This document shows, in pieces, positions 1-64,000 of a DNA stretch of 64,000 nt. The translations under genes were made by a program, and so were the position numbers. The notes under the pieces are model-generated. The model worked only from the letters and a program-made list of their open reading frames with translations. It was not told where the DNA came from and searched no databases. Source of the stretch: Centroberyx gerrardi (Eukaryota; Chordata; Actinopteri; Beryciformes; Berycidae); assembly GCF_048128805.1 (NCBI RefSeq), contig NC_136010.1, positions 21,231,480-21,295,479 of the forward strand, written 5' to 3'. How positions within the stretch are numbered: position 1 is the stretch's first letter; the number at the start of each line of letters is the position of its first letter.

Positions 1-1584
1 CCAAAGTGGTGTGCATCTATTCAAGTAAACTGCCTCTTTAAGGAAAAAAAAAGTGCTATTATTATTACTTAAGGCCCAACTCCATTAAATGCAGAATTAG
101 CATTTTCTTGCAAATTAATGCATTTAAAATACTTCAGAAGAAAATATGAGGTCAATTTATCTACCTAGTTAGGAGTTTAAAGAAAGCATTGGCCTTACTT
201 TGCATATCAAACCCATGTCTATTAAATGTATTACCACCTTGTTGTTGGGTGGCGGTCATTACCTTTGACACTTTGATGACATCATGCGCTTGTAGAATTA
301 AGCAAAAACATCATTTTCTTTCACTAGTTGAGGAAAAGTTATTGTATAGCCTATATAAAGGCTTCAAAGTTGGTCTCAGATGTTTCTTTAAACCAAATTC
401 TCCAATATGAAATTCTCTCTCTTTGTGTCCCTTCTGCTAAGATCAGACAGGAGCACCAGGCCTCAGGTCTAATAAGGCTTTAGTATTGTTTAGGGGTTGA
501 CAGAGGGATTCTCCACTATACCAGTCCCCCAGGTTTCCATGTAAATTCAAAGGGCTGTACTTCCATTAATCCAGGGATAATGAGAAAGCCCCTGGGAGCA
601 AAAGGCCTGAAATGCACAGTCGCCTTGTCTTCCCGCCTCACCTCTTCAAATCCCCACAAACAGAAACACACAGAGGGCAGATTAGCTCCACCTGAGCCCC
701 TCTTAGGTGGCCCAAATCCCATGGTAAACAGGTGAATACAATGGGACATCAGCTGTCTCAAACTACAAAAAAAATGTTTGGAGGAAGAACTGATTAAATC
801 AAATACTGGCATGCATACGCAACTCAATGTCCTTTTGATTTTTACCTTTTTTAATTTTACTTAATGACATTCTATACGTCACTGCAAAGACAACATTAAC
901 ACTGTATCAGAACATAATATATTTCCAGTTTGAGTCTTTAAGGTGCCATGACATCATCCAGACTGCAACAGTTTCCGGACTCTCAGCAGACTTCAGTGAA
1001 CCACTAGCTCCCCCTAGAGGATGACATGTGGTACTACAGCACCAATTATGATTTTCTACTGCCCACGAGACAGACAGCCCCTCAGAATTAGGAAAAAATA
1101 ACAAACACTCCCATGATGCAGAATTCCATTGGCATAAACTTTAATGCAATACAAAAAAAAGAAGAAAAAAATGTTATTGCTATTTCCATGTCCCATCAAG
1201 GTGCTTTTTCCATGTCCATTAAGTTGGGAATGTTTAATCACCTTGTGCAAATATGAACAAACAGTCTTTTGTAAATAATGCATGTAAACCTCGATGACTA
1301 CCTGCTGCAAAATTACATGCTGACAAAACACAACTTAAAAAATGTCACTGGATTGAAGCGATACAGAAGGAAGTAGGAAACAATAGAACACATGCCACTA
1401 TCTTCCAAGCCATCATTAGACTATAACTCTACAGTTTAGGCATATAAGGTTTCTTTAACAATAAAGGCAATGTACAGCTTTAGTCTCACATAACTATAAG
1501 TGAAATCTGAGGCAATAACACACAAGAGGTTACATTAACAACAATTACATGACAAGGAGCTTAGCGGCCAGACTCAGGTTAGAG
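1..1584. other. Intergenic / cd40 3' flank, no gene seen
   Basis: Open frames here are short (at most about 100 codons) and show no family signature. The part next to position 1585 is probably the cd40 3' UTR, which reads on the minus strand. I saw no AATAAA on that strand close to the stop; ATTAAA-type hexamers occur near 1140 and 1230. The stretch about 511-770 is non-repetitive and of balanced composition, but nothing in it identifies a function. Confidence 0.5.
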
Positions 1585-4500
1585 TCATAACTGAGTGTTT
1601 ATTGACTCCTGTCGAGAGAGCACTTCTCTTTTCCCTTCCTCCTGTTCCACCAGATTTCCATTTTCAGTGAGACCTGGATCGTCCGAGATCAAAGGCTGGC
1701 TCGGTTCCTCATCAAGCCCGTCCTCATTTTCCTCCGGAGTCTTTGCACCCCCTTCTTGTTCTGAGGATCGCTCCTCATACGATAGCAAGCATGGCTCAGC
1801 TGTCGGGTTTGCTATTGGGTTTGCTTCCCTCTCTGGCTTGTTTGTTCCATCCTCCATGATGCAGCCCTACAGAGTGAAATACTGTTAGCATTACAGTGCT
1901 GAAAACACTGAATATGACATTTTCAGTCACTGGAAATGAAAAATATCAAGTACATTGCTAGGAATCCAGTGCAACAGTTTCAGTTACAATTGCTATAATT
2001 TGCATTGTTTGCAGACCATTACTGTTTACCCAAGTATATATTATTTTATATATTCTGTAACACAGAATAATATAACTAGGACCAACAGAGCAAGACAAAA
2101 TCAGATTTACCTTAATCTTTGCTTTTGCAGCTCGTACATTACCTAACACAAAAGGAACAAAAGATACAGGATCTTTAGTACATTAAATCAATTATTATTA
2201 TTGTTTATTATTAGTGTCATTGTTTGAGTTTATTGCATACCTCTTAATTTATAGAGGCCTATACAAACTCCAATCAAAATCACGACGACTGCAACGCAGA
2301 TGCCAGCGATCCCTCTTCCTGACAGTCCTGAGCTTTTTTCTGCCAAGACGGGGAAAAGAGAGAAATCCATTCATAAAATATAAATACATCCAGTAATGTC
2401 TATATTTGCCTGTGTATTCCACTTTCACAACCAAAGTCAGATTTTCACATCTAACAACATCTGAAACGATAAAGGACAATATTTGAGTAGAATATGGACA
2501 TTTCTTGTTAGTTTAGAAGAATACAGAACTCAAGCCCCTCTGAGATGTAACATAATACAGCATTATGTAACATAATGCATTTTAGGGGGGGGGGGGGGGG
2601 GGGGGCACCTATGAGACGTGTCTCTGGAGAGAAGGGTTTCAGTGCCTTTCTTAGGGGCCATCCTTACTGTTTAAAACTAAAGGTGATTCTTTAGCCACTA
2701 CAACACAGTGCAGTTTACACACGAACAAAGTGTGAACAATATAGCTGTACTTAGGTGAAAGCTATCAATCCCACTGAAACCACAGAGGCCGACAGAGATT
2801 ACAACTCCAGCAGTCACACGCCTACATAGTTTCATTTCAAACTGGAGATAGCTAAAACTGAGTATTTAAACAAAAAAATCAGCGGATATCCTGTACAGTA
2901 CTTACCACATTCGGTGTCAGATGTGGGTGTCCCACTTTTAACTTGTGATCCAGGCTTACAACTGCAAAGATGTCAGACATTTAAACATGTATGTCAAGCA
3001 ATGTTTACAGTATTAAAGGATAGTTCTTACTTTTTTCATGTGATCAAGATTTTACTAAGGCTAATGTTAAATTAATGGGAGGTATAGGAGCAACCAAAAC
3101 ACGCTGTATGGTCAAATCACCTTGAATCAATCAATCATTTTGTTTTTTATGCTATATTGAGGATTTTGATGTTTGATGATTACCACACACTGCAGTTTCA
3201 CCAGGCTGCTCTTAGTCTAAAGAATCATTCATCTATTGTATAAAAGTAGATTTCTTTTAAGTTAGCCGTGATGTTGGTGGAGGAATTGCTTCTGAAATAT
3301 AAAAGTATGATCCAATGTTTTTTTATTGGGTATCCTATACTCACACTGTCCATTTCATGCAAGCCTGGTTCTCTGAAGTCGCATTAGAAAATGTGCCTCC
3401 AGGGCATTTTTGACACACCGTGTCATGGGTGTGATTGCCTGAAAGGGTGTGACAACCAATATGGATTCAGTGTCACTGCACATAGCAAAAACAAAGCAAT
3501 CTGTGCTTTACATTGAATGTAACTGACAGCGTTTTGTATGTGCATTTGTGTCATACCTTTGGACTGAACCCCGTCTCCCGGTCCGCACTTGGTGTGCAGT
3601 ACACAGGTGATGCATGCTTCACTGGAGCAGTGGTGTCCCGGCTTACACTTGCAGGGGCTCAGACGTTCCTTGCTCTTATCGACCTCAAACTCAAAGTTTT
3701 TATCTGTAAGAAGAGACACAAGTTGTAAGTTGTGCTAATTCAAACAGAAGTCTATCAGTGTGTTAATGGTTTAGTTGAATTTGTCACAATGTCTCACTTG
3801 GGTCGCAGTATGGTTGACGTTTACATATGGTGTTTTTTGTGTAGGCGTCCTGATACTCATTCCCCTCGCATTGCTCGCACCGAGGATCCAGACACCGGCC
3901 CTCCAATGACATCCTTGTCCCTGTAAAAAAATAAATAAAAATATACAGATATTGCTATATAATAAAAAATATCAATTTTCTTACGTGTATATATAGTAGT
4001 GTGGTGGACACAAAAAAATTTGATTAATGACCGAAAGGGTGCTGGTATGAATCCTGGTACATCTGGGTGGGGAAAGTCACACACTTCCTCATGGGGCAGC
4101 TCCCAGTGGTGAGTGTGTGTACAGCATGTGTGTGTGACACCCCCACCACCCCGCCCCCCCCTCCCCTCCCCAACCACTCCCCTCCTGTTCCTAGTAGTTA
4201 CATTACATTCCTAGTTCAATCCATTAAAGGGTTAACATCATGACAAACAATAAGAAAGGTCAACACTGGACTGTACCTGGCCCGCACATCTTGCAGCACT
4301 GCGAGCCGACATCACTTTCATACTGTGTAAGTGGATCGCACGGGGACACTGCACCGGTCACCACCTGCTGAACAATGTCAACCTGCGTTACACACACACA
4401 ACAACATAATAATAATAATAATCTTTATTTGTATAGCGCTTTTCAAAACAAAGTTACAAAGTGCTTTACAAAACATGATAAAAGAGTACAACATACTCAG

Positions 4501-5580
4501 GAGTCCAACATTGTCATAAATAAGATAAAAATAAATAAAACATGAAGCATAGACACCAAATAAAACAAAGTTTATAATAAAAGTAATAAAATAAAAGTGA
4601 TAACAATGGCATTGGGAATTGGCAATGGCAACAAGGGCTTTAAACGTAATCAGTAAAATCTTAAAATCACATCTATACCTAACAGGTAACCAGTGAAGAG
4701 AGGCGAGGATGGGTGTGATATGGTCTTGTCTCTTGGAATTTGTTAAAAGTCTGGCTGCTGCATTTTGTACGAGCTGGAGACGGGAGATGGCCTTTAGGCT
4801 GAGCCCTGAGTACAGGGAATTACAATAATCCAGTCGCGATGAAATGAATGCATGGATGACTTTTTCAAGGTCCGTTTGAGACAGGAAAGTTCTAATTTTT
4901 GCAATGTTTCTAAGTTGGAGAAAGCATGATTGAACTACCTTAGTGATTTGTTTGTCAAAGCAGAGCTCGGAGTCAAAGATTACTCCCACATAGACTGTAG
5001 AGAAGGCTTTGATGGCGAGACTGTTCTGAGATCAGCTCACTTCTCACTTCCCCTGACTGAAACCACCAGACCGAGAGGGGCGCGGCGGAAAGTCCCGAAC
5101 ATTCAACATGTTATGTCGGGCAGTTTCATGGCAGGTGCATTTTCTTACACGTTTTAGTCTATATGCTATTAACAAAACGTGCGTATCGATATTAGCCTAT
5201 AATAAGTTAAAACGGCTTCCACCACTACTTCTACTGCTAATTCACTACTACTCCGTATAAAACGAAACTGAAAGTAGGCTCTGGAAAAGATGTGCGTAGG
5301 CTGTATGCCTTCAAAAATATGGAAAATGTCGACTTCTACATCGGATAAAGCAATAGCCTATTTCAAAGGTGGATAATCAACTAGGCTACTGCATAACACG
5401 AATACATTTAAACGTGCTCCAAAGAATGAAATATTACGGCGTGACTTGAGGTAGTGCTCTGCTTTAGTCCTTTAGTCCTCAACAAGGGCAAACATCTTTA
5501 TAATCCTGTCATCTCCTCCAGTGAAACACAATGATCAGTTTACTCACCGTAAAGACCGTGCAGATTATCAGCAGAAGCAT
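1585..5580 (-). CDS. cd40: CD40 (TNFRSF5) homologue, nine coding exons
   Basis: Type I membrane receptor of the TNF receptor family; in vertebrates it binds CD40 ligand and signals through TRAFs in B cells and antigen-presenting cells. Exons: 5580-5548, 4382-4277, 3920-3798, 3703-3557, 3438-3345, 2961-2906, 2339-2241, 2142-2111, 1866-1585; 972 nt, 323 residues, every phase compatible. Residues 1 to about 22 form the signal peptide. Cysteine-rich repeats span about 26-186. The block CKCKPGHHCSSEACITCVLH closely matches the CD40-specific part of the family, and FSNAT is a glycosylation site at the position where human CD40 has a similar one. The transmembrane segment is about 196-216. The cytoplasmic tail ends in a serine-glutamine motif (SRQE) resembling the C-terminal TRAF site of mammalian CD40. 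Human CD40 is shorter (277 aa). The start is the only ATG in frame with a signal peptide. Confidence 0.9.
2585..2605. repeat. Poly-G run of 21 in cd40 intron 6
   Basis: An uninterrupted run of 21 G on the plus strand, and so poly-C in the cd40 transcript. It lies in the 566-bp intron between exons 6 and 7. Length is likely variable and sequencing error is possible here. Confidence 0.9.
4138..4175 (-). other. G-quadruplex-capable tract in cd40 intron 2
   Basis: The plus strand is almost all C. The sense strand of cd40 therefore has several runs of four to seven G separated by one or two bases, which satisfies the usual G-quadruplex pattern. It sits in the 356-bp intron 2, about 100 bases downstream of its 5' splice site. 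Any effect on splicing is inference. Confidence 0.6.
4395..5035 (-). mobile_element. L2-like LINE fragment (C-terminal reverse transcriptase plus 3' tail) in cd40 intron 1
   Basis: On the minus strand, 4989-4620 reads as the C-terminal part of a non-LTR reverse transcriptase: VGVIFDSELCF, then LRNIAK, SRLDYCNSLYSGL, LQLVQNAAARLL and LHWLPV. These blocks typify fish L2/CR1-clade LINEs. The frame then decays into a 3' tail with the common fish motif TTTGTATAGCGCTTTTC (plus strand, about 4428-4445) and ends in an (ATT)n run at about 4407-4424. It is 5'-truncated near 5035 and lies in the same direction as cd40. The 5' limit is approximate. Confidence 0.85.
5087..5096 (-). promoter_or_regulatory. 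NF-kappaB site in cd40 intron 1
   Basis: The minus strand reads GGGACTTTCC, the classic immunoglobulin-kappa type kappaB site. It lies about 450 bp inside the cd40 gene from exon 1, next to the 5' end of the LINE fragment. The match is exact; function is inferred. Confidence 0.5.
5264..5273 (+). promoter_or_regulatory. ISRE/IRF core in cd40 intron 1
   Basis: GAAACTGAAA matches the interferon-stimulated response core GAAANNGAAA exactly, in the longer context CGAAACTGAAAGT. It lies about 275 bp inside the cd40 gene from exon 1. Mammalian CD40 is interferon-gamma inducible, which makes the site plausible; use in this fish is inference. Confidence 0.5.
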
Positions 5581-5713
5581 CTCGGTGACTTGTGTTCTGT
5601 AGCGCAGAATATCTAAAGTGTCTTGTGTCAGCTGCAGTCAGAGCGCGAGACGAGCTACATTCTTATTCAGAAAGAGGAACGCGCCTCCCGCACGGGGGCG
5701 TGGACGCGCCAGG

Positions 5714-5723
5714 GGGAATTTCC
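5714..5723. promoter_or_regulatory. NF-kappaB site upstream of cd40
   Basis: GGGAATTTCC matches GGGRNNYYCC exactly. It lies about 135 bp upstream of the cd40 start codon, a proximal promoter position. Mammalian CD40 promoters are known to be NF-kappaB responsive. Confidence 0.55.
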
Positions 5724-6059
5724 TGGTCCTTTTACCGTTTCCTGTAAATCCAGCGCAACTGAATCCTCAAATTCTGATGTAGTAGTCTCCAAAATGTCCC
5801 GAAATTAAAGTAAAGTAAATAAAACTGTGTATGCGTCAGTTTATGAAAATGAAGTACAGTAATGGTATATTACATCTTTAGAAGGTAGGCTATATAAAAA
5901 AAACAAACTAACAAAGCTACAGGTCGAAACACTAAACCACACAAAATCCAACAGTAATCCAACAGAGGGAAAACAATGCCATAAAGTATTATGGGAATAT
6001 GATTTTTCGTTAGGGTAATTTCACTAGTATTGACAAAACCTATTGTTACCTGTTGTGAA

Positions 6060-6069
6060 GGGATTCCCC
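6060..6069. promoter_or_regulatory. NF-kappaB site (palindromic type)
   Basis: GGGATTCCCC fits the kappaB consensus and resembles the symmetrical form favoured by p50/p52 dimers. It lies about 410 bp upstream of the formin start codon and 15 bp from a second kappaB match. Confidence 0.5.
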
Positions 6070-6084
6070 GTGTATTTTACATCA

Positions 6085-6094
6085 GGGACTTTCC
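6085..6094 (+). promoter_or_regulatory. NF-kappaB site (kappa-enhancer type)
   Basis: GGGACTTTCC, an exact classical kappaB site, about 385 bp upstream of the formin start codon and paired with the match at 6060-6069. Confidence 0.5.
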
Positions 6095-6478
6095 CACAGC
6101 ACAACATGGTCACCCTCCAATATTCAGTTAAACTGCCCCTCCGTGGGAAATAAGAATAAGCTCTACAGCGCCCTTCCCTGGACAAAATGGGAAGAGCAGA
6201 CCTGCATGTGGAAACATGTTTGGTGACAAATGTCCAGGGTTGAACTTCTCACAGTGGGCGTTGACTGAAAGCAACTCACCTAGTTTACCTAGAAGAAGTG
6301 AAATCTGATCTCTGAAAGGGTGGTAGAAGGAGCAACGCAAACCACTTCAGTTTTCCTGGAACTTTTTCCAGTGAGGGAAGTAGTACTCTGTGTCAGTCTT
6401 GTAAGACAAAAACTCTTCATATTTTAGCTACAATCAGAGGAGCACTTGCATGGATTTTTGCATACAATCTGAAAAGTT

Positions 6479-9400
6479 ATGATGCCAAGTTTAGGACCAA
6501 AGAAAAAAGACAACTTATCCAGGATGGATAGAAACAGTGAGGATTTACCACAGGTAAGATTTCAGCTTGTGTACTCAGATAAGAAAACAGCATAACGACA
6601 TCACTCAGACAGTACTTGTTCTTTAATAGCAAGTGTCATGCTGCAATTTACAATGTATTTGAAAAATCAGTGCTTCTGTAGATGAAGAAGAGCCATGAAA
6701 CAATATCAGCTTATATAGCCTTGCTTCAGAGCCACACTCCACTTACTTTCAGTGACCTCAGGCTGTGTGCAACAAGATGAGACTAACCTGTGGTTCAGTC
6801 TACTGCTGGGGAATCTATCACACATGTTTTACTTCCTCAATTCAGTCTGGCTTCCCTGCTACTCTTTGTTTCTCACAGAGGAACTGATATTTACTCAGAA
6901 ATATGATAGACAATGACTGATTTGTATAGCGTAGGCAGGATGTTCCCGTAACACCATTGGTTCAGCAGATGCAGGTGTTGATTGCACTATGCAGCCTAGT
7001 GGTTCCTCCTCCGGTCCCAATGAGTCCAGACCTGATACATGCTGCCCTCTCTTTCTGTTTTGGAATCTGTCGGTTTAATCTTGTTTTTCGTATTGGGAAA
7101 ACATGCATATCTCAAAGAACATGACAAAGCAGCACTTCAATGACATTTTGTTTCAATAAAATGTGAATGCTGACCAGTGGGAGGCCCTGAGAAGGTCTGA
7201 AGAAGGTCCAACAATCTAAAAAAGGTTTTAAGTCAGTTTAAGTCATGATGTTTATTTGCCAAAAAGCAAGGCAACATTAAAGTGGCGGGTTTTGGTCTGG
7301 AGTTTGACGTGACATTCTCTGCCATACACAGAGGAAAAAAGAGTGAACAGCATGTAGTCGGCAACATGAGCCCAAACTGTTCAGTTGGATAAAATAGGGA
7401 TAACCTCACAAGCCATGAGTGGATATAACAAAAAAACCCCTACATGCACATAATTTATCTTTTCCTTCTGGGTTGTTGCTCCTGTTCAGCTGAGCAACGA
7501 GATGCAGCTGAGCATCATGAACAAGGTGAAGAGCGGTGAGCTGTCCATCGAGGATGCTCTGAACCTGGCCAGAAAGGACCGAGAGCAGCTGCTCAAACAT
7601 CAGAGCCAGGCTGAAGAGGTAACTGCAACCTGCCTGTAAAGATACTGTCTGGGGCTTTGTTTGGCCATCTAAATATTTGTGGATCTTCACATTATTCTCT
7701 TGAGGAGTTTGGCTTGAGTAGATGGAACATAACGAGTTTTGGTATGTTCTTAACACTTTACAACACCTCAGATTTACAGATTTTACAGCCTTAAAATTGC
7801 ATGTAAAGCTTCACATACTATCAGTACTTGTATCAAAAGTTAGAGTGAAAAATGTCTAATCCAAGATTAGATCATTAGATCATTATGTAGACAAAGCTAA
7901 CAATGGGGTGTGTCAGTAAAGGCCACCATGCTGCAGTTCTGGATTAAGCCTTTAAGGTGCACAAAAATATTTAGATTGGAATTAGGTCATGTGAGGTCAT
8001 CCAACACACATTTAGAAGATCAATGTAAAAGTCAGCTGTCATATTTTTTTGAAGTGGCACACAGATCTTGAAAATTTGTCTTTGTTGTGTAATTAGTTTA
8101 AAGACATTTGTAGTTTGCACCCTCCCCTAAGCCTAATAATAACAGAGTAACACTAAAGGACTAATCACAAATCGCTAACCAAGCTATTGACCTTGGGTAT
8201 GCACACAGTGAGCAGTGGAATTTTTACCCATCTAGTGCAAAAACATTAGTCAAACTTGTGGCTTTATCTATACACAATAACTAAAAATGTAATTATTCAA
8301 AATTCCTCCATTTGTGATTGACCTACTTGACTACTCTGAAGCTGGTGAAAACCTCATACGGCTCTGTCCTCTAAAGTACAATCTTCTGTCCCGTGTGCAG
8401 CCTCTTCACCTCCTTACACTCTGTGGTGTTACTATGCTGCCCATCCTGCCAGATCAGTTTTAAATATTGTATCTGTCTCATGTAGCTGGTTTGATGTGCT
8501 CAAAGATATTTTTAGGAAGGAATGTGGCAGGTAACTTCTGTTCCACGCCCTAGCAGGAAACAATCACATGAAAATACTGTCCTATATATGGATAACACAC
8601 CCTTGTTAATGTTACTAGATGTTGTTCAGTAGAATGCGTAATCCCATTGGGTATTCATGTCTGACAGTGAGGTTTCTGTGGGCTGTTGTTACAGGAAGAG
8701 AAAACCTCACAGTACAACTTCAGTGTTCACAAGCATGGGCGCTACAGGTGGCAGAAGCGGGTTCTTCAGGTGAGCTTTTTGCATAAAAGAAAATAACGTT
8801 TTACTGTGCTGTGTGTGGGTTGAATTTACCCGACCGCTCGAGTGCATTGTCTCAAGATGCGAATCCTGTACATCCAGATTGACTTCAAGACCAAAATGCT
8901 GTGCAGCATCGAGAAAGGCATCGTCAAGCGGCAGCTCCCCTTCTCACGTGTCAAGAGTTGTGATGATGGGGTCGGGTCCAGGTTCTCCATATCCTTTAAA
9001 GGGCATCACGACTACGAGTTGGAGGCTACCTCACTGGAGGACAAACACAAGGTGAGTTTATACTCGACTGGTGATGAACCTGAAAAGTAAAAAGGTCTCT
9101 TAAAACTGTAAAAGTAAATCAACAATACATGGAAAACTTACTTGTGTTTAGCCTGAGTGGAACTCTGTTGGGACTTTGGTTATAGGTGTTGATGCCTTGA
9201 ATGAGACTTTTCTTTTACCTTGCTGGTCATTTCATGTTTCTGTGTAGATCATGCAGCTTGTGAATCAGATCATCTATAGGAACATATATAGTGACCCTGC
9301 AGAGGGCAATGCAGAAACACACCAGCCGTCTCCAGGATCGGAGAGCCTTCGGGAGGGCGTCTTGCTGCTGCACAGAGGGGGCTTGGCATCATTCAAATGG

Positions 9401-12400
9401 GTGAAGTATGGATGTGTCCTTATTACACTAGTGCTACTACTGAATCACAGCTAATGCACAACAAATTTACAGCATAGTTACTGATCAGGAATGATTCCTG
9501 ACCAGTACTCCCAGTTACAAAATATATCTTAAGCTATCTTTGTATTAGTCAGGTCCTGTGACTTGGGCATACATTCGGCCAAAGTATTATTCAAGCTCCA
9601 TTTTGTTCCAGATATGAGGTCCAGCTCCACTCAGGCCAGGTAACTCTGGCCCCCCTCGGGCGGCGAGGGCCCTCCGACGGTGAGGTGCCACCCACAGTGA
9701 ACATGTCCATCGTCATACACCTGTCGGACGGTGACACCAGCGTAGAGAAGCCTCACAGCCGTGACACTTTCACTCTGGTCACCCACAAAAACGAGTACCA
9801 GTGAGTAAAGATATTACAGGAGGCTGTGGGAATATCACAACAGCAAGTGGTTGATGAATTTTGTCGAGAACATCTGCTGTATTTCTTTAAGCATAATTTA
9901 CAGCCTAGTGTCAACAGTCTTTAAATCAAACTCTTTTGCCATCCATATAGTTTTATTGTAACAGATATGCACAGTACAGCCTTGTTTGAGTGATAATGTC
10001 ATAAATACAGGCCTAGAGTGTTGGTTCACTGATTGTCAAAGTTGGGTCACACACAGCTAATAAGGGAAGTTGAGTTAAGTTATGTTGATGTGTTGCAGCT
10101 TCCGCGTGCCTGTCACAGATCAAACAAAGGGCTCCGAGGCTATCCAGAAGGAGCGGGATGCTTGGGTCAAGGCCATCGACAAACTGTGCTTGGACTGGAA
10201 GAGGAAGTCCCAAGTTGAACACATATATGCGGAACCAAATTCTCTACGAATCGCCAAAGACACCGAGGACACGCTGTCAGCAGGAGCACAAGCTGATACA
10301 GATCTCAAGTCTAGTGGTGGATTTCGTTTACCAGGTGCAAATATGAATCAGAGTTATCCTCCCTCTGATTATGCAAATGCAGATCCCATCTCTGTTGGTG
10401 GTGATCGTTTATCAGCTGGCGACGGGAGTCAGAGTCATCCCTCAGCCGATTATGCAAAGCCCGTGGCTAAACCGCGCAGCTCTGAGAAGGCTGCTGCTCA
10501 CGTTCTCGGGCCCGACACTGCGCTGACATCCCCTGGCCCTTCACCGACTGCTCCCGGTCCTGCCTTGTCCTCACCCGCCTCCCCTGCACCCTCACCTCCC
10601 CGCTCTGCCCGCACACCCTCCTATCTCGTCTCCTCGCCCTCCTCCCCTGCCCCCTCACCCATCTATGATGCCCCCTCACCTTCCTCCAGAGTCCCACACT
10701 CTCCTGCTCCTGAGTCTGTCTCCTCAGCCCAGATGGTTCCTTCTCCCCCCATGATCCCAATCCCTCCGCCTTTACCTTTCAAATTCAACATAGATCCACC
10801 AAAACCACGCACCAAGGCCTTCCACTGGGACGTAGTTGGCTCAGATAAGGTATTGGTTAATGTTTCATTTATCAGAAGACACTACATTCACCACATTTTC
10901 AGAGTTAAATATCAAGTTTACAAATGGTCTCATTAGGATATATTTATTCATATTTATTTTGTTTGTATATTGGCAAGTAAATACAAATACAGAAATGTCA
11001 CTTTCAGTGTAGTTTCACTTCATTATTCTTGTATCGCATCATTGTCGGGAACTATTCCTTGTTGTGTCTTGTCATTTGTAGTTTCCCCTGTTTAGTTCTC
11101 GTTAATGTGAACATTGACTTCCACACAAAATAGATTTGTCCCAATACCGATTTCATTTGTTTCTTGGCAGATTGCGAAATCATTTTGGATGCGAGGAAGT
11201 GCCAGGAGGATTGAAATTGACACGTCACGCTTGTATGAGCAATTTGCTGTTCAAGATTTGGGAACATTTGGCCCGGTCGAGTCGAGTAATACCCAGCATA
11301 TTATGCTCAACCAGAAGATTGCACACAACTTCAGTGAGTAACAGTGGATGAGTGTTGAGGTGAATCATACATAAGGCCCTCGATGTCGTCTACTGCCACA
11401 GAGTGCTTTCGGCATTTTATGATGGAGGCTTTCTTACCAAAATCACAACATAATAACAGTCATTTCCGTGTTATAATGAAAAAGCATGCTTCCGGATTAG
11501 TCAAATAATTGAGCTTACTCTTTCAATGAATGAGAATTTTGGTGTGAAATGAGTTCAGACTGTTCAGCCACCAGAGGGAAGCACCGCATAGAAAGAGTGA
11601 TAAAGATTTCTGCAGAGGCAGTGTTAAAATCAGACTATTTATTTTCTGAAGTTAGACTTTAATTGTCCATTTAAGAGGAAGCTGACTCAATGACTGTCTA
11701 AGGGAGTGCCTATAAATAATGCCATTTTGTTCCTTCTTTAGTGATAGCCACGGCTGTAATGATGCCACACTGGTTGTAAAACAGAATGGATTTTCCTTGT
11801 CTGCGTCTGCAGGGGGCAGTGTGTCACTAATCAGTCCGTCCCCATATCTGCCCATGCAATCTGCAGAGCTATTGTGAAGTGGAACATACTCTGCTTCTCA
11901 TCTAATGGCTTTTCACTTTTGATTAACAGAATGTATGTGTCTTGCATATTTCAAAGCCCAAGCCGAGAGAGAACATTTCAGAAACTTCCTCTCGTAGGTC
12001 TTCCAAGTGGCACAGAAACTGTGAAGCGATACAGATATCTCTGATGTGGCACTGGGCTGCTAAATGGAATCAGTACAAGTGTGCAGACTGGCAACATAAT
12101 TAGAGTGCACATATTCATAAAATATGGATAGGGATCTGTGCGTCAACGGCAGCGATTTCCTGTCTGATACAGGATACCCGAGCATTCCAAGTTTACTCCT
12201 CTCTGACCTGGAAACTTTGGTTCTGCCAGGAATATGAGCTCAGTGATGACAGCCTGCAGGCAACCCCCGGCCATGCATCTTTCCCGCCGCAAGCTTTAGA
12301 GGAAGTTAGAGGCTTGAGGAACAAGGGAAGCTCTCTCTCTCTCTCTCGTGCTCTCTCTCCCGCTTTGTTCCTATTAACACCGATGAAACACGTGGCTTTA

Positions 12401-12605
12401 TGCGTCTTCTGGCTCTGAAGGAAGCTCAAACCGATTGGAGTCTTTTTGTGATATAAACAGACAGAATCAGAGCAGAGGTGGTGGACTGAAGCTAGATTTG
12501 AAGCCAGATTCTGTCTGTTTACACAACAAAAATAACTCCCCTTGGATGGAGCTCTCATTGAAGCCAGATATTAAAAAAAAAACACTTTAATGTGTTAATA
12601 GGGCA

Positions 12606-12641
<36 letters not shown>

Positions 12642-12712
12642 CCTCTCTCCCTCTCCCTCTCCCTCTCTTTCTTTTTTCTCTGTCTCTCTTTCTTGCATAC
12701 CCCCCCTCCCCA

Positions 12713-12762
<50 letters not shown>

Positions 12763-15700
12763 CCTTGTGCTTGTTTGCATGTTTATCATCACAAACTCGC
12801 CTAAATTTGAGCTGTTTATTCATCTCATATCTCATTCTTTGCCACACTATTTATTCATCTGATCCCATTACACTGGGAGTCAGTATGCATGCAAAGTCTT
12901 GCATTGTTTTAACAAAGATAGCAACAGCTCAGTAGATATTCAGACTCCACCTCAATCAGATAATATAACAAGTGTGTGATCAATAATTAACAAACAATCT
13001 CATAACTGTTAATTAGCATCAGGCAGAGAGCTGACACTCTTATGCGGAGTGACATTAAGTACATAGTGGTGCGTGCAATTGCACACAGAGGCAGATGGAT
13101 TTAGACAGCATAACCAGGTGGTTCTATTACTGTAAGTGATTAAGAGTGGTTTCCTCTGGCAGTGAACTTATAGTCTCTGTGGGCAAGCAAGCACACCAAT
13201 GGCTCTCCCTGCTACATTTCATAGGACAGCGCTCCACTGATCCATGTACTGTAGACTTATTATTTACAGTATTGTAAGTGCGGTACAGGAATGCAAAACG
13301 ACCTTTTGCAATAGTGCTGTAGCTTGTATTGGCATTTTGATTGCATTCTTTTGGAAAATAGCTGACTTTGTGAGCAGATGAACGAGACAGAGATACACTG
13401 TGTGTGTGTGTGTGTGTGGGGGGGGGGTTTGATGGTGGGAATCTATAACACTAATGGCCTGCCGCCTGCATGTCATTGCAAATTTTAAATCCGTATTGCT
13501 TAAAGTGGGATTATGCTTGTCTTCCCATTATGAGTGAAATGCTCATGTCTTCACACAAAATATCTTTTCTTATATGTTGGTCTCAGTTACAGTCTTGTAT
13601 GATCTGATGCCTGTTTAAAATATTTGTCTAATTAATACGGTTATTTACCATGAGATCCCGGGTGCATGCTGCCTAATCAAGGCTGTGTAGAGAGCACTGA
13701 TCCAGTTTGTCTATCTAATGACGGAAAATGTCTGACTTGTAATTAAAAGTACACCTGTGGCTCCCTGAGCCCAGTGGGATACGCTCTCCATCTCCACAGT
13801 CTAATTTGCCGGGGCAATGGCCAGTTTGTCCAAGTGCCAATCAACAAAGGGCTTGATTTGCACTCGTGGCTTACTTTTTTTTTGTCCGAGTTAAGATGAG
13901 ACAGCCGATCCCTTTCTCTGGAGGACGTCGGTAGCACTCTTAACATTTTTTTTGCCGTTTAATCACAATGTCGTGAGTGGAAGTTGAATATTGTGTTCCC
14001 TCATTTGAAAATGTGACATGAAAGCCTCAGCTGGCCCTAGGGAGGGAATTATGTCTTAGCTCTTTTGTGTCAAGGATTTAGAGACGCCATGGTTAAAGCC
14101 CTGTACCTCCAAACTGTTTCTCATTTAACATGCTTATTTTATCTGCTTTGTCATGACTAGATTTTCAATCAGTTTGATCATTTTAATTCAGCAATAGAAC
14201 AATGCGACTCCTATTCTGGATTTGGAAATGTTGAAAGTCAGCCTTCACCTACCGAAACCAGTGGGTGGTTAGCATGTGCAGCGTTTTCAGAAAGCATTTG
14301 CATGGTCGAAGGTCAGGGGAGGGAAAATATTTGCTGTGGCCTGACCTTGAGGAAATACTCGAGTATTTGAATTGTTTGCTTTGTGAACATAACACAACAG
14401 AAGCAAAAACACAATGTGAAGAAGAGAGCCATGAGCAGCACTATCAGAATGGGTGGGAATGCAAGTTAGTCCGCTGTTAGACAACCTTACAAATTAACAA
14501 AAGAAAGTTGGACGCTTGAACAATGCTGCCAAAGATTATCCTTGAAATGTGTCTCACCCAATCAAGGCCTGAGTCTCTGACTGTCATAAGTATTTCATCC
14601 CATTTATTTTATAAGATTCTTGTAGCAGCCTCCTTGTGAATTCCGGTTGTCACAGCTCCTGCATATGCAGAGGCTTTTTTTGGTAAAACAAAAATTCACA
14701 TCACTTTTGATTTGATAGAATGCAAATGAGTGCATTCCCCTTAGGCGTTTGAGGGAAAGTAATTAAGCAAAGCACCTTTTGTCTTCAGAATGCTTTTTGA
14801 GTCATTTCATCGCCGGCTAAGGAGACTTTCTGTCAGGAGGAAAGCTTTCATGTACTATTGAGTGAGTTGATTTTTTTTTTATCTATTGTTTTTCTAGATA
14901 TTTTCCTCAAAAGTTTTCCAGTGCAACCGGGAGAGCTGAAGGACAAACTGTTCATCGTTAATGAGGATGACGGAGGCCTGTCTGATGAGCAGATCACCTC
15001 CCTCAGGAGGTATGACACTGTGCCAAAAGATACCATCTTTACTGATTTTGTATTCCTTCCTTACAGAGTCACAATAGCGGCTGACAGGTGAATATCATTT
15101 TGGCTTGTGTCCACGGTAGGCTAGTGTGTGTGGAGACAAAAGCTTGTACACGAGCAGTTCAGTGTGTTGCAGCAACAAGGGTTATGACAATCTGGAACAA
15201 GGGAAGCCGCTGCCAGTTCATATGAGGAAGAGGAGAAGTTTGCACAACAGTCTTCACAGCATTCTAATACTAAAGAGCAGATGCCAGAACCTTTTACCAG
15301 AGCAGCATACTTATAAAACTTTTATCTTGGGTTATTTGCGGAGATGGAAACTATTGACTTGCCCCCGGGAATATAACGCTGAAAGTGGGTAAAATGCTTT
15401 CCGATTCTCACCCTACAGTTTACTCAGTGGCTTTAGAGGCTGACCTCCTGGAAGGAGCGGGTGATCTAATGTGCCGTGTGGAGGATTATATTTATTCTAT
15501 GAAAACGTAATATATATTTTAATGTGCCATGGCGTGGGCCTGAGGAATACAATCTTGAAAGAACCACTCCCAACAGGGGCTGCAATATTAATGATTGGCG
15601 CTACTCTACTGGCACATAGCCTGGCTCATGAATGAGTGAATGTCTTTGGTTTGGGGTCAGAATGCACTAAAATGACAGAGGGAGTAAGTCCATTTTAAGA

Positions 15701-18560
15701 GGAGCAGGGTTCAAATGCAGTGCAAGTGAGTGAGTGGCTTTTCCCATCAGCGGTCCTGCTGCTTTATAGAAACTGACGAGGACCATCAATGCTACTTGGC
15801 TTTTAATCACTTGCCTTTCTCCGGGCCACTGGAAATCAATGGAACAGCGTATGCCTCACTCCAAGGCACTAAGCTCGAGACCATGTGGTATAGCATAAGA
15901 GCCCTCCTCTTATGCTCTCAGAATGGAAAACTGTGTGTGGTGAAAAATGAAAAGTACATCCCAAAATGTCACTTTCTAAAATGTGGTTATGTATGATCAA
16001 AACACTGGAACTATCAGAGATACCCAAATCAAAGCAGAGGAAGCAGCTGAATGTACATTAGGAATGCAATGATTTTACAGCCTATTGGATTTATGCTCGC
16101 GGCTTTTCCTTGATGAAACCAAAGCAGAAAACCCATCCGTAACTCGAATGAGTAATGAAGACTGTCACAGGTTTGAGGAGGCCTTATATCACAACATGCA
16201 TTCTTTCCCCTTCGTGATGAAATATCCGCTATGAATCTAACAAGAACTATGATATTGTGTTTGTTTTTTATGTTCCAGGTATGTTCCGACCTTGGATGAC
16301 GTGGAAATGTATAAATCCCACAAGGGACCCGTGACTGAACTGCACATTGTGGACCAGTACATGATGGAGGTACAGTTTGTATTATCCCACCATAGCAACC
16401 ATTACAATTTCCCCTTGAAGCTGACATGCATTACCCTGTAACACATGCAGAATAGTGTCAGAAAGGAACTCACTGCACATTACAGTTTTTACTCTCAGCA
16501 GCTAGCTCTTCCTTACAGAGGCTTCGCTGAATCTCCATTCACCTGCCTCCTGTTTCACACACTGTGGGCGTTGTGGCGGGCTCTCACCATTCATGTGGTT
16601 ATCACCTCCCAGCATGCCTGGCAGTCATTTGACCCATGTGGTTGACAGAGGGCTGCAGAACGGGTAGCAGACGAACAGCAGGATCAGCCCACAGTGCTTT
16701 GCAGGAATATTTAACACCAGGAATACGGGGTATGATAATTAAGAGACGGTGTGAGATCTCCTATGGTAAAACACTATGTACATAACGCTGTGCCCTGCTC
16801 GCACGCACAGGGAACATAAAAGGCTTCTGGAGGCAAATGACTCCTGCGGTTTAGCTGTATGGCGTCTTAATGATTCAGCAGCCCCAATGCTACTGAGGAG
16901 ACGATTCAAAACATTCGCAGTCCTCTCTACCACGTCTAACTAAAGTGGGTGTGAAAATATTACACTAAATAGGAACTGGGATGCCGTAAATTGCAACTCC
17001 TAACGTTAGAGGATGATTGCTCACTCCCTTGAGGATTTTTTTGTTTTTTTTTGCCAAATCAACAGTTCTGCAATGGCCTGCGATTATGACTCTTTCCACA
17101 CGTTTACCACTGAAAACCCATGTAATTACTAAAAATGACAGGGGTCGCATTTTTGATGAATCGTCACAATTTCACCATCCAATCAAAGCACTTGAAGGAA
17201 TGACTGCTGCCAATCCCACCCAGTATATTTTAGCATTATTATTACTTGGACAGACCTGCACAATAATCCCATGTCACCCGATAAACATGGCATGAAAACA
17301 GAATATCCAGTCTCTACTGTTTACTTACCTCTCTGTAACTGCAATACTGTAGATTCATGCTGATGCTGAATGTACAGGGTGTGGTCAAAATAAATTAAAC
17401 ACCAGCATACAATCCTTCTGCAGTGAGGAAATCTGTACCAGCAGAGCTTTTCTTCCCATAGTTCTCATTATCAGCTAATTATTCCTTAGAGAGCTGAACA
17501 TAGTCTGATCACCTACGTAAGAACTGAGTAATCACTTTCATCACAGGATACGTATGGAGGACACCGGAGCTGCATCTGAGAACACATTTCCCATCATTAA
17601 AGACAGAAATCAATATATTTGTGTGACCTTTCCCTTTAGGAGATGAGTGAATCAAATCATGATCACGCCACACATGCCATCATACTATAATAATGTATAG
17701 GAATGGTCGACTCTATGTCTTGTACATCGTCTCCTTTCACTATATGTGAGGTGTCTGTATGTTCTGTTCTGTGAGAGAGTAATGCTTTTACTGAGAACTT
17801 TAATTGTGTGTCTTAGCACAAATCGTACCACGGTAAATTCCTTTTTTCTATCTTAGAACAAGCTTCTGATTGTGACTCTGAGAAAAAAAACCCAAAAAAA
17901 ACCTCTGCAGAGTCCTGGAGGAAGTGATTGCTTCCAACTTTGTAACAAATGTGCGAACGCAATTTTAGCCCAGCAGGAATTAAATTATGATATTGCTACC
18001 TTGGCATGGGACCAGTGCGATCTGTTGACCTTCAATTAAAAACTGGAAACGTGTGAGAAAATGTGACAAGACGACGAGCGGCGTGGTGCCGGAGAAGACC
18101 GCGGAGGATGACACAATCTGGGCGATCTTCAAAAATAGCCAAATGATTACATGGTCTGGATCTCTAACACTGATCCTAATATCTTTCCTTAACCATCCAT
18201 CAGACCGAGCGCCCTTTGGCTTTTGGGAGAGGCACCTGAGCATGAGCGAGACGGTCTGACAACTCGGAGTGATTTATTAGAGGTTAGCACCAACACAAAG
18301 GTCGACTAGGCAGCTCAGCCAATCGTTTCAAGGTGTCAAGTCTTCAGTTTCTCTGTTAAATCAGCCTGTCGACAGGCCCGCAGCACTCTACTTGAGGCCG
18401 AGGCAATCTGGACTCTCCATGCCAAAGAACGGCAGTCTGTAAGAACAAGCTGCAGCCATCCAGCGACTAGATCTCCCTCAAGTGTCTCCCAGCAGCAGCG
18501 CTTTTGAAATAAATCTGAATAATCACATGGAAATAGGTTGTGAGATGCTATGATAATTGC

Positions 18561-18593
<33 letters not shown>

Positions 18594-21500
18594 GCACAGA
18601 AGAGAAAACTTGTTTGCATGTTTTAGTGGGTGCATACACACACACGCGCCACACACACAGACCCACACACACACACACACACACACATCTTATTGCTGTT
18701 TCTTCTCCTCCCTGCTGCAGATGTGCAACATCCCCTACCTGAGCACACAACTTGACCTGCTGCTGACTCTGAGAGAGCTGCCGATCAGCATGGACGACCT
18801 GCAGCCCGTGAGTCTCTTGTTCGCCGGTGGAGGCAAATCAAAAGTTGTATCGGAAGTTGAGCGGTGTGAAAGTTTGTCCCATTCCCACAACCGGAAAAGG
18901 TTAAAACCACAATCTCCACGAGACAAGATGAAACATGAAAATGCAAATTTATTCTGTAATGCAAATGCTAATGTTGAGATACATCATGGCTTTAGACATA
19001 AATGAAAAGGACATCGGGGAGCAGAATGACATTAATACATGAAAGCTTTTTCCCTCAGTTTGACTTTTATGTTTGAAGTGAGGGGCGAAGTCGTTTCTAT
19101 TCTATTTGCTGGCTGGTTAAAAGTCTTCAAAGACAGAGTGGCATGAGAGGCACTTTAAGACACCTAAGACATATCTTAATCAAATAAACTTCCTTTTCTC
19201 TGTGGATGCCATAAAATATACAGCACTGTCAGCTCTAACAGAAACCCACACACTGTTTATGTGTTCTCTAACCACTTAATTTCTCCCCGTACCACTGTAA
19301 TGTTACGCTTTCACTACAGCTTAAAAATATGCCCGCAAAGTACTTGACTCTCCTCGGCCAAGACAAGCACTCTAAAACTGATATAGCTAAAAAATGAATA
19401 GATAAGAAATGTAAAAATAAAAATGATATTTTACATATTTTCTTAACCCTTATACACATAGCGAATTATTAAGGCTTGTGCTGTGTGTGTGTCCAGACAG
19501 TCCAGGTCCATCATTAGTCAGACTAATCGTTAACACTCTTCTAGAGCGTTAATGTTTATTGCCAATGGGGACTGCAGGGTCTGAAGATATTGCAGGCAGA
19601 CAGGAATACCTCCCAGCTCCACACTTTGGTTTGTTTGTTCTTTTTTTTTAATGTGATTCTCTCAAGCTTCTGTTTCTTTCAGCATCAGTGCTTGCTTTCC
19701 TAATCTCTTGTCTGCTGACTGTCTGAGAATGAATCGAAAGTATGGATAAGAATGATTGCACTGTAATCCATTGACTACCACAGTCATTTTTCTTTGTCTG
19801 AAACTTAGAGACGCACATATTGTATGCTGGCTAGATGACACTGCCGGAAAGATTAGCAATTTCATTACGTTTAAATTTACTCTTGGCTTTGTCTTTTGGC
19901 TGTTGTTTCCCCTCCCTGCTGCATTGTAGCTGAGATTTGTTACAAATGGATCAAACTGTGGAGTTTGTGTGGAGGTACTCGTGTGACAAAAGGTATGCTG
20001 CCCTGTAATCTACAATCCACAGCTGATGTAGCTGTCTTACAATACAATGTGTTCAAACACGGAGGCGTTGGGTCTTCTCTGTTGCCGAATACTCTAAATC
20101 CTAGGATTCTCTGACATGGCAGACTTCATAAGCCTTGAACATTAAGGAGGATTTACTTGCCATCTGACAGACAGGGCTTGAGGATAGAAAATAGAGAAGT
20201 CACCACCTGGGGAATGTTTCCCTCACCTGTAATGCGCTTTGTTGGCGCCCAATTTTGCTGCTGGAATGACAGGTTTCATTCTGCATGGTAGACCTGGCTC
20301 CTTCTTTAAACTGTTTATTGTGCTCTGTGTGCAGCCATTTACACATATAAATATGAGAGTGAAAGAAACAAAACAGAAGACAAGTAAGTCTGGCCATGGA
20401 GGCATCTTTTTACTTTATGGTAACAATAAATTTAGTATTTGTGTTTCTGTAAGGATCCATCTGTTAGGATCCATACAAACTAGGTCTCCATGATGGTAAG
20501 GAAGCTCCTGTGCAGAGCTGGTTTATATAATGTAGCTGGATTTCTTCTGTTTGTTCTGTGTGGTTGTAGCTGTCCCACTGGTAGATGCTAGGAGGTTATT
20601 CTTAAAACAGCAGCATATGGCTGGAGTGTTGCATCTGGCTGGTATAGACCTTTGGAAAGGCTAGTTGTTTGTCAGGGACTATGGCTCCCATAGCATCAAC
20701 TACTTTCTCCTCCAACCCACCTTTGTAGAAAAACTAAAAACCCCACCTCTGTCAGACAGTTTGTGCCACTGCAGTAACAGCTGAAGTTTTGCAGTAGCAT
20801 TTCTATCCATATTAAACAGGATTTGCTCATCAATATTGGCTAAACTGTGAAATGTTGAGATATTCTGGAGGCATATTTGTTCTTGACACAATTGCATACC
20901 AAACCGTAATCTTGCAAAACAACAAGGGCCCTGATTAGTGAAATTATTCATTTTATGAGGTCAAACGAGGTGGTGCAAGATAGCTGTTTACCTTTTATAA
21001 TGTAAAATACTAAAGCCAAGAGCTATTTTGGTCTGCAATCTCTCGGCAGAAAGAACTCAAAAACAAGCTTCAACCGTTATTCCTGTCAAATCTCACAAAG
21101 TTGTTATGTGTGGACGGATGAAAGGGAGAGAAAAAAATGACTTTGCTCTGTGGCCCTGTGTTTGTCTTTCAGCTGATTAACCAGAAGATCAGAATGTGCA
21201 TGCAGTTGTTCAACTCCGGGTCATTTGTTTCCGTGCTGGAGTACCTCCTCGCCGTTGGCAATTACCTCAACGAGAACGCCAGAAAGGAAAAGGCCAAGGG
21301 ATTCCGCCTCTCCTCCTTAACTAAAGTAGGGCTCCACCACAGTTGCCTGACCTTTGATGAAGTGTGCAGCACTAGGCTAATAAGAATACTCATTGATATA
21401 CACAACAGGGCTTCTCTGCGTCTCCTTTCAATTTTCCCCCCTGTCCGTCCTGTTGCGGTCAGCCAGGTCCGCCCAGGTCGTCGCCTCAGCCAGTCAGACA

Positions 21501-22637
21501 CGCGTGTGATTGCATCACTGCCTGGTTTCACAGGCGAAATGAGACTTTGCACAACGCACGGCCACCAGTGGCCGGGCCTCTGGGAGGTGAACTACCATTA
21601 ACTGCTGTTTCACCTCAATGGATCTTTCCATCAAGCCACAATATCTGAGCCCATTGTCTTCTTTTTTTTAAGCTTCATTAGTTGTTGAATACATGTTGTC
21701 TAGGGTTTGTTTCGATATTCAGAGTGTTAGGGTATTCTCTTTCTGCATTTCTATTGATTTTTGTTTCAACCTGTGTTGTGCACATTGTTCTCTAATTGGA
21801 GGGTTTAAGGGGCAGGGCTCTTCGCCCAGACGTAAAATGTCCTCTGCTCCATTTAATGAAGCCGAGGCCTCGAATTCCCTCGGAGGTATTTTGAGGTCTA
21901 ATTGAGAAGGGTAAGTTGTCGTTATTTGAGACAGACCCCCTTCAAATTAATGGCTGAGTGTTTTTAAGAAAAACTATTGAGGTTATCTCAGATCTGTTTT
22001 TTGTTTGTTTGTTTGTTTGTTTGTTTGAGAGCCAATACTTGGTGCTTGTCTTGTATCTGTGGTCCTCCGGGGGAAGCATGGACCTCAAACTGGTAAACAA
22101 CATAATCTAGAAAACACTATGAATGCCTCTATATTACAGAGGTCCCCCTTGCATTTCAATTATGTGGCACCAGCAAGTGCAACAGGGCTTATATTTTAGA
22201 CATCATTACCATTTTATATGTATATATAGCTTTGCATGGATGCATTCATATAGGTTTTATACCCAGTCAGGATGCATTCTCACCATACAAGGCAAAGGCC
22301 CACCACAGCTCTAATAATAATAATAACTTACAAAACACTTGGCATATATGGAAGTTACAAGCTGTTTTACGTACAACAGCTAATATAACAATAAAACATA
22401 TTTGTAGTACTGCAACATACATAGTACTGCAAATAGAATTTTCAAGGTTAACCCTTTGCAATGTTGGACACATGTATCTAAATGCACAATGGATGTATGC
22501 CATAGCACAACCCCATAGAAATTCCCCTATAAGCGGTTAGGTAAACAGAATCTGTGAATCCACAACCTATTCTTTGGCTGGCCTTGAGTAAGGAAGTTAC
22601 ATCGCACCCCTGTGTGCACCGGCACACACAGGCACAC

Positions 22638-22676
<39 letters not shown>

Positions 22677-25600
22677 CACACACAGGCACACACAGGCACA
22701 CACATACATCTGTACATTCTTCTACCCCTAATTTTAAGTCCTTATGCCGTGTGGCATGGGACTCCACTAAAGCACTAGCGAGTTTGTATAGACCTTGGCC
22801 TTTTTTTTAATTTTTACTGTGTACTCTCTCCATCCCCAGCTGTGCCAGCTTCGCGGGAGAGACAGGCAGTTCACCTTGCTCCATGCCCTTGTAGAGCAGA
22901 TCATGTTGCTTGACCCATGCTTGGCTGCGTTTATCCAGGAGCTGGCAGAATTCGAAACCGTCCCAGGAGGTATACGCTAATCGAGATTTGATCAAAGCCG
23001 AAAAATCTCTGCGGTTCTTTTCAATTGGGGCCAGTTAAGTGAAACTTGCATTTTCTCTGTGTGCTTCTGTTTTTGGATAGCTTCCATCAAAGGGCTGACC
23101 GCAGAAGTAGATGGTGAGTAGATCACATTTTACTACCGTGTCCAAGACAAATTTGCTGAGATCAATGGAATACTGACACTCCTTTTTTTGTGCCAATAGA
23201 AGTTATTTGTCTACGTGGAAGTAATAGGAGTGTGATAGTAACATTTACTAGATCTATATTTATGTGTAGTAAAAGAATAATTTGTTGACGCACTCCCATT
23301 GTTTAGGGGTTTAGGGGTTAGTTGCCACGAATAACAATACAGCAATTGACCGGAACAGACAAGAGACATCATTTGATTTAAAGCAGTTATTTGCTTCAGC
23401 GGTCAAATATGATGGATGGTAACCAAAGTGTGTCTTGCTCCAGTCCTGAAGAATGAACTACAGAAAGTCATACAGTATAGGAAGACTTACAAGAAGAGAA
23501 ATGCGGGGGATCATCGACCAAACTTCTCCAAAGACCTGAAGGTTAAGTATTGTGCCTTGCTTACTACTTATTTATCCATTTATTGAATGATACTGAATAT
23601 GTTACTGTTGCATCATTTAAAATTTTTGTTATTGGAATAAGTGTCTTCAGTCAGGCATCATGGGACCGAGCAATAAAATGTGACAGAGCAAATAAAACAC
23701 ACTTAAAATGATCTTTTTTATTGTTGCAATCTATCTACAGTCTGGCCCCGAAACACCTGAACAGATCACACAGTCAATAAAACCCATTTAACAGTGATTA
23801 ACAGTTGGAGCAATTAGTGAATGAATGAATTAACAAACTCACCAGAAACTCCTTGTGCTTTTCTCCGCACTCCAGATGGCAATTGAGAAGTACAATACAG
23901 ATCTGTCGCTGCTGACGAAGAAGTGTGAGGAGATGAGGAAACTCTACTCTGACATATTGGTAATCCCTGAGTTATTATTTCAATATCTCTGTTGTACAGC
24001 CTCAGAGATGGATGGTCGTTCCCCTGCTCCAGTAGTGACCAGATGTCTCTTTTCAATTGTTTGTCAGCTTATCTCCCCACCCTACACTGGGAGAGTGTAT
24101 ATTTCAGAGGGAGAAGTCCTCAAGGTTACTTCTTTTTTCACCAAGTGTTTGTGCCCCCCGCTCCCTGAGGGCTTACCTCAGGATATGAGGCATCAGGTGT
24201 GGATAGACCTAGCTGCTGCATTATTTGACAGTGAACACCGCTGATTTTCGGCTGTGAAAAATGTCATGCCGGCTTCTTAGGATAATTTTATCTGTACTGG
24301 CGAACACTGCTGTCTGCCGTAGCCAGAAAAAAGAGAGAAGAGTTCATCCTGACCCTTAATGTGTGATGTCACACAAACGAGATAAAAAGAGAAGGATCTA
24401 CAAAGAGATTAACAGAGTGACTGTAAGAGCTCTCCTGCTGGTTTTCTGGCGTGGTTTTCCATGCTTATGGAAAAGCATTGTATGAGCCCAAATCATAGTT
24501 TTAGCTCTTTGGTTTATCGCTTTTGAAGAGAAGCTGTTCATGTTTAAAAATGCTGATTGGAATTTCCTTGGCCATGATAATATGTACAATTTTTTTTTAA
24601 TATATTTAGTGATATTTCATTTTAAAGAATTTGGTCAAATTCTGTTACATTAGGATGTATTCATTCAGAATTGACAACAAAAGCAGAGATGTCAGGTTGG
24701 GCTTAGCTTCTGATTTCTAAGACAGAATGCTCTCAAAAGCTGACTGGACCGTCCTAGACCATAATGATGATATAAACAAATTTTTAAATTGAGTGGCACT
24801 TGCCTTTAAGCATCTTTCTGGGCATCAGATCTCTTCATAAAGTAGAGTAAACTCCTCTGTTACACATATCTGATTTAGTGGAGGCAGTGTACCAATGTAT
24901 TTTTTATCACACGGTCTATAAAAGAGGACATTTTCTTTGCCCACTAACCTGGTTAGATGAGGTTTATGGAGCCTAAGCCTGCCTTTGACATCTTAACAGG
25001 TGCTGTGTCTTTTTTATAGAGTTCCCACCCAAAACAATCAATACAAAAGCAGTGCTCATTTTCCCACCTTTCCTATACCTCCGCGGACAATCCATCATCA
25101 TAGAGAGTCCACTTACCCTTCCTGCAGTGTTTGAGCTCTGAGATATGATAGGGCGAGGTGTGAGCTTTGGGCCTGCGAGGGAATTGTGTTATACTTGGTC
25201 CACAATTAGATTCCTGTACACTGAAAACTTTTTTTCCCACAACTTGCACATGAGAGAAAGAGAGATGTTGAGTTGCAGCCCCTTTTGCACAATCCACATC
25301 TCAATAGTCTCAAAGCGTAAAAATGCTTCTCTTTACCTACATCGCCTCCTTTGTGATTGCTGATTGGTGTAGATTTAATAAGCGTGAGGGATAATGGCTT
25401 TAACCTGGATTCACCTCATCAGTCTACCTAGGGGACATCGGTCTGTCCCTGAGATGTAAACGTGTCGCCCCCCCATGAATGATGCAGCCGCTCCTTGGGC
25501 CAATCGGTAACAAGATGCATCATCCCTCCGAGTTTCATCTAATCAGTGTAATGTTTGTAAATGCGGGAGAGCGGTGCGAAAAGATGCATCATCCCTTCAA

Positions 25601-27899
25601 GTTTTGTCAAAATCAGGCCAAGAGATGTCAGCTGAGATATCAGATTTGACGGACGGACGGAGGGACAGCCCGGTTCCACAGTTCCCACCCCCCACCCTCA
25701 GATTTCATCGCACGGGGAACAATAACCAGCGAGTGACCCTGTTCTAATATTGTGCACGTATGACCTCCTCCCTGCTACATACACAGTAAACCCCTCCAGG
25801 AGCATCAGGGAAAAAATATTGAGACTGACTGGGCTATGGAGTCGTGCAGGGGAGCAGCAGGTTGGGGCGGGGGGAGAGGCGTCATATTCAGTCAGATCTT
25901 TTTACGGGGGCGGAGGATTCATAATGATGCCCTTTGAATAGCCAGCATGCAAATCTATTAAACATAGAAGCGGCTCATGAGAATTTGGGGGGGTTGATTT
26001 TGAGAGAGGCCTATTTTGATAGTCGCTGCTCTGGAGGCATGGTTTCATAACCCCTTCAAACTGCTGAATAAAAGGAGAGACATTTTACATAACATGTTTT
26101 GGAATAACGCTGCCCCTAATAGTATCGTAATGTGATGGATTTTCCAAACAAGTCTGACATGTTGCAAGCCTTGATATGAGATTAGCCTCATAATATGTCG
26201 CAAGACCCATTGCAAGCATAGGCAGTTATGCCTAATTATTAGTTTCCGCTCTTAATGCACCATATACTTAAGGCACCATATACTCAATTCAATTCCACTT
26301 CAGTGATTGCCGATAAGATGCTTACAATTTTGCTTCTACGAGAAAATAGCTCAAGCCTACACACTGAGAATGATAGTTTACAGTTCCAAGAATACTTTCC
26401 CTTCTGAAAAGTCATTGAGAAAAAGTCTAGGAGAAAACTTTGCATTGAAGGTGGATATGTCTTTTGTGGCTGCAATATTTCCCTGTAGGACTAAAAGTAC
26501 TTTAGTTATATGAAGGCCTATTCTTCCCATGACACTGAAATGCTGCTGTACTCTTCTCATTGTGTGAAGAAGACACAACTCAACAGCAAACCAAACTGTT
26601 CAGTAAATGCAGCCAGGAATCATCTTAGTTTCTGCTTTAAGATGTATTCATGAACAGAGTGGAACTGAAACTAGGAGTAATAAAATAATGAGTTATAGAT
26701 TAGCAATCAACACGTACATGTGATGCTTTCACAAGTGTAAGTGAAAGGACAGCAGGCAGCAGATAAAACCAAGCCCAAAAACTGCACACCGGTCGCCGAA
26801 ACAAGCCGATTGGAGTTTAAGTTACACAAACATTTCTTGGAGGCAGAAATAATCTCATTGGTTGAGTCAAACCTCTGTAGGTGGAGCCAAAGAACCACAG
26901 ATGTTGCTCTAATTGTGCTCTAATTACTGAAAAAATGCAATCTAGCCATACTAAGTTATCTGTGTTCGCTAGTTAGCCTAGCTGACCTTCCAAGTGCAAA
27001 TTATCCATACTAGTCTATAGCTATCTAAGTAAGTTAGTTAGCTAGCCTGCTGATTTTCCAACATCATGAATGCCATGGTCATGAAATGAAAAAAAGTCAT
27101 TGTTATTTATATTTTATATTATTTATATTGATATTTTTATATTTTTTAAGTTTTCCAGTTAGCTAAATTGAAATTCTGAAAAACTGTGGTTCTTTGGCTC
27201 CGCCCACTGAAGTTTAACTCAGCCAATGAGATTATTCTTGCCTCCAGAGCAGCTCTGCCTCTGACAAATGTTTCTAACAACTTTGTGTGTTTTAGATACA
27301 GAAGAGTAGACTCATGTCAAGTATTTGATTAGATTTTGGAATACAAAGAGAGAGTGAAGAGAGAATTGCAACAGCATAGCTTGAGCTAGAACTCTAACCC
27401 ATGCAGTCAAGAGCATATAATAGGGCAATTAGTAGACTAAGCCACTATGATAACTTTTAACTTGAGACTTGATAGTAATTACTAGCATTTTCATGTCAGT
27501 GACCCTTAATCACCTAAGTGTAAGTATTAATTCAGCAGTACATGTCTGCCTCATTGTATAAGTGCACTCAAGGAATGGATTCCATGCTAAGGCAGCATAT
27601 GAGTTAATTATAGCAAAAGAAGTTTGTTATGAAGAATATGCATGACCCAGACACCAGTTAACTTATGAAACTAGATTCATCTGTTAATTGTAAAATAACT
27701 TTTCAGAACTCAAAGGTCTCTGAGAGTGTGATTGCTGTTAAAATGAATGTTTTGATTTCCTTTTCCAATCAACTAATCCTCATTTTCTCTTGTTAAGGTT
27801 AAATATGGAGAACCAGTGCATCAAGACTCTCAGGAGCTGTTTGGGTTGGTCTGTCAGTTTGTCCATGACTTCAAGAGGGCCCGTGCTGAAATTCTATGA
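6479..27899 (+). CDS. PH-domain formin (PHCF subtype), 17 coding exons
   Basis: Actin filament nucleator and elongator with N-terminal PH-like domains. Exons: 6479-6553, 7490-7618, 8695-8769, 8878-9051, 9248-9405, 9612-9800, 10099-10849, 11171-11333, 14898-15009, 16279-16369, 18721-18807, 21173-21325, 22840-22969, 23081-23113, 23444-23541, 23876-23959, 27798-27899; 2604 nt, 867 residues, all phases compatible. Order: a charged helical N-terminus (26-68), PH-like regions at about 74-165 and 186-290, a Ser/Pro-rich linker with a short FH1, then FH2 (about 497-865) with FHWDV and GNYLN at 697-701. The PH-PH-FH1-FH2 order fits the PHCF formins rather than DAAM, DIAPH, FMNL, INF2 or delphilin. Two tandem ATGs (6479 and 6482) are possible starts. 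Exon 4 could instead begin at 8857, adding seven residues. The protein ends right after FH2. Confidence 0.85.
8695..10206 (+). other. Exons encoding two PH-like domains of the formin
   Basis: Exons 3-5 carry the first PH-like region: a YRWQKRVLQ strand, then IDFKTKMLCSIEKG, with a closing helix around DKHKIMQLVNQI. Exons 5-7 carry the second: EGVLLLHRGG and KWVKYEVQL strands, a disordered loop rich in Gly and Pro, then NEYHFRV and a C-terminal helix containing AWVKAIDKLC, typical of the last helix of PH domains. The W in that helix is the conserved PH tryptophan. Assignment is by pattern only; lipid or protein ligands cannot be predicted. Confidence 0.6.
10207..10800 (+). other. Formin linker and weak FH1 region (exon 7)
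   Basis: Codes for a low-complexity Ser/Pro/Ala segment with many SPxP-type units and only one compact poly-proline stretch (PIPPPLPF) just before FH2. Two imperfect copies of a short unit containing SDYAN or SADYAK occur at about 10355-10375 and 10440-10460, which suggests a small internal duplication. Most formins have several long poly-proline tracts for profilin-actin, so this FH1 looks minimal. Confidence 0.6.
12607..12760. repeat. Compound (CT)n - (CG)n(CA)n microsatellite, formin intron 8
   Basis: About 70 bp of nearly pure CT/CCCT is followed after a short spacer by CGCGCGCG and about 18 CA units (12712-12759). The first part is a polypurine/polypyrimidine tract; the second is alternating purine-pyrimidine with Z-DNA potential. 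Confidence 0.9.
13402..13428. repeat. (TG)n followed by poly-G, formin intron 8
   Basis: About nine TG units pass directly into a run of nine or ten G. Simple repeat. Confidence 0.85.
18563..18687. repeat. (TG)n ... (CA)n inverted pair just before formin exon 11
   Basis: About 14 TG units (18563-18591) and then, some 40-75 bp later, CA-rich tracts (18634-18687). The second tract ends 33 bp before the exon 11 acceptor. The two tracts are complementary and could pair in the pre-mRNA near the branch point. Confidence 0.85.
22004..22027. repeat. (TTTG)n microsatellite, formin intron 12
   Basis: Six tandem TTTG units. Confidence 0.85.
22616..22706. repeat. (CA)n microsatellite with GGCACACACA units, formin intron 12
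   Basis: A CA tract of about 90 bp flanked on both sides by repeated GGCACACACA units, a minisatellite-like arrangement. It lies about 130 bp upstream of exon 13. Confidence 0.85.
25430..25700. repeat. Probable interspersed repeat, formin intron 16
   Basis: Contains two similar blocks beginning GATGCATCATCCCT (25516 and 25583) and a GACGGACGGAGGGAC stretch (about 25650). The style is that of dispersed fish repeats. I cannot assign a family or exact borders. Confidence 0.35.
26839..27245. repeat. Long inverted repeat (fold-back element) in formin intron 16
   Basis: The left arm at 26839-26900 and the right arm at 27184-27245 are complementary over about 62 bp with few mismatches (for example AATCTCATTGG and GGAGCCAAAGAACCACAG in the left arm). 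The central spacer is about 283 bp, A/T-rich, with CTAGTTAGC-type units. Weaker complementarity continues outward. It fits a fold-back MITE or a hAT-like remnant; no target-site duplication was established. Confidence 0.7.
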
Positions 27900-27959
27900 G
27901 TTGTAGTGTATGCCTCTTTGCGAGCCTTGGGACTAATTAAAGTAGCCTAATTGAGTTAA

Positions 27960-28310
27960 TCAAATCTTAATAGTAGTAGTAATACTAGTAGTAGTAGTAA
28001 TTTATTTCAGTCCTTTTTAACAATTTTCCAAAATGTATGTACATAGAAATAAATAAATAACAATAAGGCATTAAATGAAATGGAAAACAAAAAAAATTGT
28101 CCGAAAAGGTGTAGGCTGAAGCTCTAGCTTATTATGCCTACCCTTTTTACATGACATTCTAAGACAAAACAAAACAGAAGCAAAAGCAAAAACATAAACA
28201 AACAAAATGAGAGTACAAAGCACAGTTTACATAATTAAGATGTATTCATATATATATATATATATATATTGCCATGTATACTTGATACTGAAGGTATATT
28301 AAAGCATTGT
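27960..28310. repeat. Probable retroelement-derived repeat in the formin 3' region
   Basis: Starts with TAG/TAA trinucleotide repeats, then TTTATTTCAGTCC, then a tract resembling a common fish dispersed repeat (a CCGAAAAGGTGTAGG-like segment, A-rich stretches and an (AT)n run). It supplies overlapping AATAAA hexamers at about 28048-28057, some 150 bp after the formin stop codon. Confidence 0.45.
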
Positions 28311-31300
28311 TGAGATTCACAATTTTAGTGCCCGTTTGTATTTTTCTTCCACATTATTGTGAAAGACAGATCTTTGACAATTTAATGGCTTCAGTGTGCA
28401 GATATGTCTGTGGTAATGCTGATGCACCTGGACAAAAGGATAACAATTTCAGGGGAAATCAATTTTGTGAATATCATGCCATTAAAACTAATCTATATTG
28501 CATTAGTTCACGTCGCAGGTTGGTTTGGTTTGGTTTGGATCAGTGTTTATCGGCGTGTCTTTCGAGGCAAATCAGTAATGAGAGTGAAAGATTTGAAACT
28601 GCTCAGTTTTATGAAGCACTCTGATGCTGAAGTGTGCTGCTATTACCCACAGCTATCTGCTGGCAGAGGAGCAAAATAGACAACACTCCAGAGGCCGGCT
28701 GAAGCTGGTGCACTTTCGGTCCATGTTTACTTTGAACATGCAGACACCCAATCACGCCTTGGTTGGGGACATTTTCTATCCCAGCGCTCCAGGAAGAGCT
28801 CCAAGGCTGGCTCTGATTCAGGACAACATCTGCGCTGTGGCATTACATGTACCACACAGAGTGTATCTGTCAGCACCCACCCATGCTTTCCTCCTTCAAA
28901 GGGTTTGCTGAGGTAAATGGGTGCTCTTACTGCCGCTTGAAAAAGACTTTAGATTGATTTTTGTGTTGTACAGCTTCCATGTGTCAGACATTTTAATCAG
29001 AGGACAGGAAAAACATTGTTAGTGGTTTTAACTGTGAACCAATGGTATAATGAACAAGACCCCATACTGAGCTGTGAAACTCGCAGAGTTTCCTTGTAAA
29101 AGGAGAAAACCCCGATTTTAATTAAATCCGTCTATTTGCAGAAACTGGTGAATCATTAAAGGGAAACATGGGGAAAATATTTCATTAAATGTGTCCTTCA
29201 TGTGGCCTCTGATTTTTTTTAAGTTCCAATTTGTCAAAACTGTAGCTTGCCTGACCATTTTTGACTTGATTTTTTTCAAATTAGTGTCTTTGTACAGTTT
29301 TTGAAATGGAAAAGTGATAAGCGACCCAATATTCATCAAGTCCAGAAAATTCAAGTCCAAGAAACTAATTATTTTGGTGTCTTTTTTCTCTCTTACTTTT
29401 CTGAAGGAATGTTTCACCTTTGAAGGGACCACAGACATACAGAGAAACATAGGTCCCTATAAATAAGAATAGGGAGCAGTTTGATTTCACCATTTCCTCA
29501 TTTGCAAGTTAGTGTAATGTCAGAATGTTTTGAGAAAATAATTATTCTGAATGTAGCTTTTAGTATGCATTTTTAAAGCTGCTAGCACCTGTTTTTACCT
29601 TTACTTCACCCACAGAAAAGATGCTTTTCTGACCAAAAGGTTTTCATCTGTAAGACTTCTTAATGTTTCACTAAGCCAGTGCTTTTGAACAGCCTCGGCT
29701 CACCGCATAGAGCTCACTGCACATTTCATAGAGGTTGCCTGAAGTTTAGAGGCATGAGCTGCGGTTGGAAGTGGTTTGATTCCCTGGCAGATGGACTGAA
29801 TGACTATTACTTTCACCACTTTTAGCAGCTCTTGAGCAAGGCACCTAACACCCAACTGTTCCAGTGGAGAGGCTCATTTCCCAACAGTAGGTGTTTAAAG
29901 TGGGCAGTATGCTGTAGGAACAAATTTTGGCAGGTTTTTACAAACAAAAGCATACCTTTGCGGAAGAAACAAAGCCTCCCATTGGCCTCACACTCAGTGT
30001 GCACAGGCTTGGTGGCCAAACTAGTTGAATTCTTCACACACCAGCCCCAACTGCGTGACGGTCTGCAACTGGTCTAAAATATCACTTGTTTGCTTGTGTT
30101 GCCTTGGTGGACAAGCTTCTCCTTTTCCTCTTCCGGTTCATTGCCTTTGTTTACATCTCCATGCTAACTTCTTATCCTAAACTCGCTGTCTTGCCTCCTG
30201 GTTTGATTTAGCAGACGAACATCTCCTTTTTCTTATTTCCTTTTTTTGTGCAAGATATAATAAAATGGCTTCTAAATCCTCACATTCCCTCAGCCACAGA
30301 GGTCGCTCTTTCACCGCAGTCATGGTTGTTGTTTTCTGAGTTTTGGTCATCACTATTTCCGGTTTCCCCGGGTTACAGCTGCCTCTTTAATCTTCATGCT
30401 CCCCCAGTGACCGAGAGTGTAAGTCAACAAACAAAACAAAGCCGCAGTTAATATACACAAATTTGTTCAGTAGAGTTTCTATTTCAGGCAGGTTTGACTT
30501 CAGTGTATGTATACCGCTTCCTTAACTGTGAGCATGTGCGGCCTTGCTGGCAGTAGGGAAAATAAAAAAGAATATAAAAGTAAAGCTGCCGGCAAATTCC
30601 AAAAGCTCCATCCTTGGTTCCACCTACACTGCTGCACTGCACTTTAAATTTCAATCATGTGTAAAGAACCGATGTTGGTATTACTGTACCACTTAATGGT
30701 GGAAATGTTAGGCTGAAATGTAAGAACAGTGGCCTGCGAAGCACAGGATCATTTCTGTTGACTCAGTGGAAGCTCAGATGGTGATATTGATTTGAGGACA
30801 GATATACGCCTGATAGATTTTCTTTGATTCAAATCCAGTTGATCTCTCCTCAGACAAATGTTAAGAAATCAGTGTGTTGGATAGCAGCCATTAGCAGCCA
30901 TTGATTTCGTAAGTTCTTATCTCTGATTGCCTCTGGCCTATTGCCTTTTTAAATGCTTTTAAGAGTATAACACAACAGCGCAGTATCTCAGTAGTACTTT
31001 TAGGTTTGATTAGTGTACAACTATGCAGTGACTGTATAAAAACTAGCCTGTACCTATTTGAAGATTAACAAAGGCGCTCATTGACAGGGATATCCAGCAT
31101 GGTCGGTGTGTTGTACGCAGAATACATACTCTCTTTTTCTTTTTGACTCCACTACTAATTAAATTCCTCAGAGACTTTTTCTTTTTATCAAGAACCAGTG
31201 GCAGGTCTGACTTTTTTTTTTAACTCATTTTTGAGTCGCCCTATTCGGATGACAAAACGACTCGGTTCCCCTATAGAATGCATTTGTTTAAGAGGGTGTA

Positions 31301-31574
31301 ATTGCCGGAGGGAGCCGGTAGAATATTAATGTGATTTGCCTCCAATCTGAAAGTCAGTTTAAGTAATTTGGAGACATCTTTTCACCTGGAGGGGGGGCTT
31401 GGCAGCGCCTCCCAAGAAGGATTCAGAGACTGCAGTACACACAAATCCTTCACCGCGCTGATGGGCGTAAGTTATTTGTCCTCTAATGGCTGTTCTCAGT
31501 CACAGTGTTTGCAAAAGGAATGGAATTAGTGCATGTCAACACAGCCTGACACAGTGAGCTGGAGAGGTGTTACG

Positions 31575-31670
31575 TCTCAAAGTGGGGTCCGGGGACACCT
31601 AGGGGTCCTTGAAGGGATTCCAGGGGGTCCCCAGCAAAAGGAGGAATAGTTTATTCTCACAATGATTTAA
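31575..31670. repeat. GGGGTCC-rich dispersed repeat fragment
   Basis: Sequence with GTGGGGTCCGGGG, AGGGGTCCTTGA and GGGGGTCCCCAG units, a style seen in dispersed fish repeats related to DNA transposons. Borders and family are uncertain. Confidence 0.3.
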
Positions 31671-31958
31671 TTCACTAGAAGTCATCCCAGTGAGAGAATG
31701 TAAAGGAATGCCGATTATAATCCAAGGTTTCACTCTCACCGCTATTATCTTATACAGTGTAGACAGTTTCATATCTATATATAGTCTTCCAATAGGGATC
31801 TCAGGGATGAAATTGAAAAAAATGGGGGTATGTGGGCTAATTTGTGTTTATTTGAAAATGTCTGAGAACACCTGCCGTGGAGGACACATTGTGATATCTT
31901 GGTGCAATTTATATTGGAACTACTGACCTTGTAGGCCATTGAAGTGGGTCATTTACAG

Positions 31959-31959
<1 letters not shown>

Positions 31960-32014
<55 letters not shown>
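31960..32014. repeat. (CA)n microsatellite
   Basis: About 27 uninterrupted CA units. Confidence 0.95.
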
Positions 32015-32016
<2 letters not shown>

Positions 32017-33959
32017 TCACTGTCTTTACCTTGATTCTTTGCTGATATTTAGTGTCAACAAAAATACAATTGGGCAGATTCGATTTTGCAATGCAAGCTG
32101 CAGTTGCGAGTGACAGAATTCTTGAAGGGTCACATATTGAAAAATGAGGAATATATATATATATATATATATTTTTACCATTACTTCATTCACAAGTTGC
32201 ATGGTGGAAGATTGCGTCCAGAGTAAATATCTTTAATAGATCGACTGTCTCCAGGATCATTTCTGCACCTCTTGACATTAATAGGCAAAGCTGTGACCTG
32301 CGCTGCAAAATAAGACTTGAAACTATCAACATCCTGGTGTTGAAGCTGAAAGGTTCTCAGAACAACAACAGAGTTTCTCTGGCCGGATACATGGCGGTCC
32401 TCCTCAAATAAAAGTTTGAAAACTTCTGCGGTTAGCTTCTCATGTGTAAATTTTCCAAGGAAATGCTTTTTGGAAGATTACAAGCCATTGCCTCTCAGCT
32501 CTGAAATTTCTATTGCCATGGAAACATATTGACAATGCATGACATTAGACAGCGAACCATTTGTCAGAGCTGGGTGAGGACTCAAATCTCAAAAAATGGC
32601 AGCTATTCAGGCTGGAATGGTGATATCCGAAGATTGTCTCCCATTTAGAGATGGATTGACGTCCAAAACAACATACTGTCTGACAAATGAAGGCAGATCT
32701 GTATATGTGCATTCAAGGATCTCAAAAATATGAATCCACATAGCAAAGATTTCATTCATCTTCTAGCTTTGGCTATATTAAGGTGAATGGCTGTCTTGAC
32801 AAACCATACAGCTTAGCATAGATGCATTTGTACTTTTAAAAAATATAGATATTTTCTAGGTTAGAATAATGATTGATACTGACTATATCGTATGAAAAAG
32901 AAAAAAATTCTATTGATAAAAAACAGTAAGATTTTATTTGCAAGAGTAAAACCTGCATAAAATGATCATGACATGATTCATGACACATTTGTGAATTATT
33001 TGTGAAACATTTAAAATAGTTTCACTGTGCATTCTCCTACTACATTGTTCCTACACACTTTGATCCTTAAGTTCTATTCATCAGGAAAAAAAATCCTAAG
33101 GGACAATTAACGCTGAAATATGTTTCACAAAGAATTGCTTGCACCTCGTCACCTCCAACTAAAACCTGTTTCACACCAATGTGACAGCCTTTCTTAAAAA
33201 ATCTTGTGCAATGCAACGTTTTAAAAAACTCTGCATAACTTAACCAGTTCTGATGTTTGAGTGTCTGATTAAGTTGGTATTTATTTTATTGTCATGCAGT
33301 TTTTTTTATGCACAAAAAAAAGGTGTGAAATGGCCTCAAATCTGGTCGTCTGCTCAGAGTTGCTCAATTTTGTACTCTGCTCCAAATGCTTGTGATCTTG
33401 TCTGCTCTGTAATTGAAAGATTGGGGGTGAGATCACAACAGAGTCATAACAGCACCAGGCGTCTCTGTGTGGCACTGTAACAGACCAGAATGCTGTTGGG
33501 TTGTACTTTGACACAAACTATCCTTCTGTGACAAAACAGCATGCCCTGTTTTGAAAATATTTTTAAATCTACAACACATTCACCATTAAGTATATTGGCA
33601 CAGGCTGAGTTTGTCTGTCAGCTCCATTTGGTTGGCGGTAGCTCAGATGTGATTTTCAGGTTTCAGGCTTATCTCAGTTTAACATGAATAAGATATGGCG
33701 ATACACTTTACAAAGCCAACAACAAAAGTTTTTTTAGCTTCCAATTTTCCAATATTTTAGCTTTTATAGTAAATAAAGAGGTGGTGGTGCAGGGGAATGA
33801 GAAGGTTTGGAGTTTTGAGTTTGGGCCTATTTCTGATTCTCGGACATACAGTTGGTTTGGAGATTTGGGGTTCACAAAGTAAAAAACTTCACCTACGAAT
33901 ACATCATCTATGGATTTCATATGGAAAGGCTTGATTCTTGCTGCAGTATGGGGCAAGGG

Positions 33960-34950
33960 CTGGTCCAGATTTTAAAAAAGTGAGGGATGGAGCCAGACCA
34001 TGTAACACTTTGTAAGTCAGAGGAAGGACTTTAAAATTGATCCGCTGTTTTATGGGGAGCCTGTAATGACACAAGGACAGAAGTCAGATGTGCTCTGATC
34101 TTTAAGTTCTTGTCAATATTCGGGCAAGAGAGTTTGGGATGTCTTGTCGATTTAATGCAGCACTAGTACAACTAGACAAATCCAGCAGAGCAATTGATTC
34201 TGGATGTGATAAATGCATGAGCCAAACATCCTATATTGACAAGAAGCTTTTCATTTTGCGTTAAGTGAAAAAGTGGCTGCTTTGGAGATTTTTGCCAGAT
34301 GTTTTCCTGACCTTTGAGGAAAATATAAAGGGACTAAATAATAAATAATCAAGGGACTATATAATGATCTATTTTCAGGGTGATATTAATGAATTTAAAG
34401 TGAATCTTTTGAACTAAGAACAATCATTTCTGTTTTGTCTGCATGAGAAAAGGTTATTTGCCATCCAGTCACTGAGGCAGGCATTGAGGACAGACATCCG
34501 AGGTCCTGCTGACAGGCAGAGTTGTGTGTCTCGTGTGTGTGTGTCAACGTAAAGACTGATACTGTCACTACAGATGATGTCACCCATCAGAGGCATATAA
34601 AGAGTGACGGGCCCATCGCTGACCCCTGCGGAACACCATAGGACCATGGATCTGTCAGGAGTGAGTCAAACCATACCTGACTGAACATGTATTTGATTTC
34701 CAAGCCTGTGCTGTAGGCTACATGATTCACTGTATCAAAAGCAGCGGTTAAATCACGAGGGTGGGTAGGGAGTTCTTATAGAAGTTAATTAAAACCGTAC
34801 ACAAGGGCAGTCTCAGTGCTTTAATGATGTCTATGGCCAGATTACGTGGTGTCATTCCGAAACTGAGAAATCTGAAAAGTGACTGGCGACAGTCTTCTTT
34901 GGATTCTAGATGTTGATCTTGACGCGAGGAATTGGCAATCGGAACCATCC
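33960..34950 (-). mobile_element. Decayed L2-like LINE reverse transcriptase
   Basis: On the minus strand, blocks of an L2-clade reverse transcriptase occur in the right order across shifted frames: TAAFDTVNH (about 34755-34700), YGVPQGS followed by GPSLF (about 34645-34600), LYMPLMGDII, then LNACLSDWMANN (about 34490-34450), and finally RLPIKQRINFK with LTYKVLHGLAPS (about 34075-33980). The catalytic YADD region is destroyed (it reads VDTHTRD). In-frame stops and frameshifts mean it cannot make a working enzyme. It is older and longer than the copy in cd40 intron 1. Confidence 0.8.
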
Positions 34951-35459
34951 GCTGTCTATCCGCTGTGCGCGCTCTTTCTGTTCAGAAGTCATGTCATGAA
35001 CACAGCGAATTAATGAATGTATGGGCTAACCCGAAGCTATGGTAAAGGAAATTTGAGGAATGTAAGCCTTGAACAAATTACACGGGGACAGTTAATTAGA
35101 AGTTCTGCCACATGCACGTGCGTAAAGTGGAACTGTGCGCACTACGCAGCACATCACCGCGGGGAACAGCCGTCCGTCAGACGCGTTATTTGGAGTCGGA
35201 GAGAGGGCTATGGACGATTTATCGACAAGAGCAAACAGTATTGCCTCGCATCTCTCAGACTGGAACCACCTGCCCTTAACCATTTCATACTTTTGTCTCG
35301 TTCAAGAGCCTGAAATAAAATGTAAGTGAAAATGAGACGCATAGACAACAGTCGGTGGTCACTCTCTTCCCCAGTTATCTGCATTTGAAGATTTAGACTT
35401 AATAAGGATTCTTCTTGTCGATGTCTCACTCGGATATGGCATATTGCTGGATCCAATAA

Positions 35460-38079
<2,620 letters not shown>

Positions 38080-38797
38080 AAAAAAAAGAAAAATGAAAAA
38101 AAAAGAAGAAGATTATGTGCTTACTGACTTTTTCACAATGTGTTGTCACTGTATAATCAAAACATTGCTGCATCAGTTGGATCTTGCCAAATGATTGGGA
38201 AAGGTGGATGGCGATGGATCACAACAGAGTGAGGAAATAAGACTTTGGAAAATGTTCACATTCTCTGGAAATGCTGAGTCCCCTCCCAGATGAAAAAGAC
38301 TTGAAGTGTTCCCTATCGCTGTGTTCCTGTCACTCAAGCAGTCTTGGAGAGGAACACTAAAACATCCCAAAAGTACTTTTTTTTTTTTCAAATGCCGACT
38401 TCTCGGAATATGTTTAGCATACTGATAGCAGCTTTTCACGACAACTGTTGCATTCGAGTACATGTGCCCTTTGGGTGTATCTATCCTTGTGTAACTTGAG
38501 TGGCGTCTCATCACCAAAGTTTTCACATAGCTAAAGAAGTGTCTTTTTTCGGGAGCTAATCATTCCAGGCCAAGCGTTTAGTGATAACCAAGAACCATTG
38601 TAATGAAACTAGGTGGATGGAACTGACTCAGTTGACTCTGATATAAAGAGGGATTAAGGATAGGTACTGAGAGAGAAAGCCTGCTTGCAAAACTTGTCTG
38701 GTAACGTTGGGAGAGTTGGTGGCAGATTTCATCATGGTTCCTAGAATTTAAACCCACTGCTAGCCAGATGCTGGTAATTTGATTTTGATAAATGGTG

Positions 38798-39185
38798 CAC
38801 TGCAACAAATCTCCATCTTAACAAGTCATTTAGTCTATCACTGAGTCCTAAAATCGTAATTTTCTTAAAACAAGTGAAAAAAATCTACCGGTGGCGTTAG
38901 ATCATTTCACTTGTTTCCAATTCAAATGAACTTGTTTCAAGAATTTTTTAGAATCAAGTTTTATTTTCTTGATAGTAGTGCAGCGATCTGCCTTTTTCTG
39001 ACTTGTTTCAAGATATTGACACTCATTTCTAGAAAATCCCTAGAACAGTGAAACTGCATTGGAAACAAGTGGAGTTATCTCACCTCATTAGCTGAATTTT
39101 CTCTTATTTTAAGAAAAAATAAGATTTGAAGGTTGAATATGAGACTAAATAAATAAACTTGTCAAGATGGACGTTTTTTGCAGTG
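38798..39185. mobile_element. MITE with terminal inverted repeats
   Basis: The left end is CACTGCAACAAATCTCCATC and the right end is complementary to it (GATGGACGTTTTTTGCAGTG). The roughly 29-bp ends agree at most positions, closing with CACTG/CAGTG. The interior has further inverted parts (CACTTGTTTCC against GGAAACAAGTGG). It is about 388 bp and non-coding. Target-site duplication is not clear (TGGTG before, TGGTC after). Confidence 0.7.
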
Positions 39186-40616
39186 TGGTCAGTTTACCTT
39201 TGTGTATTCACAATAGAACCGGATTATATTTGTGGATTTTACAAATCAACTCATGGTTTATGGACCTTAATATAGTTTAATGGCCGTCTGAGAAGCTTAA
39301 TCAGGAAACACGCTGATAATAAACAGATTACAGTCACCGTCTGTGAGCATGAATGGCGTCCACTGGGCTGACTGAGATAACTGACTAATTAATGAATTCA
39401 GATGCTACATTCACATTGCTACTCTTAAGCTCACTGTGCACATACAGTATATGACAGGTCTCCTCCTCATGTCTACAGCAGAGTTATTGTTGGCCTTACT
39501 GCAGTATGCTGCTAGTGCAATGTGCAGCTGCATTGTTAAACTCAAGCTGGAATCTGAAGTCTTGCTGAGGCTTTTCAGGAAAGCTTATTCAAATGATCAT
39601 TTCACACTAAAATGATAACCTGATGAAAGTACCTTCATCAGCATGAAACTCCTTGAGATATTTGGTGTGTTCACTCTCACTGATCTAAAGACCTGATTTG
39701 GCATTTTGGGTTGCAAAATTGATGTTGCTACATGTTGTTTGCTGATATTGTTTGCCAGTGAATGACAAATTGCCCGTGGCATTTCTGTCATTTTTTTTGT
39801 AACCGGTAAAAACTCGCAGTATTTTCTGAGAAGTTGAGAAAGAAAGTGATTTTTCAATTTCCCTGTGTGCATCATTTGACAAAGATAGGAATGATGACAG
39901 TGTGCATATGAAAATTTTTTATTTGATACAGCTCAAAAAGCATCCGAGTGTATTTCAGCTACAGTTATGTCGCGCCTTTATACTTTGTGCGGCTGCCCAC
40001 AGGTTCAAGGGAACTGGACTGAATGTTTTCCCCTGATATTAATATTGTAGAAATATTCATTCACAAAGCTCTGATTAACTTTAGAACACAAGTATGGCGG
40101 CTTTTATCAAATCACCCCCCTTTTGGCTTTGTTTATGTTTATGTCATTAGACTGAAGAAATATATACAGTATATATATATATTGTGTGTTCACATTGATT
40201 GACTCAGAACACACTGCTGGCACACAATGACAGTATATGACAGATGAACATGGAATTTAGATGTATTTTACAGTAGCAAAAAGTTTACATTTGTATTATT
40301 TATAAACAATATAGCACAATTAAGATATAATTTTGAATTAGGGTGCAGTCTGAAATTACTAAAAGATTATTTTTCATCACCCTATTCTACAAGAATCTAT
40401 GTTTTATATATATACATAAATATATACAGTATATATACAGATATATACATTATTTAGTCCACAAAATCCCAGAATGGGGCTTTCACACATTTTAAGTATA
40501 TTTTTGAATGTAGTGCTGTTATATTTTTCAACAGTATCGAGTCGGTCATAATTTTCAATACTTGAGTTGGAACAGAGCCAGTAGTGGCAGACATTCCTAC
40601 TCCATACTTGCTGATT

Positions 40617-40645
40617 TATTTATTTATTTATTTATTTATTTATTA
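40617..40645. repeat. (TTTA)n microsatellite
   Basis: About seven tandem ATTT units. Confidence 0.85.
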
Positions 40646-41084
40646 GTTTATTTAGTTGTCACGTGAGTTTCAAAGAATATACTGTCATGAAGTGACAATC
40701 CACTTTGTTTCAGATCTATACAGCATATATTAGGAATAATTGGGAATGTGTTATAAGTTATATCCTATTTCCAAATGCTGCTTTACTCATGGTGAATTTC
40801 ATATAATTTCATATAATAGATTTTATAAATCATAGTCATCCCATACATAACTTTAAGTTTGGTACTCAAGGCATTTGCCTTGTTTTCTCAGCTGATCATG
40901 TAGCGTACATTCCCCTTAAAGAACACAGTTGACCATACAGTGGCTTCCTGGTCCACTGTCTGTAGACATACTGTACTGTGTGTCATTATAAGATGGCATG
41001 TTATTTCCTTTGTTGAGGGATATGAGACATTTAAGTAGCCTTCAGGAAAAATCACCTCAACGATATTAATAAACATTTGATGTC

Positions 41085-41125
41085 ATATTTTCCCCTAGGG
41101 GATCAATAAAGTGCATCCTTATCCT
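41085..41125. repeat. Retroposon-like tail (GGGGATCAATAAAGTGCATC)
   Basis: The motif CCCTAGGGGATCAATAAAG followed by CCTTAT units resembles the 3' tails of fish LINE or SINE copies. It lies just before the second MITE-like copy. A tail only, with no body recognised. Confidence 0.35.
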
Positions 41126-41458
41126 TATATTTACTCTTAAAATCTTATTTTTCTTGAAACGGGTAAAAAATTCTTCCAATGGGAGGAGATGATTCTACTG
41201 GTTTATAGTGCAGTTTCTCTTGTTTCAGGATTTTTCCTAAAATAATATGTTGAAACAAGGCAGAATGAGTCACATTGCTCCTCTAGTATCAAGAAAATGA
41301 CACTTGATTCAAGAAAATTCTTGACACAAGTTGCATTTGCCTGAAATTGTCACACTCCACTGGAATTCTTTCTCCTTTATGAAAAATAATATTTTAAGAA
41401 TCGATGCTAGATGAAATGACTTTTAAGGATTAGTGTTTGTTTACAGTGTTTTGCAGTG
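41125..41458. mobile_element. Diverged, end-truncated relative of the MITE at 38798
   Basis: Its left half (TAAAATCTTATTTTTCTTGAAA and the following TCTTCCAATGGGAGG) aligns by eye with the left part of the 38798 element, and its right end closes with TTTTGCAGTG as that element does. The left terminal repeat is not found. It lies about 1.9 kb from the first copy in the same orientation. Confidence 0.45.
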
Positions 41459-44400
41459 AGTATGTTTTTTTTAGCCTTCCCCCACCACCAACATGTAGTC
41501 TCCATAGTCTGTTTTTGTGTTTTCAGCTTGGCGGTGAGGTGAAATCCCATTTTATACCCTCCTATCCCAACATTCTCATCCAAGAAATTGAAATCCATTA
41601 TTTCCTTTGGCCTCTCTCTGCCTTCCTGCAAAACAACCAGTGAAGAGTAGATGTGGTGCTCCAGCAAAGCTCCTATATCAGACTATATAGCAGGCTTTAT
41701 GACTATAAAGCTCAGCCTCTGTGGAAATTGCTACAATGTACTAACATTATATCCACATCCACGATTCATCATAGGACAAAAAGACCTTAAATATGAGTCT
41801 AAAGCCGATTTTGGGTTGATTTTTCTTCTTTGCAGGGGAGAGAAATTCCATGTAGTATTTCAAATGCACAGAGTGGTGTAAATATAAAGTGAACATTAAA
41901 TGTTTACAGTTGTATGTTGTGATTCCCAAATGATGTGAACATTGAGTTATTTCAAGTATGATGAGGAGGATGATGATTTTCATTGAATTTCCATCAAACC
42001 ATGTTTTGGGCGTTGATCATTTACAAAAATGCTCAAATCTGTTTCAATTCAGAGGGCAAGTTGTGAGCAAACAGTTTGAGCTAATGGTGTATAACACAGC
42101 TGATCATTGGTTATCCATGAAGTTTTATCACCACTGTGAATCCTATGCTTTTATCCTTTAAAATTGTTTGGAAATTATGACCATACAGAATAGAATCGTA
42201 ATATTATAACATGGTTATATAACTCAATAATTTGGCATGCAGCAGCCTTATTGATTTCTGACCAGTCTTAAGGATTGATAGAAGACATACTGTGGTGGTA
42301 CAATTACATGAATAACTTCAGACATGTTTCGGAAACTTTAAATAAAACAAGACGTGCAATTCATGCGATAAATAAGTGTTACATGGTACCATTCATGGAC
42401 CAATAGAGGTTTCCAATGGCTTTTTACTCAACATGTTGTATTTGTTTGGAATTAAACCTGCGGTAAATGTGTTGAATCCTGCTTTCTGATGTTCTGTGAT
42501 ATCCTAGGAAAGTTAATATTACTCTATGCTAATGAATCTCACCCTGAAATCACGTAGGCGATTATCTGCCACTGCAGCAAGATTTGTGTTTCCAGGTGTG
42601 TGCCGACTGTCAGTTAGGCTGTTTATGAGATAAGAGAGATACACTCAGAAACTCATTTAAAATACTGCATATCTCTCTTTACACGCCGTAGATTAGACGC
42701 CAAACTGAAGGTCATCCAAAAAAAAAAAAAAAATGCACACCCTTTGGTCTCATTACTGTTGCGAAGCCCTGGGACGAAACTCTTCTCTTACTTTTTGGCA
42801 GAAAGAAGACTTCTGATGCAGTGTGAGTTCCTACTGTCCTCAAAGCTACAGTATATCGTGGAAGCTATGCTGCGTTGAATTTCAAACTTCACTCTGACCT
42901 TTCTGCTGACGCTTTGGAGGACAATATCGAGGCGTGATTGAACATATGGGCCGTAAATGGGGTAGCATTTTAGGCTGAGTGTTTTCCGTCATTTGCTTTG
43001 AGATATGCGGTGTATTGTTCACTTTGATTGCATCCTGTGGGGCCCATAACCCCTGAACTGCATCATGACTCACCGTTAATCCAAACAAAACAAAAAAAAT
43101 AAGCCTGTTGTTTGAACAGAAGAAAAGTTCCTCCCAGGCTCGGTTAAAGGTGTCCACGATGCGAATGCAAATTGTTAACACATATTACTTTGCATGAGCG
43201 TGTGCAATATTACACTGTGGATTTGCACAGGCTTTTATCCTGTGAAGTGGATACTGCACACAGTATCATGTACCTCTACTCAAAGGCAGTGTTATTTGAC
43301 GACATGCAGGCATGATATATAGCATTACAAACAGTCGTATTGGTGTGAAGCTTTCATGTAAGCTGCTAGAAAATCTGTGTTTTTTCCGCCAAGTGTATGC
43401 ACTACACCACAGTGAAAGTGCTGACATTGAGAAAATCTCTCTCTGTGCTTTGAATTACCATATTCTGTACAGTATATTTTTTATGCTTGGATATTTTGTC
43501 CTTACATCTGCGTAATTAACAATAATTAGCGTGTTCATAGGGACTCACACCTAGGCGCCTTTATAACAAATGAAACCCTTCACATCTATTTAATTTCAAA
43601 CGTATCCCTCTTCCAGTTTGATAAGACAAAGCTCACTGCTGCATGTGCTTTTCTGATCAGAGAGATTTAAGCCTTGAAATGTATTTAATGTTCACTTGTT
43701 AACAGGGAGAGTTTTACTTTCTCTCTTCTTACATTTTCAAACAGAAAGATTGAGTCCAAAAAGGACAATGCCGATAGTGTTTTTAAAAAAGTGTTAATTC
43801 CTCATAATCCTTTTTGCTCGCATGACTGGAGGCATCAGTTCTAGGATAAGTAAACACACTTTGCAGATAAGACAGCTACGCACTTTCAGAGAGCGAAAGA
43901 CGGAGTCAAGAGGTGCATGACCGTAAATGTGGGACTATTCATTAAATCCATTCACTCTGGGTGAACTAACACTCTGCAGCCATAAGGCCCTGCAGACAGT
44001 AGGGGCAGGAAAAAGTAGTTAAATCATCCACCGATCTGTCTCTCTGTCCTACTCCCTGTCTCGAAAAAAGAAATAAGACACGTCGAGCCGATTCAGAAGA
44101 GAAAGGATGAAAGTTTCTGAATTTTTCCAAATAAGCACTCCAGCGCCGCTCTCCAATAAACATTCAGCTTGCAGCAGCCAGCCTTCAAGCGTTCATTGCC
44201 AGCGAGGGTGCCAGGCCACTTGTGGGCTTTGAAGTCTTTGATTTCCCCCTTACTCAAGTAAAGACGCGCCACCAAGGCGGCGCCACACAGCTGTTGTTAT
44301 GGCACCAACCTGTGGGCTACCTGACTGGAGTGAAGATGCCTCATTACACTTGAGACAAGCACAACTCAAATGGACGGAGAATGGCTCATCATCACAGTTT

Positions 44401-47400
44401 GATATAGTTTTATCCTAACTATAACCCGCTGACCTACCTACGTTGGTGAAGTGCAACTTCACAACTGGGTTCTTCAGTTTGTCCCTGTGGAAAAACTCTA
44501 ATAGGTGCGATGCTTTTTTCAGTGTGGAACCCTGTTTTTTCAACATTTTGTGCCCACGGTTGTCACTTGAATCCTTTACACAAAAGGAATAGGAAATGAT
44601 AAAGGTATGGCAAGAATCTCTTGTGGCAGCTGTTTTTTTAATACATGGAACAATGACAATAATGGACTATAATAACATGTTATTAACTCCATATTCTGAT
44701 GAATTGATCAAAGCACATTTTCAAGGCTTTCTGGTGAATAGCTTGTCCTCTTACTCATTTTTGAAGGGGGATCATCCAGATAGAAGAAGTGGGAAAAGGT
44801 TTATTTGAAAATTCTCAATGAGACCTTTGTGATTTCTCAAAATACAAGAAAACAAACGCTGCAGGCATATCATATAACTCAGAGCCTGTTGGAAACCCAT
44901 TTTAATGTAAAACAATGCATACCATAGTTTCTTAATTACGCTGTACATGACAGGAAATGAAATTTGTTAGAGCTTCAACTGCTGTAAGTACAGTAGAGAG
45001 CAGTAAAATATCTCGCAGTTATCATTCTGGATGATTATATCACTTACTGTAATCTAATCTTCTTTGTCTATTACCTCTGGAAGAACTGGGCTTCAAGTAC
45101 ATTTTCATCGGAGAGCGGTTCGGTGTAATTTTCAAGTCTATTTGTGCTCTGATTACAGTACTTTTAATAGAAGGATTTCCAACTGTATGAACTGCTAAAG
45201 GTCTTGTGTGCCATGGAGTTGGCCATTTTCTTTTGTCCTTTGTCTCTGACAGCTCCTACCTTAAAAAATGTGGGCCTTTCTATCAAAACCTGTTTGGAAT
45301 TTAATGTTGTTTCATTTTCCAGACAACTCTCATTAGCTCTTCAATGCTTCCTCTTTAATGCTTGTACATTATTCATTTCCTAATTCAGACCATTGGTCAT
45401 TAAATAATAACATGTTTTGCTTCACAGTAATCCAGAAAATAAGATATGCATGAAAGCATGTGTCCAACTTTAGATTTGATTGAGTTCCAAACAATTTCAT
45501 GAGCATTAAACAAGACTGCTGTGAAATTCCTACTTTCACACAGCACACATAGGCAGAATATGTGAGTACTGTATGCAAATTAGCTTGGAACAGAATTGCT
45601 GATTTGTTGGGCTTAAGGATTGCAAAACCACGTTTGCATGCAGTGCAGTTCTTCAGAGCACCTCTGTGGCTGCGACATGCCTCATTCTGATTTCTGAATA
45701 GTAAATGAAAAGCTCATTTGGTGAGACTCGGAGGCTGGGGTTAGGGTTGGGGGGCTGCTCAGGGTAACTCAAAGTCACAGTATATGATGAGATTTCAGTC
45801 GGTTCATTACTCACATTGCTACCTTTGTATTTCAGGCAGCTGTCAATATCCAGGGGGACTGGCTACTGGGTGGAGGAAGCAAGATATTTTTGGGAAAGCA
45901 TTTCTTAGGAACAGAACAGCTATTAGAATAGAAGAGCTATATGTCCCAAACTAATACGTCCATCAATTCCAGGCAGAGCTTACAGATCTACATCTATTTG
46001 TGTCTGTATAAGTAATGTCTGTATAATAATGGTATAATTTGAATAGTCAATGAGCACAGCATATGCAGAACATTTTAGCATACAGTGCATTATTCCCATG
46101 CTTTGCTGTTCACTGTCCCTTTGCACAGAACACTGCACTTTTAGCTCTGCTCAGTCTTGTCATGTGTTTCCAACAGTTGCACTACTCCATATCTAAGATA
46201 TGAGACATATTTGGGCAGTCATAGGCTTTCCATCATATTATTTTACATCTGAGAAATAAGATGATGATATACTTCACTTGTCAAAAGTTTTTTTTAGATA
46301 ATATTTCTAAATTTTTGTAGCACAATTTAGATTTACAGGTAATTTCACAATAAGCCAGCAAAGAAATCAGTGGAGTGGAGGATCTGTGGAAAAGCAGCCC
46401 CAGTCATCTTCCACATGACTTCATCCAAAAAACATCTTTTGATGATATTAACCGCACATGACATCCAAAGCTCTCAGGATACTGTAGTGTTCCTTTGAAT
46501 GCATTTGCGAGCGAGATGAGTTGTATTATCTAAGGAAAAGAGCTCTATGCTAATGGTAATGTGGACGGTATGATGAAGAGGAATTGCCATTGTCTCATCA
46601 TCTGTCTCCTGTGAAACCAAGGAGCGAGGGGGGGAAGGGACTACTTACTGGCATGGCAGCTCAAGAATGACTCGAATCAAAAGTGCATTAGTGGCTTTGA
46701 TGGACAATAAGCATGTAAGTTGTGATGGGGTATGAAAATATAAAGTATCTGCCAACCAGAAAAGACGGACCGATATACAGACAGTCTGAAGATGGATGTA
46801 GATGCCAATAGCAATGGTATCAACCCATGACCTTTAAGACTTTCCTGCAGCTAAACAGAGTACAGCTGAGTGGATCACACGTCTGTGGTCTAATATTGTA
46901 CATAACTGTTCCAACCTACTGTATATTCTTTCATGGTGTCCTCATATCGCCCCATATATCACTGATAATTTAATACATACCATTACCGACCAGCAAAAAT
47001 GAGCCATATTTACACCTTTGAAAATTGAATCTGTATTTCTCTCTTTTACAGCCTTATATGTCTCTGATTTAAGACGGTGTCTCATTCCTAGCGGCAACGC
47101 GCTGACTTGCGTCTCTGCAGCAGGTGCTTGACATGATGAGCTAAGAACATCCAGACGCATTAAGTACAGTGACAACGCTTGTTGAACTCGTTCAACTTCA
47201 GCTGATTGCAGTAATCAAATAGAAATCAGAAGTAACTGTATAATTTCAAACACATCACATGATACATTATAGTGGTGGGTTTTAGATGGAACATACTCAG
47301 AGAAAATAACTATAATACAAGTGTCACTGCATGGCACATAATTAGTGTTCTTCTGCAGTATTATCATGGAACCGTTTACTTATGAACTTTTGTCAGTTGC

Positions 47401-47508
47401 ACATGTTTTACTTTAATATTGTGGTACTATATAATATGTTTTTATGGATTAGATAGTTAAACTAGAATACATTGTTTTGGTAGATCTGGATAGCAAATGT
47501 TTTGACTT

Positions 47509-47906
47509 AAAGGTGTTATGAGTAGCATTTTGTGTTTCTCAAAAAAAAGAGATTTCCCATAAACCCTGTTACCTCCTGTCACAAAGAAAATGTCGCCACT
47601 TGTCCCTCCTCCCCTTCCCTGGAGCCAATAACAGCCTGATAACAGCCAATATCCATTCAGAGGAGGTAAGCTAACGTGAAGCTGAAACTATGCGGTTAGA
47701 CAGTTGAATTGGAATAAAATTGTGTAGCGTACTTGAAAAATAAAACAGTTTCTGCTTTGTGCCATGAAGGTAAAACACAAGGTAAAGCTCAGTGGGCAGG
47801 TAGAGGCTACCAACCATCTCAGCAATGCTCTTGTTTGTTCACGGTAATATCACAAAATAGTGTGGTAATGGTTTATTGATGGTAAAATGCTACATGCTGC
47901 ACCTTT
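47509..47906. mobile_element. Short element with terminal inverted repeats (MITE)
   Basis: The left end is AAAGGTGTTATGAGTAGCAT and the reverse complement of the right end is AAAGGTGCAGCATGTAGCAT, so the ends match over about 22 bp with few differences. The 398-bp interior is non-coding and contains GCCAATAACAGCC-type units. No clear target-site duplication, so the superfamily is open. Confidence 0.65.
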
Positions 47907-49799
47907 CAAATGACTGATTATTTGAACTCATAAAAAGCATATCACCTTTACTCCCACGACACTGATGTTTGTATGGCAATCAACAGACATCAAAGTCATG
48001 CACGCCAATTCACTGACTCTGTTATTTAGTCTCAGACCAAATAAATATCTTTGCTTTGATAAAGAGGGATCACTCGAAACGGAGAGTGCTCTTCAAGTAT
48101 ATTTTTGGTGCATTTAACTACATGTTTTACTTTACTACTGTGGTATTATACAGAAACAAAGTTCAGATGGGTCAGCGTGTATTTCTGAATGATGCGAATA
48201 CCAATTTTAGAGTATTGAACCAACAGTACAACGAAACATCTGAGACTTTCACTTCAGTGTGCAAAGGAAGGTCTAATCTGAAGGAAATGCTTTTAAGTAC
48301 GCTTTTGATGTGAATAATGTTTGAATGATGGAAACAGATTACTCACTGCAAGTATCTACACTTGTGTTTGAGTGCTCAAAGTGCTTCTTAATCACTCAGA
48401 AAATTCAATGAAAAGAAGTTCAGAACCAGTCATATGTTGAATTACATTAACATTTCTCAAATCAAGCAATTAATAAATCATTTTTCCCCAGGTGGTAAAA
48501 AAGCAGAATTCAATCAAGCAAGAGAACTCGAGTACTGTACGTTGAAATGAATGTCATTTGATCTATAGAAGTGTATAACACAAGGATACAGGTTTGGTTT
48601 TCTAAATTTTTGATTTGACTCATATACTTTCCCCTCATATATTGCTTTGAATTGAATTTTAAATGGAAATACCCTTTTTTTTTTGCACACGGTTTTTGTT
48701 GTTTTGTTTGAGCTTATTTGTCAGCCAGAGGATATCTCAGTGCCTCAAAGAGCAAAGTCCTGCTCTACAAAATGCTCGATCCAAAAGGACACTGAACCAT
48801 TAAAGCACTTCCACTCCCTTTTTTGTGCCAGCAACCTTCAACCTCTCTGCTCACACCAGTAATAGCTTAAATCTTCTCAAAAAGAGCACAGCTCTTACTC
48901 AGCTCTTTTTGTGCTTTGCTCCAGTATCGATCTGCACTACTACTGTTGCTGCTGTATCTTTCATAACGAACGTCCTCATAGAGAGAAACTTTTCCAGGTT
49001 GACCCAACATGGAAAAACAAGGCATACTGTAGAATTTATTTTTCAACGATTAGATATTCACAGCTTTAAACCTTTCCAATTATCAGAATCTGCATTTCTG
49101 TCTCACCATATCTCACAATATCTGTGGGATATGTACCATATGTATCATAATGTGACATTAATTAAGCTTTCAATATGTATGCAAGTGAATGGAGATTCAT
49201 AAAAAAGCATGAACGGTTCCCTAGAGCACCTGATCTTAGTGGTTGACTGCTCAATTCATTTAGAGGTGTGCATGCTAAATCTTTAACCAAAGGGAAACAT
49301 CACGTAACTTTTTGTGAGGATGTGAATAATTATTTAGAAACACTCTTCGTCGCTACTGCAAACCATTATCGAGATGTTCACCAGGCGTGTCCCAACAATG
49401 AATTCCCTGAATTAGGCGGGTTTTCTCATCATGCCCACAGCGTTGCCACATTAATATTTCCCTCCATTCATGAGAGCATCACAATCTAAAACACCCTTGG
49501 GACGACTATCCAAAGCGTTGCCCGGATGGCTCTCATAATAGACTATTATGCATCTGTAATTTGGGAAATAAGTTTGCTGTGTCTTTCCCTCACCTGTTTA
49601 GGGTTAGAGCAACCTTGCTCTTGGCATGACATGCGCTGAATTAACAATGTGAGTAAACAAATTGTGGGGCTAAACAAGGAATACACTTGATGGCACCTCC
49701 TCTCCCTACAGTACAAATCTACTGCACAGCACAGAAACCATGTAATGCACTGTGTGTATACAGTATACTCTATCTAGCAGGGTGATCGACCTTCAACCC

Positions 49800-50000
49800 T
49801 CCCAAATACAATTACATTGTATGTGTCTGGCAGAATAGACCCAAGAACACGGAAGGCTCCACCAGGCTGGAAGTGTCCTTGTACAAGACTGAGTCCTAAT
49901 ACCTGACCCTGAGCTCTTACTGCCTTGTGGAGTGGACAAACAGAAAGAGAACTTCCCCACAGGGACCAATAAAGCATCACATTGTTATTATTATTATAAT
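49800..50000. repeat. Possible retroposon tail with (ATT)n
   Basis: Ends in CCCCACAGGGACCAATAAAG followed by CATCACATTG and an ATT run (49984-49997), the style of fish retroposon 3' tails. The body upstream is not recognised. Confidence 0.3.
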
Positions 50001-52393
50001 CTGCATTCCAAGTTGGATGCAACTCACACAATACAAAACATAACGTCACTTACACATGGATTGTTTGTAAAGGCTAGTGTCTTGGGTTTCAGTGGTAGAG
50101 CTGCAGGATGAAGTTGTGACTGAACAGAAAACATGAGAGGCTTCTTTTATGTCTATTATGTGCGGGACTATCAATCGGTCTGTGCAACCAATATTCGCAC
50201 TAATCATGATAATCATGGTCTTGAAGGAGCATCTTGTGTTACACAACAACAGGACAATATTAGGAAAATGGGTGAAGAATCAACAGCAGAAACTGCTGGC
50301 CTGCTGTACGGAGCAGCATACAGTCCTTTAGGCCTGTTATGACAGTGAAAACTGTTATTTACTGTACTGTTGAGAGTTCATTTTCTTGTGGCTTTCCGCT
50401 GGGATATTTATGAAGCCAGATAAGGGTGTGTGTTGGTTTCACACTACCTCCCCGAATGATTTTTTGCATATTTCCATTTTCATTTCATAACTGAAACACT
50501 GATCAAGATCATTGAAAACAACTGAAATATATTCAAGACGCTTTGCCTCACTACTTTTATCCTGCTGAATGAGACATTTTGATGCTGCGCCTCCTAAATT
50601 TCTGTTTTGCCCCGAGACAGCTATTTATGAGGCTATTTAGCAGCACTACTACAGTGATGAAGAGTACTTTTGAGATTATATCTGATATATATTTGTATTG
50701 TGTTGCTCTCAGTAAATAATTATAGGCTTTTATGCTTAACTCTTTTATTGATTATATTGTTTTCATTTTAGCAAAATAGTCCAATAATACTTCTAATCCT
50801 CACTAAATTCCCAAGCACCGCAAGCTATAAGATATATTAGATTATATTACATGGCTCAACACTGTTATTCCAGTTTATGAACTGTAAATAACATCACTCT
50901 GACATGCAAACGTGACTCTAGAGCAAATTTAGCATGTAACCATGGTCCTGACACCGTAGTTTGTGTGTTTGTCCCTGAGGAGGATATGTGATGGATAATG
51001 CTTCAGCCCCTCAGGCCGTCATGTTTTGGTCACATCAGCTTTTCCATAGTCATGAATCTGTTGATGGGAGGAATAACAGCACAGGAACCCTGCTGTGTGG
51101 GGGGGTTATAAAAAGCTGTTAGAGAGGGACATTTTATGGTGACTTGGCAGGAATCACAATCACTGTTCAGCAACAATTACGTCTCCTGAGGAGGAGAATG
51201 TCCACATTCAGAGCGGCTTGGCCGGGACTCGACTGCCAAACCTCGGAGACGGTACGCACCGGCAGATCCAAAGCAGACTGCTCCGTGCAGCACACAGATT
51301 AGCAAATATCCATCTGTCTGTGTCCTCTGTAGCCGGTGTCCAAGCCGCTGAGCCATGTTGTCTTTGGGTAATAATGATGTATTTTTCACCTCAAAGCACC
51401 GGCGGGTGCAACTTCAAGGTGTGCGGCCTGGTCAGAGTCTGTCACTGCCGGTACGGCGGTTCAGCTGTACAATGCGGGACGCAGACAGAGGCAGTGCCAG
51501 TAAATGAAGGATGAAGGTTTGTCTAGTAGTATGTGTGCGAGTGTGACTGTGTGTCTGTGTGTGGGTGGATGGATGGGTGGGCTTTCACCCTGTTGGAGAG
51601 GATGAGTTATTGCTGTGATTTGAAGACACAATTTCTACCATCCAGGATTGCTTCACTTGCAGAGTCTACCAGTGTTACACTTCTGAAAATCATCATGCTT
51701 GTGTTGCCCTATCACATTAGTGTATCACTTATTGTGTAATTATACAGTAATTACCACAATAACACCACTTTTTTCTGATTTGTATTCAACAATTATAGTG
51801 TAGGAAGAAAAGGAAACCCATTCATAGAGTGAAATAAAACTGACTTAGAGATGCAAACATATTGTAGTTATTTTAGTTAGTACAATGTTATAACACAAGC
51901 CAAATAAGGCATTAATGTACAATGAGACACAAAATTATGAATGTGATGCGTACATACTAACGCTTTCAACAATACGTATTAAGACCTTGGGTTGATTGTG
52001 TCATTTAATTGCCTTACAAGTGTTTTTATTTCCTTATACCCTCTAAGAGGGGGTGGTATCTCCAAAGGGCTGGAGAGAGAACAATCTGTCTCCTCGTAAG
52101 CATATTCAATTCTCCCAAGATCCGTCACTGTCTATTGTTATTATTAGTTTTGGCATAAAAAACTAATTTAGAAATCAGAGTCAGATAATTAAAAATCCGA
52201 CTAAATCCATTCCCACAGGACTCAGAGCATCACATGGCTGAGGCGGCTGCCAAGCCAGCCAGGGAGCTGAGAGACTGCAGGCAGGATGCATTTCATTTTC
52301 TGTGGAGCTAACCTTGTAAATGCCTGGTTGATCTCTGTCTATCACTGGGAGACTCGCAGGTCACACTATCCCAATACATCTAAACCACATTCC

Positions 52394-52446
<53 letters not shown>
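52394..52446. repeat. (TATC)n tetranucleotide microsatellite
   Basis: About 13 tandem TATC units; likely polymorphic. Confidence 0.95.
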
Positions 52447-55309
52447 GTGTTTTCTATGTGCTTTGTATTCTGCCCAATCTTCCCCAGCTCATGCATGTGT
52501 TCCCCTGTCTCCACTGTGTGTGACTGTTTGCTGCACTGTGCTGTAGTGTGTCTTTCTTTTCTTAATTGACTGAGCGGGGTGAGTAATGTACTCCACTGTA
52601 TGTACACCAGGCACATACATCGAATCTTTGATCTGCCTTTGTGGGCGTTGTGTTGTAAGCCGTGTTAGATACAGTAAGTAATGTTTATCCAGAGAGCTGC
52701 ATTTTAAAGAAACATACTGTACGGTGCTTTTCTTTCTGAGCTGCTATGCCAATGATTCATTGTGAGAGAAATCCATTTTGGCCCTCTGTGCGAGGAGTGA
52801 GAATCTAACCCAAAATGATCCTCTGAGACGCTTGAATTGTGGCGGCCACAACAGAATGTTTATAAATATCATGTACCTTTGTCAGCCTGTCAAAACATTA
52901 ATACCCCTGAGAAATTGCTTCATGAAAAATGTAAGTTGTTTCTCTGTCTAGGCCTATTAAATCTCCTATTAAGCTTCCAAAGCCAGTCAATACCCTGTCT
53001 GAACCATTTGATTCACTTTAGAGATCACATCTCACCTTGCACATATTCCAGTCATACTGTGTTTTCTTCTGCGGCTCAGCGCAGACAGTGCCACCCAACT
53101 GAGGAGAACTCTAATAAAAACACAGCTTTCAACTGAAGACAGGTTTTTAGATTTAAAAACATCCCACTGTGCTCTCTAGTAGACAATAATTTACCAAATG
53201 ACAACATCGCAGACAATAACAGCTTTAATTTGACATCTTAATAGCCTTTATATAATATGCATCAGGAGCAATACAATTTGCAGGACCTGATATTGATCAT
53301 ACAAGTAAATTGACTGAAATGAAGACAAGAGGTTGGGCTGCAGGGAAAGAATGAAGCCTTTGTGTTACAGGAAGGTTATACTAAGGTCACGATCTGCTGT
53401 TATAGCATGTCCATTACCTGCTGAATGCAAACAGGAATGCTGCTTACGAATACACAATAGCATCCATCTGACAACTGTCACCCATACTGTAGAGTTATAT
53501 AACAGATGGCTACAAGCACTGTATAATTGGGAGACTGCAGTGTATCCTCACAGTCTTTTCCTCTTGGAGAAATTGAAGTCCATAGCAGGGGTCTATTTCT
53601 CTTGCTGGAAGCACAAATCTCATCACCCCAGACTGAGACATTATCCTTTCTTCCTTCCAATACTGTGACACGTGCTTGATATCCTCACTCCGGCACAACT
53701 TAATCCATGACTCATTGAATGTGCATGTGATAAAGCACTCTCTTCCAACTTCCCTGTCAAACCGTGACTTTGCCAGGCTTTTGAGTCTAGCAGCGGTCAA
53801 TAAAAGCTGGATTTTAATGCTTTCTGCGGGCCATTTGTGATAGGGATATTTTCTTCATTTCATTCTTACCCCTGGTCACTCAGAGGTATGATGAAATTAT
53901 TTATTTTATATTTATTATTAATAATGAACGATGGGTGGTACACTATCCAAAATGCAGCGGCTCTTGACTTCTGCTTGTCCAATGTTGTTAGTTATAGGTT
54001 TTCACTTTAAACATGGTGTAGTTTTATTCTAAAATATGCAAAAATTGATACTGTCATTGAGATCTGACTCTCTTAGTTCATTATCCTATAATATGGCAAA
54101 ATCAGCTGAAGCACAGTGTGCCATAACTGGAACACACTGTGATTATTATAGTGTTGTACTTTGGAATGCAAGCATTGCAGGGAACACGGCATCAAGCCTA
54201 AAACCTGAAAAAAAAAATTGATTGTCCCATATTTCCCCTAATTACAACAGCTGTGATCAATTTTTTGGTTGTTGTTGTGTCCAATTACTTCCTTGACCAA
54301 ATCCCCACAGTCCTCTTGCACCGGAGCTGGAACTCAGCAAACGAGCTGCTGCTTAATACTGTCTGGAACATTTATCCACAATGCAGAGGTTCGGCTTGGT
54401 GTAAACATATTTAATACCAACTCATTAGTTATATCTAATCCTGCATTTTCCTATAATTTAACTTTCAATCTTGAATGATAATGAGACACTAATTATGGTT
54501 CCATACACGTCGCACAATGTTGTAGCTGTAAGCTATAATTTAAAGGATCCAGTTAGCGGATCTCCCTCGTTTCATATATTTTACCTGTTAGTGTCGCAGA
54601 GTGTGCACTGTGGTCTAATATTCTGCTCTTACAGAAAAACATATTTATCATTCTTGAACCATGCAGCGAATAATTGACCAATTATTCAGAAAAAGGAAGT
54701 GCAGATTCTGCATAATGTCAAGTTCCTAAAATGTGGCAAATTGACAGTGCTGGATAAGCTATCCATTTATGCAGATACTTGGCATGCCTTTGTTACCTGT
54801 GATTTAATATCTAAAGTAATTGGCCAGGTGTTGTCTTCCGCAGTGAAGTTCAAGTGCACAGCCAAAAGTAACTTCCCGTGGTGCAACAAAGAAGATGAAA
54901 AGTGATTATGCAAGGCTGTAGTGAATAGCCTATGATGATGTATGATCCAAACAAATCTACCTCTGGCTCGGAGACAACGGCACATAGGCGACTAGGATGC
55001 TGATGTAATTAATCTCTATAATCTTCTCCTACTCAATAAGGCTGCTAATATGGAAAAAATATCCTGTCTGAATGAGGGGAGACCTGCATACGCACAGCGA
55101 ATGTTTACAATGTTGATTACTTGTTTCCTTATTACTTTGAAAGGGAATTTGTCTAAGTCATCAAAGTTATAGCCTTAAGATATATGAAGTCTATTGGAAT
55201 GATAAGCTGGACGGATTCGATCCTGATCCAAGACAGATTGATAAGATACAGCAAAAAAACACCTTATGGTGAGAATCCATGCGCACAGGAATGCACAAGA
55301 TAATCCCCA

Positions 55310-55311
<2 letters not shown>

Positions 55312-55342
<31 letters not shown>
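55312..55342. repeat. (CA)n microsatellite
   Basis: About 15 CA units. Confidence 0.9.
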
Positions 55343-55344
<2 letters not shown>

Positions 55345-56598
55345 CACCCCATCCCACCCCAAAAACACTGGACAAAGAGTGCCTCACTTTTTCCAATTGG
55401 AGTTCTTCAGCTCATCCTTTGATGAAAGTCTGCCTTTTTCATTGATCTCATGCGTTATCTCAAATTGGGAAAAACTCTGGTCTTTGAAAGCCAATATCAA
55501 CGGATGGATGAAAAATCCCACTGAGTTTTGTTACGTACACAAAAAAAAATCAGGGGGCACGTCGGACTTAAAACCTTTCTGTGAAGCCAGTGGGCTGCTA
55601 ATGACATTCACTAGGTCTGTCATCATCATACTAATACACCCATTAGTCTCTCAGCTGTTTTTATGCATGAAAAATACAATCATTATGTTGTGGTATGAGT
55701 CATCCTCATACCTGCAACAGCATGTGACTATCATTACAATATATAAATACACGTGTGCTTAGTTTTGTGAGCCTCTTTTTAGAGTTTTTCATGCAGTACA
55801 CCTAAAAATATGGCGATTGACCCATCAGCAGTGCTTGTGTATGAGAGGAATTACAAACAAGCTGTCATTACCTTGAGGCCAATTGCAACTGTGAGTGGAT
55901 GACGACAGGTTGGCCGGCATTAAGGCTCAGCTTCCTCTGGCTAGTTCAACACCTGCTGGCTGGCCACCAGCCTAATTTCTTTCTGACAGCCACAGCAGGA
56001 ATGATTGATGCCTGGATGCTTCTGATGGGGCGCGCGTCTCGGTGCCAAGCTGCACTATCCGTACAGTACTCGCTGTTGAAACTCATTTTAGGCCACACCT
56101 GTCATTGTCTACACTGGTTGCTTGAAGTTTTTCCTCACACACTCTAAAGATAAGGAGCCTCTGTGTGGTGCTGATAATGTTTTGGAAATTGTAATCACCT
56201 TTAGGGGATTTCTGAGGCAATGTAGATTAGGAAATCTGTAAATCTACATTCTTTAGCTTATGGTGCAAAATCCTCGTGGTGCAATATTAGGCTGTGTGGA
56301 TGTAAAAATAGGTTTGCAATGAAAATATATGGCTGGCAGTGGTTGCTGGGAAAATTCTTGTCTACATTGTTTCAGAAATATTAGTCAAGCATCACAGTAA
56401 AAGAGTTATTCCCATAGCCTTTTCACCTCTATTCTGTCATGTCCCTCTTCACATAGCTGACATGACAAGACCACCAACATAGAAACATTTAAGCTGTTTC
56501 TGTATTGTTTGGCGCTGATAATCTCAGTCTTCGCCTTGCGTACGATGACCTGAATGCACTGCAGTACACTGAACTCTTTATCCTTTTTTTATGCCAAC

Positions 56599-56678
56599 CA
56601 CACACACACACACACACACACCTACACACACACACACACACACATGCACGCACGCACGCACGCACGCACACACACACG
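56599..56678. repeat. (CA)n with (GCAC)n core
   Basis: CA tracts interrupted by five GCAC units; alternating purine-pyrimidine over about 80 bp. Confidence 0.9.
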
Positions 56679-56941
56679 GCTCTTTTAGCTCCAAAGAATT
56701 TTAAACCTCCCAATGTCCTGATACTATTGCATTTTTCATTGGTATTTTAAGCAAAGAGTTGTAAGGTCTTAGAAGTCAGCTGGCATTAATTCCTCTGAGG
56801 CAGAGGGATTCAGCTTTTCCCTGGAAAGAAGCTTAAAAGAAAGTTCTGGTACTTCCAAATGACTAAATATCTCCCTTTTCACATACATTTCTATATTTCT
56901 TAGTGGACAGGAGAACAATAGATAATTGAATGTGAATATTG

Positions 56942-56995
56942 TTTATTCTGTTTAATGCCCGATAATTTATTTCACAAATTATTCTAAGATTTATT
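56942..56995 (-). terminator. Candidate poly(A) signals of the NAT8-like gene
   Basis: Three TTTATT hexamers on the plus strand (56942, 56967 and 56990) read as AATAAA on the minus strand. They lie about 330-380 bp downstream of the NAT8-like stop codon. This is the first cluster in that direction. Confidence 0.4.
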
Positions 56996-57323
56996 TTTCT
57001 TGGTGTACATCCATACATATCTTATAAATTAACTTGACAAACAGGTGAAATGGAACAACTGCCTTACTGATCTCCATAGTTTTTTTTTTTGGCAATGAAC
57101 TGTAAGGAGTGTAGGTGTGTGCATAATACATCAAGGCAAGAGGAAATACAAGGAAAGTGAGATCTTTCATGCTGCTTTGTGGAAAAAAATGAAATGAGTG
57201 ACCATTTACCACACAACTGAAAGGTGTTTGCATAAAATGAGAGATTTGAATTAAGTGAAATATTCATAGTGTGCTATACAGTTGAGGTTGTATCAGGTGC
57301 AGAGGTCTACAGTCCATTTTACA

Positions 57324-58094
57324 TTAAATGAACTTCTCCATTCGCATCACATTTATTCTGGCCAGCTTGGAGAACCAGCGGTTGGCGTGCGTGTTACTGT
57401 GGGTTGCGGTTTGAACGAAGCCTAATTTTTGGTACAGGGAAGCGGCTGCTGTCTGCGGTGAGCTGGTGTCCAGAGCGAGGCAGGAGTAGCCGCGCTCCTT
57501 GCAGAAATCCAAGGCCTTCTGGGTCAGCTGAGAACCCAGGCCTTTGCGGCGGCACGCAAACGACACGACCATGTGGGGCAACTCGCCGTAGCTTCCGTCT
57601 CCGGCGTCTCGGGCCATCTCCGGAGCCGCTCCCATCACTCCTCCGTTCAATTCGTCGTACCTCTCGCCCCCGGTGACCTCGCCTCCCCTCTTCCCCGTCA
57701 CCGCCACCATCCCAACCACCTTGGACTGGCCGTTGACCTCTTCCTCTGCCACCCAGAAAGCGTTATCTGGGTTGTCCAGGTAGTTGGCTTGAATGTCGGC
57801 CATGTCTGTGCTCAGCCTCCTCAACATGTAGCGTTCGTAGATGTCGTGGCAGCAGAAATAAATGAGGCCGGCCCACGCGCCGCCGAAGAGTAAAGCTTGG
57901 AAGTAGGAGCTCCCTCCCAACACGTAGCCGGCCATGGAGATGCTCAGGGCGACGCCAACGTGGTCCGGATGGCTCATGGCCTTGAAGAAGGCCGGGTACA
58001 CGTGTTCAAGAATCCCGTTGCGAAAGAGTGCGGTGACCGCGTGTTCGTCCGAGGGTGTATACTTCCTGATGGAGTACTGAACTGTATGGGAGAA

Positions 58095-58156
<62 letters not shown>

Positions 58157-58675
58157 CGGTGAGGCTAATCTGCTTGTTTTTGCAAAAAGAAAATCCTGCT
58201 GGATTTCACAATGGGCTCACGTAACACGGTGAAAAAAACAATGAATTAATGCACTTTTTTACAAAAATGTTACCCTTTTCATTTCTAATTTAACACTATT
58301 ACACATAAATATAAATCTTGGCATTTGTCCCTGACAACCATAGGGGAAAATAACAATTAGAATTATCACGACATTGTTTTTCTTTAAAATTTCAAGAACA
58401 AGAGACATTTTGAGATACAGCACAATTAATAGGCCCAAAAAAATGCTAATGGTGAGAATCAAAAGAGGGTGAGAATAATGAGGCAACCAACAAAAGGTCT
58501 TTAGTTTCCATGGAGTGCATCATGTGTCATCTATGGATGTTAAAACTGCCATTCATTTACACTCTAGCTGTCTTGTTAGTGGAGCCTAATCAACTGGAAT
58601 AATACAACTACTCTAAAAAGATATAAAACATTAACGTCATATGAACATTAACTTACAGTTATTTTTCTGTGCCAT
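57324..58675 (-). CDS. NAT8/camello-like N-acetyltransferase, two coding exons
   Basis: Membrane-bound GNAT-family acetyltransferase that uses acetyl-CoA; mammalian NAT8 acts on cysteine S-conjugates or lysines in the ER, NAT8L on aspartate. Exons: 58675-58657 (19 coding bases) and 58081-57324; 777 nt, 258 residues. The start MAQKNNFQYSIRKYTPSDEH supplies the IRKY opening typical of NAT8 proteins. A long hydrophobic segment at about 48-84 is the membrane hairpin, followed by HDIYERY. The acetyl-CoA motif RRKGLG lies at about 184-189, with LALDTS and LYQKLGF further on, as in GNAT folds. A Gly/Glu-rich loop of some 35 residues (about 136-172) separates the two conserved parts. Without the small first exon the frame has no suitable ATG. 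The substrate cannot be decided, and the paralogue (nat8, nat8l or a fish-specific copy) is open. Confidence 0.85.
58095..58154. repeat. (GA)n microsatellite, NAT8-like intron 1
   Basis: About 30 AG units with one GGG interruption. On the coding strand this is a (CT)n tract ending about 14 bp before the exon 2 acceptor, so it forms the polypyrimidine tract. Confidence 0.95.
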
Positions 58676-58855
58676 GCTGACTCTTTCCCCTCTTCTTTCT
58701 CTCACTCTGAAGCGCTTGACACTGTGACTCCCCCTCCTCACTCTCTCTCTCTCTCACTCTGAACTTAAGCTACAGATTGTAATAATCACTCATTCACAAA
58801 GAGGATTGAAATTAGTCTGGGCATGCTCACCTTTGAGTACGCACACATACATGCA

Positions 58856-58903
58856 CGCACACACACACACTCAAACATACACGCACACTAAGCATGTACG
58901 CGT

Positions 58904-58941
<38 letters not shown>
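58856..58941. repeat. Imperfect (CA)n tract
   Basis: CA units interrupted by TACACGCAC and TACGCGTGCG, ending in about 13 clean CA units. Confidence 0.9.
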
Positions 58942-58943
<2 letters not shown>

Positions 58944-59143
58944 AAAAACTATCAGACCGTAGATGACTTCGAAGTCTGACTTCCACTGATTATATGAGCG
59001 ATATTCTTTAGTAAGTGATTTGAGGGAGTAAGCTTTAATTTAAATTAATCACTGTGTACACAGTAGGCTTTAGATGGTAGCACCTCTAAGTGTTAAATGT
59101 ATTGCTTTGATTAGGGAATGCGTTTCATTTTGATTATAGCCTA

Positions 59144-59498
59144 CTGCCCGTCAAAAGGCACATTTTTCTTTATTTTTTACTATTTTCCACATTTTAGAAT
59201 AATAGTAAAGACATCAAAACTATGAAATAACACAAATGGAATTATGCAGTGACCAAAAAAGTGTTAAACAAATCAAAACTATCTTATATTTTAGATTATT
59301 TAAAGTAGCCGCCTTTTTCCCTGATGGAAAGGCAAAGGCTTTGGAAAGAAATTCATACATAGGCATCAACTTCACTATTTATATTTGTCTAAGAAACAAA
59401 TTTCAAGCATTAAGCATAAGCCGTTAGATCTAAATTGGTTTAAGAGAATGAAAAACATAGTGCATTCAATGAGGTGTCCCCAAACCTTTGACGGGCAG
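59144..59498. mobile_element. Tc1/mariner-type MITE with TA target sites
   Basis: Begins CTGCCCGTCAAAAGG and ends CCTTTGACGGGCAG, near-perfect inverted termini, with the dinucleotide TA directly outside both ends (59142-59143 and 59499-59500). The 355-bp interior is non-coding and resembles a widespread fish Tc1-derived repeat. Confidence 0.85.
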
Positions 59499-62400
59499 TA
59501 TAGGTATATAGTCAAAAAGTAAAGTGCTGTTGTGAGAAGATGCTGAATATAGTTGTGCTAATATTTCCAAGATGGTAAAATGTCCTTATCAACATCTGTT
59601 TGGGTGCTTCATTTTTTGGTGGTGTGCTCACAGGAAATGACTGTAGAGCTCCAGACTGCTTCTGTTCTGAAATATAAGGTGAAAGTGAAATTAATATTGT
59701 CTAGCCCCTTGACGTAAGAGTGTCCTATGGCTTCAGTGACAGTGTCTTCTGCAATAACCCAGTGGCCCTCTGACAAGATTAAATTTCCTCTGCTGGAGGA
59801 GGGCCTTTACACCTGTTTAAATCAATAGGCCTGCCTCATGAATCTCTGAGTGCTGGAAGGTCAAAGAACTCCGGAACTTTCTCATACCATTTCAGAATGA
59901 TCATGTGAATTCTGAATTCCACACAAGGCAAGCGAACCTCCATGCACCTTAAGCCAATGTAATCACATTTAGGCAGCAAATCCTATTTCCTCTGTTCACA
60001 TATAGAGGGCTGTAGAGGTGTAGAGTCACCCTGGACTGAGCACTGGTCACTTCCAAATGGCCATGTAACAACCAGGCTGAATGTTACCATGAAGAAGAGG
60101 AAGCATTCTTCACACCTGCAGGTCACACACATTATAGACAAGGTTTTTTTTTTTTGGTTTTTTTATTTAGACAATGTATATTCAGCTTTTCAAATTAAAA
60201 TTTGTATTATTCTGGACCTACAATCAATAAACACTACACCCTCCTGGAATCATTAGATTAATGCAGTCATGTTAAATTCAATCAAATGTAAATATTCAAT
60301 GGCCTACTAGAAAAAAATCATAGTGATATCATTGACCTATTCATCAATATTGTGGTGTCATCCACCCAATAGTAAATTAATGAATATAAGTTGTAGGCTT
60401 AATCAAACCATGGTAAAAGGATGCAGCTGTTATGAGCATTGGTTCATATACTATACTATACTATTACTTTTTATCTTGGTTTGAATAGTACTACACAATA
60501 GTTTGGAAACATCATTATAAAAAGCACTAAGTAAATAGGCATTAGGCCTAGATTTAAATTTGACTTGATACAAAAACTTCAGAGTTGATTGCATGTTGTC
60601 TTGAATCAACTCAAAAGTCGCCAGAAAAACCCTTTTTATTCATGGACATGTAGTTGCACGAAGATTGTAAGGTGAAGTGAGGGAAAGAGATTGCTCTGTA
60701 TGCTTGTCATAGAGCTACTATATTAAAGGATTATGCCATTATTGAGTTTTTTCCACATATCCATTGGCTAGCCATCACTTTAACCTACCCCCAACAACTG
60801 CATTTCCATCCATTGCCTCTCCAGAGACTTTGAATTGAATTTGACTTACCTCGTGGCTCCCAGTGCCTCAAAAGTGCATACCGGTATATGCAGAGCTAAA
60901 ACACTCCCCAGAGGTTTTCATTTAGTTCAGCTATCTTTCATTATTACAGTGATGTACTTGCTCTTGTATATAAAATACCTGCTTGGAAATGTTTCTGCAA
61001 TTCAAATGTGGAAATGGGGGGAAAGTGCCCCTGTCTAAAGAAAATACTGATATGGAGGCTGACCTGCATGTTTCACCTACGCAATTCATGAGACTTGAAT
61101 CTGATCCCTTGTCAGCCTTATGAACTAGTAGCGGCACCTCCTCCCCATGCAAGATGTTTCTCCTGTAAACACAAAAAGAAAGATTGTGCTGCACAGCACA
61201 GATAGTGAAAGCATTTGCAATGATAAAGACTATTGACTGTGTTTGCGATTCACTTTGGATCTATATTGGAGTCAATGGGAGTTGTTAAATAAGCAAAACC
61301 TGATAATAAAACACTGACTTGCCGGTAGGTTATATAAAGTATAAGTAAAGAAATAAACATCGGAGATAAGGAAAAGATTGCATCAAGTCAGCATGGCCTT
61401 TGCGGAGCAGGGAGCTTGGATTGGCACAAAGCGAAGGAGTTGTGCATTGGATTTGCATTGCAGGTAAGTTGAGATGTGGAGAGGCAGCAGGTCAAAATGA
61501 ATCGAAAACTCAAATCCTTCTGTGGTCCAGCTGAAAACGTATGGCAGGCCAGATCCAGCCACAGCCTCTGTTTTCAAGGCTATCTTATCACTGGGCAAAA
61601 CTGCAAGTGACAATGAACACAAATTCAGTTTACTGCCATTCATAAATACATACTACATTTACTGTTATACTACTTATGCCGCACTCCCAGTGGGCAAAAG
61701 CATCATAAGGGATTCGTTCCTATAATTGTGTACCTAGGAATAATCAAATTACATTAAAGTGAGATATTGAACACTTCATATCTCACCTGTTGAAGTAATT
61801 GCATCAATATTTTCAGTAATGCTGATATCTTGTATGAAGCATGGGAGGAGGAAGGAAGTACGTTCACTATATACAACACTTATGTTTATCTGTAAATAGT
61901 GGGCAGCCTCTTGGAGTTTTGCTTGGCGAACAAGAGCAGAGCGCTGGGAGGTTGCATACTTGGGGACTCAGGTGTTTTACTGTAGATCACACACTGTGGT
62001 TCCTGTGTGACCTGCATGTGAATTCTCCCTGTTCGTTTTACTTAATCAAACAGTTTTTTGTTTTTATCACAGGGTGCCACGTAATCTCATGGAGCGAGAA
62101 CCTGGGGAGCAAATTATGTGCTTTTGTTACTTTGTAAAAATGTTAATGAATCAATCATTGAATCAGAATGAAAATCTGAATCCACTGCAGACCTAACAAT
62201 AACACTGTCCTCTTAAACATTTGATTATCTTACTATCATCTCAACACCAAATCATCCCCCCTTGGATGCAAGTGTTAAGACACTTCACCTATGCAGACAA
62301 AGGTGATTGTCTCACCTTAAGGTGAGAATCCCAGGTAATTTTCAGACTGAAAATAACAGGCTTTCAGAAAGACAAGAAAAGCCCATAACACATTCTCTAT

Positions 62401-63230
62401 AATATGATACACTAATTCCACTGAATAATAACAGAAACTAGCTGTAAAGTCTAAAATAGGGGAGACCGGGGATGGTGTAACGCGGGATTAGTTGCAACAC
62501 TGCCAGTTGACCAGTCAGGAATGCGCTGGTGTGATCAATACTACACACCCAGGGGCTAAATTGGGATTTGGAAGGTGGGGGAACTCTTGACCATGACCAT
62601 GAGGTGTGGGGGTGAGGGAATAAGCAGCTCACCTCAAACAAGCTGTAAGAGTGCTGCATATGATGAGCTATGGTGCAGCGATGATTTTGGCAGATTTCAC
62701 AGAAATACACAGGGGAAATATACTGTAGATACATATTTATATATACTGTATATACTGTAGGTACATATTTGCATCATGTCACCACAGAAGCACATACATA
62801 TTCAATGATCAACCTACTAATGTCTTTATTGTTGTTGATTAATCCATGTGCACTGATGTAAATTTTAAAAGCAAGAGAGTCACTGTGGGATGACATCTTA
62901 TTTGCTTTTGAAATATCACATGCCAAATGAACTTTGGGTCTGCTATTGAATTATCATTAAAATAAATAAGGCACCCAAAACAAGGGTGTCCACAGGATTT
63001 GACACCAAAAAAACAATAAGAGAGTAAAATTTCTTATCAAGTTTATATTTTGGTTAGCACTTTGGTTAGTGCTGTAGATCAAATGGTTTAACTTACATAA
63101 TATCAATCAGTAGTCTCTCTAGTCAAATTTGATGCTTTAAAGCCACGTGCTTAAACAGTTAGCTATAAAATGGCTGCCGGGAATGGGGATCATTGTAGCA
63201 CTTGTTTTCCTCAAAGTACTTTCAACGCAG

Positions 63231-63289
63231 TCACACACACACACACATGCACACACACACACACACGCACACACACACACACACACGTA
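63231..63289. repeat. Imperfect (CA)n tract
   Basis: About 28 CA units with ATGC and CGCA interruptions. Confidence 0.9.
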
Positions 63290-64000
63290 CGTTACTATGC
63301 TGAGATGTAAAAAAAAAAGTGATTTTAGGTTTGTGTTGAAAACGTAGCAAGAGACTTTAAGTTTAAAAGCTAAATGAATGTGTCACATTTAACAAAAGAA
63401 ACAGAGTTTTTAAGTTAATTTCACAGCATGGGCTGTATTTCAGCACATTTTCTTATTTTTACATCCAGTGGCGCAGTCAAGGCCATATACTCACAAATTC
63501 TACCGTGACGTTTCCGTATACTGACTTTTTAGGCGTATACCCAGCGTATACCCACTTAATTTTCTGGTATACTCATTAACAAGTTGCATCAACATGCAAA
63601 CTTTCCAGAGAAAAAACAAAAAAACATTATCAGCGTGTAATCAATGTTTATTTGTGGATATGTAACAAAAAAAAACAACGATCGAGGCATTTGATTGGTT
63701 CATTTCGGTCATATTCAACATCACTAGTGGAGCTACCAATGTTGGAACCAATCTCTTAGCTCGGGAACGGAGGAGTCTTGGGCTGTTGCGACTCTGGTTT
63801 GAGGTAAAAACGTCGATTTTGAATAACACGGCACGGCAGAGTGCGAGAGGGGTTTTAGCCTAATGAATAACATTGCAACTGACAAGAGGTCTGATGGTGA
63901 TAAACCTTAATGGTTCCCCTGTTTCACTCTTCAATCCAGAGGAGTATGTGGCTCAGGCAGCACCGTGCTGCCACTGACTCACAATCGCGGCAATGCAAGG

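Follow-up and report, generated by a model that had tools for sequence, protein, structure and literature searches.

What does the short stretch of DNA between cd40 and its head-to-head formin neighbour do, i.e., is it an NF-kappaB-responsive promoter of cd40, and does the formin share that control? The locus lies in a 64-kb window (the whole stretch of DNA analysed here) on contig C14 of a 779-Mb assembly of 278 contigs, which is the genome searched for all genome-wide counts given below and which, judged by its gene content, appears to be that of a fish. A preliminary description had placed the two start codons 898 bp apart, and this is what we find: cd40 starts with an ATG at 5580 on the minus strand, the formin with an ATG at 6479 on the plus strand, and the interval between them (5581..6478) is 898 bp long with a GC content of 42%. 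A consensus scan recovered all four of the kappaB decamers first described, at the same positions and on the same strands, each matching the strict consensus GGGRNWYYCC (the laxer form is GGGRNNYYCC): GGGACTTTCC at 5087..5096 on the minus strand, in cd40 intron 1; GGGAATTTCC at 5714..5723 on the plus strand, 134 bp upstream of the cd40 ATG; GGGATTCCCC at 6060..6069, which fits the consensus on both strands; and a second GGGACTTTCC at 6085..6094 on the plus strand, 15 bp past the 6060 site. The composition of the interval is uneven: it is CpG-richer at 5601-5700, its CpG-richest stretch, and AT-rich at 5801-6000. A repeat origin of the kappaB sites was considered and is unsupported, i.e., neither the interval nor the stretch in intron 1 matches anything in the genome but itself, in a self-match search that skips very common words. 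Rfam (gathering threshold) and tRNA scans of the 64-kb window gave no match.

The identity of the left gene as cd40, proposed from the start, holds. Our splice model, which is provisional, comprises nine coding exons on the minus strand, i.e., exon 1 (5548..5580, with the ATG at 5580 and the donor gtgagt), exons 2-5 (4277-4382, 3798-3920, 3557-3703, and 3345-3438), and exons 6-9 (2906-2961, 2241-2339, 2111-2142, and 1585-1866), and it encodes a product of 323 amino acids. When this product was searched against PDB sequences, the top five of 35 matches were all TNFRSF5/CD40 (99.9-100.7 bits, best E 1.2e-27), compared with 57.6 bits for ELR1 and 56.6 bits for TNFRSF11A, the next molecules. TNFR_c6 was the sole Pfam family found in the product at E 0.001, which argues that it has no death domain. 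A hydrophobic segment can be discerned by eye in the translated model, and the tail carries the motifs SxEE, SxQE, and PxExxD, which we presume to be TRAF-type (read by eye, with definitions of low specificity). At the sensitivity used, no second cd40 copy was found in the genome; apart from six matches inside the window, the search gave two weak ones, with identities of 26% and 29%. Please note that an ORF at 4378-5031 on the minus strand lies within cd40 intron 1, runs to exon 2, and comes to within about 56 bp of the kappaB site at 5087; we read it as the C-terminal portion of a LINE reverse transcriptase of the L2/Maui type, and a Pfam search of it gave no match.

The right gene had been called a PH-formin, of which the second half stands and the first is unproven. 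Its coding exon 1 (6479..6553, plus strand) opens with a double in-frame ATG at 6479/6482, and exons 2-5 (7490-7618, 8695-8769, 8878-9051, and 9248-9405) together with exons 6-8 (9612-9800, 10099-10849, and 11171-11333), all on the plus strand, encode an N-terminal region and a proline-rich FH1-like segment (exons 2-8, 7490..11333). The boundaries 8878 and 10849 were assigned by hand from the sequence, where the script gave 8857 and 10735. That the gene is a formin follows from an FH2-domain exon match at 21191..21328 on the plus strand (C14:21252670-21252807; Pfam FH2, E 1.8e-12), the only one inside the window among 65 FH2 matches in the genome. For the N-terminal region, Pfam gave no PH family at E 5 and one weak SHOCT-like match (E 0.057), and PDB sequences gave no PH domain and one match, to a splicing factor at E 0.25. 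The region does contain a tryptophan-bearing stretch, RDAWVKAIDKL, that we regard as PH-like. Downstream of the formin, the ORF 35460-35876 is likely cerebellin-4, since it scores 130.9 bits against cerebellin-4 and 106.5 against single-chain cerebellin-1; the best row is a triple cerebellin-1 fusion, at 132.1 bits over three stretches. This cerebellin exon confirms that the formin sits beside a CBLN4-like gene, and, judged by cbln4 linkage and the proline-rich segment, the gene is most likely a formin of the PHCF kind. All seven matches to the formin fell in the window, i.e., no second copy was found in the genome at the sensitivity used, and when viral contigs were scanned with a formin stretch, two stretches fitted the pattern, neither of which encodes a relative.

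Taken together, we consider that the interval is a compact NF-kappaB-responsive cd40 promoter paired head to head with that of a PHCF-type formin, and we give this reading a probability of about 0.6. Three elements on the cd40 side all lie within 143 bp of the ATG at 5580: the 5714 kappaB site, GGGCGTGG at 5696..5703 on the plus strand (one of two in the window), which we take to be a GC box of Sp1/KLF type, and AGAGGAA at 5673..5679 on the plus strand, with the kappaB site on one side and the cd40 ATG on the other, presumably a PU.1/ETS-type core, and a weak one given 25 such matches in the window. The group adjoins the CpG-richest stretch of the interval. Activating signals would bring Rel dimers to the predicted 5714 kappaB site, and Rel dimers there, beside the GC box and the PU.1-type core, would raise cd40 transcription; the pair at 6060/6085, like the site at 5087 in intron 1, would serve as a further (helper) element. 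CD40 signalling activates NF-kappaB, so that kappaB sites at cd40 would close a positive loop on the gene.

NF-kappaB control of mammalian CD40, which had been taken as established, agrees with the text available for one source, where NF-kappaB, Sp1, and STAT-1 are named for dendritic cells (PMC7793297, citing Tone 2002). The order of sites found here, i.e., the 5714 kappaB site, the GC box at 5696, the PU.1 core at 5673, and the ATG, agrees with the NF-kappaB plus Sp1 control named there for dendritic cells. Here too, a kappaB site and a GC box lie just upstream of the start codon of the gene that corresponds to mammalian CD40 by best match, a likeness of layout between promoters that were not aligned. 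In trout B cells, as far as the available text of the source goes, one cd40 gene is upregulated with TNP-LPS and TNP-KLH and the other cd40 homolog with TNP-KLH only (PMC6927014). Our literature searches found no publication on a CD40 promoter under NF-kappaB in teleosts, and none on point for a CD40 promoter with NF-kappaB and PU.1. The hexamer TGTGGT occurs in cd40 sense at 5936-5941 (minus strand), and it is common by chance, with 47 occurrences in the window; the same hexamer is reported for mouse CD40, at -489, as a Runx site, in the part of the text available (PMC7793297).

Whether the formin shares the control is a separate matter, and the readings below do not exclude the one above: our preferred reading concerns cd40, and the next two concern the formin. 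In the available text of the published maps, PHCF is flanked by MC3R and CBLN4 in coelacanth, birds, and marsupials; placental mammals lack PHCF, with human keeping decayed fragments (PMC5047451). In tetrapods, MC3R adjoins CBLN4, and in five ray-finned fish, MC3R was not found in that fragment, again according to the portion of the source available (PMC3151243). At our locus, the cerebellin side of the formin is retained and cd40 lies on the opposite side. The likeness to PHCF (PMC5047451, in the text available) thus extends to the FH2 exon, the proline-rich segment, and the cerebellin-4-like linkage, and the differences are that the other neighbour is cd40 here and MC3R there, and that PH domains, two of which mark the N-terminus of chordate PHCFs and which were predicted there by fold recognition (Pruyne 2016), were not detected by sequence here. 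Because MC3R takes the place of cd40 in the PHCF maps and was not found there in five ray-finned fish, the cd40-formin pairing was probably derived in ray-finned fish by rearrangement, as far as published maps and one genome can tell. By eye, no GPCR was seen among 47 flank ORFs of at least 150 amino acids or 42 window ORFs of at least 100 amino acids, a survey that an intron-split gene could escape; Pfam on nine of the 47 flank ORFs gave BTB, homeobox KN, C2H2, endonuclease, and reverse-transcriptase matches and no 7TM. Human CD40, we assume, has no formin neighbour and lies elsewhere on chromosome 20.

This history suits the possibility that the two genes are neighbours without coupling, i.e., that a rearrangement set cd40 by the formin, that the kappaB sites would be for cd40 alone, and that the formin promoter would be independent. 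The AT-rich stretch at 5801-6000 (GC 26% and 35%), which separates the two promoter halves by about 200 bp, points the same way. This reading by itself, however, leaves unexplained the two kappaB sites that lie nearer the formin, and we put it at somewhat less than an even chance.

Comparison with medaka, for which we rely on the available part of one source (PMC11676430), helps to place the layout. In that fish, 3499 of 26,870 genes (13%), in 1737 pairs, have divergent starts less than 1 kb apart, and 36.8-52.2% of divergent pairs are co-expressed, depending on the tissue. Divergent pairs being common and only partly co-expressed, the layout alone implies no coupling. The present pair resembles them in its head-to-head arrangement, in its length below 1 kb, and in GC content (42% here, compared with a medaka mean of 42.06%), although the medaka distances run from one transcription start to the other, with half of the pairs less than 400 bp apart, whereas our distance is between start codons. 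Functions overrepresented among the medaka pairs are those of organelles, RNA processing, and ribosomes rather than of immune receptors (PMC11676430).

Rather unlikely, in our judgment, is a shared bidirectional control in which activated leukocytes would use the 6060/6085 pair to raise both genes and so couple receptor display to actin remodelling, as the preliminary description had suggested. The distance from the pair to the ATG is indeed 384-419 bp for the formin and 480-514 bp for cd40, and the formin side holds two further elements, AGAAGTGAAA at 6294-6303, the window's sole match to RGAAGTGAAA, which we take to be EICE-like, and TTCCTGGAA at 6353-6361, presumably GAS-type. However, the strict EICE pattern has no match in the region, and the GAS-type pattern is common, with 34 strand-wise matches in the window. 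Six ATGs in the formin leader (6101-6478) also oppose an unspliced start beside the pair, so that an unspliced leader more likely begins some 140-360 bp beyond it. The medaka pairs can be read either way: about half are co-expressed in gonad and brain, but just 36.8-40.2% in liver (PMC11676430, in the text available). A literature search for cd40 with a formin and a bidirectional promoter gave none on topic among the matches listed, as judged from the title or the start of the abstract, and cd40 is not mentioned in the available text of PMC5047451, PMC11676430, or PMC3151243.

If coupling is allowed for, a longer scenario may be drawn, which we consider unlikely: mc3r would have been lost or moved in ray-finned fish, the ancient formin, brought head to head with cd40 by rearrangement, would have gained its NF-kappaB control and become an activation-induced actin nucleator of leukocytes, and placental mammals, in which the two were never so paired, would have let the formin decay. 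A kappaB-rich cd40 promoter is a known kind of element; the pairing with a formin is new and is the interesting part. In our literature searches and in the available text of PMC5047451, we found no description of the function of a vertebrate PHCF formin, and the name PHCF1 did not occur among the matches listed. Were the formin tied to cd40 induction, there would be an easily tested hypothesis for a PHCF formin, a gene lost in placental mammals, and, if the coupling is true, an example of a gene gaining immune control via a changed neighbour. Even with the two genes uncoupled, the locus would still be a clear non-mammalian example of a cd40 promoter rich in kappaB sites.

The preliminary description had also called four strict decamers within 1 kb unusual, which holds locally but neither for the window total nor for the genome taken together. 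The 64-kb window has seven strand-wise strict matches at six distinct places, four of which lie inside 1008 bp. The total is ordinary, as seven strict matches are reached in 10 of 100 shuffled windows and, with the laxer form, the eight observed in 27 of 100. The clustering is not: simulated 64-kb windows held at least four sites in 1008 bp at rates of 5, 4, and 5 per 1000 (Markov orders 1, 3, and 5, respectively), and at least three sites fell in an interval of equal length and composition in one of 5000 simulations. Across 264 kb of contiguous chromosome (the window plus 100 kb on each side), there are 19 strict matches, or 18 with one overlapping pair collapsed, and the cd40-formin cluster is the sole cluster of at least three sites. 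When the letters of the pattern were permuted (n = 1000) over the same 264 kb, 46 patterns reached three sites in 1008 bp and six reached at least four, these six having 24-48 matches each compared with 18 for kappaB. By our arithmetic, however, chance clusters of four expected in 779 Mb number from about 1 (uniform, at the local density) to 60 (at the simulated rate). The clustering exceeds what chance gives locally, but does not exceed it over the genome taken together. The cluster is rare, the statistics alone are no proof of function, and it is the location that carries most weight. That the cluster arose by chance and has no NF-kappaB function, for which these genome-wide expectations and the six permuted patterns doing as well speak, is improbable, since it sits where a gene under NF-kappaB control in mammals (PMC7793297, in the text available) has its 5' end, and the prior is thus high.

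Counts of the individual decamers are mixed. The 779-Mb genome has 872 exact copies of GGGACTTTCC, or roughly one every 0.9 Mb, which is fewer than the 1093 of the reversed control, and two copies lie about 1 kb apart at the cd40-formin locus; exact GGGAATTTCC (1355 genome-wide) and GGGATTCCCC (779) are commoner than their controls (1210 and 479, respectively). An GGGACTTTCC with a strict site at most 30 bp away, in the orientation of the 6060/6085 pair, is found at four places in the genome (control, one), among which only the cd40-formin locus has further strict sites inside 1.5 kb. Around the other three, about 3 kb of sequence holds no third strict site, and no gene was recognised by eye in their ORFs, indicating that the spaced pair is no reliable promoter mark.

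Several other genes surround the locus. About 450 bp to the left of the window, on the 3' side of cd40, lies a homeobox ORF (L011:8650-9546; Pfam Homeobox_KN), which we take to be Iroquois-like. In the right flank (numbered from C14:21295480), two near-alike sets of acidic ORFs, at 18636-20853 and 46882-51091, lie about 28 kb apart and are apparently a duplication; Pfam on two pieces of this region gave no match, and we regard the ORFs as BCAS1-like. Within the window, a GNAT acetyltransferase exon lies at 57324-58205 on the minus strand (Pfam Acetyltransf_1, E 3.2e-16), presumably nat8-like.
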